DNA of 64,000 bases, taken from NCBI GenBank assembly GCA_017623505.1, contig JAGAOZ010000028.1, positions 1-64,000 of the forward strand, written 5' to 3'. This stretch comes from Alistipes sp. (GTDB lineage: Bacteria > Bacteroidota > Bacteroidia > Bacteroidales > Rikenellaceae). The notes under the pieces are model-generated. The model searched no databases and was not told the DNA's origin. It was given only the letters and a program-made list of their open reading frames with translations. The position numbers and the translations under genes are program-made. Shown here piece after piece: positions 1 to 64,000 of this stretch (within the stretch, counting starts at the first letter, position 1; each line of letters opens with the position of its first letter).

Positions 1-115
1 GTATGAGATAGGTCTTACCTACGCGTCTACGACCATAGACAGCTATTAATTCTGAATACTCAGATTCTGCCGCTGAAAGCAATATTTTCTGCTCTTCTTT
101 TCTACCGATTATCAT
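1..115 (-). CDS. AAA ATPase, N-terminal fragment (runs off window)
   Basis: The minus strand encodes 38 residues from an ATG at 115, and the frame stays open to the window edge. The fragment starts MIIGRKEEQKILLSAAESEY and contains a Walker A loop GRRRVGKT at residues 28-35 (G28, G33, K34, T35). The 'IGRKEE ... YGRRRVGKT' layout is characteristic of the archaeal-type AAA ATPases (ATPase_2/AAA_14 with a C-terminal DUF234-like nuclease domain) that are scattered through Bacteroidales accessory regions. The C-terminal part is outside the window, so the exact subfamily and function cannot be decided. Its surroundings (AT-rich DNA and a gene remnant upstream) fit an accessory location. Confidence 0.8.
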   Translation of the reverse strand, partial: MIIGRKEEQKILLSAAESEYSELIAVYGRRRVGKTYLI

Positions 116-445
116 AACTAATGAGTTTTGTTTACGCAAAATAAGACAAAAACTTTATATAACGCGCCAAATCCATGAAAAATATTGCGATTTGGCGGAT
201 TATGATATATTTTTCACAAGGAAACATCAGTTTGGTTTCATTTAGTTGACAACAGTTGGCGATAATACGCAATAAAAATTGTACCTTTGCACTTAGAAAA
301 AGAGGTGAACTTCTGGATGGAAAACTCAGTTTTTCCATGACTCAAGAGAACGAACGTTGGAACGGCAAAAATGGCGGATTTTTCTACCGCCTAGAAGATG
401 AAAAAAGGTTTTCTACCGTTTTAAGCGTAAAACTCTCATAATTAA
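116..445. other. AT-rich intergenic stretch without a convincing gene
   Basis: This 330-base stretch separates the AAA ATPase start from the leucine-rich repeat remnant. It contains a candidate plus-strand -7 box and a small hairpin, ggcgg/ccgcc around 374-391. A short plus frame could start at ATG 337 and run 34 codons to 441, but it has no recognisable motif and I do not call it. A 68-codon minus frame (132-338) is composed of AT-rich, low-information residues and is not supported. Confidence 0.5.
282..289 (+). promoter_or_regulatory. Candidate Bacteroidota -7 box (TAccTTTG)
   Basis: TACCTTTG followed by CA matches the -7 consensus TAnnTTTG exactly. The best -33 candidate (TTGG at 256-259) lies 22 bases upstream, slightly longer than the usual 19-20. 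No intact gene follows, so this may be an orphan promoter left by rearrangement. Confidence 0.4.
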
Positions 446-574
446 ATAGTTCTACATGTTGCTCCGGATTATTTGAAAATTTATGTTCCCCAAGACAGTG
501 TTGATGAATATAAATATACAGATGGATGGAAAGAATATAAAAATAAAATATATGGTTATAATGTAGAAAATTAA
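446..574 (+). pseudogene. C-terminal remnant of a BspA-type leucine-rich repeat protein
   Basis: An open stretch of 42 codons ending at TAA 572-574 reads ..APDYLKIYVPQDSVDEYK.. and then ..DGWKEYKNKIYGY... The pattern 'IYVP...SVDxYKxxxGWKxYxxKI' is the conserved closing segment of BspA-like LRR_5 surface proteins of Bacteroidales. It has no start codon (a TAA lies at 443-445), no LRR repeats and no signal peptide, so only the tail survives. It is followed at once by a hairpin terminator at 599-624, as expected at the 3' end of a former gene. What is seen is the motif; that it is the stump of a deleted or rearranged surface-protein gene is inference. It could alternatively be a last exon-like cassette of a protein whose upstream part was lost by recombination. 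Confidence 0.7.
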
Positions 575-598
575 TTCGTTGTAGATTGAGAATAATTA

Positions 599-624
599 CG
601 AGGTCGGCATAATTGCCGACCTCG
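599..624. terminator. Hairpin terminator, 11-bp stem
   Basis: Perfect inverted repeat cgaggtcggca / tgccgacctcg with a 4-base loop, followed on the plus strand by tgtttatat. It lies between the LRR remnant and the 3' end of the minus-strand ABC transporter operon, so it could end transcription from either side. The T-tract is poor in both directions. Confidence 0.65.
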
Positions 625-654
625 TGTTTATATAAGAAATCTGATATTGGCGAA

Positions 655-1413
655 TTATCCCTTTATCTTGACTGAGCGGGAGGTGGCGTCGAAGGAGATT
701 ATGTCGCTTGAGAAGAGCTTTTCTATCTCGCCACTGCGAATCATCTGCTCCGTGGGGAGGATGTGAAGCGATGGTGGAGAGATAAGGGCGACAGAGTCGC
801 AGAGCTCCAGAGCGATATCCAACTCGTGCGTAGAGAAGAGTATGCACTTATGCTCCTCGTGTGCCAAACGACGCAGCAATGAGCAGAGCTCATAGCGGTT
901 GGGCATATCCAAAAATGCAGTAGGCTCATCCAGCAAGATGATAGGCGTAGCCTGTGCCAAAGCCCTGGCAATCATTATTCGCTGACACTCACCATCGGAC
1001 ATGTGGTCCATACTCTTCGTGGCATAGTCGCTCATACCGACAGCCGCCAGAGCGTGCATAACCTGCTGCTCATCCTGCTCCTGCAGGCGGCCAATCCAAT
1101 TGGTATAAGGTGCACGACCCAAAGCCACAACATCGCGACAACTCAGGTTGCTGATGCGTACCTTCTCGGTGGTAACGAATGCCAACGTACGAGCCATATC
1201 GGCAGGCGAGAGCGTAGTGATATCTCGCTCGCCAAGCAGAATCCTGCCCTCGATGATAGGTTGCAATGAGGCTAAGGTACGCAGCAGAGTACTCTTGCCC
1301 GAGCCATTTCTGCCCACCAAAGCGGTAAGCTCGCCTGAGCGTATCTCGCCCGTAGCGGAGTGGACAAGCGTGCGGTCGCCGTATGAGAGTCGTATGTTGT
1401 CGAGTCGTATCAT
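655..1413 (-). CDS. ABC transporter ATP-binding protein (FecE/BtuD/FhuC type)
   Basis: This 252-residue cytoplasmic ATPase energises import of an iron-chelate, haem or cobalamin type ligand. Walker A is GRNGSGKS at residues 34-41, the signature loop reads MSDGE at 138-142 (an LSGGQ variant), Walker B is IILLDE at 158-163 with the following P-T-A-F-L-D D-loop, and the H-loop histidine is His196 in STHE. The length is normal for the family. It is the last gene of the minus-strand unit, starting 5 bases after the permease stop. The ligand cannot be read from an ATPase. No riboswitch or metal-box is visible near this operon, which argues against simple B12 control, although BtuD remains possible. 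Confidence 0.9.
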   Translation of the reverse strand: MIRLDNIRLSYGDRTLVHSATGEIRSGELTALVGRNGSGKSTLLRTLASLQPIIEGRILLGERDITTLSPADMARTLAFVTTEKVRISNLSCRDVVALGRAPYTNWIGRLQEQDEQQVMHALAAVGMSDYATKSMDHMSDGECQRIMIARALAQATPIILLDEPTAFLDMPNRYELCSLLRRLAHEEHKCILFSTHELDIALELCDSVALISPPSLHILPTEQMIRSGEIEKLFSSDIISFDATSRSVKIKG

Positions 1414-1418
1414 AGCCT

Positions 1419-2426
1419 TTAGACGATATTGCGTTTTTTAACGATAACCCATATAATAATAGGTATGCCGAGCAGTGCCGTAAGTGCATTTATCGGCAGG
1501 GTATACATCTTCGATAGGATGTCGCACACAAGTAGTGCGATAGCTCCCATAAGTGCCGAGGCGGGCAGGAGCGTGCGGTGGTCGGCATTGGCGAAGATAG
1601 CGCGCGACAGGTGAGGCATAGCCATTCCGATAAAGCCGATAGGACCGCAGAATGCCGTAACAGTACCTGCAAGCAGGGTAGTAGAGAGCAGAATGAGCAG
1701 ACGTGTGCGGGCAACATTTAGTCCCATAGTACGTGCGTAGCCCTCGCCCAGCAGAAGCATATTCATCGGTTTGATGACAGCCACAGCCATAACCAAGCCC
1801 ACGATAATCATCGGGGCGATGATATACAGCTTATCCCAGGTAACGCCACCTAATGAGCCCATAGTCCATACTACGAAGTTTTTGAGGGCCTCTTCCTGGC
1901 TCATAAATTGCAGAATCTGAACCACAGCACCGACAGCAGAGCTTATCATAATACCGATGATAAGCACCACCATTATATCCTTGATACGCTGACTTATAGC
2001 TCCGACTAAAAAGAGTGTTGCCAAAGCTCCAATCCAAGCTGCTCCGGCAATACCCAACGTTGAGAGTTCACTCGATAACATCTGACCCAGAGGAGCCCCT
2101 AAAATAAAGAGTGCAACGCCCAGACTTGCTCCCGAACTGATACCGAGAGTGTAGGGACCCGCCATAGGATTGCGAAAGAGGGTCTGCATTTGTAAACCGC
2201 TGAGTGCAAGTGCAATACCGGCAAGTAGAGCCATGATAGCCTTGACCAACCGGATGTCGATAACGATGGTGACTTTGTAATCCTCTACATCACCGTCGCT
2301 AAACGATGCTACCACGTCGTCAAATGTAATATCAACGCCATCCTCGCCGATGGTTACATCGAAGATAAACAGCCCGCAGAGCACTAAGCTCAGCACGATA
2401 AATAGTATGGTCGTTCTGCTCCGCAT
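1419..2426 (-). CDS. FecCD-family ABC transporter permease
   Basis: This is a 335-residue polytopic inner-membrane permease of the FecCD/BtuC fold. The N-terminal hydrophobic helix (residues ~5-25) and the motif region 'RLVKAIMALLAGIALALSGLQMQTLFRNPMA' around residues 58-90 are hallmarks of the family (R-L-P/V-R ... G..L...G...Q...RNPLA). The later 'GEGYARTMGLNV' segment (~225) is the cytoplasmic coupling helix that contacts the ATPase, and the glycine-rich 'FCGPIGFIGMAMPH' follows it. The gene lies 2 bases after the binding-protein stop and 5 before the ATPase start, so the three are surely co-translated. The substrate is undetermined. Confidence 0.92.
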   Translation of the reverse strand: MRSRTTILFIVLSLVLCGLFIFDVTIGEDGVDITFDDVVASFSDGDVEDYKVTIVIDIRLVKAIMALLAGIALALSGLQMQTLFRNPMAGPYTLGISSGASLGVALFILGAPLGQMLSSELSTLGIAGAAWIGALATLFLVGAISQRIKDIMVVLIIGIMISSAVGAVVQILQFMSQEEALKNFVVWTMGSLGGVTWDKLYIIAPMIIVGLVMAVAVIKPMNMLLLGEGYARTMGLNVARTRLLILLSTTLLAGTVTAFCGPIGFIGMAMPHLSRAIFANADHRTLLPASALMGAIALLVCDILSKMYTLPINALTALLGIPIIIWVIVKKRNIV

Positions 2427-2428
2427 CG

Positions 2429-3586
2429 TTATTGTAGTTTTCGGTGGTAATAGAGGGCCTTGTCGTCAAGCAGGTCGGGATGTATAATCTTAACCAAATC
2501 TGTGAGTATAATATCGGGGTTTATTACGCCCGACTCCCAGAAATCAGAGCCTGAAGAGGCTCTCTGACGGCCATTGTTGTTATATACTTGGCGTTGTTGA
2601 ACAACCGCTACCGAGGCGAAAAGAGGATTTTCGGCAAGTAGCGTTGCGAACGTAGTATGACCACCTACATTGAGCCATATATCGGCCTTATGTGCAAGGC
2701 TGTAAGCTTGCTCGATACCTATCGGCGTGGTGGTGTCGCCCTGCTCGCCCGCCGTGAAGGCGTGACCTCCGGCATCTTCGATAAGCTGTACGATGTAGCT
2801 CTTAGGTGCCGGCAAGTACCAAATGTCGCGGTAAGGAGTGTTGAGTAGTATGTCGGGACGCTCGACGTTGTTTGCTGTGATGTAGCTCTCAACACTATCG
2901 CGTACGCTGTTATAACGCTGAGCAACCGCTGCAAAGAACTCCTCGCCCTGCTTACGGCAACCCATAATCTCTGCCAAAGCAACTATCCACTCGGCTTTGC
3001 CCAGAGGCGATGATTCAAGGTATTCGCCTACATAGAGGTAAGGAATGTCAAAGCTCTTCAGTTGCTCCTCCAGCCCGCTGGGCGAACTCAGTCCATAGAG
3101 GAGAACTAAATCGGGCTTAAGAGATAGAAGTAGCTCAAGGTTGAAATGACCATCATAGCCTATATCTCCAATCTTATCGCCCTGTGCCAATATCTTCTCG
3201 TTATAGATAAACTCCTTGCCCGATACGCCGACAACTGCATCTGCCTGCCCGATAGCATCCAGCATCGCAATATATGACGAAGAGAGACAGACGACGCGCT
3301 CAACCTTGCCATCGACGCGCTGAAGGTGTGGGTGTGACACACCAGTAAAGCGGTTGCCGGGGTCGAGTAGCAACATTCGTGGCTCACACTTATCGCCCTG
3401 CCAGGGTTTCTCAACCACAATCAATGAGGCGTCGCCCTGCTCAGTGCCAAGGATTTGGAATCCGTCGGCATACTCAGGTGTGTAGAGCACTGTTGTAAAG
3501 TCGCTTTTGTCAAACTCTGCAACACCCCGACAGCTCAATGCCATAAGAGCAACAAGTAATATGAAATATCGTATTATCTGTTGCAT
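2429..3586 (-). CDS. Periplasmic substrate-binding lipoprotein (PF01497-type)
   Basis: This 385-residue binding protein is for a metal chelate, haem or corrinoid importer. It has a lipoprotein signal MQQIIRYFILLVALMALSC with the lipid-accepting Cys at residue 19. The class III binding-protein core starts near residue 90 with 'VERVVCLSSSYIAMLDAIGQADAVVGVSG' and continues with 'NLELLLSLKPDLVLLYG', both typical of the BtuF/FecB/FhuD family. The ~60 residues between lipid anchor and core are longer than in E. coli BtuF. The start codon overlaps the 3' end of the upstream LTA-synthase-like gene by 13 bases. It delivers ligand to the permease encoded directly downstream. Confidence 0.9.
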   Translation of the reverse strand: MQQIIRYFILLVALMALSCRGVAEFDKSDFTTVLYTPEYADGFQILGTEQGDASLIVVEKPWQGDKCEPRMLLLDPGNRFTGVSHPHLQRVDGKVERVVCLSSSYIAMLDAIGQADAVVGVSGKEFIYNEKILAQGDKIGDIGYDGHFNLELLLSLKPDLVLLYGLSSPSGLEEQLKSFDIPYLYVGEYLESSPLGKAEWIVALAEIMGCRKQGEEFFAAVAQRYNSVRDSVESYITANNVERPDILLNTPYRDIWYLPAPKSYIVQLIEDAGGHAFTAGEQGDTTTPIGIEQAYSLAHKADIWLNVGGHTTFATLLAENPLFASVAVVQQRQVYNNNGRQRASSGSDFWESGVINPDIILTDLVKIIHPDLLDDKALYYHRKLQ

Positions 3587-5421
3587 AGGTCAGTATGTAG
3601 TGTTTGCAATATAGCTTTGCCCTGCTTCAAAAGAGTGTCTGTGTGAGTTGTATCACCCTCTTGTTCGGTTACCCGCTCGCCTGTACAGTTGTAGATAACG
3701 TAACCTTGTTCGTCTATCATTCCAAAGGCGTTGTTGTAGGTCCAAAAACCAAAATGTGCGATATTCGGATTGAGAACATCCCGACTAAATGGGTTATTCT
3801 CATACTCTATTCCCATCTGTGCAAGGAGTGTGGCTGCCATATCGCTCTGTGAGCCGTAGGTCTCTATAACGCAAGGTTGCTTGATAGCTCCGCCCAACCA
3901 AAGCATAGGTATTCTTTGGCGTGATAGTGCGCCTGTCGGTACACCTTCGGGATATGGCATACCATGGTCGGCAATAAGGATGACGAGCATGTTGTCCCAC
4001 GCCGGCGAGGCTTGCCAAGAGCGTATCATTTGACCGAGGGCCTTGTCGGTAAAATGCGCCGCATTAAGAATCTTGTTGCTGAAATTATGCTCCGGCACCT
4101 CGAAAGGTTCATGCGATGATAGGGTAAGCAACGTGGCAAAGAAAGGTTTGCTATCTTTGGCCGCCGATATTACCTGTTCGGTAAAATATTGACACATCAC
4201 CTTATCATCATAACCCCATTTATTGGTCTCGGCGTCAAACGACAGCTCTTTGGAGTCGAAGATCTGGTTAATTCCCGTGTTGTATAGGTATGATGCTGTG
4301 TTGGTAAAGTTGGCATCACCGCCATATGTAAACGTAGTGTTGTAACCATTCTCTTTAAGTGTTCGAGCTATGGAAGGCAGTGTTCGAGCCTTGGCAGGGT
4401 ACTTCATCACCGAGGCTACGGGATGGGCCGGCCATCCGCTCATTGTGGCTACCTGCCCACGGTCGGTACGGAACGAATTGGCTATAATATTCTCAAACCA
4501 GATACCCTCATTTTTTAGCTCTCTGAGATTAGGCATTACTGCCTTACCATCAACATCTTCGTCTGTTACATTGCGACCAATGCTCTCCATAAGTACCAAA
4601 ACGACGTTTGGACGTGTTGTGTCGAGGAGTGTGTCGCAAGGTTGTAATTCGGAAGAGTGGTTGTCAATCGATGCAAACAACTCGGCGCAATGTTGTTGGT
4701 CAAAATATTGATAATCATCCTCGTCAAGTTCTGAGCGAAAAGCCGATGAGAGGAACGAGAATACAGGGTTCGTCGCTGCCTGATTTAAGAAATCATTGCT
4801 GCTGAAGTATGCCATGCTGACATTGGCGACCGATGTGCCGACACCGCCTCGTATTGCCAGAAAACAGAGACCTCCCAGAAGGATAAACAGCAATGTGGCT
4901 ACTATACGTCGTGACTTTTCCAGAAGTGTTTGATGGTATCGCAGAGCTATTATTCGTAGTGCGTACCACATACCTGCCCCGAAGACGATAAAGAGGATGC
5001 TTGTGGGCAGAATATCTGTCCAACTAAGACTTGCCGTAGCCTCCTTTGGCGAGACGATATATTGCAGGATAGTGCTGTCTAAGCGGAAATCCCAGTGGCG
5101 GAATAGTCCCATATCGACACTTACGATAAGCGATACGAGTGCAGATATGAGGATAAAATACCATTTGAGAATATTTCGAATGTAACGTTCAGGAATTGTT
5201 ATCCAAATCGTTACGAACATAATAAGCCAGGGTATAACGGTGAGGTAGCCGGCAACAGCGGAATCAAGAATAAGACCGTGCCAAATGACCGATAGAGTAT
5301 CTGCTGACGAAATCTGGGGAGCCTTATCGGCAAACCATATCAAAAAGAGTGGCTTTTGGATAACCATCAGAAGTAGCGATACGAGATATGTCGCCAGAAC
5401 AGTATATATTCTTTTTTTCAT
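3574..5421 (-). CDS. LTA-synthase-like membrane sulfatase/phosphatase-fold enzyme
   Basis: This 615-residue inner-membrane enzyme has about five N-terminal transmembrane helices (residues ~5-195) followed by an extracytoplasmic alkaline-phosphatase/sulfatase domain. Family motifs are 'NVVLVLMESIGRN' (first metal-binding Glu), 'GQVATMSGW' where Thr326 aligns with the catalytic threonine of LtaS, and 'LIADHGMPYPEG' (metal-binding Asp/His) near the C-terminus. In Gram-negative bacteria relatives transfer or hydrolyse phosphoglycerol or phosphoethanolamine groups; the actual substrate is unknown. I chose ATG 5421 rather than the in-frame GTG at 5442 because a -7 box lies at 5443-5450, so transcription should begin downstream of that GTG. 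It heads the ABC-importer operon and overlaps the next gene. Confidence 0.85.
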   Translation of the reverse strand: MKKRIYTVLATYLVSLLLMVIQKPLFLIWFADKAPQISSADTLSVIWHGLILDSAVAGYLTVIPWLIMFVTIWITIPERYIRNILKWYFILISALVSLIVSVDMGLFRHWDFRLDSTILQYIVSPKEATASLSWTDILPTSILFIVFGAGMWYALRIIALRYHQTLLEKSRRIVATLLFILLGGLCFLAIRGGVGTSVANVSMAYFSSNDFLNQAATNPVFSFLSSAFRSELDEDDYQYFDQQHCAELFASIDNHSSELQPCDTLLDTTRPNVVLVLMESIGRNVTDEDVDGKAVMPNLRELKNEGIWFENIIANSFRTDRGQVATMSGWPAHPVASVMKYPAKARTLPSIARTLKENGYNTTFTYGGDANFTNTASYLYNTGINQIFDSKELSFDAETNKWGYDDKVMCQYFTEQVISAAKDSKPFFATLLTLSSHEPFEVPEHNFSNKILNAAHFTDKALGQMIRSWQASPAWDNMLVILIADHGMPYPEGVPTGALSRQRIPMLWLGGAIKQPCVIETYGSQSDMAATLLAQMGIEYENNPFSRDVLNPNIAHFGFWTYNNAFGMIDEQGYVIYNCTGERVTEQEGDTTHTDTLLKQGKAILQTLHTDLCNR

Positions 5422-5442
5422 TCTCCGAGTTGTAATATTCAC

Positions 5443-5450
5443 ACAAAGGT
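5443..5450 (-). promoter_or_regulatory. -7 box (TAccTTTG) for the phosphatase/ABC operon
   Basis: Minus-strand TACCTTTG matches the Bacteroidota -7 consensus. The predicted transcription start is near 5438, leaving a short leader of about 17 bases before ATG 5421. No clear -33 TTTG is present at the right distance. Confidence 0.6.
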
Positions 5451-5536
5451 AATACTTTTTTGTGGAAGCTCCCCTGTAAGAGGGCGTTTTTTGTTATTTT
5501 GGTGCTCCAATATGCAGAATGTTGGGCAGAAAATGT

Positions 5537-5544
5537 TATTTTTG
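5537..5544 (+). promoter_or_regulatory. -7 box (TAttTTTG) for the CHAT gene
   Basis: TATTTTTG lies 18 bases before ATG 5563. It faces away from the minus-strand promoter at 5443-5450, so the ~90 bases in between hold divergent promoters. The -33 element is weak. Confidence 0.5.
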
Positions 5545-5562
5545 TAAAAAATAATCTTGTCG

Positions 5563-7539
5563 ATGGGTCGTATCGTAGCCATACTATCTGTGTTTTTATT
5601 CTCTGTGGGGTATTTGCATGCTCAACAGAGCGGAACGACCTATTCGGATGATGCTTTGTCGGTAAGTTCTGCGATTAATGAGCGATATAGTGAAGATTAT
5701 GTGTTGGATTTGATGCAACAGAGTATTGCCTATTTAGACCAAGATGATATGCGTAAGGCTGTTGGTTGCGCCAAACAGGCATATAAGATTGCTCAAAAGA
5801 CCCCAACGCTGAGCTCCGAAACGCAGCTAATGGTCTATACAGCCTTGTGTCTGTGTGGTTATCAGGCAGATGATAGGCGATTGATTGAGGAGTTCTGGCC
5901 TAAGCTCTTTTATTTGCAGCGGGCGGAGATAATTGAACAGCTGGGGCGGCATACATCCGCTTTGCGATATGAGGCTTGGAGGGAGCATTTTGTCTATTTG
6001 GTTGAGGCGAATAGAATGTTTAGTGTTAAGGTTAGAGAGAGTGAGGAGTGTGTTGGTGTAGCATATAATTCTCTGTTACTTTCGAAAGGGCTGCTACTTT
6101 CGTCAGAGACTGAATTTGAACGAGCCGTGAAGCAATCCACAGATGCCGATTTGCAAAAAGAGTACCATCGCCTAAAGCAGATGCAATCTTCACTGCGTAG
6201 TTCATCTTCGTTGCTCTCACCCACGGTTAAGGAGCGTATGGAGAGGTCTGCCCAAGAACTCGAATCGAGCTTAATGGTGCGGGTGCAACAGTCTGGTAAC
6301 TATGCCCAAATATTCAATATCAAGTGGCAGGATGTGCAATCCCGCCTGTCGGATGAAGATGTGGCGATTGAGATTATGGATAATGTATACCATGACGATT
6401 TCCAATCACATCGCGGCTATGTAGCTTTGGTGCTACGCAAAGGGTGGAAAGCCCCTCGTTTTGTTGCCTTGTGCGCAGAGAACATCATAGGAGATGCGTG
6501 TGAGCAGGGTCCCAAGATATATAATGGAGCGGAGTCTAAACATCTATATAATCTACTGTGGGGTCGGTTGGAGCCTTATCTGAAAGATGGTGATAACGTC
6601 TATATTTCGGCAGCCGATTTGCTGCATCAGCTAAACTTTGAGGTCTTGGAGAGCCCCGATGGTCGTCGAGCCAATGAGCGTTATAACGTCCGTCGCGTAT
6701 CATCTACCAAAGAGTTATGCGTGCAGAGAGATGAGCGAGCGTTAGTTAATGCTGTCTTGTACGGTAATCTGAAATACGATGTGGACTCTAAGACGATGGC
6801 TCAGTCGGCCTCCGAAGCTATAAAATACTTGGCAGATAATGATGCTGTGGAGAGTTTGGTGCGCGCAGGTATTGATGAATTGCCGGCTACCGAGCGCGAA
6901 ATTCTCTCTATCGGAAGGGTTTTAGAGCAGCGAGGTATCAGGACTCGACTTTTGATGCGTAGTATGGGTAGCGAAGAGTCTTTCAAGGCTCTGTCGGGCC
7001 GAGCAACATCGATTTTACACATCGCAACACACGGTTTTTATCATCAAGATACTACGTGGCAGCAAATGGATAACTACTGGATTGAGAGAGCACTAATGAT
7101 AAGTGGGACAAGAGAGGAGTTTGATGCTATGATGCGTACGTCGGGTTTGATTCTCTCTGGAGGAGCTGCTGCATGGCGTGGAGAGACGACTCCCGAAGGT
7201 CTTGAGGATGGTGTGTTGTATGCCGAGGAGATTGCGACACTCGACCTTAGCTCGACAGAAATGGTTGTGTTGTCGGCGTGTGAGACAGCTTTAGGTGTCG
7301 TTTTTACGGAGGGTGTTATGGGCTTGCAACGAGCTTTTAAGCGTGCCGGCGTAAGGAGTATAATTATGAGTCTGTGGGAGGTGAATGATGAGGCGACAGC
7401 CCTCTTTATGCGAACCTTCTATGAGCAGTGGCTGGGTGGGGCGTCGCGTCATCAAGCTTTCGTTGCAGCGCAGCGCAGAGTGCGCCAGCAGTATGGCTCG
7501 CAGGACTCTTCTTGGGCGGCATTTATTATGCTGGATTGA
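5563..7539 (+). CDS. Exported CHAT-domain (caspase-like) protein
   Basis: This is a 658-residue protein with a cleavable signal peptide (MGRIVAILSVFLFSVGYLHA-Q). Residues ~40-250 are helical and TPR-like in character. A C-terminal CHAT domain (~360-658) follows, belonging to the caspase/separase clan of cysteine peptidases. The catalytic pair is visible: His490 in 'LHIATHGFY' and Cys573 in 'VLSACETALG'. The downstream 'GVMGLQRAFKRAGVRSIIMSLW' and 'TALFMRTFYEQW' segments are standard CHAT signatures. Both catalytic residues are intact, so peptidase activity is plausible; the substrate is unknown. ATG 5563 is preferred to TTG 5557. The gene appears monocistronic and no partner gene typical of CHAT defence or gasdermin systems is adjacent. 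Confidence 0.88.
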   Translation: MGRIVAILSVFLFSVGYLHAQQSGTTYSDDALSVSSAINERYSEDYVLDLMQQSIAYLDQDDMRKAVGCAKQAYKIAQKTPTLSSETQLMVYTALCLCGYQADDRRLIEEFWPKLFYLQRAEIIEQLGRHTSALRYEAWREHFVYLVEANRMFSVKVRESEECVGVAYNSLLLSKGLLLSSETEFERAVKQSTDADLQKEYHRLKQMQSSLRSSSSLLSPTVKERMERSAQELESSLMVRVQQSGNYAQIFNIKWQDVQSRLSDEDVAIEIMDNVYHDDFQSHRGYVALVLRKGWKAPRFVALCAENIIGDACEQGPKIYNGAESKHLYNLLWGRLEPYLKDGDNVYISAADLLHQLNFEVLESPDGRRANERYNVRRVSSTKELCVQRDERALVNAVLYGNLKYDVDSKTMAQSASEAIKYLADNDAVESLVRAGIDELPATEREILSIGRVLEQRGIRTRLLMRSMGSEESFKALSGRATSILHIATHGFYHQDTTWQQMDNYWIERALMISGTREEFDAMMRTSGLILSGGAAAWRGETTPEGLEDGVLYAEEIATLDLSSTEMVVLSACETALGVVFTEGVMGLQRAFKRAGVRSIIMSLWEVNDEATALFMRTFYEQWLGGASRHQAFVAAQRRVRQQYGSQDSSWAAFIMLD

Positions 7540-7590
7540 TTTTTTAGGAGTGATAAATATATGATTTTCAGTAAAAAGATTGCCGAAAGT

Positions 7591-7620
7591 TTTGATTTCG
7601 AAAAAATATTACTACCTTTG
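7591..7620 (+). promoter_or_regulatory. Promoter of rpsF-rpsR-rplI (TTTG-N18-TAccTTTG)
   Basis: The -33 TTTG (7591-7594) and -7 TACCTTTG (7613-7620) give a near-perfect Bacteroidota promoter 41 bases upstream of the rpsF start codon. Confidence 0.8.
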
Positions 7621-7661
7621 CACCGCTAAAATAGCACAATAACAATTAATTAAAATTTATT

Positions 7662-8009
7662 ATGAACAATTACGAAACCGTTTTCATTGTCACTCCCGTC
7701 CTCTCTGAGGCTCAGGTGCAGGAGGTTGCTGACAAATTCCAGGGCATCATCACCGAGAACGGCGGTCAGATCGTGAATGTGGAGAACTGGGGCTTGAAGA
7801 AGCTTGCATATCCTATTCAGAAGAAGACCACCGGTTTCTACTTCTTGGTAGAGTTCGAGGCTGAGGGTACACTTATCAACAAGCTCGAGACTAACTATCG
7901 TCGTGACGAGCGTATCATTCGTTTCTTAACTTTCAAGCAGGACAAGTTCGCCGTAGAGTACTCTGCAAAGCGTCGTGCAAAGCTTGCTAACAAATCACAG
8001 GAGGAGTAA
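7662..8009 (+). CDS. rpsF: 30S ribosomal protein S6
   Basis: This 115-residue protein binds the central domain of 16S rRNA together with S18. It begins [16 protein letters not shown] and shows the S6 core '[27 protein letters not shown]' and '[17 protein letters not shown]'. The length is typical for Bacteroidales. It is the first gene of the conserved rpsF-rpsR-rplI operon; rpsR follows after 3 bases. S6:S18 autoregulatory leaders are known in many bacteria, but the ~35-base leader here is too short to show one clearly. Confidence 0.98.
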
Positions 8010-8012
8010 ACT

Positions 8013-8294
8013 ATGGCACAGGAGAATGTAAAGGCTGGCGGTGAGATTCGTTATTTGAATCCAGTATCAGTAGATGTAAAGAAGAAGAAGTACTGCCGTT
8101 TTAAGAAGCTCGGTATTAAGTACGTAGATTATAAGGATGGTGAGTTCTTGAAGAAGTTCCTCAACGAGCAGGGTAAGATTTTGCCACGTCGTTTGACCGG
8201 TACTTCACAGAAGTTCCAGAAGAAGGTTGCTCAGGCTGTTAAGCGTGCACGCCACCTCGCAATTTTGCCATTCGTAACCGATTGTATGAAATAA
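8013..8294 (+). CDS. rpsR: 30S ribosomal protein S18
   Basis: This 93-residue small-subunit protein pairs with S6 on the platform. The conserved core '[53 protein letters not shown]' is unmistakable. It lies 3 bases after rpsF and 19 bases before rplI, so it is co-transcribed with both. The zinc-binding cysteines seen in some S18 paralogues are absent apart from single cysteines (C27-like 'KYCRFK' and the C-terminal 'DCMK'), as usual for this phylum. Confidence 0.98.
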
Positions 8295-8313
8295 TTAAGA
8301 GGAGGAGAGCAAT

Positions 8314-8754
8314 ATGGAGATTATTCTTATTAAAGATGTAGAGAACTTGGGCTATGCTAACGACATCGTTAATGTAAAGCCTGGTTATGCAAACAATTAC
8401 TTGATTCCTCAGGGCTTCGCTAAGGCTGCTACTGCTTCTGCAAAGAAGGTGTTGGCAGAGAACCTTCGTCAGCGTGCTCACAAGGATGCAAAGATTTTGG
8501 CTGATGCTCAGGCATTGGCAGAGAAGATTGCTAACCTGCCTTTGGTTATCACTGTTAAGGCAGAGGAGGGTAAGATTTTCGGTGCTGTAACTTCAGCAGA
8601 TGTTGCTGAGGCTTTGGCAGCTAAGGAGATCGTAGTAGACCGTAAGGCTATTGCTGTGGATAGCATTAAGACTGTTGGCGAGTATACCGCTACTGTTAAG
8701 CTCCACCGCGAGGTTAAGGCTACTGTTGCCCTTTCAGTTGTAGCTGAGGAGTAA
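8314..8754 (+). CDS. rplI: 50S ribosomal protein L9
   Basis: This 146-residue large-subunit protein binds domain V of 23S rRNA at the base of the L1 stalk. The N-terminal domain 'MEIILIKDVENLGYANDIVNVKPGYANNYLIPQGFA' and the long connecting helix rich in Ala/Lys are diagnostic. The C-terminal domain contains 'GKIFGAVTSADVAEAL' (family GKLFGSVT). It is the last gene of the rpsF operon and is followed by a strong terminator. Confidence 0.98.
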   Translation: MEIILIKDVENLGYANDIVNVKPGYANNYLIPQGFAKAATASAKKVLAENLRQRAHKDAKILADAQALAEKIANLPLVITVKAEEGKIFGAVTSADVAEALAAKEIVVDRKAIAVDSIKTVGEYTATVKLHREVKATVALSVVAEE

Positions 8755-8780
8755 AACTAGCTTATTAAAGCGTTTTAGAT

Positions 8781-8812
8781 AAGAGCAGGCTTTTGTAGTC
8801 TGCTCTTTTTTC
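8781..8812 (+). terminator. Rho-independent terminator after rplI
   Basis: agagcagg and tctgctct pair around the loop cttttgtag, and the stem runs into a T tract (8804-8812). It sits just upstream of the thiL -7 box, so the ribosomal operon and thiL are insulated. Confidence 0.85.
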
Positions 8813-8814
8813 TG

Positions 8815-8822
8815 TACTTTTG
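8815..8822 (+). promoter_or_regulatory. -7 box (TActTTTG) for thiL
   Basis: TACTTTTG begins only a few bases after the rplI terminator T-tract. It implies a start near 8828 and supports ATG 8841 rather than the earlier TTG at 8820 as the thiL start. Confidence 0.6.
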
Positions 8823-8840
8823 CCAAAAATAAGGACCATT

Positions 8841-9875
8841 ATGAGCGACAAGAAACGTACTGAGATTGCAGAGTTGGGTGAGTTTGGATTGATTGACCTA
8901 CTGACAAAGGATGCCACAAAGAGTAATAAATCGACACTCCGAGGTGTTGGCGATGATTGTGCTGTTGTGGCAGCGGGCCGTGATGATGCATTGGTTATCT
9001 CTACGGATACGATGTTGGAGGGCGTCGATTTCGATTTGACATACTTCCCGCTTAAGCATCTGGGTTATAAGGCTGTAACTGTTGGTGTGAGCGATGTGCT
9101 GGCGATGAATGCTCGTCCGGAGCAGATAATGATATCGCTTGGCGTATCGTCGAAACTTCCCGTGGAGGCTTTGCAGGACTTGTATGAGGGTATTGAGTTT
9201 GCGTGCAAGGAGTTAGACGTGGACTTGGTAGGAGGCGATACATCTGCTTCGATGACAGGCTTGGTTATCAATATTACGGCTATTGGTCGCGCCAAGCGCA
9301 AGGTGCTGACCTATCGTTCGGGTGCTCAGTTCAATGATTTGATATGCGTAACGGGCCCTCTGGGTGGTGCATTTATGGGTTTGAATCTTTTGGAGCGTGA
9401 GAAGCGCGTGTTGAAAGATGTGCAGAACCCTGAGCCACAGTTTAAGGGCTATGAGTACCTGTTACAGAGCTACTTGAAGCCTCGTGCCCGCAAGGATATT
9501 ATTGACGCTTTGGCTGAGGATGGTATCGTGCCTACCTCGATGATTGATATATCGGATGGCCTGGCGAGTGAGGTGTTGCAGCTATGTAAGGCGTCACAGT
9601 GCGGTGCAAGAATCTATCTGGACCGTATTCCTATTGCTCAGCAGACCAATAACCTGGCGGATGAGCTTCACCGCGACCCTGTGGTGGCTGCATTGAATGG
9701 TGGTGAGGATTATGAACTGTTGTTTACCGTACCGCTAGCTATGCAGGAGAAGGTAATGCGTATGGGTATGGTCGATGTGATAGGTCATATTACGCGTCAA
9801 TCAACAGGAGCCTATCTCGTTACTCCCGATGGTAGTGATATCGAACTGAAGGCGCAGGGTTTTGTGAGCAGATAG
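8841..9875 (+). CDS. thiL: Thiamine-monophosphate kinase
   Basis: This 344-residue cytoplasmic enzyme phosphorylates thiamine monophosphate to thiamine diphosphate with ATP. ThiL/PurM-fold motifs are the start 'IAELGEFGLIDLL', 'GVGDDCAVV' (metal/ATP-binding acidic loop), 'STDTMLEGVDFDLTYFPLKHLGYKA' and 'ALNGGEDYELLFT' (C-terminal catalytic loop). Bacteroidota ThiL is about this length. It reads convergently with the following lipoprotein gene: its stop ends at 9875 and the neighbour's stop begins at 9876, with no terminator between them. No TPP riboswitch is present upstream. Confidence 0.95.
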   Translation: MSDKKRTEIAELGEFGLIDLLTKDATKSNKSTLRGVGDDCAVVAAGRDDALVISTDTMLEGVDFDLTYFPLKHLGYKAVTVGVSDVLAMNARPEQIMISLGVSSKLPVEALQDLYEGIEFACKELDVDLVGGDTSASMTGLVINITAIGRAKRKVLTYRSGAQFNDLICVTGPLGGAFMGLNLLEREKRVLKDVQNPEPQFKGYEYLLQSYLKPRARKDIIDALAEDGIVPTSMIDISDGLASEVLQLCKASQCGARIYLDRIPIAQQTNNLADELHRDPVVAALNGGEDYELLFTVPLAMQEKVMRMGMVDVIGHITRQSTGAYLVTPDGSDIELKAQGFVSR

Positions 9876-10535
9876 TTACTCCTTCTTGTAGAGCCTTGCT
9901 TCGCCCTCAATATTATTGTAAAATACTAAGACAGGAGCATCGTCTTCCATTTCGAGTGCGACTATTGTGCGGAAGCTACGCAGTTCGCGCTCTACTTTGC
10001 GACGTCGTTTTATCTCACTTGGTGTTAGCGATGTATCGTCTGTCTGAGAAATCTTCTCGGATGGGATGGAGAGCGTACCCGTAATCTCAATTATCTCCTC
10101 TTGTGATGCGAGTTGCCAACGCTCAAACTGCAGTATGCTTTTGGGGGCATAGTGTTTAATCTCGCCGTTAGGACACAACTCTATATCCACCTTGATACCT
10201 TGTCTGTCCCTGCTCACCCAGCGACCTATCAGCTTGGGGTAGGTGGTATTTGTCGTTACTACCGATGCGTTGTATTTTACGGATGTTGAGGGGGCCATAT
10301 ACTCCACCTCGACAATGTTACCCTCGATAAGCTCTGCGCGATTTACTTTGGTACTCTCGTCAATTCTAAAGAACAACTCTTTCGACAAATCATCTTTAGG
10401 CTTAACTATTAATAGCGAGTCATTGCTACCCGCATCAACAAAACCCACCAACCTCTTATATGGTGTGGGAGAGTTACAGCCGATGACGAGAGTCAAGACT
10501 CCTAAATATGGTAACAAGCGTAAAAACATCTTCAA
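9876..10535 (-). CDS. Lipoprotein with lipocalin-like region, function unknown
   Basis: This is a 219-residue predicted lipoprotein: MKMFLRLLPYLGVLTLVIGC places the lipidated Cys at residue 20. Residues ~30-85 resemble a small beta domain ('GFVDAGSNDSLLIVKP ... VEVEYMAP'). Residues ~100-140 read 'YPKLIGRWVSRDRQGIKVDIELCPNGEIKHY', which resembles the opening strand of lipocalin-like Bacteroidota lipoproteins (L.G.W ... G..L...G). The C-terminal part (~165-190) is very charged and probably helical. There is no catalytic motif. A -7 box at 10583-10590 probably drives it. I cannot assign a function. Confidence 0.75.
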   Translation of the reverse strand: MKMFLRLLPYLGVLTLVIGCNSPTPYKRLVGFVDAGSNDSLLIVKPKDDLSKELFFRIDESTKVNRAELIEGNIVEVEYMAPSTSVKYNASVVTTNTTYPKLIGRWVSRDRQGIKVDIELCPNGEIKHYAPKSILQFERWQLASQEEIIEITGTLSIPSEKISQTDDTSLTPSEIKRRRKVERELRSFRTIVALEMEDDAPVLVFYNNIEGEARLYKKE

Positions 10536-10582
10536 TGATATATGTTTTGGGGTGGTAGTGTAGTACTTAGCCCATCGGGATA

Positions 10583-10590
10583 CAAAAATA
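10583..10590 (-). promoter_or_regulatory. -7 box (TAttTTTG) for the lipoprotein gene
   Basis: Minus-strand TATTTTTG lies ~48 bases upstream of ATG 10535. The -33 element is weak. It stands back to back with the outer-membrane gene promoter at 10685-10692. Confidence 0.5.
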
Positions 10591-10684
10591 TAAAAAATAT
10601 CTCAATGTGAAAAAGTTTATATTCGCTATGAATGCTTTGTGCGGCTTTATGTGTGACTGTAATTGTTATATATGTGACTTTTTA

Positions 10685-10692
10685 TATCTTTG
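10685..10692 (+). promoter_or_regulatory. -7 box (TAtcTTTG) deciding the start of the outer-membrane gene
   Basis: TATCTTTG lies 29 bases upstream of ATG 10722. Any start codon before ~10697, including the in-frame TTG at 10632, would not be transcribed from it. Confidence 0.65.
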
Positions 10693-10721
10693 TATTCAAT
10701 CTAACCCATTATTTAGAGATT

Positions 10722-13151
10722 ATGTTGCGCGAGATCCTTACCATACTCTTCATAGCTCTTTGTTCGGCCGCTATGGCGCAGGAGCATGATGAGGATTTCC
10801 GCCTTTTTAAGAGTCAGTCGGAGGAGTTCGAGCAGAGTATTGTTGAGAGTGACACACTTCTGTTCTATCGTCTTGCGCACCAAACGCACGATTTATATGG
10901 CGATATTACAGCTTATAACTTCTCCTTTATAGATTTCGCACGTCGCGGTGTGGCTTTCTATGATAGGCAAGCTTCGGTTGATGGTCTGGGAGTGCGCTTG
11001 ACAAATTTAAATATATTACGCCGCTTAGGACTTGAAGAGAGTGCTGCGGCCGGTATTGCAGGGCGTGGAGAGAGCTCTCTTGGTGGGCTTACGCGCCTTA
11101 CGACAACCGAAGGTGTCCCACTCTCAGGGGCTCAAGCCTCGGTGTTCTTCTCCGGCAGAGGATATTTAGGCGGTGTGCGGGCCACGATTCACCACTTTAT
11201 GCGTAATGGCTGGAGTCTGTCGGCTTATATCTCCGCAAGGGCAGGTGCAGGTTTGTACGTCGAAGGCGTATCGCAGAACTCCGGTGATGTGGGTCTGCGC
11301 TTGAGTCGGGAGCTTAGGGGTGGTGGAGTGGTGAATATGCTCTTTGCGACATCACTTTCACATCGAGGACTACGTTCTGCCTCGACCGAGGAGGCTTTTC
11401 GCTTGACGGGAGATAATCTCTATAACCCCACGTGGGGCTATCAGGGTGGCGATGTGAGGAACTCTCGCGTACGTCGTAATTGCATCCCCTTTCTGATGGG
11501 CTCTTTTCATAAGGATATAACTCATAATACATCGTTGCTTGTTGCTGTGGGTGGAGAGTGGGGTAAGACAAAGAACTCCGCTTTAGGGTGGTATGGTACT
11601 GCGACACCTCGCCCCGATAACTATCGTCTTATGCCGAGTTACTATACCGATATTGATGTAGCACAAGCTGTTGAGGAGCGATGGCGTGCCGAGGATAGCC
11701 GCTATACGCAAGTGAATTGGGCAGAGTTGTATACTATCAACTCTATGGCTGGCGGTGAGGCCCGTTATGCCGTAGAGCAGCGTGTCAATCGTACTCTTAG
11801 CGGTAAATTGTCGGTGGAATTTACGACCTACTATGGCGATAACCTCACTCTGCGCTATGGCGTCAAGGCCGATATAAACTCCAATCGTTACTACAAAGAG
11901 ATGGACGACTTGCTTGGTGCTGATTATTTGACCGATATCGACTACTACCTAATGGATGATGATACTTACTCGCTCAATCTGCAAAATGATATGCGCCAAC
12001 CGAATCGTCGAGTTGTTGAGGGCGATAGGTTTAGCTACGACTATGCCCTGACGGAGCGTAATGTTGCAGCTTTTGCCGAGGCAGAGTATCAGAGCGACCG
12101 TTGGCATCTAAGTATGTATTCGTCGGTAGGCTCTCATGCTATCTATCGCCGTGGATATTTCGAGAAGGAGATTTTTGCGGGGCAGAACTCTTTCGGTCGT
12201 TCACGCACTATTACCCACTCGCCTTTCCGTCTTAAAGCCTACGCAGCATACGCATTCTCGGCGAAGCATCATCTCTCGGCTGCGGTGATGTATGCCCACG
12301 AGAGTCCTTACGCAGCATCGTTGTTCTATAATCCGCAGTACAACAATCGCACGATAGATAATCCTACTGCCGAGAAGATATTTGCCATAGATGCTTCGTA
12401 TCGTCTGCGTACGACAAATGTTGATTTGTCTGTCAATGCCTTTCTACATTGCCGTCGTGATGGAGTGGATGTTCAGCGCAGCTATGATGACCTATCGACT
12501 ATCTTCTCGGATGTTGTCACTACCGACATCTCGACCTTGAGTTATGGTGTTGAGTTGGCCTCTGAGGTGCGCCTGTCGCGTAAGTGGCGAGCGACTCTTG
12601 CTTTGGGTGCAGGACGTTATGTATACTCCAATAACCCTTTAGTCAGCCACTACTCCGACACGGACAACACTCTTGTCGCTCACTCAGAGAGTTTGATGGA
12701 TGGACGATATATTGGTGGTGTGCCGCAACTCAATGGCTCAGCTACCATTACCTACCTCGACTATTCGGGCTGGGCTATATCGGCAGGTGTTAATCTTGCT
12801 GCATTGCGTTATGTTGAGCCGTCGTTTGTGCGTCGTAGTGAGCGAGTTGTTATGCAGAGCGCAGTGTCGGAGGAGATTAGTCGGGAGTTTCTGTCGCAGG
12901 AGCGTTTCAATGATGCTTGTAGTGTGGATTTATCCCTGTCACGTTGGTTTAACATCCGTCGTTCACGCTTGTCTTTGACCCTTTCGGTGAAGAATCTTTT
13001 GGGTGGTAGGAATATTGTATATGGTGGTTATGAATCTATGCGCATACGTCACTATCGGAGTGGTGATGTGCAGGTCTATCGCCCGCAGGATAACCTTATT
13101 ACCTACGCCTATCCTCGGACAATCTATTTTGTTGCGACGTGGCGTTTTTAG
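10722..13151 (+). CDS. TonB-dependent-receptor-like outer-membrane beta-barrel protein
   Basis: This is an 809-residue outer-membrane protein with a signal peptide MLREILTILFIALCSAAMA-Q. Most of its length is alternating amphipathic strands, and it ends 'YPRTIYFVATWRF' with a C-terminal Phe, as outer-membrane barrels do. The late 'RLSLTLSVKNLLGGRNIVYGGYESMRI' matches the last barrel strands of TonB receptors (NLLN..Y...GY). The N-terminal ~130 residues could be a shortened plug ('RLTNLNILRRLG', 'GLTRLTT'), but a canonical plug and a TonB box are not obvious, and no carboxypeptidase-like domain precedes it. No SusD partner is adjacent. The substrate is unknown. Confidence 0.8.
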   Translation: MLREILTILFIALCSAAMAQEHDEDFRLFKSQSEEFEQSIVESDTLLFYRLAHQTHDLYGDITAYNFSFIDFARRGVAFYDRQASVDGLGVRLTNLNILRRLGLEESAAAGIAGRGESSLGGLTRLTTTEGVPLSGAQASVFFSGRGYLGGVRATIHHFMRNGWSLSAYISARAGAGLYVEGVSQNSGDVGLRLSRELRGGGVVNMLFATSLSHRGLRSASTEEAFRLTGDNLYNPTWGYQGGDVRNSRVRRNCIPFLMGSFHKDITHNTSLLVAVGGEWGKTKNSALGWYGTATPRPDNYRLMPSYYTDIDVAQAVEERWRAEDSRYTQVNWAELYTINSMAGGEARYAVEQRVNRTLSGKLSVEFTTYYGDNLTLRYGVKADINSNRYYKEMDDLLGADYLTDIDYYLMDDDTYSLNLQNDMRQPNRRVVEGDRFSYDYALTERNVAAFAEAEYQSDRWHLSMYSSVGSHAIYRRGYFEKEIFAGQNSFGRSRTITHSPFRLKAYAAYAFSAKHHLSAAVMYAHESPYAASLFYNPQYNNRTIDNPTAEKIFAIDASYRLRTTNVDLSVNAFLHCRRDGVDVQRSYDDLSTIFSDVVTTDISTLSYGVELASEVRLSRKWRATLALGAGRYVYSNNPLVSHYSDTDNTLVAHSESLMDGRYIGGVPQLNGSATITYLDYSGWAISAGVNLAALRYVEPSFVRRSERVVMQSAVSEEISREFLSQERFNDACSVDLSLSRWFNIRRSRLSLTLSVKNLLGGRNIVYGGYESMRIRHYRSGDVQVYRPQDNLITYAYPRTIYFVATWRF

Positions 13152-13155
13152 TCTT

Positions 13156-13187
13156 TTTGGCTATTTGCGAAAAGAGAGTTATCTTTG
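13156..13187 (+). promoter_or_regulatory. Promoter of obg (TTTG-N20-TAtcTTTG)
   Basis: -33 TTTG at 13156-13159 and -7 TATCTTTG at 13180-13187 lie 26 bases upstream of the obg start. The promoter begins immediately after the stop codon of the outer-membrane gene. Confidence 0.8.
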
Positions 13188-13213
13188 CACAGAAATTTTA
13201 AGCTTAGAGAGTT

Positions 13214-14224
13214 ATGGCAGGTTCAAATTTTGTGGACTATGTGAAGATATTTGCCCGTTCGGGCCACGGTGGAGCAGGCTCAAGCCACTTTCGCCGAGAG
13301 AAGTTTGTGGCCTTTGGTGGTCCTGATGGCGGTGATGGCGGCAAGGGTGGCAGCATCATTCTGAAGGGTGACCGCCAATATTGGACTCTCATACACCTGA
13401 AGTATCAACGACACCAATTTGCTCAAGATGGCGAGTGTGGTCGTGGAGCACGCTCTACGGGTAAGGATGCCGCCGATATTGTTATCCCTGTGCCTCTGGG
13501 TACGGTTGCGCGCCGTTTGGTTGAGCAGGAGGATGGTACTACGACCCTTGAGTATGTGGGTGAGGTTACCGAGGATGGCGAGGAGTTGGTATTGCTCAAA
13601 GGAGGCCGTGGCGGATTAGGTAATTGGCACTTCAAGAGCCCTACCGTGCAGGCACCTCGTTACTCACAGCCTGGCGAGGAGGGCGATGAGGGTGCTTTCA
13701 TTCTGGAGTTGAAGGTCTTGGCCGACGTAGGCTTGGTGGGATTCCCTAATGCCGGAAAGAGTACGTTGTTGTCTGTGGTGTCGGCTGCAAAGCCTAAGAT
13801 TGCCAACTATGCTTTCACAACCTTAGAGCCTAATTTGGGTATTGTCGAGGTGCGTGACGGACGTTCGTTTGTTATGGCCGATATTCCGGGTATTATCGAG
13901 GGAGCGCATGAGGGCAAAGGTCTGGGAACACGTTTCTTACGCCATATTGAGCGTAATTCGGTATTGTTATTTATGGTCCCTGCCGATAGCGATGATATAG
14001 CGAAGGATTATGAGATTCTGTTGGGTGAGCTTACGCAGTATAACCCCGAATTGTTGGATAAACGTCGTCTGTTGGCGATTACCAAGTGTGATATGCTCGA
14101 TGATGAGCTTATCGAGCAGATGCGCCCACACCTTCCTGAGGGGATTCCTTCGGTCTTTATCTCTTCGGTTGCAGGACTCAATATCGCCCGCCTGAAGGAT
14201 ATGCTTTGGGAGGCATTACAATAG
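13214..14224 (+). CDS. obg: GTPase Obg/CgtA
   Basis: This 336-residue GTPase acts in late 50S ribosome assembly and stress control. The glycine-rich Obg fold occupies residues ~1-160 ('[17 protein letters not shown]', '[11 protein letters not shown]', '[13 protein letters not shown]'). The G domain follows: P-loop GFPNAGKS at 176-183, switch II region '[18 protein letters not shown]', and the NKxD equivalent 'ITKCDML'. The protein ends soon after the G domain, lacking the C-terminal extension of longer Obg proteins, which is usual in this phylum. It is a single-gene unit with its own promoter and terminator. Confidence 0.97.
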
Positions 14225-14244
14225 AAAAGTTTGTAGTATACAGT

Positions 14245-14283
14245 AAGGGGCTGTCACAACACTACTTGTTGTACAGCCCCTTC
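14245..14283. terminator. Bidirectional hairpin between obg and pepD
   Basis: aaggggctgt and acagcccctt enclose a secondary stem (acaac/gttgt). T-rich DNA follows on the plus side (ttcttcta) and A-rich DNA precedes it. It can end obg transcription and, from the other side, pepD transcription. Confidence 0.75.
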
Positions 14284-14295
14284 TTCTATTGGTTA

Positions 14296-15744
14296 TTACA
14301 TACTTTTGACCACATCGCACAGTAGCAGCCAGAACTTATCCACTGTCGCTATCTCCAATCGCTCGTCAGGAGAGTGTACTCCGCGAATTGTCGGTCCGAA
14401 CGAGACCATCTCCAAGTCGGGATACTTCTCCAAGAATAGACCGCACTCCAAACCTGCGTGTATAGCACGAACCACAGGCTCTTTGCCGAACAGTTTGCGG
14501 TAGCTCTCTACGGTATGCGTCAGGAGCAGAGAATTAGGGTTAGGAGCCCAACCCGGATAGCCGTCCGAGTGTTCTACCTCGCCACCCGCTAAAATGAAGG
14601 CTGCCTCTACCTGCTGCATGGCGTATATCTTTGCACTCTCGACAGATGAACGCTGCGAGGTGGTTACGATAATCTTATCACCCTCTCCCATCTTTACTGA
14701 AGCGAGGTTTGTTGAGGTCTCCACAAAACCCTTCACGCTCTGCGACATCGCCAGCACGCCATTTGCTACTGCTATCAGTGCTCCGACAAGTCGTTGCTGT
14801 GCTTCGCAAGTAAGCACCGTTGCGGGCATCTCTGCCACATCAACGCTCACTTTGAGGTTAGGCTCGGTGATAGCATATTCTGCCTTCACCTGCTCGGCAA
14901 ATTCTCCTGCACGCTTCATAAAAGCATCATAATTTGTTGCAGGAAGAGCGACTACTGCATACGCCTCACGAGGAATAGCATTGCGTAGGTTACCGCCGTC
15001 AAAGTGGCTCAGGCGCACACCCATACTCTCCTGTGTCTCATATATCAGGCGTGCGAGAATCTTGTTTGAGTTGGCGTGACCCTTGTCAATATCATCACCC
15101 GAATGACCTCCGAGCAAACCTGCAACATCAATGCGCAGTGCCTTGTGCTGGCTTGGTGTTGCCTCACGTGGGCAGCAAAATGTAGCCACAGTGTCGATGC
15201 CGCCTGCGCAGCCGATAAATATCTCGCCCTCATCCTCCGAGTCGAGGTTTATCAGATATTTACCCGTCAGCATACCCTCGCCCAGATTAAAAGCTCCCGT
15301 TAGACCTGTCTCCTCATCAACGGTAAAGAGAGCCTCCAGTGCGGGATGTTCTAACTTCTCATCACGCAACATAGCTAAAGCCGCCGCCATACCTATACCA
15401 CAATCTGCTCCGAGCGTTGTTCCATCGGCCTTTACCCACTGGCCATCAATGCGTGTGCGAATAGGGTCGTTGTCGAAATCGAACTCCACATCGGAATTTT
15501 TCTCGCATACCATATCAATATGCGACTGGAGTATTACGGTAGGATGCGACTCATAACCCGCCGTAGCAGCCTTACGCATCACTACATTGCCTATCTGGTC
15601 GCGCTGGCACTCAATGTTGTGCTTTGCAGCCCACTCTATTAAGTAGGCTATAATCTTCTCCTCACGCTTTGATGGACGAGGCACCTTGGTTATTGCATCA
15701 AACTCCTCCCATACCAAAGCTGGCTGTAAATCTTTAATATTCAT
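14296..15744 (-). CDS. pepD: Aminoacyl-histidine dipeptidase (M20 family)
   Basis: This 482-residue cytosolic metallo-dipeptidase cleaves Xaa-His and other dipeptides. M20C motifs are visible: 'VILQSHIDMVCEKN' (first zinc His and Asp), 'TTLGADCGIGMAAALAM' (bridging Asp), 'LFTVDEETGLTGAFNL' (catalytic Glu pair), 'NLDSEDEGEIFIGCAGG', and a final 'GLECGLFLEKYPDLEMVSFGPTIRGVHSPDERL' that supplies the last His ligand. The length equals that of E. coli PepD. It is transcribed alone from the promoter at 15773-15804 and ends at the hairpin at 14245-14283. Confidence 0.97.
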   Translation of the reverse strand: MNIKDLQPALVWEEFDAITKVPRPSKREEKIIAYLIEWAAKHNIECQRDQIGNVVMRKAATAGYESHPTVILQSHIDMVCEKNSDVEFDFDNDPIRTRIDGQWVKADGTTLGADCGIGMAAALAMLRDEKLEHPALEALFTVDEETGLTGAFNLGEGMLTGKYLINLDSEDEGEIFIGCAGGIDTVATFCCPREATPSQHKALRIDVAGLLGGHSGDDIDKGHANSNKILARLIYETQESMGVRLSHFDGGNLRNAIPREAYAVVALPATNYDAFMKRAGEFAEQVKAEYAITEPNLKVSVDVAEMPATVLTCEAQQRLVGALIAVANGVLAMSQSVKGFVETSTNLASVKMGEGDKIIVTTSQRSSVESAKIYAMQQVEAAFILAGGEVEHSDGYPGWAPNPNSLLLTHTVESYRKLFGKEPVVRAIHAGLECGLFLEKYPDLEMVSFGPTIRGVHSPDERLEIATVDKFWLLLCDVVKSM

Positions 15745-15772
15745 ATTCTACGATTTTATGATTCATCTCCTA

Positions 15773-15804
15773 CAAAAATAAGATACTTTGCTGACATAGA
15801 CAAA
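15773..15804 (-). promoter_or_regulatory. Promoter of pepD (TTTG-N20-TAttTTTG)
   Basis: Minus-strand -33 TTTG (15804-15801) and -7 TATTTTTG (15780-15773) are spaced by 20 bases. The promoter lies directly inside the T-tract side of the rpsT terminator. Confidence 0.75.
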
Positions 15805-15838
15805 CAAAAAGAGCCGTTTCCCTCAGGAAACAGCCCTT
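15804..15838 (-). terminator. Terminator of the tRNA-Glu/rpsT unit
   Basis: Read on the minus strand, agggctgtttcc - tgag - ggaaacggctct forms a 12-bp stem with two G-U or mismatched pairs, followed by ttttgtttg. Confidence 0.8.
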
Positions 15839-15859
15839 ATGTGTTGTAATCAACTCGGC

Positions 15860-16111
15860 TTAGAGAGCGTTTACATGCAATGCGAGTGAGCTCTTGAGGT
15901 TAGCAGCCTTATTCTTGTGAATAGTGCCGTGCTTAGCGAGCTTATCCAACATTGATGATACCTTTGGAAGCAATGCCTCAGCAGCACTCTTCTCAGTAGT
16001 GTTACGCAGAGCCTTTACAGCGTTACGAGCAGTCTTGTGATAAAGACGGTTGTGAGCACGCTTAGTAATTGTCTGACGAATTCTCTTCTTAGATGACTTG
16101 TGATTTGCCAT
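15860..16111 (-). CDS. rpsT: 30S ribosomal protein S20
   Basis: This is an 83-residue basic helical protein of the small subunit. It begins [20 protein letters not shown] and contains '[17 protein letters not shown]', the S20 signature, and ends '[17 protein letters not shown]'. The length is typical. Its 170-base upstream region has no convincing -7 box of its own, and tRNA-Glu lies directly upstream on the same strand, so both are probably made as one transcript from the promoter at 16406-16436. The leader contains small hairpins (aatattcc/ggatatt near 16195-16220) that could serve S20 autoregulation, which is inference. Confidence 0.97.
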
Positions 16112-16283
16112 AGTTTTGTCTGTTTTTATTTTTTTACTTTTTCAGTTTTCTGTTTTGTGTGCTGCATTTTACGAGTTGCAACTCCTCATTTCTGAATATC
16201 CCTCTTCGGAATATTATGGCGACCACGTAAGTCCCCCAAAAATCTGTTTACCGCTGTCAAACACCCTAAGGTGTAAGTCATTG

Positions 16284-16355
16284 TAGCCCATAGGAGAGTC
16301 GAACTCCTCTTTCAAGAATGAAAATCTTGCGTCCTAGCCGATAGACGAATGGGCC
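16284..16355 (-). tRNA. tRNA-Glu (anticodon UUC)
   Basis: Minus-strand 72-mer from GGCCCATTCG to ..CCTATGGGCTA. The acceptor stem is GGCCCAT/ATGGGCT (G-U at the top) with discriminator A. The anticodon arm is AAGAT-TTTCATT-CTT with anticodon TTC, and the T arm is GAGGAG-TTCGACT-CTCCT. CCA is not encoded. It lies upstream of rpsT on the same strand and probably shares its transcript. Confidence 0.93.
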
Positions 16356-16405
16356 TTACCGCTATCGTTGGCCCGACTTACTTGTTGGGCGTTACTTTAG
16401 CGACG

Positions 16406-16436
16406 CAAAGGTAGTCAAAAAATTGTAATATGCAAT
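16406..16436 (-). promoter_or_regulatory. Promoter of tRNA-Glu/rpsT (ATTG-N19-TAccTTTG)
   Basis: Minus-strand -7 TACCTTTG (16413-16406) is followed by CG; the -33 element is ATTG at 16436-16433. Transcription would start about 45 bases before the tRNA. Confidence 0.65.
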
Positions 16437-16445
16437 AAAACAATA

Positions 16446-16472
16446 CAAAAAAGTGCCGAAAAGCACTTTTTG
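16446..16472. terminator. Terminator of adk (bidirectional stem)
   Basis: aaaaagtgc - cgaaaa - gcacttttt is a perfect stem with T tracts on both strands. On the minus strand it ends the adk message 47 bases after the stop codon. Confidence 0.85.
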
Positions 16473-16518
16473 CATCTGCTTATCACAGTGATAATAATCC
16501 GCAGTTTCGCTCCCTGAA

Positions 16519-17097
16519 TTACTTGGCGCAGTTGTCGATAGCCTCGCATATTCGGGCAAACACCTCGTCAAGAGTACCCACTCCGTCGATAGCGACATAT
16601 TTACCCTGCTTTGAGTAGTAGTCGGCAACGATAGCTGTCTGCGCACGATATATCTCTATTCTGTTACGGATTATATCCTCCGAAGCATCATCGGCACGAC
16701 CTGAATCCTTACCACGTAGCAAGATACGGTTTACCAACTCCTGCTCAGGAACATCCATATATATCATCACACTTACCGACAATCCCTCCTCACTGAGCAG
16801 TCTGTCAAAAGCCTCAGCTTGTGCTGTTGTACGTGGGAAGCCATCGAAGATGTTGCCCTTAGCATCGCGATGCTCGCAGATGTAGTTTTTAACCATACCT
16901 ACAACGATACTGTCGGGAGCTAACTCGCCCTTAGCAATATACTCCTGCATGCTAAGTCCTAACTCTGTGCCACGCTCAATCTCCGAACGTATCACTGCAC
17001 CGGTTGAAATATGTTCTACGCCATACTTCTTCTTTAAAAGCTCAGCTTGCGTACCTTTGCCGCATCCCGGAGCTCCAAATAAAATAATATTAAGCAT
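16519..17097 (-). CDS. adk: Adenylate kinase
   Basis: This 192-residue cytosolic enzyme interconverts ATP+AMP and 2 ADP. The P-loop is GAPGCGKGT (residues 8-16). Other motifs are 'ISTGAVIRSEIERGTELG' (AMP-binding), 'FDGFPRTTAQAEAFD' and the lid arginines 'RILLRGKDSGRADDASEDIIRNRI'. It is a short-lid form without the zinc-finger insert, usual in Bacteroidota. I chose ATG 17097, because the promoter -7 box at 17131-17138 overlaps the more upstream in-frame GTG at 17133. Confidence 0.97.
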   Translation of the reverse strand: MLNIILFGAPGCGKGTQAELLKKKYGVEHISTGAVIRSEIERGTELGLSMQEYIAKGELAPDSIVVGMVKNYICEHRDAKGNIFDGFPRTTAQAEAFDRLLSEEGLSVSVMIYMDVPEQELVNRILLRGKDSGRADDASEDIIRNRIEIYRAQTAIVADYYSKQGKYVAIDGVGTLDEVFARICEAIDNCAK

Positions 17098-17130
17098 AAT
17101 GGATACCTTATATTTAACCCAACCGGAGGT

Positions 17131-17138
17131 CAAAGGTA
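17131..17138 (-). promoter_or_regulatory. -7 box (TAccTTTG) for adk
   Basis: Minus-strand TACCTTTG followed by AC, about 34 bases before the adk ATG. A -33 element at the usual spacing is not clear. Confidence 0.6.
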
Positions 17139-17273
17139 CAAAAAGTTGTGATATGTTGGCTTGTCAAAGTAATTTTTTTTCATCTGCGCAGTGATTTATG
17201 CATATAAATATTGTTTTATTGGGCGGCTGTAGCAGCTAAAAGTGGGGCGATGAGTATTTTTTTTGCGATATTT

Positions 17274-17304
17274 TTTGCTAATACGAAAAATATGCCTACA
17301 TTTG
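17274..17304 (+). promoter_or_regulatory. Promoter of tRNA-Leu (TTTG-N19-TAcaTTTG)
   Basis: -33 TTTG at 17274-17277 and -7 TACATTTG at 17297-17304, followed by CA. It is the best-matching promoter of this part of the window and lies 22 bases before the tRNA. Confidence 0.85.
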
Positions 17305-17326
17305 CACACCAATTTAAGGAATTGGA

Positions 17327-17410
17327 GCCCAGATGGCGGAATCGGTAGACGCGCTGGTCTCAAACACCAGTAGGTTCACCCCTGTGCCGGTTCGACCCCG
17401 GCTCTGGGTA
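17327..17410 (+). tRNA. tRNA-Leu (anticodon CAA)
   Basis: An 84-base class II tRNA starting GCCCAGATGGCGGAATCGG. The acceptor stem is GCCCAGA/TCTGGGT with discriminator A. The anticodon arm is CTGGT-CTCAAAC-ACCAG with anticodon CAA (reads UUG). A variable arm (taggttcacccctg) and the T arm GCCGG-TTCGACC-CCGGC follow. CCA is not encoded. Confidence 0.95.
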
Positions 17411-17415
17411 CGACG

Positions 17416-17446
17416 GAGAGAAACGAAAGTTTCTCTCTTTTTTTTG
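17416..17446 (+). terminator. Strong terminator after tRNA-Leu
   Basis: gagagaaac - gaaa - gtttctctc is a perfect 9-bp stem with a GNRA-like loop, followed by eight or more T residues. Confidence 0.92.
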
Positions 17447-17497
17447 TCCCCAGAGCCGAGCTCGTTCAGTCTGTGGCGGTGTGGCAGAGTCGTCTGC

Positions 17498-17636
17498 GGG
17501 TTGTATGATAGCGTCAAGCGGTAATCGCTACGCGATACAGCTGTAATAGGCCGTAAGCCCAAGTAAATAAACTTCCTTGTTCTTACAGCCTATTCCATCC
17601 GCCCTTCGGGCTCTCCGCTTGCCACTATCCCAACCC
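17498..17636. other. Nested inverted repeats: possible structured RNA or small mobile element
   Basis: In a gene-free, comparatively GC-rich stretch, outer arms (17498-17521, gggttg..gatagcg.caagcgg; 17615-17636, ccgcttg.c.ctatc..caaccc) pair imperfectly. Inner arms (17545-17557, aataggccgtaag; 17582-17594, cttacagcctatt) pair with one mismatch. Two small hairpins lie between them (atcgc/gcgat at 17524-17536 and gcccttcgggc at 17601-17611). This ordered nesting over ~140 bases looks like a folded RNA or a MITE-like remnant rather than coding DNA. There is no clear promoter immediately upstream; the tRNA-Leu terminator precedes it. Identity unknown. Confidence 0.45.
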
Positions 17637-17679
17637 TTGCTCTGCTCAAACCTGCTGCGACCGTTCGACCCACATGCCG

Positions 17680-18207
17680 CTAATCCTGGTGGTTGGAAGA
17701 TTTTGACTTATTTTCTGCCAATCTCTGATTCTTGTCAATAGCCAAATTAAATATAGCCTCAATTTCTATTGCAATTCTTATGTCGTTGCCGATAGGTATT
17801 TCTACTATTGGTTGCTTAAAATCTCTTATTAGTACAAACAAAGTGTAGTCGTGTGTATTATCAACGCTCTGTACAAGTTTACAAGATACTATATCTTTAA
17901 AAAAGTATTCCTGTCTATCAATTGTTATAATTCGATATCCGGGAAACACCATAATACTATGCCAATCAGATGTGTGGAGAGTTATAGCAGGATCTCCATA
18001 TTTTGCTATTATGGGTTGTTGAATTTGTGCTATTTGATTAATAGGAATGTTTTGATCACAACCTATAATGGTCTTATTATCTATGACTACGTTTGATTTT
18101 TTATTTGCCTTTCTTACTAATAAAATGATTATGGCTACGATCGCAGGGATTATTGTTAAAATCATCATAATCCAAAAAGTTCCCATACCGTTTGATTGAT
18201 GAGGCAT
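17680..18207 (-). CDS. Orphan membrane-anchored protein, unknown function
   Basis: This 175-residue protein has one N-terminal transmembrane helix (residues ~11-31, 'FWIMMILTIIPAIVAIIILLV') followed by a basic KANKK stretch, placing the rest in the cytoplasm. Residues ~40-160 are beta-rich ('NKTIIGC', 'AITLHTSDWHSIMVFPGYRIITIDRQEYFFKDIVSCKLVQ', 'YTLFVLIRDFKQPIVEIPIG'), reminiscent of bacterial PH-like domains, and end in a helix and a Lys/Ser-rich tail. The codons are much more AT-rich than in neighbouring genes, suggesting recent acquisition. No operon partner is seen. An alternative start is Met8. I do not recognise a family with confidence. Confidence 0.65.
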   Translation of the reverse strand: MPHQSNGMGTFWIMMILTIIPAIVAIIILLVRKANKKSNVVIDNKTIIGCDQNIPINQIAQIQQPIIAKYGDPAITLHTSDWHSIMVFPGYRIITIDRQEYFFKDIVSCKLVQSVDNTHDYTLFVLIRDFKQPIVEIPIGNDIRIAIEIEAIFNLAIDKNQRLAENKSKSSNHQD

Positions 18208-18312
18208 AATGTATAAAGTTTTTAGTTAATAATAAGCGGCGAATATGTTATGACAAAGATAATAAAATTATACTATCCAAGCATCCCGTGCAACCTAAGA
18301 TTTTGCGAAAAT

Positions 18313-18344
18313 GTTGCAAACAAGTTGAAAAATATCTAATTTCG
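18313..18344 (+). promoter_or_regulatory. Weak promoter candidate (GTTG-N20-TAatTTcG)
   Basis: TAATTTCG (18337-18344) differs from the -7 consensus at one conserved base, but GTTG at 18313-18316 has the right 20-base spacing. It lies 32 bases before the beta-propeller gene. Confidence 0.4.
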
Positions 18345-18376
18345 CTACCTAAATAGCATGAAAACAATTATTTGAT

Positions 18377-19978
18377 ATGTTGAAAAGACCTCTATTTGTT
18401 GTCTCGGTTGTCGTTGGTGTAGCGTTGTTGGGCGTGATATGTTATGCGATGTCCGGACCTACGGTTATCAAGAAATTTCAATCTGCCGACAAGCAAAATC
18501 TCTGCACGGACTCTGTCGTTTCGGAGCAAAGTCCTATACGTCTGCCCGATACGATGTACTCGTCTGTTAGCTCGTTATTCTATAAAGTAGAGTGCTTCGA
18601 CACGGTGAGCTCGCCCCTGTTGGAGCCTCTGACTTCGCTCTATGATACGAAGCAGACCTTGACGTTCCGAGGCTCTCCGATGCGCGATATGCCGCAGACG
18701 GGAGTGCTGGATAGTCTCCCCAGCCGTATAGACTTGGTATGGAGTTTTCGTACCGATGTCGATACCCGTGAAACCAAATATGGTGTATGGGGAGGTGGCA
18801 GCGGTTGGACAGGACAACCTCTCTATGTCTGCTGGCCCGACTCTATTGCAGCGCAGATGGCCGAGAAGCCATTTGTCAAGCGTGAGAATTTCAGCTCGCG
18901 TGAAATCATCATAGGCTCATTATGCGGTAAGGTCTATTTTCTCAATTTCGACAATGGTCAGCCTTCACGCGAGCCTATTAAAGTGGGCAATCCTATCAAG
19001 GGTACTCCCTCTTTGGACCCACGTATGAATGGCTACCTCTATGTAGGTCAGGGTGTTCCGGCTGAGCAGGCCTTTGGTGCTGCGGTATATAACCTCTTTA
19101 GCCACCAGCGTATATCGTTCTTCGATAGAGATTATCAGGCATGGCGTAGTTGGGGTGCTTACGACTCGTCACCTATCGTTGCGGGTGGTTTTGTCTTCCG
19201 CCCTGGCGAGAATGGTACGATATATAAACTCGGTGCCGATGGTGTGAGCATCCATTCACTTCTTCGTTACCGTGCCAAGAGTCGTGGCGCAGCTGGTGTT
19301 GAGGCTTCGATGGCTGTATTCTCTAACTACGGTTTCATATCGGATAATCATGGCAATATCCTATGTATCAACCTCGATACGATGCATCCGGTTTGGCGTT
19401 TCGACAACTGTGATGATACCGACGCTACACCCGTCTTGGATGTAGAGCAGGGACGACCTGTGCTCTACGTAGGCAGCGCTGTCGATAAGCAGGGCAATGA
19501 GGGGTATAGCCACCTGACTAAAATCGACGCTTTGACAGGCGAATTTATTTGGCAACATCCTATCCCTTGCCAAAAGATTGACTATGGCGGTAAGCTACGT
19601 GAGGGCGGTATGTTCTCTACCCCTCTGATGGGCCGTGGCGACTGTGAGGGGATGATTTTCGCCAACTTCTGTGGCTTAGACTCCTCTACTGCGGGTGCTT
19701 TGTTGGCTATTGATAAGCAGAGTGGTAAGGTTCTCTATCGTACACCTTTGCACTACTATTCGTGGTCTTCTCCGGTAGCTTTTACCGATGCTGAGGGCCG
19801 TATGTATATCGTTACGGGTGATGTTATCGGCTATATCTACCTCATTGAGGCAAAGAGTGGTCGCATCATCTATTCTAAGCGAGTTGCTGCAAACTTTGAA
19901 TCCTCACCTGTGGTTGTTGATGACTGTGTTGTCGTTGGTTCACGTGGTAATATGATTTATAAATTCCAGGTGAAATGA
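18377..19978 (+). CDS. Membrane-anchored PQQ-like beta-propeller protein
   Basis: This is a 533-residue protein with an N-terminal transmembrane/signal-anchor segment (residues ~5-25, 'LFVVSVVVGVALLGVICYAM'). The remainder is built of PQQ/WD-like blades: 'KVYFLNFDNGQPSREPIKVGNPIKGTPSLDP', 'GNILCINLDTMHPVWRFDNCDDTDATPVLD', 'LTKIDALTGEFIWQHPIPC' and 'LLAIDKQSGKVLYRTPLHYYSWSSPVAF'. The A-I-D...G...W pattern is that of BamB/PQQ-like propellers; PQQ-ligand residues are not evident, so a binding or scaffold role is more likely than a dehydrogenase. Its stop overlaps the start of the esterase gene (ATGA), so the two are translationally coupled and probably act together in the envelope. Confidence 0.82.
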   Translation: MLKRPLFVVSVVVGVALLGVICYAMSGPTVIKKFQSADKQNLCTDSVVSEQSPIRLPDTMYSSVSSLFYKVECFDTVSSPLLEPLTSLYDTKQTLTFRGSPMRDMPQTGVLDSLPSRIDLVWSFRTDVDTRETKYGVWGGGSGWTGQPLYVCWPDSIAAQMAEKPFVKRENFSSREIIIGSLCGKVYFLNFDNGQPSREPIKVGNPIKGTPSLDPRMNGYLYVGQGVPAEQAFGAAVYNLFSHQRISFFDRDYQAWRSWGAYDSSPIVAGGFVFRPGENGTIYKLGADGVSIHSLLRYRAKSRGAAGVEASMAVFSNYGFISDNHGNILCINLDTMHPVWRFDNCDDTDATPVLDVEQGRPVLYVGSAVDKQGNEGYSHLTKIDALTGEFIWQHPIPCQKIDYGGKLREGGMFSTPLMGRGDCEGMIFANFCGLDSSTAGALLAIDKQSGKVLYRTPLHYYSWSSPVAFTDAEGRMYIVTGDVIGYIYLIEAKSGRIIYSKRVAANFESSPVVVDDCVVVGSRGNMIYKFQVK

Positions 19979-21132
19979 GACGACTGCTATTAATTCTATC
20001 ACTTCTGATTCTCCCGCAGATGCTCTATGCGCAGCTGTATGCGATTCGTGACTCTGTCTCGAATGGCTATAACTTTTGGCTCTATCTGCCCGACAGCTAT
20101 GGTAAAGCCCCTATTGTCGAGGAGGATACGACGGCGTTGGCTGCTGAGCCTAAGCGAGGTCTTACGCTTGTTGATAGGGTGCGGGCCTCTCATCCTATTG
20201 CAGCACATATCCTGCACACTTATAGGCCATCTGTCGATGATATTTCTCACGAGGCACAGGCTTTTTCGGCTGGAGAGCAGTGCATTAAACGTCAATCGAG
20301 TGGCAAGCTCCCGATAGTTCTGTTTCTGCATGGTCGCAGCCTATGTGGTACGAATCTTAATAGTGTACGTCGCTATGGCAGTATCGACGCTTTGTCGTGG
20401 GGCCGTCAAATCAATGCTGTGATTATTGCCCCACAGAATAGAGGTGATGGTTGGCGTCCACAGCGATTGAAGAGTGTTGTGGATTGGGTGTGTGAACGTT
20501 ATGAGGTGGATACCAATCGTCTGTATGTGCTCGGAATGAGTATGGGTGGCTATGGAACGTTGGACTTTGCTGGCACATATCCCGACCATGTTGCTGCTGC
20601 AATGGCTCTTTGTGGCGGAAGCACCTTGAAGGATTACACAGGCCTGAGTCGTGTGCCATTGTGGATTGTGCATGGTACTGCGGATACAGCTGTTCCTGTC
20701 ACTGCATCTCGCCAGGTTGTCGAGGCTATCAATAAGGTCGATACACTCAACCAGACTATCTATACTGAGCTCAAGGGTGTCAATCACTCTCGCTTAGCGC
20801 GCCTATTCTATACCGATATGACATACGAGTGGCTCTTTAGCCATTCGTTGATAGATGCCGAGCGAGTTGTCAATCGTTCATACGTTATTGACACCGAGGT
20901 CTTGAATAATGCCTATAAGGGTGTGCGTCGTAATTCGGGCAAGTTCAAGGTTGTCGATAAGAATCCATCAGTGGTAAATACTCCATCCGGCCGTGTTCAT
21001 ATCGTTAAGAGTGGAGATACACTGAGTGAGATAGCCCAACAATATGGCACTACCGTTACTAAATTATGTGAGCTCAATGGTATAAGCAGGACCTCCACGC
21101 TTCAGCTCAAGCAGAAGATAAAATTGCCTTAA
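19975..21132 (+). CDS. Exported alpha/beta-hydrolase with C-terminal LysM domain
   Basis: This 385-residue secreted protein has a signal peptide MRRLLLILSLLILPQMLYA-Q, then an esterase/PHB-depolymerase-like hydrolase. The oxyanion segment is 'PIVLFLHGRSLCG', the nucleophile elbow is GMSMGG with Ser189, a probable acid is Asp237 in 'HGTADTAVP', and a probable base is His271 in 'GVNHSRL'. A basic linker (~300-335) leads to one LysM repeat (residues ~341-385, 'VHIVKSGDTLSEIAQQYGTT'), which binds peptidoglycan. This is an esterase tethered to the cell wall; targets such as O-acetyl or feruloyl-type esters are guesses. It overlaps the propeller gene by 4 bases. Confidence 0.87.
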   Translation: MRRLLLILSLLILPQMLYAQLYAIRDSVSNGYNFWLYLPDSYGKAPIVEEDTTALAAEPKRGLTLVDRVRASHPIAAHILHTYRPSVDDISHEAQAFSAGEQCIKRQSSGKLPIVLFLHGRSLCGTNLNSVRRYGSIDALSWGRQINAVIIAPQNRGDGWRPQRLKSVVDWVCERYEVDTNRLYVLGMSMGGYGTLDFAGTYPDHVAAAMALCGGSTLKDYTGLSRVPLWIVHGTADTAVPVTASRQVVEAINKVDTLNQTIYTELKGVNHSRLARLFYTDMTYEWLFSHSLIDAERVVNRSYVIDTEVLNNAYKGVRRNSGKFKVVDKNPSVVNTPSGRVHIVKSGDTLSEIAQQYGTTVTKLCELNGISRTSTLQLKQKIKLP

Positions 21133-21175
21133 AAGCGTGAATCTCTAAAAATTTCATAGAAAAATGTTTAAATAA

Positions 21176-21207
21176 TTTGCATTTTATTTAAAAGTTTTGT
21201 AGTTTTG
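21176..21207 (+). promoter_or_regulatory. Promoter of rubredoxin (TTTG-N20-TAgtTTTG)
   Basis: -33 TTTG at 21176-21179 and -7 TAGTTTTG at 21200-21207. The predicted leader is about 95 bases. Confidence 0.75.
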
Positions 21208-21305
21208 TGCAAGAAGAATTAAGTTGCTTCTTCTAAGCAGAAAATTGTTGAACAGGTGTGGTACAGAATTTGAGTCTGTACGGTAGCCATAAATGTTATA
21301 AAACT

Positions 21306-21467
21306 ATGAAATATCGTTGTACAGTATGTGATTGGGTATACGACCCTGCGGTTGGTGATCCCGATTCTGGTATTGCTCCGGGTACACCTTTTGAGGAGAT
21401 TCCTGAAGATTGGTCTTGTCCACTCTGCGGAGTCAGCAAAGAGGATTTTGAACTTGTAGAGGAGTAA
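21306..21467 (+). CDS. Rubredoxin
   Basis: This 53-residue iron protein is a one-electron carrier in oxygen/peroxide reduction in anaerobes. The iron is held by Cys5, Cys8, Cys38 and Cys41 (CTVC and CPLC). The conserved '[28 protein letters not shown]' between them is standard. I chose ATG 21306 because it gives exactly the family length; the upstream in-frame GTG at 21258 would add a non-conserved tail. It is expressed alone and followed by a terminator. No rubrerythrin or rubredoxin-oxygen reductase gene is adjacent. Confidence 0.97.
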
Positions 21468-21474
21468 TAAAGGA

Positions 21475-21517
21475 GTAAGGTTGTCCTTCAAACTAATAGG
21501 ATAACCTTATTTTTTTA
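21475..21517. terminator. Terminator shared by rubredoxin and the B12 operon
   Basis: aaggttgtcct / aggataacctt pair (one mismatch) and are followed by a run of T on the plus strand. It abuts the stop codon of the btuB-like gene on the minus strand, so it separates convergent units. Confidence 0.75.
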
Positions 21518-23560
21518 CCACTTGGGCGTAATGCCTATAAAAATCTCGAAGTTGATGCCCGGCATTGGGCGTGAGAGTACCGAGAGATACTCTTCGTCGA
21601 AGAGATTATTCACGCTACCTTTTATCGAGAGTTCTGCCCAACTCAGTGAGAAACCTTTTTCGAGCGAAAGGTTGTTCATGTAATATTTAGGTAGCTCGCC
21701 CGTGAGCGTTATGTCGTTGCTCGACATAGTATATCGCTCGCTGTAATAGCACCACTTATAGAGTAACGACCAACTGCGCCACCTGAGTTCGCCCGTAAGC
21801 GACGAGGACCACTCAGGTGTATAAGGGAGCTGTCGTCCTACCGATTTGTCGGCCGGAGTAAGTGGCTCGCCCTCGTTTATGGAAGGTGTCCACGAGAGGG
21901 TAGCATTGAGCCTTATTAACCACTCCTTTGCGAGTGCCACATCTGCCTTGCCTTGTAGCTCTACTCCATAGGCATGCACATCCTTTACGTTACGTGGTGA
22001 GAGAAATCCCTTAGGTGTCGTGAGCCACAAAATCCAATCCTCAATGTGTGAGTCGAACCATGTTGCCGACGCCTCTATACGATAGCTATCCTCCTTGCCT
22101 ACGGCAAATGATATACCGGCATCGTAGCTCCAGCCCTTCTCTTTGCGCAGGTCAGGATTACCACCGGGCAGGAAATATAGGTCGTTGAGCGTCGGGAAAC
22201 GGAAGTTGCGTGATACAGAGCCCTTGAGCATTACAGCACCACGTCGCGACAGCTCATATTCGGCAAACAGGGCAGGTATGATGGGCGAAAACTCTTCGCC
22301 ATACATCTCTTCTCGCATCACAGCCGAGAGCCCCAATCGCTCCGTAGGTCGCCACTTGAGCGACAGAGAGCCCGAAAGCTCCGTGCGACTTTGGTCGTAG
22401 CCTACAACAGCCTTGTTACCATCCTGGCGTATAACATTCTTATCGCGGCTCTCAACAAAGTGCTGGTGGGCTGTGATATTGGCTGTTATAAGCCATTTAT
22501 TTGATATAAACCACTCCGCTTCGCCTTGTGCGAAGAGAGTGTTGGTGATACTGCGCGAGCGAGTCATCGCCTCCATCTTGCCATTGCCGGGGTCGCGCTT
22601 AAAGTCGTATGCCGTCCACGAGTAGACATATCCCGCCTTTGCTGCTACCTTCCAGTTGCGACGTATGTGGTCCCACTCAACGACGCTGCGCAGCGTCTGT
22701 TCCCGTTGGCGGTTGTCAAAGGCATTCTCATCGCCATAATCTGTTGTAAGCATTGCCAATTCGCGGTTTGAATTGACATACCATGCACTCAGCGAGAGCC
22801 TATCTCCTTTGCCGCTGTTAAACGAAATCTCCTGAAGGATATTCAGGTCTTTATATGCTCCGCTACGGTTGCGCTCTATGGGGTAGTACTTACCGATGAT
22901 ATTCATCTGCTCGTCATAGATGTTTTCGCGCTTATCTCGATTGCGATACTTGAAGTCGTTAGGTGATGAGGAGTATGCCACACGTGTCGAGAATTGCCAT
23001 TTACGGCAGCCATAGGTCAGTCGTAGAAACTCGTCAAATGTGCGGAATGAGCCTATACCTTGGATGTATTGCAAGCCGAAGCCCTCGTTTGTAAGTGGCT
23101 GTGTGGAGAGTCTTACCGAGCCACCCAAGCCACCTCCCGTATCGTGAATGGATGATGTGCCGTGTAGTAGCGATGCTTTGTCGATAAAGTAGGAGGGTAT
23201 CATCGAAAAGTCGGTCATACCCAACATTGGACTATTTATTCTTAGTCCATTCCACGTAACTTGTGTATGTGAGGGTGATGTGCCTCGAAATGATACGGTA
23301 GAAAGGGTTGCTCTGCCGTAATTTTTGACGAATATTGAGGAGTTGAAGGTCAGCACATCTGCCATCGAGAGCGAGATGCTCTCCTTGAGAACGCGCTCCT
23401 CAAAATCGGTCTTCTGCGTGCCTATATCCTTCATTGGTCGCTCGCCAAAGAACTCTACCTCAGGGATGTCGATACCATCCTCAAGCCAATTATCGTTGGT
23501 TTGAGCATGAGCCGACACCGTAGCCGTAAGAGCGAACAATATGACTAAAAAGCTCCTCAT
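21515..23560 (-). CDS. btuB: BtuB-like TonB-dependent receptor (vitamin B12 uptake)
   Basis: This 681-residue outer-membrane receptor has a signal peptide MRSFLVILFALTATVSAHA-Q and a TonB-box-like segment (~'DIPEVEFFG'). A plug domain (residues ~45-150) reads 'SMADVLTFNSSIFVKNYGRATLSTVSFRGTSPSHTQVTWNGLRINSPMLG', and a 22-strand type barrel ends in 'FEIFIGITPKW'. The size and plug match cobalamin receptors rather than SusC. It is the last of four genes behind a cobalamin riboswitch, which supports B12 or corrinoid as substrate. I use ATG 23560 rather than the in-frame TTG at 23578, because it leaves a 5-base gap after the upstream gene. TonB-ExbBD energise it from elsewhere. Confidence 0.88.
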   Translation of the reverse strand: MRSFLVILFALTATVSAHAQTNDNWLEDGIDIPEVEFFGERPMKDIGTQKTDFEERVLKESISLSMADVLTFNSSIFVKNYGRATLSTVSFRGTSPSHTQVTWNGLRINSPMLGMTDFSMIPSYFIDKASLLHGTSSIHDTGGGLGGSVRLSTQPLTNEGFGLQYIQGIGSFRTFDEFLRLTYGCRKWQFSTRVAYSSSPNDFKYRNRDKRENIYDEQMNIIGKYYPIERNRSGAYKDLNILQEISFNSGKGDRLSLSAWYVNSNRELAMLTTDYGDENAFDNRQREQTLRSVVEWDHIRRNWKVAAKAGYVYSWTAYDFKRDPGNGKMEAMTRSRSITNTLFAQGEAEWFISNKWLITANITAHQHFVESRDKNVIRQDGNKAVVGYDQSRTELSGSLSLKWRPTERLGLSAVMREEMYGEEFSPIIPALFAEYELSRRGAVMLKGSVSRNFRFPTLNDLYFLPGGNPDLRKEKGWSYDAGISFAVGKEDSYRIEASATWFDSHIEDWILWLTTPKGFLSPRNVKDVHAYGVELQGKADVALAKEWLIRLNATLSWTPSINEGEPLTPADKSVGRQLPYTPEWSSSLTGELRWRSWSLLYKWCYYSERYTMSSNDITLTGELPKYYMNNLSLEKGFSLSWAELSIKGSVNNLFDEEYLSVLSRPMPGINFEIFIGITPKW

Positions 23561-23565
23561 AATAA

Positions 23566-24636
23566 CTATTTCCAACAAAAAGCACCTGGGATTACGCCCA
23601 CGTAGAATTCATCCAACTTCTCGCCTTGTGCAGAGTAACGATAAATCATTCCGGGCTGCTGATAATCTATCGCGTCGGCTATATATACATCGCCCGAACG
23701 AGGGCATACGGTCAAACCATAGTAGATTGTACCCCTGGCAGCGAGGAAAGGCTCAAATGGCAGCAATGTGGCATCAACCCCCATCTGCCAAATATCGTCG
23801 TTTATCCAATATATAGTGTCGCCCTTGCCGTTTATTTGTATCTCCGATGGTGCATCACCTTTGCGGAAATGAAACTCTCGCTCGATGGTAAAACTATCGG
23901 CGTCAATGCAATACAAGGCAGGAGCCTCGTAGCCGTATGGACTATCCTCAAAACCTCCGTCGGTGATGGTCCATAGTTTATTGTTCTTGTCAAGCACGAT
24001 AGATGTTGGCTGAATACCAACCTCTAATTGAGCCACTATTTCATCGGTGCGAGTGTCGATTTTGAGTATTTTGTTTTGATATGACCAGCAATTCACATAG
24101 AGATAATCGCCCCACTGCACCATCTGCTCCGTCGAGCCACTCTCCATTGTCATACCCTCGCACTCGATGTAGCCCGTTATCTCATATCGCTGTGGGTTGA
24201 TTATGGCTATACGGTTGTCCCAGATTTGTGTTACATACGCCTTCTCGTCCGATACAAAATGGATGTATCGTGGTGAGGTAAAGCCCTCAATTCTACCCAC
24301 CTCACGGAAGGTGCGGGTATCGATTGCGAATACAACGTGAGAGTTATTGACTACCACCCAGCCGATATTGTTATGAATAGTCATCGACTGAGCCACGTCG
24401 CCCAGACGCATAGCATTGGCACGATAGAAGACCTCATTCTCGACAGTTTTCGTCGTGGGATTATAGTATGAGAGTGTTGCGTTACCATAGTTGAAATTAC
24501 CCTCGTTAAGGATGAACAACCCCTCGTCTGATGCTGCGAACTCCTCCTCGATACCGTATTTCCATTCCATACAACCGCTTAGTGCCGACACCAAAGCCAG
24601 CACTAAAGCGAATTTGTATGTTGAAAACTTTATCAT
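23566..24636 (-). CDS. btuG: BtuG-like surface beta-propeller lipoprotein
   Basis: This is a 356-residue lipoprotein (lipobox ..SALSGC, Cys22) made of YncE/DUF5074-like propeller blades: 'GLFILNEGNFNYGNATLSYYNP', 'HVVFAIDTRTFREVGRIEGF', 'DNRIAIINPQRYEITGYIEC', 'KILKIDTRTDEIVAQLEVGIQPTSIVLDKNNKLWTITDGG'. In Bacteroides, BtuG proteins of this architecture bind cobalamin very tightly on the cell surface and sit as a lid on BtuB. The position directly before the btuB-like gene and behind a B12 riboswitch supports the same role here. The symbol is by homology and context, not proven. Confidence 0.82.
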   Translation of the reverse strand: MIKFSTYKFALVLALVSALSGCMEWKYGIEEEFAASDEGLFILNEGNFNYGNATLSYYNPTTKTVENEVFYRANAMRLGDVAQSMTIHNNIGWVVVNNSHVVFAIDTRTFREVGRIEGFTSPRYIHFVSDEKAYVTQIWDNRIAIINPQRYEITGYIECEGMTMESGSTEQMVQWGDYLYVNCWSYQNKILKIDTRTDEIVAQLEVGIQPTSIVLDKNNKLWTITDGGFEDSPYGYEAPALYCIDADSFTIEREFHFRKGDAPSEIQINGKGDTIYWINDDIWQMGVDATLLPFEPFLAARGTIYYGLTVCPRSGDVYIADAIDYQQPGMIYRYSAQGEKLDEFYVGVIPGAFCWK

Positions 24637-24640
24637 ACTA

Positions 24641-25573
24641 CTAAAATACCATTTTGTAGTCTACCACAGAAAAGACCTCTGTCGAAAGCTCGCCTAAATG
24701 ACCGCTCTTGGCATTGACACCGCACTGCACCTTGACAAAGTCGATATACTTCAACTCGGCGGCATTACCCCACGTATCGACAGCGTTGTCTATATCGAAA
24801 AGGTTGAATGCTCCGTTGCGAGAGATGAAATCTACAGAGCTCTGGTTGTCGGCATAGCCCCAATCGTAGGCAGGTTGCACCCACATTGTGCCATTACCCG
24901 ACTTGTCATAGTTGCGTGCCTCGAGGCGTGTGCCACTGAGAGTATAGCTGTCGGCAGCAATCCACGCAGGGTAGTAATAATCCTGCGAGTGGTGAGCACC
25001 CACATAGTCTACCTCGCCCTCTGCTCCCTCGCTGTCGCTCCACTTAACCGCCGACTGAGGCTCTGCGGGGCGGTAGTAGGTAACGGAGTAGTTCTGTATG
25101 GTCGTAGGCTTACCGCTCTCGCTACCTCTCAGCTCATACCAACTGTCGTTAGGTTTGCCGTCGCCATTCTCATCCTGCATAACCCATACAATGCCTGGCT
25201 CGGATGAACCATCGAAGGAGTTACCCTCCACAGCAAAGTCATAGCCGCCACCATTATCGACACTATGGTCGAAACCCACGACAATATAGCCACCAAAGCC
25301 TCCGAGCGAGACGAAACGACCCTCACTCATACGTCGCTCGGCATAAGCCACAGCAGCCTCGGCGGTGAGCTCCTCGCCCGTAAAGCCCGATGTCTTCAGC
25401 TCGTTGATGAACTGCCCGGGGGCAGGAGTGTATTCCCACACCTCTTGAGCCTCCGCTGCCGAAGACTCGGTGCGAGGGCGATAACGCTCATCCTCAATCT
25501 GCTCGGTTATAACCTCGTTCTTATTACACGCCACTGCAAGCAGTAGCAGCGACAAAAGTCTTAAATACTTCAT
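24641..25573 (-). CDS. Surface lipoprotein of the B12 locus
   Basis: This is a 310-residue lipoprotein; MKYLRLLSLLLLAVAC gives a lipidated Cys16. After a short acidic linker the mature domain starts 'EYTPAPGQFINELKTSGF' and contains 'VSLGGFGGYIVVGFDHSVDNGGGYDFAVEGNSFDGSSEPGIVWVMQDENGDGKPNDSWYELRGSE'. The DENGDGKPND element is a likely calcium-binding loop. Similar 'PAPGQFIN' lipoproteins recur beside BtuB/BtuG genes in gut Bacteroidota, so a part in corrinoid capture is likely, but its exact job is unknown. It lies 4 bases upstream of btuG and 8 bases after the DUF4465 gene, in the same operon. Confidence 0.75.
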   Translation of the reverse strand: MKYLRLLSLLLLAVACNKNEVITEQIEDERYRPRTESSAAEAQEVWEYTPAPGQFINELKTSGFTGEELTAEAAVAYAERRMSEGRFVSLGGFGGYIVVGFDHSVDNGGGYDFAVEGNSFDGSSEPGIVWVMQDENGDGKPNDSWYELRGSESGKPTTIQNYSVTYYRPAEPQSAVKWSDSEGAEGEVDYVGAHHSQDYYYPAWIAADSYTLSGTRLEARNYDKSGNGTMWVQPAYDWGYADNQSSVDFISRNGAFNLFDIDNAVDTWGNAAELKYIDFVKVQCGVNAKSGHLGELSTEVFSVVDYKMVF

Positions 25574-25581
25574 TATATCGT

Positions 25582-26730
25582 CTATTCAAATATTACCTTC
25601 ACATCATCGTAGGCAAAGTATCCTGCAACACCCAGACCGTACTCGGTATAGAGGTCCTCGCTACCCACAAGGTTGAAATCTACCCTTGCTACCTTACCCA
25701 GCGATGTCAAATCCCACTCAGTCCACTCCGAAACGCCTACTCTGCCTTCACGCCAGAGATAGAACTCTGCCTCGCCCGTAGGCTCATCGTTCTCATCGAA
25801 GCCATACGCCACAATCTTAAACCAGCTCTCATCCGATGCTCCCGTAGGTACCTGCCAACCATCGCCATTGGTGAGCAGATTATATACATAGGTAGTGTTG
25901 GTAACCATCATACTCTCGATGGTACGAGCCACACCATCAGCAAAATGGAAGCCTAACATCTCGTTCATCATACCCAAGCCAGAGTCATCCACAAAACCAA
26001 AATGAACGCAGAAGTTCTCCGATCCATTAGCTCCGCCCGCAACATTATACGCCTGCAAGTCGTGCATATAGTCGCCTTGCGAAAGGTCGCTGCCCACGTA
26101 GTGCGACAAAGCGTGTCCGCCATAGCCGGGGAACATTGCATTTGCCGATGGGGTAAAGGCTAACATCGTATTACCCTCGTCTACCCACGCGTAATGGCCA
26201 TTACCGTTGCCATACTCACTATCGGCAGGAATAAAATCGGACCAATAGGTAGCCGACACGCCACCCTTGTAATCCGAGTCCTCGAAAGTCAAAGTACGTA
26301 CCTCTGCCATAGGCTCCTCTGAAACGGTAGGAAGAACTATCACACGTCCATCGGTCAGTGTGATGATGACCACACCATCGCCAATCTCAACCGAAGCAAA
26401 GAGAGAATCACCACTTGTGCCATCCTCACCATCTTTGCCATCCTCGCCGTCCTGACCGTCCTCTCCATCACGTCCGTTGCGGATTGCGATAGATGAGCCA
26501 TCGCTGAAACGGAGGGTATAACCCTCATCGGTAGGCTCTACTGAGGTGATAACCTTACCCTCGGATAGAGCATCCATCAATGCTGTGAGCGTTGCGATAT
26601 CCTCGGTGTTCTGATCAATCTGCCCCTGCATCTGATCAACCTTCGACCATAAATCATCGTCGTCGTACTCACATCCAACCATTGGTGCCACAGCTAAAGC
26701 CACAGCTGCCAAAACAAAAAATCTCTTCAT
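25582..26730 (-). CDS. DUF4465 lipoprotein with DUF4988-like stalk and collagen-like linker
   Basis: This is a 382-residue lipoprotein (lipobox APMVGC, Cys20). Residues ~27-58 form a short coiled coil ('LWSKVDQMQGQIDQNTEDIATL', DUF4988-like). Residues 86-104 are Gly-x-Asp/Gln triplets resembling collagen (GRDGEDGQDGEDGKDGEDG). Residues ~147-382 are a DUF4465 beta-sandwich starting 'LTFEDSDYKGGVSATYWSDFIPADSEYGNGNGHYAW' and ending 'GYFAYDDVKVIFE'. DUF4465 proteins are repeatedly encoded in corrinoid-uptake loci and some are surface B12-binding proteins; that this one binds B12 is inference from the riboswitch directly upstream. The stalk could trimerise and push the ligand-binding domain away from the membrane. 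Confidence 0.83.
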   Translation of the reverse strand: MKRFFVLAAVALAVAPMVGCEYDDDDLWSKVDQMQGQIDQNTEDIATLTALMDALSEGKVITSVEPTDEGYTLRFSDGSSIAIRNGRDGEDGQDGEDGKDGEDGTSGDSLFASVEIGDGVVIITLTDGRVIVLPTVSEEPMAEVRTLTFEDSDYKGGVSATYWSDFIPADSEYGNGNGHYAWVDEGNTMLAFTPSANAMFPGYGGHALSHYVGSDLSQGDYMHDLQAYNVAGGANGSENFCVHFGFVDDSGLGMMNEMLGFHFADGVARTIESMMVTNTTYVYNLLTNGDGWQVPTGASDESWFKIVAYGFDENDEPTGEAEFYLWREGRVGVSEWTEWDLTSLGKVARVDFNLVGSEDLYTEYGLGVAGYFAYDDVKVIFE

Positions 26731-26856
26731 AATGCATCAATATTTTAAGTTAATAAAAAGGTCGCATTTTGAAGAGCAGAACCAAAAAATTAACTCAAAA
26801 CATCTTTGCCGTAAATGTCTGAAAAACAGCAGTTTCCCAAACACATAGCCCCAAAC

Positions 26857-26912
26857 ACTACGGGCTCAATTCTAACATTACGGATAAAATTAGTTTTGAT
26901 TTGTCCCGTAGT
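26857..26912 (-). promoter_or_regulatory. Leader hairpin between riboswitch and first gene
   Basis: The 8-base arms actacggg (26857-26864) and cccgtagt (26905-26912) can pair in the B12-operon leader RNA. They may be part of the expression platform or a stability element; there is no T-tract. About 125 further leader bases follow before the start codon. Confidence 0.4.
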
Positions 26913-26937
26913 CCTGCAGGTCAAAAATCTAAAATGC

Positions 26938-27120
26938 AAAGGCAGGTCTTCTGACTTATCCCCCTGTCGCGCCTTCCCGGTATTACCCAGTGGCAAAGAG
27001 TGCGACAGCCTTCGATTCCGAATCCGGAATGGGACTTACAGCAACAGGTATTGTTACGGATTTACACCGTATTTCCTTTTCACCTCCTTGACCGCATCGG
27101 GCCGCAGAGGAACCATTTGC
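26938..27120 (-). promoter_or_regulatory. Cobalamin riboswitch
   Basis: Minus-strand RNA carries the landmarks of the class: GGTGTAAATCCGTAAC and CTGTTGCTGTAA (the J3/4-P5 region), the B12 box gccactgggtaatacc-gggaaggcg, and the closing gtcagaagacctgcc. The P1 arms are gcaaatgg at the 5' side and cctgcctttgc at the 3' side. It begins at the predicted transcription start (~27121) of the four-gene outer-membrane B12 operon and should shut it down when cobalamin is plentiful. Confidence 0.95.
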
Positions 27121-27125
27121 AAGTG

Positions 27126-27156
27126 CAAAATTATCTATAATTTCTGAAATTGCAAA
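27126..27156 (-). promoter_or_regulatory. Promoter of the B12 operon (TTTG-N19-TAatTTTG)
   Basis: Minus-strand -33 TTTG (27156-27153) and -7 TAATTTTG (27133-27126), placed so that transcription starts right at the riboswitch 5' arm. Confidence 0.85.
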
Positions 27157-27185
27157 CAAACGGTGTATTTTTTTTGAAATTTGAC

Positions 27186-27193
27186 TATCTTTG
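27186..27193 (+). promoter_or_regulatory. -7 box (TAtcTTTG) for prfA
   Basis: TATCTTTG lies 27 bases before the prfA ATG. Its upstream element must overlap the -33 region of the divergent B12-operon promoter, only ~30 bases away. Confidence 0.65.
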
Positions 27194-27220
27194 CACTTTG
27201 GAAGAAAATAGCAATGATTT

Positions 27221-28306
27221 ATGGCAGACAATTCAATACTTATTCGCCTCGATGGCTTGAAGCTCAAATATGAAGAGATAGGACAGAAACTCACTGACCC
27301 TGAAGTTATTGCCGACGTTAAGCAGTTTGTTCAGCTTACGAAGGAGTACAAGGAGTTAGAGCCAATTATTGAGACTTCGGAGCGTTATCGCAAGGCTGTT
27401 GATGCCTTGGCTGATGCGAAGGATATCCTTGCCAACGATAAGGACGAGGATATGCGTGAGATGGCACGTGAGGAGATTGCAACTCTGGAGCCTCAGCTCG
27501 TAACTATGGAGGAGGAGATTAAGCTCCTGCTTATCCCAAAAGACCCTCAGGATGAGAAGAATGCTATCCTTGAGATTCGCGGCGGTACGGGTGGCGACGA
27601 GGCTGCTATCTTCGCCGGTGACCTGTTGCGTATGTATACCAAGTACATCGAGTCGAAGGGCTGGCGTTACGAGATTACTTCGTTCTCTGACGGTGCAGTA
27701 GGTGGCTACAAGGAGGTTGTGCTGAAAGTTACCGGTCAGAGTGTCTATGGTACACTCAAGTATGAGTCTGGTGTTCACCGCGTACAGCGTGTGCCACAGA
27801 CCGAGACTCAGGGCCGTGTTCACACCTCGGCAGCATCTGTTGCTGTATTGCCGGAGGCAGAGGAGTTCGATGTTGAGATTTCGATGAACGATATTCGCAA
27901 GGATATTTTCTGTGCTTCGGGCCCTGGTGGACAGTCTGTAAATACCACCTATTCGGCTATCCGTCTGACGCACATCCCTACGGGTATCGTCGTGCAGTGT
28001 CAGGACCAGAAGTCGCAGCTCAAGAACTTCGATAAGGCTTTTGAGGAGTTGCGTACGCGTGTCTTCAACCTTGAGTATTCGAAGTATCTTGACGAGATTG
28101 CATCGAAGCGTAAGACTATGGTCTCGACAGGTGACCGTTCGGCTAAGATTCGTACCTATAACTATCCTCAGGGCCGAATCACCGACCACCGTATCAACTA
28201 TACAATCTACAACCTCTCGGCCTTTATGGATGGCGATATTCAGGACTGCATCGACCACCTTATCGTAGCTGAAAATGCTGAGCGCTTGAAGGAGAGCGAG
28301 TTGTAG
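27221..28306 (+). CDS. prfA: Peptide chain release factor 1
   Basis: This 361-residue factor reads UAA/UAG stop codons and triggers peptide release. The stop-recognition motif PxT is PQT at residues 192-194 and the catalytic GGQ is at 236-238 in 'CASGPGGQSVNTTYSAIRLTH'. The GGQ glutamine is the site of PrmC methylation in the family. The length is normal. It is divergent from the B12 operon and separated from dusB by a terminator hairpin. Confidence 0.97.
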   Translation: MADNSILIRLDGLKLKYEEIGQKLTDPEVIADVKQFVQLTKEYKELEPIIETSERYRKAVDALADAKDILANDKDEDMREMAREEIATLEPQLVTMEEEIKLLLIPKDPQDEKNAILEIRGGTGGDEAAIFAGDLLRMYTKYIESKGWRYEITSFSDGAVGGYKEVVLKVTGQSVYGTLKYESGVHRVQRVPQTETQGRVHTSAASVAVLPEAEEFDVEISMNDIRKDIFCASGPGGQSVNTTYSAIRLTHIPTGIVVQCQDQKSQLKNFDKAFEELRTRVFNLEYSKYLDEIASKRKTMVSTGDRSAKIRTYNYPQGRITDHRINYTIYNLSAFMDGDIQDCIDHLIVAENAERLKESEL

Positions 28307-28328
28307 TATTTTTCGGGATACAAAACAT

Positions 28329-28360
28329 AGGGTGTCGAACAACTTTTGACACCCTTTATT
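28329..28360 (+). terminator. Terminator after prfA
   Basis: gggtgtc (28330-28336) and gacaccc (28348-28354) enclose an 11-base loop, followed by tttattta. The T-tract merges with a weak dusB promoter (TActTTaG near 28363). Confidence 0.75.
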
Positions 28361-28372
28361 TATACTTTAGCG

Positions 28373-29395
28373 ATGAAAATAGGCACGATAGATTTAGGCT
28401 CACAACCACTTTTCTTAGCACCGATGGAGGATGTTACCGACCCATCGTTCCGATACATGTGTAAGCAGTTTGGGGCGGATGTGGTAACTACGGAGTTTAT
28501 CTCCTCTGACGGTCTGATTCGTGATGCCTGGAAGTCGCGTGCCAAGCTCAATATCGACGATGCTGAGCGTCCCGTAGGTATCCAGATTTATGGTCACCTT
28601 ATCGAGCCTATGGTCGAGGCTGCCCGTATTGCCGAGAGTGCTAATCCCGACTTTATCGATATCAATTTCGGCTGTCCGGTTAAGAAGATTGCCTCGCGAG
28701 GGGCGGGTTCGGGTATGATGCGCGATGTAGCACTTATGGTCGAGATGACACGTCAGATTGTCGAGGCCGTGAAGCTCCCCGTGACGGTAAAGACTCGTTT
28801 GGGCTGGGATGAGGAGTCGAAGAATATTATGGATATTGCTCTGCGCCTGCAAGATGTAGGTATTGCGGCCCTTACGATTCATGGCCGTACCCGCTCGCAG
28901 ATGTATCGTGGCGAGGCTGATTGGACTCTTATCGGCGAGGTTAAGAACAACCCTGCTATCCATATCCCTATCATCGGTAATGGCGATGTGGATTCTGCCG
29001 TTAAGGCCAAGCAGATGTTCGATAGGTATGGCGTTGATGGTGTGATGATTGGTCGAGCGACCTATGGACGCCCTTGGATATTTCGTGAGGTTAAACACTA
29101 CTTGCAGACGGGAGAGATTCTGCCTCAGCCGTCTGTTGTTGAGCGCGTGGAGATAGCTAAACGCCATTTAGCTAAGTCTATCGAGATAAAGGGCGATAGG
29201 GTAGGTATCTTGGAGATGCGTCGCCATCTGTCGAACTATTTTAAGGGCCTGCCCGATTTTAAGCAGACACGCCTTAAGTTGGTCACTCTGTTCGATGAGC
29301 AGGAGATATGCACTACGCTTGACTATGTTGCCGAGCGTTGGGGTGATTATGATATGAGCGGTGCTGTGCCACCTTCGCTCTCACACGACATCTAA
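28373..29395 (+). CDS. dusB: tRNA-dihydrouridine synthase (DusB/Nir3 type)
   Basis: This 340-residue FMN enzyme reduces specific uridines in the tRNA D-loop. Dus motifs are 'FLAPMEDVTDPSFR' (FMN-binding start of the TIM barrel), 'DINFGCPVKKIASRGAGSGMMRD' with the catalytic Cys, 'VTVKTRLGWDE', 'LTIHGRTRSQMYRGEADW' and 'IIGNGDVDSA...VDGVMIGRATYGRPW'. I chose ATG 28373, because upstream in-frame starts (GTG etc. from 28346) fall inside the prfA terminator. It converges with the following GNAT gene; the two stop codons overlap (29392-29395). Confidence 0.95.
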   Translation: MKIGTIDLGSQPLFLAPMEDVTDPSFRYMCKQFGADVVTTEFISSDGLIRDAWKSRAKLNIDDAERPVGIQIYGHLIEPMVEAARIAESANPDFIDINFGCPVKKIASRGAGSGMMRDVALMVEMTRQIVEAVKLPVTVKTRLGWDEESKNIMDIALRLQDVGIAALTIHGRTRSQMYRGEADWTLIGEVKNNPAIHIPIIGNGDVDSAVKAKQMFDRYGVDGVMIGRATYGRPWIFREVKHYLQTGEILPQPSVVERVEIAKRHLAKSIEIKGDRVGILEMRRHLSNYFKGLPDFKQTRLKLVTLFDEQEICTTLDYVAERWGDYDMSGAVPPSLSHDI

Positions 29396-29826
29396 AAATC
29401 CATTTTATATACATTTGTCTGCTTCACTTCGAAGCCCATGCTGCGGTATAGGGCGTTGGCCTCTATGCGTTGAGGGTTTGATGTAAGCATAAGAGAGCAG
29501 GGTGCAAGCTGACGCGCAAAATTTATCGCGTATGCCACCATCGCGCGACCTATACCACGACCACGTGACGCGCTATCGACTACCACATCCTCCAACCACA
29601 CCTTTCGCATCGAGGGTGACGAGTAGGTGCAGAGTGAGAACATACCCACCACCTCGCTTCCTGAACGGGCTACATAGAGTCGGCACGACATATCACGTAT
29701 TATCCTGCGTAGCTCCTCCTCGCCAAATGGTGTGTCAGTGCCTGTTAATTGTCGCAGCAATGAGCCTATTGGCTCTACAAGTGCACTGTCGTAGTTGTCT
29801 ACAAGTTCTATTCTAAGATTCTCCAT
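29392..29826 (-). CDS. GNAT-family N-acetyltransferase
   Basis: This is a 144-residue acetyltransferase. The acetyl-CoA pyrophosphate-binding loop is 'VDSASRGRGIGRAMV' (R/Q-x-x-G-x-G/A type), preceded by 'KVWLEDVVV' and followed by 'LTSNPQRIEANALYRSMGFE', which matches the substrate/CoA end of the GNAT fold. The acceptor is unknown. ATG 29826 is chosen because it starts after the gcvT terminator hairpin; the longer frame would run through that hairpin. It is the last gene before convergence with dusB. Confidence 0.9.
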   Translation of the reverse strand: MENLRIELVDNYDSALVEPIGSLLRQLTGTDTPFGEEELRRIIRDMSCRLYVARSGSEVVGMFSLCTYSSPSMRKVWLEDVVVDSASRGRGIGRAMVAYAINFARQLAPCSLMLTSNPQRIEANALYRSMGFEVKQTNVYKMDF

Positions 29827-29839
29827 TCTCTTCCAAATC

Positions 29840-29880
29840 AAAAAAGGGAGCTTCGCCCGATGTAGACCGATGCTCCCCAA
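29840..29880 (-). terminator. Terminator after gcvT
   Basis: On the minus strand gggagc..gctccc form the outer stem with an inner catcgg/cgatg-type pairing (atcggtctacatcggg), followed by tttttt. It separates gcvT from the small GNAT gene, although readthrough into the latter seems likely. Confidence 0.8.
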
Positions 29881-29899
29881 TATTATATATAAGGTAACG

Positions 29900-30994
29900 C
29901 TATACGAAAGGATACTTCACAATCTCTGCCTTGAGCAGACGCTCGCGAATAACGACTGCTACCACATTACCAACCTTTGCTTGGTCAGCCTTTACATAAC
30001 CCATGGCGATACCAACCTTCAGCATTGGCGACATTGTTCCTGATGTTACTACACCCAACTCTTCGCCCTCTACGGTGGCAATCTTATAGCCGTGGCGAGG
30101 AATACCTCTATCTATCATTTTCAGTCCTACCAACTTGCGCTCTACGCCCTCAGCCTTCTGCTTTGCAAGGTATTCGCGGTCGATGAAATCCTTACCTTCG
30201 GCGAACTTTGTCACCCAGCTCAATCCAGCCTCCAGAGGAGATGTTGTGTCGTCAATATCATTGCCATAGAGTGCAAAACCCTTCTCCAAACGGAGTGTGT
30301 CGCGTGCTCCTAAGCCGATATTCTTCAGTCCGAACTCCTCGCCTGCCTTCCACATAGCTTCCCATATAGTGTCGGCGTCAGCGTTATACATGTAAATCTC
30401 GCAGCCACCTGAGCCTGTGTAACCTGTGATAGAGAGTATGGCATCACATCCTGCAACCTTTGTCTGCTTGAATGTGTAGTACTCCATATCCTCCACCTGC
30501 TCCTCACACATCTTTTGTACGAGCTTCATTGCCAATGGACCCTGAATAGCTACCTGAGCGATGTTGTCCGATGAGTTCTCCAACTCCTTGCCTGGCTCCA
30601 TGCCAAACTTCTTACCAGCCAGGCAGATATGGTTCCAATCCTTCTCGGTGTTGGCTGCGTTTACACAAAGCATATACTTTGTGTCGCTGAACTTGTAGAT
30701 TAGCACGTCGTCCACTATGCCACCCTTGCCGTTAGGCATTGTGGTATATTGTACCTTACCGTCATAGAGCTTGCTTACATCATTCGATGCAATGTATTGC
30801 AAAAGGTCCAAAGCCTTCTCGCCCTTTACCCATATTTCGCCCATGTGGCTAACGTCAAATACACCCACCTTTTCACGAACTGTCATGTGCTCGTCGTTAA
30901 TGCCTGTAAACTCGATAGGCATATTATATCCTGCGAACTCTGCCATTTTTGCGCCCGCAGCGATATGATACTTTGTAAAAGCAGTAGTTTTCAT
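29900..30994 (-). CDS. gcvT: Aminomethyltransferase, glycine cleavage T protein
   Basis: This 364-residue T protein transfers the methylene group from aminomethyl-lipoyl H protein to tetrahydrofolate. Signature parts are 'MAEFAGYNMPIEF', 'VGVFDVSHMGEI', 'GYTGSGGCEIYM' and 'LEKGFALYGNDIDDTTSPLEAGL', ending with 'TSGTMSPMLKVGIAMGYV'. The length matches the family. The P and H proteins are not in the window. It is the fifth or sixth gene of the lpxD operon, 25 bases after the upstream gene. Confidence 0.97.
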   Translation of the reverse strand: MKTTAFTKYHIAAGAKMAEFAGYNMPIEFTGINDEHMTVREKVGVFDVSHMGEIWVKGEKALDLLQYIASNDVSKLYDGKVQYTTMPNGKGGIVDDVLIYKFSDTKYMLCVNAANTEKDWNHICLAGKKFGMEPGKELENSSDNIAQVAIQGPLAMKLVQKMCEEQVEDMEYYTFKQTKVAGCDAILSITGYTGSGGCEIYMYNADADTIWEAMWKAGEEFGLKNIGLGARDTLRLEKGFALYGNDIDDTTSPLEAGLSWVTKFAEGKDFIDREYLAKQKAEGVERKLVGLKMIDRGIPRHGYKIATVEGEELGVVTSGTMSPMLKVGIAMGYVKADQAKVGNVVAVVIRERLLKAEIVKYPFV

Positions 30995-31019
30995 ACTATT
31001 TTAGGTTTTATGTTATTTT

Positions 31020-32231
31020 CTATTTCTCGCTACGTTTGAAACCCAATCGAGGACAACGCTTAAACTCCTTTGTGCGGTCGAATAGGTAACGATATGTTGT
31101 GTGCATCTTGTGTCGTGTTGCACATACATAGCTCTGAATCATACGATTCATTACAGGGTTGAAGTCGCCAATCCAAGCGAACTCTACTGTCTTGTAGTTG
31201 GTCTTACAATTCTTGAAGTATGAGTCATAAATATACTGAATCATACCCGACTCAACTCCCTTGCCCTGGAAATCAGGAGTTACAGCGAAGATAATACCGA
31301 ATATGCGGTCACACGACTTGCGCACCTTCAAATCCCACATCAGACGAATCTTATTCCACCAATTGAGTTTTCCGTTAAACTTGCCGATTATACGGTTGAT
31401 GTCCGGTACCATGATAAAGAAACCGACAGGCTCATTGTTGAAATATGTGAAGAAGATGATATTTGGGTCAATAATAGGACGAAGTGTTCGCATAATCTTC
31501 TGCGCCTCCTCCTTACTCATTGGGGTAACACCCGTAAATAGTGACCACGCCTTGTTGTATATGATACGGAAATCCTCAGCTACACTCTCCAAATCCTTCA
31601 TGTTGATATGGTCGAATGTATAGCCTGGAGTACTCATCAGACGCTTAGCGCGCTCGTTAATCATCGAGTTGATGGCGTCATCATCAATTCTCCAAAGGTA
31701 TGTATTTTGGTTAAAATAATTCTGGAAACCGTATGTCTCAAATAGCTCCTTGTAGTAAGGAGGGTTGTATGGATTGGCATAGAGTGGTTGGAACTCATAG
31801 CCATCAACCAGCAGACCCCACCATGAATCACGTGGACCGAAGTTGATAGGACCATCCATAGCCTCCATTCCACGGCTCACTAACCACATGCGCGCTGTGT
31901 CGAAGAGTAGATTGGCCAGCTCTTGGTCGTTTATTGCCTCAAAGAAACCGCAACCACCTGTTGGCTGCTCATACGAATATGCATGCTCGTTATCGTAGAA
32001 AGCTGCAATACGACCTACCGACTGACCATTTTGGTCGTATGCTACCCAACGAACGGCCTCGCCGTCGGCAAACATCTTATTCTTTTCGGGGTTAAATACC
32101 GCTTTGATATCCTCATCTAATGGGCATACCCAATAACGATTACCTTTGTAAAGTCGCTTTGGCAGTTCTATAAACTCACTCTCCAAGGCGGCTGTTGTTA
32201 CCTCTTTTAAGGTATACTTTGTATTACTCAT
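31020..32231 (-). CDS. GNAT-fold protein of the YghO-like family
   Basis: This is a 403-residue cytoplasmic protein without signal or membrane segments. The central part 'GRIAAFYDNEHAYSYEQPTGGCGFFEAINDQELANLLFDTARMWLVSRGM' and 'GPINFGPRDSWWGLLVDGYEFQPLYANPYNPPYYKELFETYGF' is typical of the conserved double-GNAT proteins related to E. coli YghO. The C-terminal half has 'AVTPDFQGKGVESGMIQYIYD', an acetyl-CoA-type loop. Family members are often annotated as N-acetyl/acyl-transferases; the substrate is unknown. It sits between ruvC and gcvT in the same transcript, which gives no functional clue. Confidence 0.75.
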   Translation of the reverse strand: MSNTKYTLKEVTTAALESEFIELPKRLYKGNRYWVCPLDEDIKAVFNPEKNKMFADGEAVRWVAYDQNGQSVGRIAAFYDNEHAYSYEQPTGGCGFFEAINDQELANLLFDTARMWLVSRGMEAMDGPINFGPRDSWWGLLVDGYEFQPLYANPYNPPYYKELFETYGFQNYFNQNTYLWRIDDDAINSMINERAKRLMSTPGYTFDHINMKDLESVAEDFRIIYNKAWSLFTGVTPMSKEEAQKIMRTLRPIIDPNIIFFTYFNNEPVGFFIMVPDINRIIGKFNGKLNWWNKIRLMWDLKVRKSCDRIFGIIFAVTPDFQGKGVESGMIQYIYDSYFKNCKTNYKTVEFAWIGDFNPVMNRMIQSYVCATRHKMHTTYRYLFDRTKEFKRCPRLGFKRSEK

Positions 32232-32254
32232 AACATCTATTTTGGTTGTAGTTC

Positions 32255-32881
32255 TTATTTAATCTCTCGTTCTGGGTTTTGACGTATGAACTTCTCCCAC
32301 GAGGAGGAGCCCTTTGACGCCTTTTTACCTCCACCTAAGCCTTTGACACGTGCATCACCCATAGCGTTGGATATCGGTGTACGAGCCGTAAAGTAGTGAC
32401 ACATCGCCACCGCCATACCATCCGTAGCATCCAACCTGCGAGGCATATACTCAATCTTCAGTAGGCGTTTTATTATCCCTGCCACCTGCTCTTTTGATGC
32501 CGCACCGCTACCCGATATAGCCTGCTTGATACGTGACGGAGCATATTCAAAAACCTCCTTACCACGCCATAGTGCGGCTGCCATTGCTACACCTTGCGCT
32601 CTTCCCAATTTGAGCATACTCTGCACATTCGCACCAAAGAAAGGCGACTCTAAAGCCACCTCCTTCGGAGCATATTCATCAATCAGAGCCCCTACACGCT
32701 CAAATATGTAGCGTAATTTTGCGTAGGGGTCGCTTAGTTTGTGTAGATCGATGTCGCCCATTACGACCGAACGCACCTGCTTACCCTCGACCTCGATTAT
32801 TCCATAGCCCATATAGTTCGTACCGGGGTCAATGCCCATGATACGATATGCGGCTGCATCTGGTTTTTTAATCGTGGCCAT
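32255..32881 (-). CDS. ruvC: Holliday junction resolvase RuvC
   Basis: This 208-residue endonuclease resolves Holliday junctions with RuvAB. The catalytic acids are visible: Asp18 in 'GIDPGT', Glu78 in 'ALESPFF', and Asp151/Asp154 in 'LDATDGMAVA'. It carries a Lys/Gly-rich C-terminal tail of ~30 residues ('GLGGGKKASKGSSSW') beyond the usual 170-180-residue enzyme, common in Bacteroidota. It lies 14 bases after a TlpA-like gene and 23 before the YghO-like gene. Confidence 0.96.
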   Translation of the reverse strand: MATIKKPDAAAYRIMGIDPGTNYMGYGIIEVEGKQVRSVVMGDIDLHKLSDPYAKLRYIFERVGALIDEYAPKEVALESPFFGANVQSMLKLGRAQGVAMAAALWRGKEVFEYAPSRIKQAISGSGAASKEQVAGIIKRLLKIEYMPRRLDATDGMAVAMCHYFTARTPISNAMGDARVKGLGGGKKASKGSSSWEKFIRQNPEREIK

Positions 32882-32895
32882 TTTTTATTGCTTGA

Positions 32896-33411
32896 TTAGT
32901 CGAGTAGCTCAGCAAGTTTCTCTGCAACAGCCTCGCCACGAAGGTTCGAAGCGATAATCTTACCGCTCTTGCAGTCAATCAAGAAATTCGATGGGATACT
33001 GTTTACACCGTAGGCATTTGCGGCTTTATCATTTCCCATAGTGTGAATCCAAGGCAAATCCACTCTTACAACGGCTCTGCTGCAATCCTCCACCGAATTG
33101 TCAAACGAAACGGCAAAAATCTCAAAGCCCTTATCGTGATAAGCCTCGTAGGCCCTCTTCAGATGTGGCATCTCGCCCATGCAAGGACCGCACCATGAAG
33201 CCCAAAAATCCAAAAGCACATATTTGTTCTTGCCGTTCTCGACAACATCCTCCAATGATGTGGTCTTACCCTGCAAATCTTTTGTCACAACATTGATATA
33301 TTTATTTGCATCATCTTCAGCCGCTGCTGCAGCCTTTGTGTTGGCATTGCCACAAGCCCATGCTGCCGCTGCAACTACCACCATAGCAAATGCCCAAAAT
33401 ATCTGTTTCAT
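32896..33411 (-). CDS. TlpA-like thioredoxin lipoprotein, short paralogue
   Basis: This is a 171-residue exported thiol-disulfide protein. MKQIFWAFAMVVVAAAAWAC gives a lipidated Cys20, and the active site is WASWCGPC with Cys74 and Cys77. The TlpA/AhpC-type insert 'YHDKGFEIFAVSFD' and the cis-proline segment 'GVNSIPSNFLID' follow. The domain is closely similar to the C-terminal domain of the gene just upstream, indicating a tandem duplication in which this copy lost the DUF4369 part. Its likely role is envelope thiol redox chemistry; the partner is unknown. Confidence 0.9.
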   Translation of the reverse strand: MKQIFWAFAMVVVAAAAWACGNANTKAAAAAEDDANKYINVVTKDLQGKTTSLEDVVENGKNKYVLLDFWASWCGPCMGEMPHLKRAYEAYHDKGFEIFAVSFDNSVEDCSRAVVRVDLPWIHTMGNDKAANAYGVNSIPSNFLIDCKSGKIIASNLRGEAVAEKLAELLD

Positions 33412-33442
33412 ATCTTTTAATTTTTAGTGTTTAACAAAACTC

Positions 33443-34531
33443 TTAATCCAGCAACTCTGCAATCTTCTCCTTGAGAGCCTCGCCACGCAAGTTCTTAGCT
33501 ACGATTTTACCTGTTGCGCAGTCGATGAGGAAGTTTGCAGGGATGCTGTTTACTGCATAGTCCTTACGAGATTGGGTATCCCAATACTTCACATTACTTA
33601 CATGTACCCACTCCATCTTATGCTTTGCGATAGCATCACGCCAGTTCTGCTCTTTAGCGTCAAGCGAAACGCCGAAGATTTCGAAGCCCTTGTCGTGATA
33701 TTCTGCGTATGTCTCCAACAAGTGTGGTACCTCGCCCATGCAAGGACCGCACCATGAAGCCCAGAAGTCCAGAAGCACATACTTATTGGCAGGGTTCTCC
33801 ACAACGCTCTTCAGTGATATAGGCTGACCGTCCAATCCCGGCTCGGCGAAATCAATATAAGGCTGACCAGGCTCTGTTAGCAGGGCTTTCTCTGCATTTG
33901 CCTTTATCGCTGCGAACTTCTCCTGCACATTCTCAGGCAGTGCAGCAAGCAAGTCGAGCAGCTCCTGCGCATCGAACATAGAATAATCATTGCTCAATAT
34001 ATCCTGACCTACCAGATTGTCGGCATTTGCCAAGATTGCAGCCTTCGATGTTGCGGTGTACTCCGCCATGATAGCATCTATTGCCTGCTCATCACCCGCC
34101 TGGTGTGCTGTGCTATAACGCTCGTTAAGATTCTCTATCGCTGCTTTATATTGGCTATTGATGTCGTTCAATGTTGTACCCTTTACAGTGTAACCACCCA
34201 GACGCACACCTGTTGTCTTCTCGATAGTCATATCGCCAGCCTCCAAGTAGAAGTAGAAGAATAACTCTGCCTCGTTTGGAGTTATCTCGCCTATTGAGAT
34301 GTAGCGACGTGCAGGCTCACTCGTTGTACCCTCAAAGCTGATTTTATTGTCGGCAATAGTCTGAGAGCTGATAACGACAAATTCGTTATCCTCATACTTT
34401 GTCAGATAGGCTGTTTTACCATTCTCAAAAGCCTCATCCGTTCCCGAAATAGAGTAGTTGTTTTGTGCGATAGCACTATTGGTGCTGAAAAGTATTGCCA
34501 CAGCAGCAACCATTGATAACATTGTCTTCAT
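33443..34531 (-). CDS. TlpA-like thioredoxin with N-terminal DUF4369 domain
   Basis: This is a 362-residue periplasmic protein with a signal peptide (MKTMLSMVAAVAILFSTNSAIA-Q). Residues ~25-120 form a DUF4369 beta domain ('YSISGTDEAFENGKTAYLTKYED...'), followed by a helical linker (~120-215). A thioredoxin domain (~220-362) has WASWCGPC at Cys261/Cys264 and cis-Pro in 'AVNSIPANFLID'. This architecture is very common in Bacteroidota and is thought to reduce envelope disulfides. It is 21 bases from the lpxD stop and 31 from its short paralogue. Confidence 0.92.
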   Translation of the reverse strand: MKTMLSMVAAVAILFSTNSAIAQNNYSISGTDEAFENGKTAYLTKYEDNEFVVISSQTIADNKISFEGTTSEPARRYISIGEITPNEAELFFYFYLEAGDMTIEKTTGVRLGGYTVKGTTLNDINSQYKAAIENLNERYSTAHQAGDEQAIDAIMAEYTATSKAAILANADNLVGQDILSNDYSMFDAQELLDLLAALPENVQEKFAAIKANAEKALLTEPGQPYIDFAEPGLDGQPISLKSVVENPANKYVLLDFWASWCGPCMGEVPHLLETYAEYHDKGFEIFGVSLDAKEQNWRDAIAKHKMEWVHVSNVKYWDTQSRKDYAVNSIPANFLIDCATGKIVAKNLRGEALKEKIAELLD

Positions 34532-34552
34532 ATCCTATTGTTTTTTAATTGT

Positions 34553-35581
34553 TTACTCCTTCTCTTTGAGTGCTTTCTCCACAGCCGACAGACGACGTGA
34601 GATGTTTGGCAAATCCTTAAACACTGCAAATGAGCGGTGATACTGTATTCCTGGCAGTGCTGGTGAGCCGAAACGAATCTCTCCGTCTGGTACATCCTTG
34701 TCGATACCGCTCTTTGAGCCAATCTTTGCGTAGTTGCCTATTGTCACGTGGTCGGCAATACCTACCTGACCTGCCAAGAAGCAGTTGTGACCTACCTTTG
34801 ATGTTCCGGCAATACCCATCTGTGCCGAAGATACGGTGTTTTCGCCAATCTCAACATTGTGACCTACCTGAATCAGGTTGTCGAGCTTCACGCCCTTGCG
34901 TATGATCGTCGAATCTGTCTTTGCGCGGTCGATACATGTGTTAGCTCCAATCTCGACGTTATCCTCTATAATAACGTTTCCGAGTTGAGGAATCTTATCG
35001 AATGTACCATCCGGTTTTGGTAAAAATCCGAAGCCATCAGCTCCGATAACCACTCCTGCGTGCAAGATACAGTTGCTACCTATGCGGCAGCCCTCATAAA
35101 CCTTCACACCTGGATATAGTGTCGTGCCCTGGCCAATCTTCACTCCGTCGCCGATATATACCTGTGGGTAGATTTTACAACCCTTTCCTACCGATGCTCC
35201 TGCCTCAATCACCGCAAAATCACCTATGTAGCAATCCTCCGCTACTGTTGCCTTCTCCGATATTGAGCACATCTTGCTGATACCCTTCTTTTGAGGCTTC
35301 ATTGCATTGTACATCTCCAACAGCTTCAATACAGCCACCCCTACGTCCTCCACTTTGATAAGTGTTGCCGCGATAGGTGCTGTTGGCTCGAACGAGTTGG
35401 CCACCAAGACGATAGACGCCTCTGTTGTGTAGATATATTGTTCGTATTTAGGGTTTGTAAGATATGTTAGAGAGCCCTTCTTACCGCCCTCAATAGACGA
35501 TACGGTATGTACTGCCGCACTCTTATCTCCTACTACGCTTCCACCCAAAAGTCCGGCAATCATTTCTGCTGTAAATTCCAT
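34553..35581 (-). CDS. lpxD: UDP-3-O-(3-hydroxyacyl)glucosamine N-acyltransferase
   Basis: This 342-residue enzyme performs the third step of lipid A synthesis, adding a hydroxyacyl chain from acyl-ACP to the 2-amino group. An N-terminal uridine-binding domain (~1-100, 'SLTYLTNPKYEQYIYTTEASIVLVA') is followed by a left-handed beta-helix of hexapeptide repeats (~110-310). It has 'GVVIGADGFGFLPKPDG' and the presumed catalytic His in 'LIQVGHNVEIG'. A helical C-terminus follows. It is the first gene of a six- to seven-gene minus-strand operon with a consensus promoter at 35625-35655. lpxC and lpxA are not adjacent. Confidence 0.96.
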   Translation of the reverse strand: MEFTAEMIAGLLGGSVVGDKSAAVHTVSSIEGGKKGSLTYLTNPKYEQYIYTTEASIVLVANSFEPTAPIAATLIKVEDVGVAVLKLLEMYNAMKPQKKGISKMCSISEKATVAEDCYIGDFAVIEAGASVGKGCKIYPQVYIGDGVKIGQGTTLYPGVKVYEGCRIGSNCILHAGVVIGADGFGFLPKPDGTFDKIPQLGNVIIEDNVEIGANTCIDRAKTDSTIIRKGVKLDNLIQVGHNVEIGENTVSSAQMGIAGTSKVGHNCFLAGQVGIADHVTIGNYAKIGSKSGIDKDVPDGEIRFGSPALPGIQYHRSFAVFKDLPNISRRLSAVEKALKEKE

Positions 35582-35624
35582 AATGGTTTATCTGTTTTAA
35601 TTGGTTTATAATCTGCTTAACTTT

Positions 35625-35655
35625 CAAAAGTATGAATAATTTGTGTTGTATCAAA
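35625..35655 (-). promoter_or_regulatory. Promoter of the lpxD operon (TTTG-N19-TActTTTG)
   Basis: Minus-strand -33 TTTG (35655-35652) and -7 TACTTTTG (35632-35625), about 44 bases before the lpxD start. Confidence 0.82.
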
Positions 35656-35681
35656 ATTTTATATGACTATTTTGTCATATA
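35653..35681 (-). terminator. Terminator overlapping the coaD stop codon
   Basis: On the minus strand atatgac - aaaata - gtcatat spans the last codons and TAG stop of coaD, followed by aaaattttg. The T-tract overlaps the -33 element of the lpxD promoter, so the two operons are packed head to tail. Confidence 0.55.
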
Positions 35682-36140
35682 CTCCTCCAACTTAACCCCT
35701 CTGGGCATCATCTCTAAAACATCTTTTTTGAATGTTACCAACTCTCGTATTGTCGAAGATGATATATCGCTCAATTCGGCGGGCGTGAGCAGAAGCACCG
35801 TTGCTATCTGAGGAAATAGCCTGCTATTTACTTGAGCCATATTCTTCTCGTACTCAAAATCGATGGTGTTGCGAACACCTCTGATTATTGCACAAGCCCC
35901 AACTTCTTGTGCACACTCTCCTGTTAGAGAGTTGTAGCACTTAACCTCTATGCGAGACTCCTTTGCATAGAGTTCGCGTATGAGTTTTGCGCGCTGTTCG
36001 ATAGATAGAAACCCCCGCTTAGCAATATTCTCGCCTATGGCGATAACCACCTTGTCGAACATAGTCAGAGCCTGAGCGACAATTGCCTCGTGGCCTCTTG
36101 TGAATGGGTCAAAAGACCCTGGAAAGATTGCTACTTTCAT
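35667..36140 (-). CDS. coaD: Phosphopantetheine adenylyltransferase
   Basis: This 157-residue enzyme makes dephospho-CoA from 4'-phosphopantetheine and ATP. The nucleotidyltransferase T/HxGH motif is 'FPGSFDPFTRGHEAIV' (residues 6-21, His17), and the second signature is 'DISSSTIRELVTF'. The length matches bacterial CoaD. Its ATG overlaps the stop codon of the upstream gene by one base (TAATG), implying translational coupling. It is the last gene of the murB operon. Confidence 0.97.
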   Translation of the reverse strand: MKVAIFPGSFDPFTRGHEAIVAQALTMFDKVVIAIGENIAKRGFLSIEQRAKLIRELYAKESRIEVKCYNSLTGECAQEVGACAIIRGVRNTIDFEYEKNMAQVNSRLFPQIATVLLLTPAELSDISSSTIRELVTFKKDVLEMMPRGVKLEEYMTK

Positions 36141-36928
36141 TATCTTGTCTTAGTTTTGTTATACTCCTGTTCCATCTCTTGGGCAAAATGCTCTGCCACA
36201 AACCATGCGTAAGGGCGCTCGCCGATGTGGCTGAGTGATGTTATTCCCAGCCAGTCGAGCAACATCACCTCTTCAGCCTTTGCCAAATCCTCCATTGTAA
36301 CCTCTCTCAGACGTATGCTATATCCGAGCTTTGTCGCCACCTCCACCACTCTGCTACCCTCTACGGTTGCCTTTGTCGATGGATGCATCAGCAGTGTACG
36401 TCCTCCACAGAGAATCATCGGGCGTGTTACATCTGCTGTAATCGCCTTTTCGGCGTTGCAAATTATAGCTCTGTCGTAACCGAGTTGTTGAGCCCGCGCA
36501 TCAGCCAGCTGTCTTGTCTGCTCCATCGCCGAGCTTGGGAGCGTGGGGTAGGGCGCATCTATTGTGATGTAGCACGCTTTAGGTTGTATGCTTCGTAGCG
36601 CATAGCCCGCATATATTGTTGGTTCGCCACTCTCGATGAAGTACTCTCCCACAGCATTCAGCTTCAATGTAACCTTTGTCGAGCCATTCGGCCAGATGCC
36701 ATTTTGCTCAAGTAAGTTTGTTATCTGTTGCTCCAATTCTGCTGCTGTCAGGGCCAATTGTTCGCCAAAAAGCTGCTCTGCTGCACAATTTATTACCTTG
36801 AGATGTTGCTCGGCTGAACGTGCTTTATGGTGCAGAGTGTGGATATCCTGATACAGATACGGACCTTCGACGTGATGCCACATCTTCATCACGCCTTGCT
36901 CAATCATATATCGTTCTATCCTCTCCAT
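36140..36928 (-). CDS. Class IV aminotransferase-like protein, PLP lysine apparently missing
   Basis: This is a 262-residue protein. The C-terminal half resembles fold-type IV PLP enzymes (branched-chain aminotransferase/ADC lyase): 'ARAQQLGYDRAIICN', 'ITADVTRPMILCGGRTLLMHPSTKATVEGSRVVEVATKLGYSIRLREVTMEDLAKAEEVMLLDWLGITSL'. In true enzymes the PLP-binding Lys sits 19 residues before the G-Y/G-A turn; here that stretch reads TLPSSAMEQTRQL with no lysine. The conserved E of 'SEG' is a D in 'TAD'. So it may be a non-catalytic paralogue, or a divergent enzyme I misalign. It is embedded between holA and coaD and tightly coupled to coaD. Confidence 0.65.
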   Translation of the reverse strand: MERIERYMIEQGVMKMWHHVEGPYLYQDIHTLHHKARSAEQHLKVINCAAEQLFGEQLALTAAELEQQITNLLEQNGIWPNGSTKVTLKLNAVGEYFIESGEPTIYAGYALRSIQPKACYITIDAPYPTLPSSAMEQTRQLADARAQQLGYDRAIICNAEKAITADVTRPMILCGGRTLLMHPSTKATVEGSRVVEVATKLGYSIRLREVTMEDLAKAEEVMLLDWLGITSLSHIGERPYAWFVAEHFAQEMEQEYNKTKTR

Positions 36929-36940
36929 GCTTCTATCGCT

Positions 36941-38014
36941 CTATTGCTGTGTAAATATCTTCATCAACAGCTCTCTGAGCAGCTCGCCCTCCGAGGCTGA
37001 GCCACTATCTATACCTTTACTCTTGGCGTCGTACTCTCGCATCAACCCTAATATCTTGAATAGCTGTGGGCTTGTCCATAGTGTTGCCTTTCTCTTCAGC
37101 TCTGCCACTACATACGGATTACTCTTCTTGAGAATCTTCATCAGCTCCATATCGCTTGGGAAGATTACACCCTTACGACGCTCCTGCCAACGCAAGTAGT
37201 TTATAATGAACAGGTCGCGGAAGAGTGCAAACAGGTTTATTACGATAAGCAGCAGTGGATTCTCCTTCGGATTTGCCGATAGGTGTTGAGCTATATCCAT
37301 AGCTTTGGCAACATCCTTTATAGCCACAGCATTACATAGCTCAAAGCTGTTAAAATCCTTCGATATTCCCACATTCTGCTCAATATGGTCCTCTGTGATG
37401 CTCTTTGTACCTTGAGGCATAGCGACCAAAAGCTTCTCTATCTCGTTTGATATCTTCTCAATATCGCATCCCAAATGGTCGGTCAGCATTCTGAGAGCCT
37501 TCTGACTTATCTCCAAGCCCTTGCCGCGCAAGAAGTTTACCAGCCACGGCTCTATCTCGTAATCTCGTGGGCGGACACTCTCCAGGACTACACCGCTGGC
37601 CAGACACTGCTTGTAGAGTGCCGAACGTTTATCGACATTTTTTTGCTTATGGCAGATAATGAGTATCGTCGAGTTTTGAGGCTTTGAAGTGTAGAGCGAT
37701 AATTTATCTATGCTATCTATTTGTTGAGCCTCCTTGAGTATTATCACCTCGTATGAGCCCATCATTGGCATCTGACGACACAGATTTACTACCTGCGCAG
37801 CCGATGTATCTTTGCCATAGACCGTAATCTGGTTGAAAGCCTGTTCTGATGGCGAGAGAATACTCTCCGAGAGAGCGTTACATATCATATCGATAAAATA
37901 ACTCTCCTCTCCCATCAGTAGATATATAGGGGCAAACTCTCTGCGTTTGATACACCCCATTATCTGCTCTGCCTGGGCTACACAATCTTTGAATTTTATC
38001 GCTGCTTTAGCCAT
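36941..38014 (-). CDS. holA: DNA polymerase III delta subunit
   Basis: This is the 357-residue clamp-loader 'wrench' subunit that opens the beta clamp. It is recognised from 'PIYLLMGEESYFIDMICNALSESIL', 'GSYEVIILKEAQQIDSIDKLSLYTSKPQNSTILIICHKQKNVDKRSALYK', and 'LTDHLGCDIEKISNEIEKLLV...ITEDHIEQNVGISKDFNSFELCNAV'. Delta has a degenerate Walker A by nature, and none is seen here. It lies 2 bases after tilS and 12 before the class IV-like gene. Confidence 0.94.
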   Translation of the reverse strand: MAKAAIKFKDCVAQAEQIMGCIKRREFAPIYLLMGEESYFIDMICNALSESILSPSEQAFNQITVYGKDTSAAQVVNLCRQMPMMGSYEVIILKEAQQIDSIDKLSLYTSKPQNSTILIICHKQKNVDKRSALYKQCLASGVVLESVRPRDYEIEPWLVNFLRGKGLEISQKALRMLTDHLGCDIEKISNEIEKLLVAMPQGTKSITEDHIEQNVGISKDFNSFELCNAVAIKDVAKAMDIAQHLSANPKENPLLLIVINLFALFRDLFIINYLRWQERRKGVIFPSDMELMKILKKSNPYVVAELKRKATLWTSPQLFKILGLMREYDAKSKGIDSGSASEGELLRELLMKIFTQQ

Positions 38015-38016
38015 CT

Positions 38017-39357
38017 TTATAAGCTCTCCTTAGTTATTTTGTAGACTCTTTCTGTTGCTTTGGTTATGCGGACACTATCATCTATGCGCTGTCCTATCAG
38101 CCAGATGATTTTCTCTGAGCTCAGCAATACAAATTGACGATGTTTTTCTGCCATTGAAACCTTGTGGTCAATCAGATAATCGCTAACCTTCTTTGACCCT
38201 ATCATCCCGAACGGAGTAAATTGGTCGCCCTCGCGCCACTTACGCACTGTAAGTGGGAATGAGACCATCTCGGCATCTATCAGAGCGACATTCTCAGGCT
38301 GATGCAGTGAAGCTATATCATCGACGTTGCACTCTTCGATGTAGAGGACCGAGTTACCGCAGTATGCTCTGGTTTGACCCTTGAGAATCTCCACAGCGCA
38401 CTCATCCTGCTCTTGGATAGGTGCCACGACGATTTTTTTACGGTCGATGTAAGCCACGTGGCTTCGTGAATAGAACCTCTTTCCCGATGCGTCGGCATCC
38501 AGGGCTTGACATAATCTATCTACCGTATCCCCCTTAAAGGCAAAATGCGATGAGAGGATTTCATATATGATAAAATCCTGTGAATCCAAGTGCTTAATCT
38601 TTTCGGCTCTTATTATATGCAACCCATCTTTCTGCTCGACAATCTGCTTGTAGATGTTACCTATCGCATAGTCAATAAACTGCTGGGCATGCGTCAGATG
38701 ACGGATATTGCTCTCCATTGTAGGTGTGAATCGAGGCGAAATATCCTTTATTCGAGGTATCAAACCCAGACGAATCTTATTGCGCAGATACTTTGTTGAG
38801 CGATTTGATGAATCCTCTCTGTAATGGATATGCTTACGTGATGCATACTCCATAATCTCTTTTCTTGTCGCAAATCTTAGTGGTCTGACCACTTTGCCAA
38901 CCTGATTGCTTATTCCCGTAAGACCTCTGAGTCCTGTTCCACGCAGTAGGTTGATAAAAAACGTCTCGATAGAGTCGTCAATATGGTGTGCAACGGCTAT
39001 TACGGTGTAGCCGTGCTGTTTGCACAATGCGTGAAACCACTCGTAACGCAGGCGTCGGGCCGCCATCTCCATACTCTCTCCCGTACGATGCATCTCACCT
39101 GTGGTGTCAAAACGCTTATTGTGACACTCTATACCGTAGCGACGAGCTGTCTCCTGTACCAAGATTTCATCTTCGTCACTCTCGCGGTTACGTAGTTGAA
39201 AGTTGCAGTGAGCCACTCCGACGTGGTAGCCACTATTTACGCATAGCGACATCAGCACCATCGAATCTACCCCTCCCGAAACTGTTAGCAGAATCTTATC
39301 TTCGTGAGTGAATAGCTCCTCCTTGCGGACATATTCTTGAAATTTATCTAAAAGCAT
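38017..39357 (-). CDS. tilS: tRNA(Ile)-lysidine synthase
   Basis: This 446-residue ATP-dependent enzyme changes C34 of tRNA-Ile(CAU) to lysidine. The PP-loop SGGVDS is at residues 27-32. Other motifs are 'GVAHCNFQLRNRESDEDE', 'AVAHHIDDSIETFFINLLRGTGLRGLTGI' and 'SNRSTKYLRNKIR' (family D-x-SN....RN.iR). The C-terminal TilS domain contains 'VRKWREGDQFTPFGMIGSKKVSDYLIDHKVS'. It is in an operon with murB upstream (9-base gap) and holA downstream. Confidence 0.96.
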   Translation of the reverse strand: MLLDKFQEYVRKEELFTHEDKILLTVSGGVDSMVLMSLCVNSGYHVGVAHCNFQLRNRESDEDEILVQETARRYGIECHNKRFDTTGEMHRTGESMEMAARRLRYEWFHALCKQHGYTVIAVAHHIDDSIETFFINLLRGTGLRGLTGISNQVGKVVRPLRFATRKEIMEYASRKHIHYREDSSNRSTKYLRNKIRLGLIPRIKDISPRFTPTMESNIRHLTHAQQFIDYAIGNIYKQIVEQKDGLHIIRAEKIKHLDSQDFIIYEILSSHFAFKGDTVDRLCQALDADASGKRFYSRSHVAYIDRKKIVVAPIQEQDECAVEILKGQTRAYCGNSVLYIEECNVDDIASLHQPENVALIDAEMVSFPLTVRKWREGDQFTPFGMIGSKKVSDYLIDHKVSMAEKHRQFVLLSSEKIIWLIGQRIDDSVRITKATERVYKITKESL

Positions 39358-39366
39358 AATCTCTTG

Positions 39367-40380
39367 CTACAAAATATTTACCTCTGGTTCGATTCTTATC
39401 CCGAAACACTCCCATACCCTCTGTTGTACCTGTTCCGAGAGCTCAATTACATCCCGACCACAGGCTCTGCCGTGGTTCACCAGCACCAATGCCTGCCTGT
39501 CGTGTACCCCGACCTTTTCGGTGCGATAACCCTTCATTCCGGCTTTGTCGATAAGCCAGCCGGCGGCAAGTTTTGCCTTCGTTGGGTCAGCCGTAGGGTA
39601 GACGGGCATATTCTCGTGTTGCTGTTTCAGCTCCTCAGCGCGCTCTTTAGCCACAATCGGATTCTTGAAGAAGCTGCCGGCGTTACCCATCTTCGATGTG
39701 TCGGGTAACTTCTCGTTTCTAATCGAGCATATAGCCTCCCGGATGTTGTTTAGCGTAGCGCCACCTAACTCCTCAACTCTTTGACATACGTCGCCATAGT
39801 GCAGGTTGGGCTTCGCTACCTTGCTTAGCGTGAAATCTACCGATGTTATTATCACCTTTCCCTTCAACTCCTGCTTGAATATGCTCTCTCGATATGCAAA
39901 ACGACACTCCTCTTTGGTGAGTGTTTTGTGTTGATAATCAAGGGTTGAGAATAGATGCACTCTCGATATTATATCCTTAGCCTCAGCGCCGTATGCCCCT
40001 ATGTTCTGTACGGGCGAAGCACCTACCGAGCCTGGTATGAGCGACAGATTCTCCGCACCCCATAAATTATGCTCCACGCACCAGGCTACCATGTCGTCCC
40101 ACTCCACACCTGCCTGAGCGTTGATAGTCACACTCTGCTCATCCTCGGCCACAACCTCTATCCCTTGTCCCACAGGATGAATGAGTGCTCCGTCGTAATC
40201 TTGCGTAAAGAGGATGTTGTTTCCTCCTCCCAGAACGTACCATTTTTGCGGTCTGTTCTCTGTGCAAAATATCTGGTCAAGCTCCTCGCCTCGCTCGAAA
40301 GTTATCAGTTTTAGGCATTTTTGTTCGACATGAAAGCTGTTTAGCTCTTTCAAATCGTGGTTTGTAAACTCCTTTATCAT
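39367..40380 (-). CDS. murB: UDP-N-acetylenolpyruvoylglucosamine reductase
   Basis: This 337-residue FAD enzyme completes UDP-MurNAc synthesis with NADPH. Typical features are 'LNSFHVEQ' at the N-terminus, 'YVLGGGNNILF' (FAD-binding), 'WDDMVAWCVEHNLWGAENLSLIPGSVGASPVQNIGAYGAE', 'CRFAYRESIFK', and 'GNAGSFFKNPIV' with the catalytic Ser, followed by 'KLAAGWLIDKAGMKG'. It is a type I MurB. It heads the murB-tilS-holA-coaD operon. Confidence 0.97.
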   Translation of the reverse strand: MIKEFTNHDLKELNSFHVEQKCLKLITFERGEELDQIFCTENRPQKWYVLGGGNNILFTQDYDGALIHPVGQGIEVVAEDEQSVTINAQAGVEWDDMVAWCVEHNLWGAENLSLIPGSVGASPVQNIGAYGAEAKDIISRVHLFSTLDYQHKTLTKEECRFAYRESIFKQELKGKVIITSVDFTLSKVAKPNLHYGDVCQRVEELGGATLNNIREAICSIRNEKLPDTSKMGNAGSFFKNPIVAKERAEELKQQHENMPVYPTADPTKAKLAAGWLIDKAGMKGYRTEKVGVHDRQALVLVNHGRACGRDVIELSEQVQQRVWECFGIRIEPEVNIL

Positions 40381-40471
40381 TGCGCCTATCAGTTTAGCAT
40401 CAATATTGTTTAAGTAGCTCTATTTTCCGTGAAAATAAATATCTACGGTGAAAAATACTTTGTATTTTCTG

Positions 40472-40479
40472 CAAAGTTA
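40472..40479 (-). promoter_or_regulatory. -7 box (TAacTTTG) for the murB operon
   Basis: Minus-strand TAACTTTG followed by CAG lies ~90 bases upstream of the murB start. It is back to back with the plus-strand TAatTTTG at 40493-40500. Confidence 0.6.
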
Positions 40480-40492
40480 GAAAATATTTTCA

Positions 40493-40500
40493 TAATTTTG
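40493..40500 (+). promoter_or_regulatory. -7 box (TAatTTTG) for the DUF4301 gene
   Basis: TAATTTTG lies 72 bases before ATG 40573. The overlapping divergent arrangement with the murB promoter means polymerase access to the two may compete. Confidence 0.55.
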
Positions 40501-40572
40501 GATGATTTTTGATTTTCTCCTTTAGGAGATTGGCTACAAATGACAACTAATTACTAAAAATACGAACTTGAT

Positions 40573-42003
40573 ATGTTTACCAAAGAAGATTTAGAACAGA
40601 TTAAGAGCCACTCCTTGACTCTTGAACAAGTCGAGGCTCAGATTGAAAATTTCCGTAAGGGCTTCCCTTATTTGAAGGTCATTCGTCCTGCTGCTGCCGG
40701 CGACGGTGTGCTTGTTATGGACGAGGAGCAGATTGCTCGTGCTCAGGAGCGTTACGATGCGGAGGTCAAGCAGTTGCGTGTCGTTAAGTTCGTTCCAGCC
40801 TCAGGTGCTGCTACCCGTATGTTTAAGGAGCTTTTTGAGTTCGTCAATGGCGGTAAGCGAGGTGCTGGTATTGATACTTTGCTTACCAATATTCGTAAGT
40901 TTGCCTTTTGGGGTGAGCTGTCGCAGTTTATCAACGAGAAGTCTACCGACGAGGAGATTGTCTCTGCAATCATCCTTAATGGTCTCTCTTATGGCTCTAA
41001 GCCAAAGGGTTTGGTTACTTTCCACGCTTACGAGGATGGTACCCGTAAGGCTGTCGAGGAGCACATGGTTGAGGGTGCTCTGTACGCTCGTTCAGGCGAT
41101 GAGGTCTATATCCACTTTACCGTTTCTGAGGAGCATATGGGCGGCTTCTGGGATGTGTTGGGTGAGTGCCAACCTCATTTCGAGGAGTTCTTCGGTGTTA
41201 AATATAACGTGTCGTTCTCGGTACAGAAGCCATCTACCGACACTATTGCCGTGAACCCTGATAACACCCCATTCCGTAGCGATGATGGTAAACTCTTGTT
41301 CCGCCCTGCCGGCCACGGTGCTTTGATTGAGAATCTGAATGATATTGACGCCGATATTATTTTTGTCAAGAACATCGACAACGTCACCACCGACTCTCGC
41401 CGTGGCGATACGATTAAGTATAAGAAAGCCCTTGCTGGCCTTCTTTTGGAGCTGCAAGAGAAGTCTTTCGAGTATTTGAAAGTCTTGGAGGTTGGCGGTG
41501 CCGATTTGGAGCCTATCGCCGAGTTTGTAGAGAAGCAGTTGTGTGTTAAGCTTCCTGAGGATTATAATACCGCTTTACTCAAGAGGGTTTTGGACCGGCC
41601 AATCCGCGTCTGTGGTGTTGTACGTAATCAGGGTGAGCCTGGAGGTGGCCCATTCTGGGTTGCAGGTGATGGTATCGAGGCTTTGCAGATTGCCGAGTCG
41701 AGCCAGATTGCACCGGAGGATATGCATCTGATGAAGAATGCCACCCACTTCAACCCTGTTGATTTGGTTTGTGGTGTCAAGGACTCTCGTTCCAACAAGT
41801 TTGACTTGACCAAGTACACCGACCCTTCTACGGGCTTCATCTCGTCTAAGTCGAGTGGTGGTCGTGAGCTGCGTGCTCAGGAGCTTCCTGGCTTGTGGAA
41901 TGGTGCTATGGCGAATTGGAATACAGTCTTTGTGGAGGTTCCGATTACAACCTTCTCGCCTGTTAAGGTTGTCCAGGATTTGCTACGTCCGGAGCATCAA
42001 TAG
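40573..42003 (+). CDS. DUF4301 family protein
   Basis: This is a 476-residue cytosolic protein conserved in Bacteroidota. Residues ~75-95 read 'FVPASGAATRMFKELFEF', which looks like a nucleotidyltransferase-type G-G/A-x-x-T-R-M-x-x nucleotide-binding start. The central part has 'LFRPAGHGALIENLNDIDADIIFVKNIDNV', again like sugar-nucleotidyltransferase folds (P.GHG..i..L). The C-terminal part contains 'RVCGVVRNQGEPGGGPFWV' and 'HFNPVDLVCGV'. I infer an NDP-sugar-pyrophosphorylase-like or UTP-binding enzyme, but no substrate is known to me. Its codon use resembles that of highly expressed genes (ribosomal and ATPase operons here). It stands alone and is followed by a terminator. Confidence 0.85.
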   Translation: MFTKEDLEQIKSHSLTLEQVEAQIENFRKGFPYLKVIRPAAAGDGVLVMDEEQIARAQERYDAEVKQLRVVKFVPASGAATRMFKELFEFVNGGKRGAGIDTLLTNIRKFAFWGELSQFINEKSTDEEIVSAIILNGLSYGSKPKGLVTFHAYEDGTRKAVEEHMVEGALYARSGDEVYIHFTVSEEHMGGFWDVLGECQPHFEEFFGVKYNVSFSVQKPSTDTIAVNPDNTPFRSDDGKLLFRPAGHGALIENLNDIDADIIFVKNIDNVTTDSRRGDTIKYKKALAGLLLELQEKSFEYLKVLEVGGADLEPIAEFVEKQLCVKLPEDYNTALLKRVLDRPIRVCGVVRNQGEPGGGPFWVAGDGIEALQIAESSQIAPEDMHLMKNATHFNPVDLVCGVKDSRSNKFDLTKYTDPSTGFISSKSSGGRELRAQELPGLWNGAMANWNTVFVEVPITTFSPVKVVQDLLRPEHQ

Positions 42004-42033
42004 TGTTTGGAAAAATAGAATAATTTTAACATA

Positions 42034-42060
42034 AACCGCCTATAAAATGGGCGGTTTTGT
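42034..42060 (+). terminator. Terminator after the DUF4301 gene
   Basis: aaccgcc - tataaaatg - ggcggtt forms a stem followed by ttgtttttctc. Confidence 0.85.
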
Positions 42061-42262
42061 TTTTCTCTGTTTTTTACGCGAGGTTGTGTACTTTGGTGCT
42101 AATTAAATAAAAATTTTTATAAAAATATGTTATTTTGCTAACACTTTTGTTAGCCTGCTTATAGTCAATGACTTAATCCTCCAAAAAATCGGTTATTTCG
42201 CACTTGCAGACTTTTTATTTTGCTCAATTAAATGCTTTAAATGGCAAAAACAAGACTTTAAT

Positions 42263-42293
42263 TTTGCAACTATGCTAAAAAGTTTTACCTTTG
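42263..42293 (+). promoter_or_regulatory. Promoter of the V-ATPase operon (TTTG-N19-TAccTTTG)
   Basis: -33 TTTG at 42263-42266 and -7 TACCTTTG at 42286-42293 form a consensus promoter. It places the transcript start near 42299, so the subunit E start must be the ATG at 42384. Confidence 0.88.
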
Positions 42294-42383
42294 TGTGCCG
42301 TTTTAATAATAGGTATAGCAGCAATTGTTTACTTTTTTACAAAATTCGCAAATTATATAAGCAATAAATCAAATATAAAAATT

Positions 42384-42989
42384 ATGAGTAACACAAAACT
42401 TCAACAACTGACAGACAAACTCTATCAAGAGGGTTTGGAGAAGGGCCGCAACGAGGCTGATAACTTGGTCGCTCAGGCCAAGAGCGAGGCTCAGAAGATT
42501 GTAGCGGAGGCTGAGGCAAAGGCTCAGCAGATTATCGCCGATGCCGAGCATAAGGCTGAGGATATCGAGAAGAATGCTATGACCGAGATTGCATTGGCAG
42601 GTAAGCAGGCGGTAGCTAAGATTAAGGCTGAGATTGAGACTTTGATTGTCGCTAAGACAACTACTGAGGGTGTTAAGGCTGCTAATCTCGACGCCGATTT
42701 CATTAAGGATATGCTTTTGGCTGTTGCCAAGAATTGGAACAATGGCGAGAAGGTGGAGCTCTCTGTTATGCTTCCTGAGGCTAAGAAGGCAGAGCTTGGT
42801 AAGAAGTTCGAGGCTGCTGCTAAGGCTCTTTTGAGCGAGGGTATCGAGGTTGGCTTTGCTGCCGATGTTAAGAGTGGCTTTAAGGTTGGTGAGAAGGCTG
42901 GAGGTTACTACATCTCTTTCTCTGACGAGAGCTTTGAGGCTTTGTTGAGCGGTTATCTGCGTGAGAAGGTGGCTAAACTCATTTTTTAA
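42384..42989 (+). CDS. atpE: V-type ATPase subunit E
   Basis: This 201-residue peripheral-stalk subunit links the membrane sector to the A3B3 head. A long amphipathic helix (~1-90), rich in Ala/Glu/Lys heptads ('LVAQAKSEAQKIVAEAEAKAQQIIADAEHKAEDIE'), is followed by a compact C-terminal domain with 'VELSVMLPE' and 'GYYISFSDESFEALLSGYLREKVAKLIF'. A GTG at 42291 is in frame but overlaps the promoter and is rejected. First gene of the E-DUF2764-A-B-D-I-K operon. No separate subunit G/H partner is encoded. The symbol follows V-type naming, not F-type subunit c. Confidence 0.92.
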   Translation: MSNTKLQQLTDKLYQEGLEKGRNEADNLVAQAKSEAQKIVAEAEAKAQQIIADAEHKAEDIEKNAMTEIALAGKQAVAKIKAEIETLIVAKTTTEGVKAANLDADFIKDMLLAVAKNWNNGEKVELSVMLPEAKKAELGKKFEAAAKALLSEGIEVGFAADVKSGFKVGEKAGGYYISFSDESFEALLSGYLREKVAKLIF

Positions 42990-43000
42990 GACAACGCACT

Positions 43001-43834
43001 ATGTTTGACAAGAATTATTACTGTCTGGTAGCCGGACTTCGTGAGTATTCGCTCGATAGCGACGTGAAGGGCTTCGACGCCAAGGAGATTATCTCTGAGA
43101 TTGTCGAGGAGCTCTCTAAGAGCGATGCTGAGGCGGTACGTCTGATGTATGGCTATTATGACTGTGAGAATATCATCGCTTTGCGTGCGGGCCGTTCGGC
43201 TTTCAATCCTCTGGGTAATATCTCTCAGGAGGATTTGGAGCAGGAGCTCTCTTCGCCAAAGCTTTTGCCTGGCAGAGTAGCTGCTGTGGTTCGCGCCTAT
43301 GCCGATCAGGAGGGCGAGGATGCCGAGTCGGTTGATTTCTCTCGTAGCTTTGAGAATTCGCTCTACGCAGCCTACTATGAGGAGTGTTCTCACTCAAAGA
43401 GTCGATTTATTCGAGCGTGGTCTGAGTTTGACCGTACCTTGCGTAATGTGTCGGCAGCTGTTGTTGCCCGCGCGACATCTCGCCCTATCGAGAGTGTCGT
43501 TGTTGGCGGAGGAGATGTTGTCGAGCAGTTGCAGCGCTCGTCGGCTGCGGACTTCGGTTTGCGTGGCGAGTTGCCATATATCGACGCTGTTATAGCGGCT
43601 GTTAATGACGAGCAGAACCTTGTTGAGAAGGAGCATAAGCTTGATATGGTTCGTTGGGAGCAGGCTGGTGAGTTGGCAGGCTTCGATTACTTTAACATCA
43701 ACGCAATCCTCTCTTATTTGGCTAAGATTAACATCGTGGCTCGTTGGTCATTGTTGGATCCTAAGCGTGGCCGTGAGATGTTCGAGCGTATTATGGCGGA
43801 GTTGGATGGTAAGGAATTGATAAATAAACAATAA
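43001..43834 (+). CDS. DUF2764 protein of V-ATPase operons
   Basis: This 277-residue protein is found in Bacteroidota and spirochaete-like V-ATPase operons. It begins 'FDKNYYCLVAGLREYSLDSD' and is helical throughout, with 'LYAAYYEECSHSKSRFIRAWSEFDRTLRNVSAAVVARA' and a C-terminal 'LAGFDYFNINAILSYLAKINIVARWSLLDPKRGREMFERIMAEL'. That final segment resembles the tail of subunit C/d-type V-ATPase proteins. No canonical subunit C (d) gene occurs in this operon, so DUF2764 probably takes its place between rotor and stalk; this is inference. It lies 11 bases after atpE and 11 before atpA. Confidence 0.88.
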   Translation: MFDKNYYCLVAGLREYSLDSDVKGFDAKEIISEIVEELSKSDAEAVRLMYGYYDCENIIALRAGRSAFNPLGNISQEDLEQELSSPKLLPGRVAAVVRAYADQEGEDAESVDFSRSFENSLYAAYYEECSHSKSRFIRAWSEFDRTLRNVSAAVVARATSRPIESVVVGGGDVVEQLQRSSAADFGLRGELPYIDAVIAAVNDEQNLVEKEHKLDMVRWEQAGELAGFDYFNINAILSYLAKINIVARWSLLDPKRGREMFERIMAELDGKELINKQ

Positions 43835-43845
43835 AACAGATATAG

Positions 43846-45603
43846 ATGAAAACTTTAGGACGAGTAAACGGTATCATCTCGAACATCGTAATCGTTAAGG
43901 CTGACGGTGCGGTGGGACAGAACGAGATTTGTCACGTATACTGTGGTGATACCCGCTTGATGGCTGAGGTCATCAAGGTCATTGGCGACGATGCTTACGT
44001 ACAGGTTTACGATAGCACCCGTGGCTTGAAGATTGGCGACAAGGTTGAGTTTATGGGTCACATGTTGGAGGCAACATTGGCTCCTGGTCTTTTGTCGCGT
44101 AACTACGACGGTCTGCAGAACGACTTGGAGAAGATGGACGGTTTGTTCATCAACCGTGGTTCTATTACCGACCCTATTGATTACGAGCGTAAGTGGGATT
44201 TCATTCCATTGGCTAAGGCTGGTGATAAGGTTACCGCGAGCGATTGGCTTGGTCAGGTTAAGGAGCAGTGGGTGGACCACAAGATTATGGTTCCATTCAT
44301 TATGCAGGGCTCTTACACCGTTAAGAGTGTTGTTGCTGCTGGCGAGTATAAAGTTACCGACACCATCGCAGTTTTGACCGACAAGGATGGTAACGAGTAC
44401 CCTGTAACTATGGTACAGAAGTGGCCTGTTAAGCAGGCAATCCGCTGCTATTCAGAGAAGCCACGTCCATCACGCGTTATGGAGACAGGTGTTCGTGCTA
44501 TCGATACTTTTAACCCTCTGGCTGAGGGTGGTACAGGTTTTATCCCTGGCCCATTCGGTGCTGGTAAGACCGTGCTTCAGCACGCTATCTCTAAGCAGGC
44601 TGACGCAGATGTTATCATCATCGTTGCTTGTGGTGAGCGTGCTAACGAGGTTGTGGAGATTTTCGCTGAGTTCCCTGAGCTTATCGACCCACGTACAGGT
44701 CACAAGCTTATGGAGCGTACCATCATCATCTGTAACACCTCTAACATGCCCGTTGCTGCACGTGAGGCATCAGTTTATACCGGTATGACTATCGGTGAGT
44801 ACTACCGTGCTATGGGTCTGAAGGTTTTGGTTATGGCTGACTCTACTTCACGTTGGGCTCAGGCGTTGCGTGAGATGTCTAACCGTTTGGAGGAGCTTCC
44901 TGGTCAGGATGCGTTCCCTATGGACCTCTCGGCTATCATCTCTAACTTCTATGCTCGTGCAGGTTTGGTTAAGCTCTATAACGGTCAGACAGGTTCAGTA
45001 ACATTCCTCGGTACCGTATCACCTGCGGGTGGTAACCTTAAGGAGCCTGTTACCGAGTCTACCAAGAAGGCAGCACGTTGTTTCTACGCTCTTTCTCAGG
45101 GCCGTGCCGACTCTAAGCGTTACCCAGCTATCGACCCTCTGGACTCTTACTCTAAGTATCTGGAGTATCCTGAGGTTGCCGGTTATCTCGATGAGCATAT
45201 CGGTAAGAATTGGGTTAGCGAGGTTTACGAGGGTAAGACTATCGTTCAGCGTGGTAAGGAGGCTAACGACCAGATTAACATCTTGGGTGATGACGGTGTA
45301 CCTGTATCATACCACGAGCGTTTCTGGAAGAGTGAGCTTTTGGACTACGTTATCCTTCAGCAGGATGCTTTCGATGATATCGATGCAAACTGTCCTATCG
45401 AGCGTCAGAAGTTGATGTATGAGATGGTTCTCGATATCTGCCGTCGTGACTTTGATTTTGCAGATTTTGAGGAGTGCTCACGCTACTTCAAGGGCTTGAT
45501 TAACCTCTTCCGTCAGATGAACTACTCTGAGTGGCAGAGTGAGAAGTTCTACGACTATAAGAGTCAGATTGAGCAGACTGTTAATAATAAACTCGCTAAA
45601 TAA
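43846..45603 (+). CDS. atpA: V-type ATPase catalytic subunit A
   Basis: This 585-residue catalytic subunit hydrolyses ATP to drive ion pumping. The Walker A is GPFGAGKT at residues 235-242. The A-type 'non-homologous' insert follows the N-terminal barrel ('VKEQWVDHKIMVPFIMQGSYTVKSVVAAGEY'). The catalytic Glu lies in 'VACGERANEVVEIF', and 'MADSTSRWAQALREMSNRLEELPGQDAFP' is the conserved Walker B/SRWA region. It is the normal length and is encoded next to subunit B. Confidence 0.98.
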   Translation: MKTLGRVNGIISNIVIVKADGAVGQNEICHVYCGDTRLMAEVIKVIGDDAYVQVYDSTRGLKIGDKVEFMGHMLEATLAPGLLSRNYDGLQNDLEKMDGLFINRGSITDPIDYERKWDFIPLAKAGDKVTASDWLGQVKEQWVDHKIMVPFIMQGSYTVKSVVAAGEYKVTDTIAVLTDKDGNEYPVTMVQKWPVKQAIRCYSEKPRPSRVMETGVRAIDTFNPLAEGGTGFIPGPFGAGKTVLQHAISKQADADVIIIVACGERANEVVEIFAEFPELIDPRTGHKLMERTIIICNTSNMPVAAREASVYTGMTIGEYYRAMGLKVLVMADSTSRWAQALREMSNRLEELPGQDAFPMDLSAIISNFYARAGLVKLYNGQTGSVTFLGTVSPAGGNLKEPVTESTKKAARCFYALSQGRADSKRYPAIDPLDSYSKYLEYPEVAGYLDEHIGKNWVSEVYEGKTIVQRGKEANDQINILGDDGVPVSYHERFWKSELLDYVILQQDAFDDIDANCPIERQKLMYEMVLDICRRDFDFADFEECSRYFKGLINLFRQMNYSEWQSEKFYDYKSQIEQTVNNKLAK

Positions 45604-45611
45604 CGGACGCC

Positions 45612-46931
45612 ATGACAACAAGAGCATTTCAGAAAGTATATACAAAGATTGACAATATCACTAAGGCAACCATCACACTCCGCGCTACGGGCGTAGGTAA
45701 CGATGAGTTGGCTACTGTGGGCGGTAAGCTTGCACAGGTAGTGAAGATTATGGGCGAGAACGTTACATTGCAGGTTTTCGCAGGAACAGAGGGTTTGGCT
45801 ACCGACTCTGAGGTTGTATTCCACGGTGAGGCACCAAAGCTTAAGGTATCAGATAACTTGGCAGGCCGTTTCTTCAACGCCTACGGTGAGCCATTGGAGG
45901 GCGGTGAGCCTATCGAGGGTGAGGCACGCGAGATTGGTGGTCCTACCGTAAACCCATTCCGTCGTATCCAGCCATCAGAGCTTATCGCAACAGGTATTGC
46001 AGGTATCGACCTTAATAATACTATCGTATCAGGTCAGAAGATTCCATTCTTCGCTGATCCTGACCAGCCTTATAACGCCGTTATGGCAAACGTTGCTTTG
46101 CGTGCTAAGGCCGACAAGATTATCTTGGGTGGTATGGGTCTTACCAACGACGACTTCCTCTACTTTAAGCAGGTCTTCGAGAACGCAGGTGCGTTGGACC
46201 GTATCGTATCGTTCGTAAATACAACAGAGAATCCTCCTGTGGAGCGTCTGTTGGTACCTGATATGGCATTGACTGCTGCTGAGTACTTCGCGGTAGATAA
46301 GGGCGAGAAGGTGTTGGTTCTTTTGACCGATATGACCCTTTATGCCGATGCACTCGCTATCGTATCAAACCGTATGGACCAGATTCCATCAAAGGACTCT
46401 ATGCCTGGTTCACTCTATTCGGATTTGGCGAAGATTTACGAGAAGGCCGTGCAGTTGCCTAACGGTGGTTCTATCACTATTATCGCCGTTACCACCTTGT
46501 CTGGTGGCGATATTACTCACGCTATTCCTGATAACACCGGTTATATCACCGAGGGTCAGCTCTTCTTGCGTAACGACTCTGATACCGGTAAGGTTATCGT
46601 AGACCCATTCCGTTCGCTGTCTCGTCTGAAGCAGCTCGTTATCGGTAAGAAGACCCGTGAGGACCACCCACAGGTTATGAACGCCTGCGTTCGTCTTTAT
46701 GCCGATGCAGCTAATGCTAAGACTAAGTTGGAGAATGGTTTCGACCTGTCGGATTATGACGAGCGTGCTTTGAAGTTTGCTCACGACTACTCTGAGCGTC
46801 TGTTGGCTATCGACGTAAATATCGAGATTGAGCAGATGCTTGATACAGCGTGGACACTCTTCTCTAAGTACTTCTCTAAGGAGGAGGTTGCCATTAAGGC
46901 AGAACTCATTGCTAAGTATTGGAAAGCATAA
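45612..46931 (+). CDS. atpB: V-type ATPase regulatory subunit B
   Basis: This 439-residue non-catalytic head subunit forms the A3B3 ring. It is related to subunit A but lacks a working P-loop ('SGQKIPFFADPDQPYNAVM' occupies that place). Conserved regions are 'NPFRRIQPSELIATGIAGIDLNNTIVSGQKIP', 'LTDMTLYADALAIVSNRMDQIPSKDSMPGSLYSDLAKIYE' and 'ITEGQLFLRNDSD'. It starts 8 bases after subunit A and ends 6 bases before subunit D. Confidence 0.97.
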   Translation: MTTRAFQKVYTKIDNITKATITLRATGVGNDELATVGGKLAQVVKIMGENVTLQVFAGTEGLATDSEVVFHGEAPKLKVSDNLAGRFFNAYGEPLEGGEPIEGEAREIGGPTVNPFRRIQPSELIATGIAGIDLNNTIVSGQKIPFFADPDQPYNAVMANVALRAKADKIILGGMGLTNDDFLYFKQVFENAGALDRIVSFVNTTENPPVERLLVPDMALTAAEYFAVDKGEKVLVLLTDMTLYADALAIVSNRMDQIPSKDSMPGSLYSDLAKIYEKAVQLPNGGSITIIAVTTLSGGDITHAIPDNTGYITEGQLFLRNDSDTGKVIVDPFRSLSRLKQLVIGKKTREDHPQVMNACVRLYADAANAKTKLENGFDLSDYDERALKFAHDYSERLLAIDVNIEIEQMLDTAWTLFSKYFSKEEVAIKAELIAKYWKA

Positions 46932-46937
46932 TAACGT

Positions 46938-47546
46938 ATGGCAATTAAATTTCAATATAATAAAACTTCGCTGGGTGAATTAGGCAAGCAGCTCAAGATG
47001 CGAAAGACGGCTCTTCCTACCATCAAGAGTAAGGAGTCGGCTTTGCGTAGTGAGGTGAAGAAGGCGAAGGATACCGCGCGTGACTACCAGCGTCGTTTGG
47101 AGGCTTTGAGAGCTGAATACGACTATATGGTAGCTCTGTGGGGTGAGTTCGACTCTACGCTTTTGAGCGTTGAGGATGTCGTTCTCACTACGCAGAAGAT
47201 TGCAGGTGTCCGCACTCCGGCATTGGAGGATGTACGCTTCGAGCAGAAACCGTACGATTTGTTCTCCTCACCGGTTTGGTTTGCCGATGGCTTGGATTTG
47301 CTCAAGCGGATGGCGACACTCGGCATCGAGTATGAGGTCTTCAACCGTAAGATGGAGTTGTTGGACTACGCACGTAGAAAGACCACCCAGAAGGTTAATC
47401 TCTACGAGAAGGTGCAGATTCCGGGTTATGAGGATGCCATCCGTAAGATTAAGCGATTTATGGAGGATGAGGAGAACCTCTCTAAATCGGCACAAAAGAT
47501 TGTTAAAACACGTCAACAACAGGCTGCGGAGGGGTCTATGCTATGA
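46938..47546 (+). CDS. atpD: V-type ATPase subunit D
   Basis: This 202-residue central rotor shaft is a long antiparallel coiled coil that turns inside the A3B3 head. The N-terminal 'YNKTSLGELGKQLKMRKTALPTIKSKESALRSEVKKAK' and the C-terminal 'RKTTQKVNLYEKVQIPGYEDAIRKIKRFMEDEENLSKSAQKIVK' are the family hallmarks (QKVNAFE...P......I..I...LD..E). Its stop overlaps the subunit I start (ATGATAG). A subunit F gene, the usual rotor partner of D, is not found. Confidence 0.95.
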   Translation: MAIKFQYNKTSLGELGKQLKMRKTALPTIKSKESALRSEVKKAKDTARDYQRRLEALRAEYDYMVALWGEFDSTLLSVEDVVLTTQKIAGVRTPALEDVRFEQKPYDLFSSPVWFADGLDLLKRMATLGIEYEVFNRKMELLDYARRKTTQKVNLYEKVQIPGYEDAIRKIKRFMEDEENLSKSAQKIVKTRQQQAAEGSML

Positions 47547-49405
47547 TAGTTAAGATGTCACGTTACGACTTTGTGTTGCTTGCAGCGCAGAGTGAAGATT
47601 TCATTGCTCGCCTTCGTGAGTTGGGCTTGGTTGATATTACCACCCTTGGCTGGGAGCCTCGTGAGCAGGACCGTCAGCTTTTGACCGATATCGAGCAATA
47701 CCGCAAGGCTGTTGATTGGCTTACTCTCTTTGCTCAGGAGCAACCTGAGGTGGTTGCTTCAGCCGAGGCTTATAGCTCTGGTGAGGAGGCTTTCGCGCAT
47801 TATTCGGAGGCTCTGCAACGCCGTGTAGCATTGCAGGCTGAGATAGCTCGTCTGCGTAAGCTCTCTGAGGAGTTGGAGCCTTGGGGTGAGTTCTCTGCCC
47901 AGAACAGCATAGCTCTTGCCGAGAGCGGTGTTGTTTTGCGATATTTTATTGCGCAGACGTCTGTCTACGATGCAGCTTTTGACGAGTGGTCTGCGGAGCA
48001 CACCATTGTCGAGGTTGGTCGTACCTCTTCTGCGGTATATTTCGTAGCTGTTGCTCAGGCGGGTGAGGATTTCGCTTTTGATGCACAGGAGATTAAGATG
48101 CCACAGATGGACTACGTTGCTGCTTCCGAGGCAGCTACGGAGGCTGAGCAGCAGGTTGTGTCTTTGGATGCAGAGTTTGCACGTTCGGCCAAGAGTCTGG
48201 AGGCTATTGGTAGAGTTCTGTCTGAGTTGCAGCATCGTTTGCAGGATGTGAAGATTGTCGGTACTGCCGAGAGTGCTGCTGATGGAAAGTTGGTAGTCTT
48301 GGAGGGCTGGGCTGAGAAGAATCGCTCTGCGGAGGTTGATGCTCTGTTGGAGGAGTATCCTAATGTTGTCTATTTGAAGCGCGACCCTGTTGAGGAGGAC
48401 TTGACGCCTGTGAAGCTTAAGAATAACTTCTTTGCACGTATTTTTGAGCTTATTGGTGGCTTGTATGCGTTGCCAAAGTATGGTTCGTTGGATTTGACTC
48501 CATTCTTTGCACCGTTCTACATGCTCTTCTTTGCAATCTGTTTGAACGATGCCGGTTATGGTGCTATTATCTTCCTTGCAGGTTTGTACCTTATGTTTAA
48601 GGGTGGTAAGGGTATGCGCCAGGCCTCTTATCTGACGATGTTCTGCGGAGGAGCTACCGTTCTGTTTGGTCTTTACACAGGTTCGTTGTTTGGAATGAGT
48701 ATACCTGAGATGTTGGGTTATCCCGATATTGCCAACTCTCCATTCTTGGATTTCCAGGGACAGTTCTTTAATTGGGCTTTGGCTTTGGGAGTGATACAGA
48801 TTCTCTTCGGTATGTTCCTGAACATCTGTTTCAAGATTCGTTATTTCGGTATTTCGACAGTCCTGGGCTCTCTGGGATGGTTTATCATCGTGCTGTCGGG
48901 TTGCTTGTCTATGGGTCTTCCGATGATGATTCCGGGCTGTGCAATTCCGGGCTTTGCTCCGAACTCAATTGCCTTCTATGTAGCGTTGGGTATTGGTGGA
49001 GTATTGATGCTTCTGCTGAATAATCCACGTCGTAATCCGATTATGAACCTTGCTGTTGGAGTGTGGGATACCTATAACAATATTTCGGGTATGTTGAGTG
49101 ATGTGCTCTCATATATCCGTCTGTTTGCCATTGGTCTTTCGGGTGGTGTTTTGGCCATTGTATTTAACGATTTGGCTATGGGTCTTACAGGATTGAGTGA
49201 GGGTATTGGAGAGTTTGGCTTTGGTACTGTTATGCAGATTATCGGTGCGGCCTTGATTCTCTTGATAGGTCACGGTATCAACCTCTTCATGTCGGCCATA
49301 TCGTCATTTGTACACCCTATGCGATTGACCTTTGTAGAGTTCTATAAGAATGCAGGTTTCGAGATGACGTCACGTAAGTTCGAGCCTCTGAATAATGAAA
49401 AATAA
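47543..49405 (+). CDS. atpI: V-type ATPase subunit I (a-subunit, ion channel half)
   Basis: This is a 620-residue membrane subunit. The cytoplasmic N-terminal ~310 residues form the stator arm with coiled coils, followed by about seven or eight transmembrane helices. Family motifs are 'TPVKLKNNFFARIFELIGGLYALPKYGSLDLTPFFAPFYMLFFAICLNDAGYG' and 'ISGMLSDVLSYIRLFAIGLSGGVLA', where Arg in 'YIRLFAIG' is the essential channel arginine, and the final 'MSAISSFVHPMRLTFVEFYKNAGFE'. It overlaps the subunit D gene by 4 bases. Confidence 0.96.
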   Translation: MIVKMSRYDFVLLAAQSEDFIARLRELGLVDITTLGWEPREQDRQLLTDIEQYRKAVDWLTLFAQEQPEVVASAEAYSSGEEAFAHYSEALQRRVALQAEIARLRKLSEELEPWGEFSAQNSIALAESGVVLRYFIAQTSVYDAAFDEWSAEHTIVEVGRTSSAVYFVAVAQAGEDFAFDAQEIKMPQMDYVAASEAATEAEQQVVSLDAEFARSAKSLEAIGRVLSELQHRLQDVKIVGTAESAADGKLVVLEGWAEKNRSAEVDALLEEYPNVVYLKRDPVEEDLTPVKLKNNFFARIFELIGGLYALPKYGSLDLTPFFAPFYMLFFAICLNDAGYGAIIFLAGLYLMFKGGKGMRQASYLTMFCGGATVLFGLYTGSLFGMSIPEMLGYPDIANSPFLDFQGQFFNWALALGVIQILFGMFLNICFKIRYFGISTVLGSLGWFIIVLSGCLSMGLPMMIPGCAIPGFAPNSIAFYVALGIGGVLMLLLNNPRRNPIMNLAVGVWDTYNNISGMLSDVLSYIRLFAIGLSGGVLAIVFNDLAMGLTGLSEGIGEFGFGTVMQIIGAALILLIGHGINLFMSAISSFVHPMRLTFVEFYKNAGFEMTSRKFEPLNNEK

Positions 49406-49427
49406 ATAAACAATAAACAATTAATAA

Positions 49428-49910
<483 letters not shown>

Positions 49911-49926
49911 GTTATAGAACTTTTCA

Positions 49927-49969
49927 GCTAAAGACTGCTCAGCGCTTCTGCGTTGGGCAGTTTTTTTAT
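49927..49969 (+). terminator. Terminator of the V-ATPase operon
   Basis: gactgctcagcgc - ttct - gcgttgggcagtt forms a long stem with G-U pairs, followed by seven T residues. Confidence 0.9.
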
Positions 49970-50055
49970 GCCTTTTTTTGTTCTAAAAGACAATAGTTTT
50001 CGGTGGGTTGATAAAGAGTTTGTTTTTAACTGTTCGGGTTCTAAAAAAATATTAT

Positions 50056-50063
50056 TATATTTG
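50056..50063 (+). promoter_or_regulatory. -7 box (TAtaTTTG) for the glutaminyl cyclase gene
   Basis: TATATTTG lies 20 bases before ATG 50083, with a weak TTCG -33 element 19 bases upstream of it. It excludes the longer in-frame start at 50008. Confidence 0.6.
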
Positions 50064-50082
50064 TTCCAAATATACTTTTGTT

Positions 50083-50883
50083 ATGAAAAGATTGTTATTT
50101 ACTCTTTGTGCATTGGCTTTTTTTGTTGCTTGTGCTTCGCAGCCTAAACCCCAGAATACCTCTACGGGCGATGCCACTATTAATGTCGTCACTCCCGATA
50201 TTTATGGCTATAAAGTCAAAGCCACATATCCCCACTCTGTGGGAAGCTACACTCAAGGCTTGCAGTACTACGACGGCAAGCTGTTCGAAGGTACGGGTGT
50301 CGAGGGTGAGTCGCGTCTTATGCAGGTAGAGCTTGCAAGTGGCAAGACCAAGGAGCTTGCCTCTTTGCCAAAGAATCAGTTTGGCGAAGGTATTGCCGTG
50401 CTTGGAGATAAGATTTATCAGCTGACGTGGTATAGCAATCTGATATACGTCTATAATCTCGACGGTAAACTTCTGCGCAAGGTGCGCCGTGCTGGCGAGG
50501 CGTGGGGCTTGACAACCGACGGAGAGTCGCTTTACCTCTCTGACGGCACCAACCGTATCTATAAACTCAATGCTGAAACCCTCCGCCAGGAGTCATATAT
50601 CGAGGTCACAAATAGTGGAACACCCGTTATTAACATCAATGAGCTTGAGTGGATTGAGGGTAAGATTTGGGCTAATATCTACCTTACCGATGAGGTTGTT
50701 ATCATCAATCCTCAGAGTGGCGTTATCGAGGCTATTGTCGATTTCCGAGGCCTGCTCTCTGCGGCAGACTATACGGAGGATACCGACGTTATGAATGGTA
50801 TCGCTTATGATGCCGCCGAGCGTCGTATCTTTGTTACAGGTAAACGCTGGCCAAAACTCTTTGAGGTGGAACTTATCCAATAA
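50083..50883 (+). CDS. Glutaminyl-peptide cyclotransferase lipoprotein
   Basis: This is a 266-residue lipoprotein (lipobox FFVAC, Cys17) of the bacterial/plant-type glutaminyl cyclase family, a five-bladed propeller that converts N-terminal Gln to pyroglutamate. Signatures are 'SVGSYTQGLQYYDGKLFEGTGVEGESRLMQVEL', 'GEGIAVLGDKIYQLTWYSNLIYVYNLDG', 'AWGLTTDGESLYLSDGTNRIYKLNAE', 'INELEWIEGKIWANIYLTDEVVIINP', and 'MNGIAYDAAERRIFVTGKRWPKLFEVEL'. The family Glu in 'NELEWI' is kept. In Bacteroidota exported proteins often start with Gln after signal cleavage, which suits a periplasmic or membrane-bound Q-cyclase. The downstream gene starts 10 bases later. Confidence 0.92.
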   Translation: MKRLLFTLCALAFFVACASQPKPQNTSTGDATINVVTPDIYGYKVKATYPHSVGSYTQGLQYYDGKLFEGTGVEGESRLMQVELASGKTKELASLPKNQFGEGIAVLGDKIYQLTWYSNLIYVYNLDGKLLRKVRRAGEAWGLTTDGESLYLSDGTNRIYKLNAETLRQESYIEVTNSGTPVININELEWIEGKIWANIYLTDEVVIINPQSGVIEAIVDFRGLLSAADYTEDTDVMNGIAYDAAERRIFVTGKRWPKLFEVELIQ

Positions 50884-50888
50884 TTTTG
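50860..50888 (+). promoter_or_regulatory. Promoter overlapping a stop codon (TTTG-N17-TAatTTTG)
   Basis: The -7 box TAATTTTG (50881-50888) contains the TAA stop of the glutaminyl cyclase gene; TTTG at 50860-50863 is the -33 candidate. The predicted start (~50893) coincides with the next ATG at 50894, which would give a leaderless mRNA. Confidence 0.5.
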
Positions 50889-50893
50889 CAACA

Positions 50894-51772
50894 ATGGACT
50901 TTCTTCAACTCTTATCTAAGCGTATCCTTGTGTTGGATGGTGCTGTGGGTACCTCTCTGCTGGCAGAGGGATGTGAGGGCTCCTTGGAGGCTCTGAATCT
51001 CACGGCTGCGGAGCGTGTGGAGGCTTTACATCATAAATATATAGCTGCCGGTGCCGATATTATCACTACCAATACCTTCTGTGCTGACGCTTTGTCATTG
51101 TCGCAGTATGGTCTGGCCGAGCAATCTTATCATATCGCACGTGCCGGAGCTCAGATAGCTCGTCGTGTTGCCGATGCCTATGTTGCCGAGCGCAAGATTT
51201 TTGTTGCAGGCTCTGTTGGTCCTACTACCCGTAACCTCACATTGGCAACCGATACCTCTGCTGAGCAGGTCGCTCAAGCCTATGCCGCTGTTGCATCGGG
51301 TTTGATTGATGGCGGGGTAGATATTATTCTGGTGGAGAGTGCTATGGATGTCAAGAACGTGCGTCTTGCTGTGGAGCAGGTGCGCAGGTGCAGTGCCGAT
51401 GTGCCTATTATCGTTTCAGCCGTACTTTCACGCATAGCGGGCAGAGTTGCCTCGGGTGCTACTGTTGAGAAGTTCTTGGAGCAGTTGCCTTTGGATAATA
51501 TCGCCGTCGTTGGCTTCAACTGTTCGGGTGCGCCTTCAGCTATGGAGCCGTCGCTCAAGACGCTTTGCGCTAAGAGTGATAAGCCTATTATCTTCTATCC
51601 TTCGGCTGGAGCGGAACGCCTTGCGGCCAATAACTTTGCCAAGCAGATGGAGGGTGCGATGCGTGAGCGTATGGTCAATATCGTAGGAGGATGTTGTGGA
51701 ACAACACCTCAGCATATCGAGGCTTTGGCTCGTCGTGCCTCTTGTTGGCAGACTCGTCGTGTAAATATATAA
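50894..51772 (+). CDS. Single-domain homocysteine S-methyltransferase
   Basis: This 292-residue protein equals the homocysteine-binding TIM-barrel domain of methionine synthase (MetH module 1) or MmuM/BhmT. It starts 'LSKRILVLDGAVGTSLL' and includes 'AGADIITTNTFCAD'. The zinc ligands are Cys210 in 'GFNCSGA' and Cys267/Cys268 in 'GGCCGTTP'. The folate, cobalamin and activation domains of full MetH are absent. It could use S-methylmethionine or betaine, or work with a separately encoded cobalamin module. It is followed closely by the M20D-like gene, rnr and mqnC. Confidence 0.85.
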   Translation: MDFLQLLSKRILVLDGAVGTSLLAEGCEGSLEALNLTAAERVEALHHKYIAAGADIITTNTFCADALSLSQYGLAEQSYHIARAGAQIARRVADAYVAERKIFVAGSVGPTTRNLTLATDTSAEQVAQAYAAVASGLIDGGVDIILVESAMDVKNVRLAVEQVRRCSADVPIIVSAVLSRIAGRVASGATVEKFLEQLPLDNIAVVGFNCSGAPSAMEPSLKTLCAKSDKPIIFYPSAGAERLAANNFAKQMEGAMRERMVNIVGGCCGTTPQHIEALARRASCWQTRRVNI

Positions 51773-51783
51773 TTACAGCAGTT

Positions 51784-52689
51784 ATGTGTGGACAAGGTAT
51801 TATACGAGATGTTGAGCAGAGACTGGGTGCAGCAAATATTTGCTACCACACTCTCGATGCCAAAGGCATTATGGTAAAGATTGGCGGATGCCGTGTAGAT
51901 AATGGTTGCGCTGTGGTGCTCTATGCCGATAAACGTAGCTGCGAGTACGTAGTTAATCTCGTGCTAAACATTGCGGCTAATCCTGATTTTATGGGATGTG
52001 TTTATGCTTTCTTCCCTAATGAGGATTTTGCAGGTGAGTTAGAGCCAACACTCTTTGGCGAACGGAGAATCAAAGCCTGTATTATGCCGGTCTGCGATGC
52101 GGAAGTGCCGTCTGGTGAAATAGGCTTGTGTCGAGGTAAGATGCTTGCTTCACGTGATGAGTTTACTATAAAAATCAACGCTAATCTTGCGGGCCAACCA
52201 CCTCTTTTTGATAAGGTCCGAGTTGTAGAGGCTCTTGCCGATTTGATGATGCGTGTGAAGGGGCTGGAGAACGCCGATTGTAAGGTTCTGGTAGGGAATC
52301 TTGTGGCTAAGGCGGTCGATACGCCTGTACCATTGGATGCAATGGTTGATGGTGGTGTCTACTGCTTGAAGGATGGTGTGAGAAGTGCTGTTATGCAGAT
52401 GATAAACAATATTACCTCAGAGTTGGAGTATAAATATGAGATAGCTATTGCTGCCACTATTACCCCTTGCGAACCTTGTGTAGAGAATGATATGCGAGTG
52501 ATAGATGAGGTTTTGCAATTGGCACAGAGTACGGGTTGTAAGGTGCGGGAGTGTGAGGCTGTGTTCGCTTCGCATCCTTTTGGCTATCTGACCCGACACT
52601 ACCCATCTGTGATGTATTATTGCTGTGATGAATCCTTTGCGTGTGGGGATTTTCTGCATAGCTTAGTTCGTAATATTTTGAATAGATAA
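51784..52689 (+). CDS. M20D amidohydrolase-like protein lacking the metal site
   Basis: This is a 301-residue protein. Residues ~105-170 read 'KACIMPVCDAEVPSGEIGLCRGKMLASRDEFTIKINANLAGQPPLFDKVRVVEALADLMMRVKG', which follows the M20D pattern (H..p.lpvG.i..r.G.mmAs.d.f.i.i.G...Ha..P..g.d.i..a..l...l). The C-terminal half also fits the catalytic-domain return ('ITPCEPCVENDMRVIDEVLQLAQ'). Upstream, where enzymes have RADMDALP, HACGHDxH and PAEE, this protein has 'LYADKRSCEYVVN' and 'FFPNEDFAGE'. The ligands are therefore missing, and it is ~80 residues shorter than the family. I suggest a pseudoenzyme; function unknown. It lies 11 bases after the homocysteine methyltransferase and 6 before rnr. 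Confidence 0.6.
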   Translation: MCGQGIIRDVEQRLGAANICYHTLDAKGIMVKIGGCRVDNGCAVVLYADKRSCEYVVNLVLNIAANPDFMGCVYAFFPNEDFAGELEPTLFGERRIKACIMPVCDAEVPSGEIGLCRGKMLASRDEFTIKINANLAGQPPLFDKVRVVEALADLMMRVKGLENADCKVLVGNLVAKAVDTPVPLDAMVDGGVYCLKDGVRSAVMQMINNITSELEYKYEIAIAATITPCEPCVENDMRVIDEVLQLAQSTGCKVRECEAVFASHPFGYLTRHYPSVMYYCCDESFACGDFLHSLVRNILNR

Positions 52690-52695
52690 AATTTT

Positions 52696-54864
52696 ATGAC
52701 ACATAGAAGACGAGATAATCATAAATCGGAGCTCTCGCACTCCTCACGTGCAGCCTTTGTTGTGAGAATGTTTCGTGAGTTCCCCGAAAGAGTCTTTTCG
52801 CTTAAACAACTTGTTTCAGCGTCAGGCGGCAATTCGCGCGATGCTCGTTATGTTGTAAGGGATGTTGTCGAGTCTCTTGTCGAGAGTGGTGTTGTTGAGC
52901 GATTGGGCCGAGACAAATTCCAACTATCAATGGCTCAATTACCACGTTACCGAGGCGTTGTGGATATGATTGGTTCGGGCGCAGCTTATGTTAGGGTTGA
53001 GGAGTTGGATAGCGACATTTACGTCAATCAACGTAATATGAATTGTGCTTTGGATGGTGATGTTGTGGAGGTTGTTGTGCAGCGTCAGTCTACTCGTGCA
53101 GGGGATAGTCCAGAAGGTAGCATAGTCTCAATTCTGGAGCGTAGTGACAAACGATATGTAGGTGTTGCCGAGGTGAGCCGTTCAGCGATTTTTGTTCACC
53201 CCGATTCACGCAAGCTGCCGATGGATATCTTCTTCTCGCGTAAGGAGTATCCTGCGGTAAGCGATGGCGACAAGGTGGTGTTCCGTATCGTTGAGTGGGC
53301 GCAGGGAGCGAAGAGCCCTCGCGGCGTGATTGTGGATGTGCTGGGTAAGGTGGGCGATAACGATGCTGAGATGCACGCTATCCTTGCCGAGTATGATTTG
53401 CCATATCGTTTTGAGCAGGAGGTTGAGCAGGCTGCTTGTGATATTTCTGCGGTGATAAGCGAGGAGGAGATTGCCCAACGTCGTGATTTTCGGGATGTTA
53501 CCACTTTTACCGTAGACCCTGCCGACGCTAAGGATTTTGATGATGCTCTTTCGATTCGTCGTCGGGATGATGGTATGTGGGAGATAGGTGTTCATATTGC
53601 CGATGTTACGCACTATGTTCGTCCGGGCTCGATTATCGACTGTGAGGCACGTGAGCGCGGCACTTCGGTCTATTTGGTTGATAGAACGGTGCCGATGTTG
53701 CCCGAGAGGTTGTGTAATGAGCTGTGCTCGTTGCGTCCCAATGAGCAGAGCCTCTGTTTCTCGGCGGTCTTTACGCTTAATGATGTTGCAGAGGTACTTG
53801 ACGAGTGGTTTGGTCGCACGGTGATATATTCCGATAGACGTTTTACATACGCCGAGGCGCAGGCCCGTATTGAAACGGGTGTGGGTGACTATGCCGAGGA
53901 GATAGGTGTGCTGAATAATCTGGCACAGCAGATGCGTGCAAGACGATTTAAGCAGGGTGCAATCAGCTTTGAGCGTGCAGAGTTTAAGTTTATTCTTGAC
54001 CAAAATGGTAAACCCCTCGGAGTTTATACTAAGGAGCAGCAGGAGGCGAACCAGATGATTGAGGAGTTTATGCTTTTGGCAAATCGTCGTGTCGCCGAAT
54101 TTTGCAGTTGCCGAGTTGAGGGCGGAAAACGTAGCCCTCGTTCGATGGTTTATCGTGTGCATGAGGAACCAAATGAGGAAAAACTTTCACGATTTCGTGA
54201 TTTTATCTCACGATTTGGCTATGTTTTCAAACCAAATAAGGGGCGTTCTGTGGCCAAAGCGATGAATAAGTTGATGGCTGAGGTTAAGGGTAGAGCCGAG
54301 GAGAACGCCGTTTCGGCTTTGGCTGTTCGAAGTATGGCTAAAGCCTTCTATACCACTGATAATGTGGGACATTACGGTCTGGCATTTAAGTATTATACCC
54401 ACTTTACCTCGCCTATCCGTCGTTATCCCGATATGATGGTACATCGCCTGTTGGCACGTTATCTTGCAGGTGGTAAATCTGCTGATAGACAATCACTTGA
54501 GTCGCAAGCATCGTACGCTTCGGAGCGCGAAGTTATCGCTTCGGAGGCAGAACGCGCTTCCATCAAATATAAGATGGTTGAGTTCATGCAAGATAAAGTA
54601 GGTCAGATGTTTAAGGGTCATGTGTCGGGCTTGAGCGAGTGGGGTGTTTATGTGGAGTTGCAGGAGACACACATCGAAGGAATGGCCTATCTGCGTGATA
54701 TTGAGGGCGATTTCTATACATACGACGAGGCTCGTTTTGAGGTCGTGGGACGCAACTATGGTCGTAGAATTGCCTTTGGCGATGAGGTGTGGATACGTGT
54801 AAAAGGTGCTGATTTACAGCGACGTACACTCGATTTTGAACTTATTGTAAGTAATAAGAGATAG
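52696..54864 (+). CDS. rnr: Ribonuclease R
   Basis: This is a 722-residue processive 3'-5' exoribonuclease. An N-terminal winged-helix (~15-75) is followed by cold-shock-like domains (~80-240) and the RNB catalytic domain (~255-590) with 'TVDPADAKDFDDALSIRR', whose aspartates bind the metal ions. The 'HYGLAFKYYTHFTSPIRRYPDMMVHRLL' motif is diagnostic. A C-terminal S1 domain reads 'GQMFKGHVSGLSEWGVYVELQETHIEGMAYLRD'. It degrades structured RNA in quality control. It lies two bases before mqnC. Confidence 0.97.
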   Translation: MTHRRRDNHKSELSHSSRAAFVVRMFREFPERVFSLKQLVSASGGNSRDARYVVRDVVESLVESGVVERLGRDKFQLSMAQLPRYRGVVDMIGSGAAYVRVEELDSDIYVNQRNMNCALDGDVVEVVVQRQSTRAGDSPEGSIVSILERSDKRYVGVAEVSRSAIFVHPDSRKLPMDIFFSRKEYPAVSDGDKVVFRIVEWAQGAKSPRGVIVDVLGKVGDNDAEMHAILAEYDLPYRFEQEVEQAACDISAVISEEEIAQRRDFRDVTTFTVDPADAKDFDDALSIRRRDDGMWEIGVHIADVTHYVRPGSIIDCEARERGTSVYLVDRTVPMLPERLCNELCSLRPNEQSLCFSAVFTLNDVAEVLDEWFGRTVIYSDRRFTYAEAQARIETGVGDYAEEIGVLNNLAQQMRARRFKQGAISFERAEFKFILDQNGKPLGVYTKEQQEANQMIEEFMLLANRRVAEFCSCRVEGGKRSPRSMVYRVHEEPNEEKLSRFRDFISRFGYVFKPNKGRSVAKAMNKLMAEVKGRAEENAVSALAVRSMAKAFYTTDNVGHYGLAFKYYTHFTSPIRRYPDMMVHRLLARYLAGGKSADRQSLESQASYASEREVIASEAERASIKYKMVEFMQDKVGQMFKGHVSGLSEWGVYVELQETHIEGMAYLRDIEGDFYTYDEARFEVVGRNYGRRIAFGDEVWIRVKGADLQRRTLDFELIVSNKR

Positions 54865-54866
54865 AG

Positions 54867-55979
54867 ATGGCGGGTTGTGATATGATATTGCATAAGGCAC
54901 TCCGGGGCGAGGCTCTTGCGATGGATGAGGCGTGGCGTCTGTGGAGTGAAGTGCCGATAGCAGAATTGGCTTCGGCAGCGGATGAGTTGCGTCGCCAAAT
55001 GGTTGATAATCCGGCGGTTGTGACGTGGCAGATTGACCGTAATGTAAATATCACAAATGTTTGTATATCAGGATGTAAGTTCTGTAATTTTCATTGTAAA
55101 CCTCATCAAACAGAGCGAGCTTTTATAACCACAATCGAAGAGTATCGTCAGAAGATAGATGTGATGTTGGCATTGGGTGGTGACCAGCTGCTCTTGCAGG
55201 GCGGCCTGCACCCCAAGCTCGGTATAGAGTTCTATGAGGAGCTGTTTTCGACGCTGAAGAGTATGTATCCGCAAGTGAGATTACACGCTCTGGGTGCTCC
55301 CGAAGTGGCTCATATAGCGAAAGTTAGCTCATTATCGTATAGGACAACGTTGGAGCGATTGGTGGCTGCGGGTCTGGACTCTCTGCCGGGTGCCGGAGCT
55401 GAGATTTTGGTCGATGATGTGCGACATAGAATATCTCCTGCCAAGCCATCGGTTGAGGAGTGGTTGGAGGTGATGCACGAGGCACATCTGATGAATCTGC
55501 CTACGTCGGCGACGATGATGTATGGTCATGTGGAGACCCCTCGTCAGAGAATTGAACATTTGCTGAAAATCAGAGATTTACAGGCTCGTTGTCCGGAGGG
55601 TAATTATGGTTTTATAGCCTTTATTCCGTGGATTTTCCGCTCGTCGGGAACTGTGCTTGAGCAGCAGGGTGTGGTGTCTGAGTTTTCACCTACGGAGTAT
55701 ATTCGTATAATAGCTTTAAGTCGTTTGATACTCAACAATATACGTAATATTCAGGCATCGTGGCTGACCGTTGGTAAGGCTACGGCGCAAGTGGCTCTAC
55801 ATAGCGGCGCAAATGATATGGGCTCGATAATGATTGAGGAGAATGTCGTATCGAGTGCCGGTGCGAATAATAAATTCGACGCTGAGGGTATTCAGCAGGC
55901 TATTCGTGAGGCGGGTTTTGAGCCTCGTCTGCGTGACCAACTCTATCGAATCAGAGAGTATCACACCACGCCGAAGTAA
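54867..55979 (+). CDS. mqnC: Dehypoxanthine futalosine cyclase
   Basis: This 370-residue radical-SAM enzyme cyclises dehypoxanthine futalosine in the futalosine route to menaquinone. The 4Fe-4S ligands are Cys66, Cys70 and Cys73 in 'NVCISGCKFCNF'. Further MqnC signatures are 'LLQGGLHPKLGIEFYEELF', 'AGLDSLPGAGAEILVDDVRHRISPAKP', 'EEWLEVMHEAHLMNLPTSATMMYGHVET' and 'GANDMGSIMIEENVVSSAG'. MqnE and CofH share the fold, but the P-G-x-G-A-E-I-L/R-x-x-I-S-P pattern favours MqnC. It implies that this organism makes menaquinone by the futalosine pathway; other mqn genes are not in the window. Confidence 0.93.
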   Translation: MAGCDMILHKALRGEALAMDEAWRLWSEVPIAELASAADELRRQMVDNPAVVTWQIDRNVNITNVCISGCKFCNFHCKPHQTERAFITTIEEYRQKIDVMLALGGDQLLLQGGLHPKLGIEFYEELFSTLKSMYPQVRLHALGAPEVAHIAKVSSLSYRTTLERLVAAGLDSLPGAGAEILVDDVRHRISPAKPSVEEWLEVMHEAHLMNLPTSATMMYGHVETPRQRIEHLLKIRDLQARCPEGNYGFIAFIPWIFRSSGTVLEQQGVVSEFSPTEYIRIIALSRLILNNIRNIQASWLTVGKATAQVALHSGANDMGSIMIEENVVSSAGANNKFDAEGIQQAIREAGFEPRLRDQLYRIREYHTTPK

Positions 55980-56019
55980 TAAAATTGTCAAATAGGGTGG
56001 TTAATTAATTAAAATTAAT

Positions 56020-56027
56020 TACCTTTG
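56020..56027 (+). promoter_or_regulatory. -7 box (TAccTTTG) for tig
   Basis: TACCTTTG followed by CA, 44 bases before the trigger-factor ATG. The upstream region is very AT-rich (ttaattaattaaaattaatt), and the -33 element is unclear. Confidence 0.65.
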
Positions 56028-56071
56028 CACCTCAAACAGATGAAAATAGGATTAAATATAAATATCAGATT

Positions 56072-57400
56072 ATGAAAATTACAAGAGAACAGCGTGAGTC
56101 TAATTGCTCACTTTTGAAGGTTGTTGTAGGTGAGGCAGACTACGGCGAGGCAGTAGAGAAGCTTTTGCGTGACTACAAGCGTAAGGCAAATGTACCAGGT
56201 TTCCGTCCCGGTATGGTGCCTATGGGTATTATCCGTAAGATGTATGGTAAGGGTGCTGTTGCAGAGCAGGCTTATAAGTTGGCTTCAAATTCAGTATTCG
56301 AGTATCTTCAGAAGGAGGGTATTGACTATGTAGGTGACGTTATCCCATCGGATGAGCAGGGCGATTTCGATTTCGAGAATAACACCGAGCATGAGTTTAT
56401 GTTTGAGATTGGCGAGGCTCCAAAGGTGGAGTTGGCTCTCTCGGCTAAGGATAAACTCACATACCACAAGATTAAGGTTGATAAGAAGATGCGCGATGCT
56501 TACAAGGATAACTACTTGCGTCGTTATGGCCGTTTGGTGGATGTAGAGAAGGTTAAGAAGGATGAGGCTTTGACAGTTATTCTGGATAACGGTGATATGC
56601 GTATTGAGGATGCTTATGTAGGTCTTATCTCAATGTCGGATGAGGAGCGTAAGCCATTCATTAACAAGAAGGTTGGCTCAAAGATGAAGGTTAATATCAA
56701 TGAGCTTTACAAGAATCCTGCACAGCGCGCTTCAATCCTCGGTGTTAAGGAGGAGGAGCTTGAGAGTGTAAATCCAGAGTTTAAGTTGGAGATTAAGCAG
56801 GTGCGTCAGTTCGCTAATCCTGAGCTTAATGAGGAGTTCTTCAAGATGGCCTTCCCAGCAGGTGACGTGAAGAGCGAGGAGGAGTTGGATGCTTTGATGG
56901 CAGCAGAGATTGAGAAGGAGTTGGCACGTGAGACAGATTATCTGTTCACAATCCACGTACGTAACTTCCTTATGGAGAAGGCTGCTTTGCAGATGCCTGA
57001 GGCATTCTTGAAGCGTTGGCTCTATACTATCAACGAGGGTAAGTTCTCAATGGAGGAGATTGAGAAGGACTTCGACGGCTTTGTGAAGATGTTTACTTGG
57101 AACTACTTGCAGAAGCACTTTATCCAGACTGCAAACTTGAGCGTATCGGCTGAGGAGGTTGAGGCTGAGGCTAAGGAGTTTGCAAAGGCACAGTTTGCAC
57201 AGTATGGTATGCCATCGGCTCCAGAGGAGATGGTTGCTAACTTTGCAAAGCAGATTTTGGAGAATAAGGAGCAGGCTCAGAAGATTTATGAGAAGCTCTA
57301 TGAGGTGAAGGTTGTAGAGTATGTTAAGTCGCAGATTAAGGTGACTAACAAGGCTGTAACCTCTGAGGAGTTTGCTGAGTTGGCTAAGGCTAACAACTAA
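56072..57400 (+). CDS. tig: Trigger factor
   Basis: This 442-residue chaperone binds the ribosome at the tunnel exit. The N-terminal domain carries the ribosome-docking motif 'KANVPGFRPGMVPMGIIRKMYGK' (family GFRxGxxP; residues ~40-60). A middle domain reads 'VILDNGDMRIEDAYVGLISMSDEERKPFINKKVGSKMKVN', shorter and more divergent than a canonical FKBP domain, so PPIase activity is doubtful. The C-terminal arms are long Glu/Lys-rich helices. It lies upstream of clpP-clpX, the same order as in many bacteria. Confidence 0.95.
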   Translation: MKITREQRESNCSLLKVVVGEADYGEAVEKLLRDYKRKANVPGFRPGMVPMGIIRKMYGKGAVAEQAYKLASNSVFEYLQKEGIDYVGDVIPSDEQGDFDFENNTEHEFMFEIGEAPKVELALSAKDKLTYHKIKVDKKMRDAYKDNYLRRYGRLVDVEKVKKDEALTVILDNGDMRIEDAYVGLISMSDEERKPFINKKVGSKMKVNINELYKNPAQRASILGVKEEELESVNPEFKLEIKQVRQFANPELNEEFFKMAFPAGDVKSEEELDALMAAEIEKELARETDYLFTIHVRNFLMEKAALQMPEAFLKRWLYTINEGKFSMEEIEKDFDGFVKMFTWNYLQKHFIQTANLSVSAEEVEAEAKEFAKAQFAQYGMPSAPEEMVANFAKQILENKEQAQKIYEKLYEVKVVEYVKSQIKVTNKAVTSEEFAELAKANN

Positions 57401-57430
57401 TTTTTGATAAATACGGATTTGCCAAAATGA

Positions 57431-57515
57431 CGCCTAAAGCGTTTGTTAAGGCGAATTTCGGTTGTGATACTTTGAAATTTGGACTCTGGGCGTAATGTTT
57501 GCAGGGTCCAAATTT
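57431..57515 (+). other. Two hairpins between tig and clpP
   Basis: The first is cgcc-taa/ttaa-ggcg (57431-57453). The second is aaatttggac (57475-57484) paired with gtccaaattt (57506-57515), a perfect 10-bp stem. Neither is followed by a T-tract, though gcttaaaaaa follows the second. They may attenuate or process the tig-clpP transcript. No good -7 box for clpP is seen. Confidence 0.5.
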
Positions 57516-57535
57516 GCTTAAAAAAGTAGTGACAG

Positions 57536-58210
57536 ATGAAAGAATTTGAAAAATATGCACGCGGACATTGTGGTATCAGCTCGCTCAAATTGCACAATTT
57601 CCACTCTATACAGTCATCATATATCTCGCCAACAATTATCGAGGAGCGTCAGCTAAATGTGGCGCAGATGGATGTATTCTCGCGTTTGATGATGGACCGT
57701 ATCATATTTTTGGGCGCACCGATATATGATGATGCAGCCAATATCATCCAGGCACAGTTGCTATTCTTGGAGTCGATGGACTCGGAGAAGGATGTGCGCA
57801 TATACATCAACTCTCCTGGTGGCTCGGTGTCGGCTGGTTTGGGAATATATGACACGATGCAGTTGATTGCACCTGACGTAGCAACGACCTGTGCAGGTAT
57901 AGCTGCTTCGATGGGTGCTGTATTGCTCACAGCAGGTGCTGCGGGTAAGCGTTCGGCACTGCCTCACTCAAGGGTGATGATTCATCAGCCACTGGGTGGA
58001 GCACAAGGTCAGGCGTCGGATATTGAGATTACGGCACGTGAGATTTTGCGTACTAAACGAGAACTTTACGAGATATTGTCGGCGCACTCCGGAGTGTCAA
58101 TCAAAAAGATTGAGAAGGATGCAGACCGTGATTACTGGCTCTCGGCTGAGGAGGCGAAGGAGTATGGTTTGATAGATTCGGTTTTGACTCTTCATAAAAG
58201 GCAGAAGTAG
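57536..58210 (+). CDS. clpP: ATP-dependent Clp protease proteolytic subunit
   Basis: This is a 224-residue serine peptidase that forms the 14-mer chamber. By spacing to the E. coli enzyme the triad is Ser125 ('[10 protein letters not shown]'), His150 ('RVMIHQP') and Asp199 ('DADRDYW'). An N-terminal extension of ~30 residues precedes the conserved '[29 protein letters not shown]', as usual in Bacteroidales; it probably contains a propeptide. clpX follows 2 bases after the stop, so protease and unfoldase are made together. Confidence 0.97.
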
Positions 58211-58212
58211 TT

Positions 58213-59493
58213 ATGGCACAGAAGACAAATAAGCGTTCGGGCCGCTCGACAGAGGATTGTTGCTCATTCTGCGGGGCGAAGCGAAGTGATGTGATGTTGA
58301 TGTTTCACGGAGTGGGGGATGTGAATATATGTAACCTATGTGTGGAGCGCGGATATATGATGTTGCAGGAGAGCGATATTGTATCGAGTAAAGGCAGCGC
58401 AGCACAAAAATCGCAGTTTAAGCAGGAGGAGCTATTAAAACCTCAGCAGATTAAGGCTGTACTGGATGAGTACGTAATAGGTCAAGATGATGCAAAACGA
58501 TATATGTCGGTGGCGGTGTATAACCACTATAAACGTTTGATGAGTCGTGATGCCCAGAAGAGTGAAGAGGTAGAGATAGATAAGTCAAACATTGTATTGG
58601 TAGGTCCAACCGGTACAGGAAAGACACTGATGGCACGTACTATTGCAAGGGTGCTGAATGTGCCATTTACGATTGTCGATGCAACGGTATTGACCGAGGC
58701 AGGATATGTCGGTGAGGATGTGGAGAGTATACTCTCGCGTCTGTTACAGGTTGCCGATTACAATGTTGAGGCGGCACAGCGAGGAATAGTATTTATCGAC
58801 GAGATAGATAAGATTGCCCGCAAGAGTGATAATCCAAGCATCACGCGCGATGTATCGGGCGAGGGTGTGCAGCAGGCTTTACTGAAGATTCTGGAGGGAA
58901 CGACAGTAAATGTGCCACCGCAGGGCGGAAGAAAGCATCCTGACCAGAAGTTTATTCAGGTGAACACAAAGGATATTTTGTTTATATGTGGAGGAGCTTT
59001 CGATGGCATAGAGAAGAAGATTGCACAGCGTATGAAGCCTCGTACGATAGGTTTCGGTGTGGATCATGCTGCTACGATAGATAAGGAGAATATAATGAAG
59101 TATGTCATGCCACAGGATTTGAAGTCATTTGGATTGATTCCTGAGTTGGTGGGACGTTTGCCTGTGCTGACGTATATGCAACCTCTCTCGAAGGAGGCTC
59201 TGCGCTCAATATTGACCGAGCCGAAGAATGCAATCATAAAGCAATATGTGCATTTGTTCGATATGGACGGCGTGACGTTGCACTTTGAAGATGAGGTGCT
59301 GGATTTCATTGTGGAGAAGGCGATGGAGTATAAATTGGGTGCAAGAGGTTTGCGCTCGATATGCGAATCTATCATCATGGATGCTATGTATGAAGTGCCA
59401 TCTTCGGATGCCGTAGAGTTTACTGTAACACTCGATTATGCAAAAAAGCGAATTGAGGGTGCAAATTTTTCGGAACTTAAGAGGGTAGGTTAG
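58213..59493 (+). CDS. clpX: ATP-dependent Clp protease ATP-binding subunit ClpX
   Basis: This is a 426-residue AAA+ unfoldase. The N-terminal C4 zinc-binding domain (CCSFCGAKR...[10 protein letters not shown], residues ~16-50) recruits adaptors and substrates. The Walker A is GPTGTGKT, the pore-1 loop is GYVGED, Walker B is 'VFIDEIDKI', and the IGF-type ClpP-docking loop region is present as 'RTIGFGVD'. Sensor 2 is in '[10 protein letters not shown]'. The length is normal. It is encoded directly after clpP. Confidence 0.97.
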
Positions 59494-59503
59494 TTTTTTT
59501 TGC

Positions 59504-59511
59504 TATATTTG
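59504..59511 (+). promoter_or_regulatory. -7 box (TAtaTTTG) for tkt
   Basis: TATATTTG lies 27 bases before ATG 59539 and only 10 bases after the clpX stop. It excludes the earlier in-frame TTG at 59500 as start. Confidence 0.6.
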
Positions 59512-59538
59512 TATAATAGTAAAACAACACACAAATCT

Positions 59539-61569
59539 ATGTTTGCTAATTCGAAACTTAATAAGGCGGCAGATAACATCCGTATTTTGGTAGCTGCCAT
59601 GGTAGAAAAGGCTAAGTCGGGCCACCCCGGCGGTGCTATGGGAGGTGCAGATTTTATCAATCTGCTCTATACTGAGTTCCTGCGTTATGACCCAGAAAAT
59701 CCAGCGTATCCATTCCGTGACAGATTGTTCCTCGATCCAGGACACATGTCACCAATGCTCTATGCAGCATTGATGTTGTCGGGATTCTATACAATGGATG
59801 ACCTGAAAAATCTACGCCAATGGGGTAGTATCACACCAGGTCACCCCGAAGTGGATGTAATGCATGGCATAGAGAATACATCGGGCCCGCTCGGTCAGGG
59901 TCATGCTATGGCTCTGGGTGCGGCAATAGCGGAGCGTTTTATGGTAGCTCGATTTGGCGAGTGGATGGCTCACAAGACATACGCATTTATCTCGGATGGC
60001 GCTGTGCAGGAGGAGATTTCACAGGGTGTAGGTCGTGTGGCAGGTCATCTGGGCTTGGCAAATCTGATTATGTATTATGACGCCAATAATGTGCAGCTAT
60101 CAACAAAAGTTGATGAGGTAGATGGTGAAGATGTAGCAGCGAAGTATCGTGCGTGGGGTTGGCATGTGATAGAGGCTAACGGACACGACGTGGATGAGTT
60201 GCGTGCCGCTCTAAAGGAGGCTAATGAGCAGACTGAACAGCCAACACTCATTATTGGTCGCTCAATAATGGCAAAGGGTGCTCGTGGTGCCGAGGGAGAG
60301 AGTTTCGAGGGTAAGGTATCAACGCATGGACAGCCACTATCGGGTGCGGGAGCAGATCTGGCGGCGACGGTGACAAACCTGGGCGGAGATGCTGAGAATC
60401 CTTTTGTTGTGTTCCGTGAGACACGTGAGATATATGACGCTCGTCGCGAGGAGTTGGTTCTGTGGGCAGCTCAGCGTAAAGACGTGGAGGCTAAGTGGCG
60501 AGATGAGAATCGTGAGTTGGCTCGTAAGTTACAGTCATTCTTGTCAGGCGAGATTCCAGAGATAGATTACAATCAGGTGGAGGTAAAACCTGACACGGCA
60601 ACACGTGTGGCTTCGTCGACAATGTTAGGTTTGTATGCCGAGAAGGTGGAGAATATGATTGTGTCATCGGCGGACTTGAGTAATTCGGATAAAACAGACG
60701 GATTCCTCAAGAAGAGCAAGGCCTTTGTTAAGGGTGACTTCTCAGGAGGTTTCTTCCAGGCGGGAGTGTCGGAGCTGACAATGGCTTGTGTGATGAATGG
60801 TATGGCTTTGCATGGTGGAGTGATACCAGTATGCGGTACTTTCTTCGTGTTCTCGGATTATATGAAGCCTGCTATACGTATGTCGGCGTTGCAGCGTCTG
60901 CATGTGATATATGTATGGACACACGACTCATTCCGAGTAGGAGAGGATGGTCCTACACATCAACCTATTGAGCATGAGGCACAGATAAGATTGATGGAGC
61001 ATCTGCATAATCATCAGGGCGAGCGTTCGATGGTTGTATTGCGTCCTGCGGATGCTGAGGAGACAGCTGTGGCTTGGCAGTATGCTCTTGCGGAGAAGCG
61101 TCCGGTAGGTTTGATTCTTTCACGACAGAACATAAATTCGTTGCCAACACTCAGCGGTAGCAGAAAGATAGATGCAGAGCGCGCTGTGAAGGGTGCGTAC
61201 GTGGTGCAGGATGCTGCAAATCCTCAGGTGGTGATGTTGGCGTCAGGCTCTGAGGTGGCGACATTGGTGGATGGCGCTAAGTTGCTCAAGCAGGAGGGAA
61301 TAGACGTAAGAGTGGTAAGTGTGCCAAGTGAGGGTCTGTTCCGCGACCAGCCGAAGTCTTATCAAGATAGCGTTTTGCCAAAGGATATAGTAAGATATGG
61401 TATGACATCGGGCCTGTCGATTAATCTGATAGGGTTGGTTGGCGAGAATGGAGTGATACACGGATGCAACCATTTCGGTTACTCTGCGCCTTATAAAGTC
61501 TTGGACGAGAAGTTCGGTTATAACGGACAGACAGTTTATGAGGAGGTAAAGGCTCTGTTGAAGGAGTAA
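59539..61569 (+). CDS. tkt: Transketolase
   Basis: This is a 676-residue thiamine-diphosphate enzyme of the pentose phosphate pathway that moves two-carbon units between sugar phosphates. The N-terminal 'AKSGHPGGAMGGADFINLLY' supplies the phosphate-binding His, 'GPLGQGHAMALGAAIAER' and 'FISDGAVQEEISQGVGRVAGHLGLANLIMYYDANN' form the ThDP/Mg site. The pyrimidine domain has 'GVSELTMACVMNGMALHGGVIPVCGTFFVFSDYMKPAIRMSAL' and 'THDSFRVGEDGPTHQPIEH'. It is full length in one chain. Its own promoter separates it from clpX. Confidence 0.97.
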   Translation: MFANSKLNKAADNIRILVAAMVEKAKSGHPGGAMGGADFINLLYTEFLRYDPENPAYPFRDRLFLDPGHMSPMLYAALMLSGFYTMDDLKNLRQWGSITPGHPEVDVMHGIENTSGPLGQGHAMALGAAIAERFMVARFGEWMAHKTYAFISDGAVQEEISQGVGRVAGHLGLANLIMYYDANNVQLSTKVDEVDGEDVAAKYRAWGWHVIEANGHDVDELRAALKEANEQTEQPTLIIGRSIMAKGARGAEGESFEGKVSTHGQPLSGAGADLAATVTNLGGDAENPFVVFRETREIYDARREELVLWAAQRKDVEAKWRDENRELARKLQSFLSGEIPEIDYNQVEVKPDTATRVASSTMLGLYAEKVENMIVSSADLSNSDKTDGFLKKSKAFVKGDFSGGFFQAGVSELTMACVMNGMALHGGVIPVCGTFFVFSDYMKPAIRMSALQRLHVIYVWTHDSFRVGEDGPTHQPIEHEAQIRLMEHLHNHQGERSMVVLRPADAEETAVAWQYALAEKRPVGLILSRQNINSLPTLSGSRKIDAERAVKGAYVVQDAANPQVVMLASGSEVATLVDGAKLLKQEGIDVRVVSVPSEGLFRDQPKSYQDSVLPKDIVRYGMTSGLSINLIGLVGENGVIHGCNHFGYSAPYKVLDEKFGYNGQTVYEEVKALLKE

Positions 61570-61578
61570 GTATGTTTG

Positions 61579-61603
61579 GAGCGGGTTGCTATGCGACCCG
61601 CTC
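61579..61603 (+). terminator. Hairpin after tkt
   Basis: gagcgggt (61579-61586) and acccgctc (61596-61603) form an 8-bp GC-rich stem just after the stop codon. The following bases (attggtaata) are not T-rich, so termination may be partial and hpt may be read through. Confidence 0.5.
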
Positions 61604-61634
61604 ATTGGTAATATAATATTTAAAGTCATTGGAG

Positions 61635-62180
61635 ATGGAGGATAATAAGATAACGCTGGGCGATAAGAGATTTAAGGTGATGATTCCTGCTGCGGAGATT
61701 GACAAGGCGGTGGAGCGAGTAGCCGAGAAACTCAATGAGAGATATGCCGACAGTACACCTATATTTTTGGGCGTGCTGAGTGGTGCATTTTTGTTCTTGA
61801 GTGATTTGGTGCGTAAGACAAAATTTGATTGCCAGTTGGCCTTTGTGAAAATCTCGTCGTATGAGGGAACACAATCGACAGGCGTGGTGAAGCAGCAATT
61901 TGGTGTGGATTTCGATATTGAGGGCCGTGATATTATCATTGTGGAGGATATTGTCGAGACAGGACACAGCATGAATTATCTGTTGGACCACCTCAAAGCG
62001 AAGAATCCTCGTAGCATCTCGATTTGTACTCTCTTCTTTAAGCCTAATAAGTTTCTGTATGAGTACAATATAGACTATGTTGCTATGCCTATCGGCGACG
62101 AGTTTATTGTAGGCTATGGCTTGGATTATGACCAGCTGGGTCGTAATCTGAAGGATATTTATGTTATAGACGAAGAGTAG
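61635..62180 (+). CDS. hpt: Hypoxanthine phosphoribosyltransferase
   Basis: This 181-residue purine-salvage enzyme makes IMP/GMP from hypoxanthine/guanine and PRPP. The PRPP-binding loop is 'IIIVEDIVETGHSMNYLL', with the flexible loop 'VKISSYEGTQSTG', the P-P loop 'GVLSGAFLFLSDLVRK', and the C-terminal purine-contacting 'FIVGYGLDYDQLGRNLKDIYVI'. ATG 61635 is preferred; a TTG six bases earlier is also in frame. It probably shares a transcript with the small FtsB-like gene downstream. Confidence 0.95.
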   Translation: MEDNKITLGDKRFKVMIPAAEIDKAVERVAEKLNERYADSTPIFLGVLSGAFLFLSDLVRKTKFDCQLAFVKISSYEGTQSTGVVKQQFGVDFDIEGRDIIIVEDIVETGHSMNYLLDHLKAKNPRSISICTLFFKPNKFLYEYNIDYVAMPIGDEFIVGYGLDYDQLGRNLKDIYVIDEE

Positions 62181-62225
62181 TATGGAGCTTTTGGAGGCTC
62201 TCCATGCGTAGACAATTACGTTGTT

Positions 62226-62498
62226 GTGAAAATCAAGTTTGGAAAGATATTGTGGCTTGCGGCAACCGCAGTGGTGTTTGTGTATACAGCTAAACTGACG
62301 GTGCGCAATGTCATAACCCTTGTGGAGGTGAACGATGATGCCGAAAAGCTTGAGCAACAGCGAGATATGTATGCTGCCCGCATAAAGGAGGATAGCACGA
62401 TGTTGGAGAGGCTTAAGTATGACGAATACCTTGAGGAGTATGCGCGTGAGCGTTATCACATGCAGCGAGAAGGAGAGTCGGTGTTTGTTGTGGAGTGA
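62226..62498 (+). CDS. FtsB/DivIC-like septum protein
   Basis: This is a 90-residue bitopic protein with a short cytoplasmic N-terminus, one transmembrane helix (residues ~7-23, 'ILWLAATAVVFVYTAKL'), a coiled coil (~30-65, 'VEVNDDAEKLEQQRDMYAARIKEDSTMLERLKYD') and the conserved tail 'EYLEEYARERYHMQREGESVFVV'. The last segment is the hallmark of the septum formation initiator family (ARE.y.m...gE.v). It should join FtsL and FtsQ at the division site. The start is GTG 62226; no ATG is available in the correct place. It lies 45 bases after hpt. Confidence 0.88.
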   Translation: MKIKFGKILWLAATAVVFVYTAKLTVRNVITLVEVNDDAEKLEQQRDMYAARIKEDSTMLERLKYDEYLEEYARERYHMQREGESVFVVE

Positions 62499-62519
62499 TT
62501 TACTCTTAGAAATGATAGA

Positions 62520-62562
62520 ATAAATGGCTGTTCAAGAAATTGAATAGCCATTTGCTTTTGAT
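62520..62562 (+). terminator. Terminator after the FtsB-like gene
   Basis: aaatggctgttcaa (62522-62535) and ttgaatagccattt (62540-62553) form a 14-bp stem with one G-U pair and a 4-base loop, followed by gcttttg. Confidence 0.85.
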
Positions 62563-62570
62563 TAGTATAA

Positions 62571-62783
62571 GGTAGATTCCCATCGCCTTGCAAAGCAAGT
62601 CGAGGAATGACGTTTTATTTAAAGAGCAATGAGGAATTAGTAAAGAGTAATTAACTTTTTCGGTTTTTAGTTTTCACATTTAGCAGCTTGGGTAGTAAAA
62701 AAGACTACCTACGCTACTTGTGTGTATCTGAGAGGTTGGGGCGAATGTGATAAAATACGCGGGTAACCATTTGGTTACCCGCG
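62571..62783. repeat. Hairpin-rich non-coding repeat, copy 1
   Basis: This 213-bp unit is repeated at 62905-63107 in the same orientation with about 90% identity by eye. Each copy contains, in order, a palindrome around cttgc-aaa-gcaag, a hairpin ggtagt/actacc flanking an A-run, a conserved stretch (acgctacttgtgtgtatctg), and a perfect hairpin gcgggtaacc/ggttacccgc. No frame is open through it. Copy 1 differs mainly by extra bases after tttttcggttt (about 62663-62680). Confidence 0.85.
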
Positions 62784-62904
62784 GTAGTTGGGGGATTAGA
62801 GAATTTAGGGAAAATAATGAGTTTAGGGAAACTAAGGGTTATTAAGGGATATTAAAGGTGACAGCTGGATTGCGGGTGAGTATCAGTGCGGACGTTTAAT
62901 AAGC
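62784..62904. other. Spacer between the two repeats
   Basis: 121 bases of AT-rich sequence with short A/G-rich near-repeats (gggaaaataatgagtttagggaaacta). No gene or recognisable signal. Confidence 0.5.
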
Positions 62905-63107
62905 GGTAGATTCCCTTCGCCTTGCAAAGCAAGTCGGGGAATGACGTTTTATTTAAAGAGCAATGAGGAATTAGTAAAGAGTAATTAACTTTTTCGGTTT
63001 CAGTTTTAGAAGTTTGGGTAGTAAAAAGACTACCCACGCTACTTGTGTGTATCTGAGAGGTTGGGGCGAATGTGATAAAATACGCGGGTAACCATTTGGT
63101 TACCCGC
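62905..63107. repeat. Hairpin-rich non-coding repeat, copy 2
   Basis: This is the second copy of the unit, ~203 bp, ending in the same gcgggtaacc/ggttacccgc hairpin. Compensated or conservative changes relative to copy 1 include actacct to actaccc opposite gggtagt, which improves pairing of the middle hairpin. The ~110 bases from here to the aroQ stop contain no gene. Confidence 0.85.
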
Positions 63108-63218
63108 GCTACTTAGTGTGTGGAAATATTCAAAGGCGAATGTATTTATTAATCGCGGTAAACGATCTCAAATTCAACAAGTTTCCTCTGCGTATGGCTT
63201 AATCACAACTTTCACTTT

Positions 63219-63647
63219 TCAGTTTTCGAGAAGTAGGGCTTCGATGGCAAGGCGGTAGGAGTCGAGGCCGAAGCCCATGATTGAGCCCTTGACAACAGGG
63301 GCAATCATAGATACGTGGCGGAACTCCTCGCGAGCCAAAATAGATGAGATATGCACCTCGACAACAGGTGTACTTACGGCTGCAATGGCATCACGAATGG
63401 CGACAGAGGTATGGGTGTAGCCCCCAGCATTGAGGGCTATACCATCATAGATTCCGACGCTCTGCTGTATGCGGTCTATTATCTCTCCCTCGATATTGGT
63501 CTGAAAATAATCCAGACAAGCTTTGCCCTCGAAGTGGTGACGAAGCTGCTCGTTATACTCTTCGAAGGTCTGTGTGCCATAGACATCGGTATCTCGCTTA
63601 CCTTGAAGGTTGAGATTAGGGCCGTTCAGTATGAGAATTTTCTTCAT
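63219..63647 (-). CDS. aroQ: 3-dehydroquinate dehydratase, type II
   Basis: This 142-residue dodecameric enzyme performs the third shikimate-pathway step. The N-terminal 'ILILNGPNLNLQGKRDTDVYG' holds the catalytic Arg and Tyr. 'NAGGYTHTSVAIRDAI' and 'VVEVHISSILAREEFRHVSMIAPVVKGSIMGFGLDSYRLAI' supply the active-site His and substrate-binding residues. The length is normal. It starts just after the stop of the butyrate kinase gene on the same strand, so the two are probably co-transcribed. Confidence 0.96.
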   Translation of the reverse strand: MKKILILNGPNLNLQGKRDTDVYGTQTFEEYNEQLRHHFEGKACLDYFQTNIEGEIIDRIQQSVGIYDGIALNAGGYTHTSVAIRDAIAAVSTPVVEVHISSILAREEFRHVSMIAPVVKGSIMGFGLDSYRLAIEALLLEN

Positions 63648-63648
63648 C

Positions 63649-64000
63649 TTAATACTCTTTTGCTATATCCTCACCACGCAATACACGCAGTGCATTTTGT
63701 GCTAATGATTCCAGCTCATTCTCGCCAGGATATACGGCAACGGGTGCTATAAATGAGCAACGTTGCTTCAGCTCCTCGACAACGCGTGTGTTGTGGGCAA
63801 TACCACCGGTAAGAATGACTGCATCAACTTTGCCATACAACACGGTTGATAGTGCTCCTATCTGCTTGGCAATGCTGAAAATCATAGCACGTATTGCCAA
63901 CTCGGCCTCGGCGTCGCCCTCGGCAGCTCGTTGAGCCACCTCGCGTGCTTGGTTAGTTCCCGCCAACGACACCAAACCACCGCCACCGGCTATCATATGC
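63649..64000 (-). CDS. buk: Butyrate kinase, C-terminal part (runs off window)
   Basis: The last ~116 codons of an acetate/butyrate-kinase family (ASKHA fold) gene are present; the start lies beyond 64000. The sequence 'AIRAMIFSIAKQIGALSTVLYGKVDAVILTGGIAHNTRVVEELKQRCSFIAPVAVYPGENELESLAQNALRVLRGEDIAKEY' is characteristic of Buk: the adenine-binding 'LTGGIAH' and the closing 'VYPGE.E...LA.GALRVL.GEE.AK.Y'. It interconverts butyryl phosphate and butyrate (or the branched analogues) with ATP. A partner phosphotransbutyrylase (ptb) would be expected upstream, outside the window. Confidence 0.93.
   Translation of the reverse strand, partial: HMIAGGGGLVSLAGTNQAREVAQRAAEGDAEAELAIRAMIFSIAKQIGALSTVLYGKVDAVILTGGIAHNTRVVEELKQRCSFIAPVAVYPGENELESLAQNALRVLRGEDIAKEY

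Follow-up and report, generated by a model that had tools for sequence, protein, structure and literature searches.

A riboswitch-led btuJ-btuH-btuG-btuB operon as the probable B12 acquisition locus of an Alistipes-like Rikenellaceae bacterium

The window analysed here, a stretch of 64,000 nucleotides from an Alistipes genome (contig JAGAOZ010000028.1), carries a four-gene operon that is very probably a B12 (corrinoid) acquisition locus of an Alistipes-like Rikenellaceae bacterium, presumably repressed by B12 via its leader and encoding surface proteins that feed the receptor BtuB. B12 is contested in the gut, and how surface lipoproteins beyond the BtuB-BtuG core find it and hand it over is an open question. 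Judged by homology, each of the four genes has precedent, its likely function being known at the family level. The less ordinary parts, both little described as far as our literature searches went, are the stalk on BtuJ and the expression platform of the leader.

Operon structure and riboswitch

27126..27156, minus strand: promoter-like TTTG-N19-TAnnTTTG, its -7 element located at the aptamer's 5' edge (sequence)
26924..27133, minus strand: cobalamin riboswitch aptamer (RF00174, 83.7 bits)
25582..26730, minus strand: ORF1, BtuJ-family lipoprotein, 382 amino acids (Pfam and PDB matches)
24641..25573, minus strand: ORF2, BtuH B12-binding domain as a stand-alone lipoprotein, 310 amino acids (7biz, 9.4e-98)
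23566..24636, minus strand: ORF3, BtuG beta-propeller lipoprotein, 356 amino acids (8p97 chain B)
21515..23578, minus strand: ORF4, BtuB TonB-dependent B12 receptor, 687 amino acids from TTG (PDB, Pfam)

The four genes share one strand. ORF1 and ORF2 lie 8 nt apart, ORF2 and ORF3 only 4 nt, and ORF3 and ORF4 overlap by 13 nt if the latter begins at its TTG; the divergent gene that starts at 27221 is presumably that for release factor, prfA. Upstream of ORF1, cmscan matched the full RF00174 Cobalamin model (positions 1-189; E 3.9e-19) at a score far above the gathering threshold of 31.5 bits. This is the only RF00174 match in the genome of the window (G000; 2.0 Mb, 29 contigs, 93.7% complete), and a cobalamin riboswitch was found in 58 of the 61 genomes made up of this one and 60 relatives. 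The promoter-like element, TTTG-N19-TAATTTTG, fits what we take to be the Bacteroidota -33/-7 consensus, and its position places the predicted transcription start near the 5' strand of P1. It recurs at the same place in four of eight related loci (L039, L040, L041 and L045, the last with a spacer of 18), and no match was seen there in L042, L043 or L044; the L046 sequence is incomplete at this point. A generic scan for promoters and terminators gave a result no better than chance.

These results bear out much of an earlier note on the same DNA, which had placed a cobalamin riboswitch at 26938-27120, inside the Rfam match that it proposed as a check, and at the predicted transcription start of the operon. 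Its reading of a B12 surface-capture system with a BtuG/BtuB pair agrees with the riboswitch score and with the homology of ORF3 (E 3.1e-177) and ORF4 (E 0), and its statement that the operon has neither an enzyme nor an inner-membrane transporter is right for the four genes.

Among named records, metagenome genomes of Rikenellaceae and Alistipes come nearest, with L039 in first place at 98% identity across ORF1. From 23 candidate related loci we kept eight, having dropped 15 whose match was stalk-only, low-complexity or weak. All eight show the order btuJ-btuH-btuG-btuB and the riboswitch (incomplete in L046). In L042, BtuH bears PKD/Ig-like domains, and its leader belongs to a different, terminator-containing type. 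L043 has btuJ twice, as tandem copies at 6995-8077 and 8099-9247; by eye, their stalks are near-identical and their heads diverged, with 68% and 48% identity to the protein of the window. Three loci (L046, from about 404; L102; L105) have a small open frame between the riboswitch leader and a fimbrillin-type btuJ. These frames, read by eye, start MEKK, MERK and MEKQ, so that the start codon of the leader belongs there to a gene other than btuJ.

Surface proteins

ORF4 matches solved BtuB structures along its full length (8bmx chain C, 8p98 and 8p97, all at E 0) and has the Pfam barrel and plug; NCBIfam BtuB models match it under their cut-offs. ORF3 is a full-length BtuG homolog, matching 8p97 chain B across residues 12-356. 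BtuG is described as the lid of BtuB (PMC10404256); both families have solved structures, and published measurements show B12 binding for BtuG and transport for BtuB.

No Pfam family matches ORF2, and its identity comes from the B12-binding domain of BtuH2 (7biz), which it matches across residues 23-306; the match to the BtuH domain fused to BtuG1 (8blw) has an E of 1.2e-62, a fusion described in PMC10404256. Six of the eight residues of BtuH2 that are named as B12 contacts (PMC8941943) are kept in ORF2 (Gln333, Asn399, Phe401, His476, Trp511 and Leu578). The other two are replaced, Tyr510 by Met (Met in 11 of 20 rows) and Trp577 by His (Trp in 14 of 20 rows). Residues 134-143 (DENGDGKPND), the "Ca loop" of the earlier note, align with DINGNGLPDD of BtuH2; two calcium ions are included in the published model of the BtuH2 structure (PMC8941943).

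ORF1 consists of a lipoprotein cysteine (Cys20), DUF4988 (residues 27-90; 58 bits, Pfam), a collagen-like run of eight Gly-X-Y triplets (86-109) and a DUF4465 head (203-377) that scores 111.4 bits against a Pfam cut-off of 25. Among solved structures, the best match is an unnamed protein (4jqr, 2e-10), followed by BtuJ2 (9i2l, 1.9e-7); D5EK51 (9hmu) is matched at 3.6e-5. The pocket tyrosines of loops DE and HI, reported as Tyr146 and Tyr245 in BtuJ1, correspond to Tyr281 and Tyr371 here, and each of the 27 aligned proteins has both. The HI loop reads GVAGYF in place of the usual GTPAYF, with the tyrosine kept and the threonine and proline changed; the proline is kept in 19 of the 27 rows. Published HI-loop positions are conserved at above 70%, with the tyrosine alone at 97%, and for this reason we did not count the whole motif as defining. 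Both this loop and the Met and His of ORF2 count against our overall explanation.

HMM searches over 24641-26730, as the earlier note proposed, thus yield DUF4465/BtuJ for ORF1 and, through the 7biz match, a BtuH domain for ORF2. The note's DUF4465 assignment stands, and its suggestion that the two extra lipoproteins are little-described, new corrinoid binders does not: both belong to families with measured binding (PMC12751083, PMC13398666, PMC8941943). BtuJ1 and BtuJ2, which are DUF4465 proteins, bind B12 very tightly and serve uptake by vesicles (PMC12751083). B12 binding was also found for every one of six further DUF4465 proteins from distant bacteria, the ones amenable to expression; a Rikenellaceae bacterium was the source of one of the six (PMC13398666). 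BtuH likewise binds B12 and helps fitness (PMC8941943).

The same genome encodes a second DUF4465 lipoprotein-like protein of 261 amino acids (L002:1486-2271, contig C25), with the HI loop STPKYF. No riboswitch match was found near it, and the gene directly upstream is, we assume, amidohydrolase-like.

Inner-membrane transport and B12 demand

655..3586, minus strand: BtuD-like (655-1413), BtuC-like (1419-2426) and BtuF-like (2429-3586) genes (FecCD, NCBIfam)

This set forms a separate operon in the same window, 18 kb from the btuJ-btuH-btuG-btuB operon, and Rfam gave no riboswitch at 655-3586. For the BtuC-like and BtuD-like proteins the best NCBIfam models are corrinoid transporters, and for the BtuF-like protein BtuF ranks only third, all far below their cut-offs. 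Because the permease is the only FecCD protein over the cut-off in the genome, this operon most likely completes the B12 pathway. The genome has two B12-binding domains, one in a 719-amino-acid frame that we take to be methylmalonyl-CoA mutase and one in a small protein whose following gene is presumably glutamate mutase MutL. The B12-dependent methionine synthase domain (PF02965) was not found in this 93.7% complete genome; seven of 14 control genomes have it.

A collagen-like stalk on BtuJ

Between the lipid anchor and the DUF4465 head of ORF1, the eight Gly-X-Y triplets are uninterrupted and adjoin a segment that looks heptad-like by eye. We surveyed this part in 30 BtuJ rows. They came from 39 rows, of which we excluded 10: L003, because this copy is that of the window and was entered from there instead; the distant L018, L022, L025, L033, L067, L076 and L078, which lack such a stalk; and L100 and L116, which are incomplete and have a fimbrillin-like start. 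A DUF4988-like stalk with 6-20 Gly-X-Y triplets occurs in 17 of the 30 and one with few triplets in five; five more show nothing recognisable between anchor and head, and in three this part is fimbrillin-like, a label that passes the Pfam cut-off in L105 only (Mfa_like_2), with L046 below the cut-off and L102 giving no match. When mapped on a tree built from the heads only, the four stalk types require at least nine changes. All four occur within the window's own clade of 12 (support 100/99), where at least five changes are required. We also drew 29 open frames of other families of the order from the top DUF4465 matches, such a match being present in 60 of 148 genomes; in this sample, which is biased to high scores, none has a Gly-X-Y run of six or more or a match to the stalk profile.

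As far as our literature searches went, a collagen-like stalk on BtuJ is little described. Searches on DUF4988 and on collagen-like Bacteroides lipoproteins turned up no description of one among the papers listed, and the word collagen is absent from the main texts of both DUF4465 papers (PMC12751083, PMC13398666).

How the stalk behaves can be read in two ways. The DUF4988/collagen-like part may be a mere loose spacer on a monomeric ORF1, a reading to which we give an even chance. L045 and L108, close relatives with a similar head, have no stalk, from which it follows that binding hardly needs one, and N-termini resembling DUF4988 are seen in other proteins too; residues 1-88, for example, match the model of a hyaluronan lyase family, far under its cut-off. 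A loose spacer fits less well with the eight uninterrupted triplets here, lying beside a heptad-like segment, with the 6-20 triplets in 17 of the 30 rows, and with the Pfam Collagen model, which matches 14 of 27 BtuJ proteins at E ≤0.01, though the 18.4 bits of the window's protein fall under the cut-off of 27.2. The stalk may instead form a trimeric rod. In the broader form of this proposal, which we put forward only tentatively and hold to be on the doubtful side, BtuJ of this genus would be a trimeric B12 trap, with a DUF4988 coiled coil and a collagen triple helix of lineage-specific length holding three DUF4465 heads off the surface. The rod would have been swapped for other spacers while head and operon stayed constant, and evolution would have tuned reach or avidity and not the pocket. 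Beside this trap, the operon would be controlled by a leader RNA of two layers, with the partner of the B12-sensing loop L13 and a segment that covers the start codon next to each other. Close relatives with similar heads on 0-20 Gly-X-Y triplets offer a natural series in which to measure the value of reach.

Predicted alternative pairings in the leader RNA

27042..27049, minus strand: loop L5 (ACCUGUUG), kissing partner of L13 (five-base complement in L13)
26898..26929, minus strand: P13 hairpin (GAUUU/AAAUC, CC/GG) with loop L13 (alignment)
26911..26917, minus strand: L13 segment GCAGGAC, with two alternative partners, L5 and GUUCUGC (RNAalifold, complementarity)
26893..26899, minus strand: UCAAAAC, possible alternative partner of GUUUUGA (invariant and paired in 14 of 14 rows)
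26795..26801, minus strand: GUUUUGA, overlapping the 5' arm of the pre-start hairpin (RNAalifold, alignment)
26743..26800, minus strand: pre-start hairpin UUUUGAGUUAAU / AUUAACUUAAAA, arms 26789-26800 and 26743-26754 (alignment, fold)
26776..26782, minus strand: GUUCUGC, the L13 target (RNAalifold on the alignment, pairing count)
26764..26776, minus strand: CUCUUCAAAAUGC, complementary to the start-codon region (duplex energies)
26723..26735, minus strand: start-codon region GCAUUAUGAAGAG (complementarity to CUCUUCAAAAUGC)

The stretch 26727-26943 folds with a z-score of -5.3, and none of 200 shuffles was as low. L5 and L13 of the window can form a kissing loop through CCUGU/GCAGG. A script found L5 in 54 of 88 genus and order loci, and its pentamer is fully complementary to L13 in 36 of these; three were not read, and the 15 with CCCGC lack a five-base partner, which counts against our explanation. 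The complemented pentamers are of five kinds (CCUGU, CCUGC, CCCGU, CUCGC and CCAGU), each with a matching L13, which amounts to covariation. The mean duplex value is -8.3 for own pairs, -7.9 across loci and -6.3 for shuffled sequences, so own pairs have only a slight statistical advantage over pairs across loci.

From an alignment of 14 leaders, RNAalifold returned, unprompted, just two helices, both long-range: L13 GCAGGAC with GUUCUGC, and UCAAAAC with GUUUUGA. GUUCUGC pairs with its own L13 by seven of seven standard pairs in all 14 leaders (L046 is outside the count), as sought with a pattern that was written after the target had been seen. In L105 the pair is altered on both sides (GCAGGUG/CACCUGC), and in L113, which is outside the alignment, the target GUCCUGC is a one-side change. 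An open search for 7/7 sites of L13 in seven leaders recovered GUUCUGC in each, along with a second site nearer P13 in three. Across 268 genomes of the family, the L13 pattern occurs in 20, all in the window's genus, and the reversed pattern gave no match; 19 of these 20 loci, which are largely the same as the 14 leaders or near copies of them, have the target, the exception being L120 with GUUCCGC. The UCAAAAC/GUUUUGA pair is invariant in all 14 rows, and such invariance neither supports nor opposes pairing.

The two hairpins are well kept in the same 14 rows, P13 with 99.0% of 98 cells paired and the pre-start hairpin with 92.3% of 155, and for both the shuffle control reaches the observed value. 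Changes in P13 are one-sided only, and the pre-start hairpin shows no both-side changes; this, too, counts against our explanation. The pre-start hairpin is part of the minimum-free-energy fold, and 12 nt separate its end from the start codon. Its 5' arm contains or adjoins both GUUUUGA and GUUCUGC, and it is this placement of the two possible targets on the 5' side of the hairpin that leads us to a switch model. Literature searches for such an L13 switch platform in Bacteroidota found no description, judging from their listings.

Two other helices were tried and set aside. CUACGGG/CCCGUAG, a further rearrangement present in the fold and considered as a general switch helix, is kept in only 66.3% of cells, which we also count against our explanation, and reaches the ≤5% level in four of 15 leaders; CCGUAA/UUACGG, as an extension of UCAAAAC/GUUUUGA, is kept in 73.8% of cells.

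Predicted start-codon pairing and the mode of control

Directly behind GUUCUGC sits CUCUUCAAAAUGC, which can pair with the start-codon region (mean duplex value -10.4 for own segments, -6.8 for those of other loci and -5.4 for shuffled ones). The pairing beats shuffles at the ≤4% level in 10 of 14 leaders, with differing sequences (CUCCACAGC/GCUAUGGAG in L043), and is absent in four; L046 is outside this count, and several of the ten are near copies, leaving few independent cases. It nests with the pairing of L13 to its target. When L13 is placed on the target, the start codon is paired with 26764-26775, and in the unconstrained fold the AUG is free, which taken alone suggests an activating switch. 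A simple model of repression by start-codon pairing was therefore dropped, as the pairing falls in the presumed ON state. The fold energies are -79.6 kcal/mol for the free fold, -76.2 with L13 on its target and -69.1 with P13, the last without the contribution of the kissing loop. That the fold with L13 on target is less stable than the free fold counts against our explanation; the energies do not settle the direction of the switch. Repression would be saved if the pre-start hairpin took part in a pseudoknot when B12 is bound. Bacteria of this kind make little use of Shine-Dalgarno sequences, and the leader is a testable case of how a riboswitch can control a start codon in them.

Instead of the switch outlined here, the leader could be an ordinary transcription attenuator. 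With B12 bound, transcription would end at an inner hairpin (GGUUCUGC..GCGACC) that precedes a U5 run, and both the longer A/U hairpin and the start-codon pairing would be incidental. We regard this as a serious possibility, somewhat short of an even chance. Seventeen loci, hand-picked from the 88, have, downstream of P13, a G+C hairpin that ends in a U tail and can pair with L13 through its 5' arm (mean -12.8 with the own arm, -11.7 with the arms of other loci and -8.0 shuffled; eight of the 17 singly at the ≤5% level). Moreover, L084, L089 and L096 carry UGUUCU..AGAACA-CUUUUU at the position of the window, and premature termination is expected in PMC12751083. On the other hand, the inner stem of the window is weak and its leader had no match in a scan for a hairpin plus U run, L044, L046 and L102 retain the arrangement without the U run, and the start-codon pairing is kept with altered sequence in most leaders.

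Ligand and proposed mechanism

That the true ligand is another corrinoid, such as pseudocobalamin or cobinamide, and not cobalamin, we consider unlikely. BtuH2 contacts mainly the corrin ring and the nucleotide loop, which are common to cobamides (PMC8941943), and promoters of B. thetaiotaomicron respond to pseudocobalamin too (PMC12751083); against this, the B12-bound structures named in the literature passages contain cyanocobalamin. For the direction of control, we infer repression by B12 from the homologous operons of B. thetaiotaomicron, whose tested promoters are B12-repressed (PMC12751083).

We propose that the leader would permit expression of the four genes when B12 is scarce, with L13 and perhaps UCAAAAC holding the 5' side of the pre-start hairpin open. 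At the cell surface, and perhaps on vesicles as well, BtuJ and BtuH would bind B12 very tightly before handing it to BtuG, which caps the BtuB pore as a lid. BtuB would then take it through the outer membrane, and the separate BtuFCD-like transporter would carry it further. When B12 is plentiful, the aptamer would be bound, L5 would kiss L13 and P13 would form. P13 and the kissing loop would thereby take L13 away from GUUCUGC, the released pre-start hairpin would form and expression would stop; this hairpin may act on transcription, translation or both. The opposite polarity, in which L13 holds GUUCUGC and CUCUUCAAAAUGC covers the start codon without B12 and B12 frees it, has in its favour the two folds described above (start codon paired with L13 on target, AUG unpaired otherwise) and the existence of an activating corrinoid riboswitch (PMC10653944), yet is very improbable in view of the B12 repression of such uptake operons in B. 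thetaiotaomicron (PMC12751083), the four leaders that lack the start-codon pairing and the pseudoknot-free nature of the folds.

Comparison with known systems

As far as the published passages on these systems go, the closest parallel is with the cobamide uptake operons of B. thetaiotaomicron (PMC12751083, PMC10404256), which share the same riboswitches, the BtuJ, BtuH and BtuG lipoproteins and the BtuB receptor; for one of them no riboswitch is known, and in this it resembles the BtuFCD-like genes of the window. The operon of the window differs in being a minimal J-H-G-B set, with BtuJ first and on a stalk and BtuH reduced to its bare C-terminal domain. That domain corresponds to the B12-binding domain of BtuH2 (7BIZ; PMC8941943). 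Unlike BtuH2, ORF2 has no PKD/Ig-like domains, and BtuH forms without extra domains are already in print. With BtuJ1, BtuJ2 and the DUF4465 family (9FCT, 9I2L, 9HMU), ORF1 shares the DUF4465 head and both pocket tyrosines, and it differs from them by its DUF4988 and collagen-like stalk and its GVAGYF loop. Both subunits of the BtuB-BtuG pedal-bin transporter (8P97, 8P98, 8BMX; PMC10404256) match ORF3 and ORF4 at E ≤1e-170.

For the leader, the nearest relative in design is the corrinoid riboswitch of P. megaterium metE (PMC10653944), where the logic of competing pairings has been shown by mutation. It has the same L5-L13 kissing loop, and, as proposed here, a hairpin further downstream offers its P13 region an alternative partner in the 5' arm. 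In the leader of the window, however, L13 itself is the alternative partner, 128 nt from its target, and the hairpin lies immediately ahead of the start codon, ending 12 nt before it.
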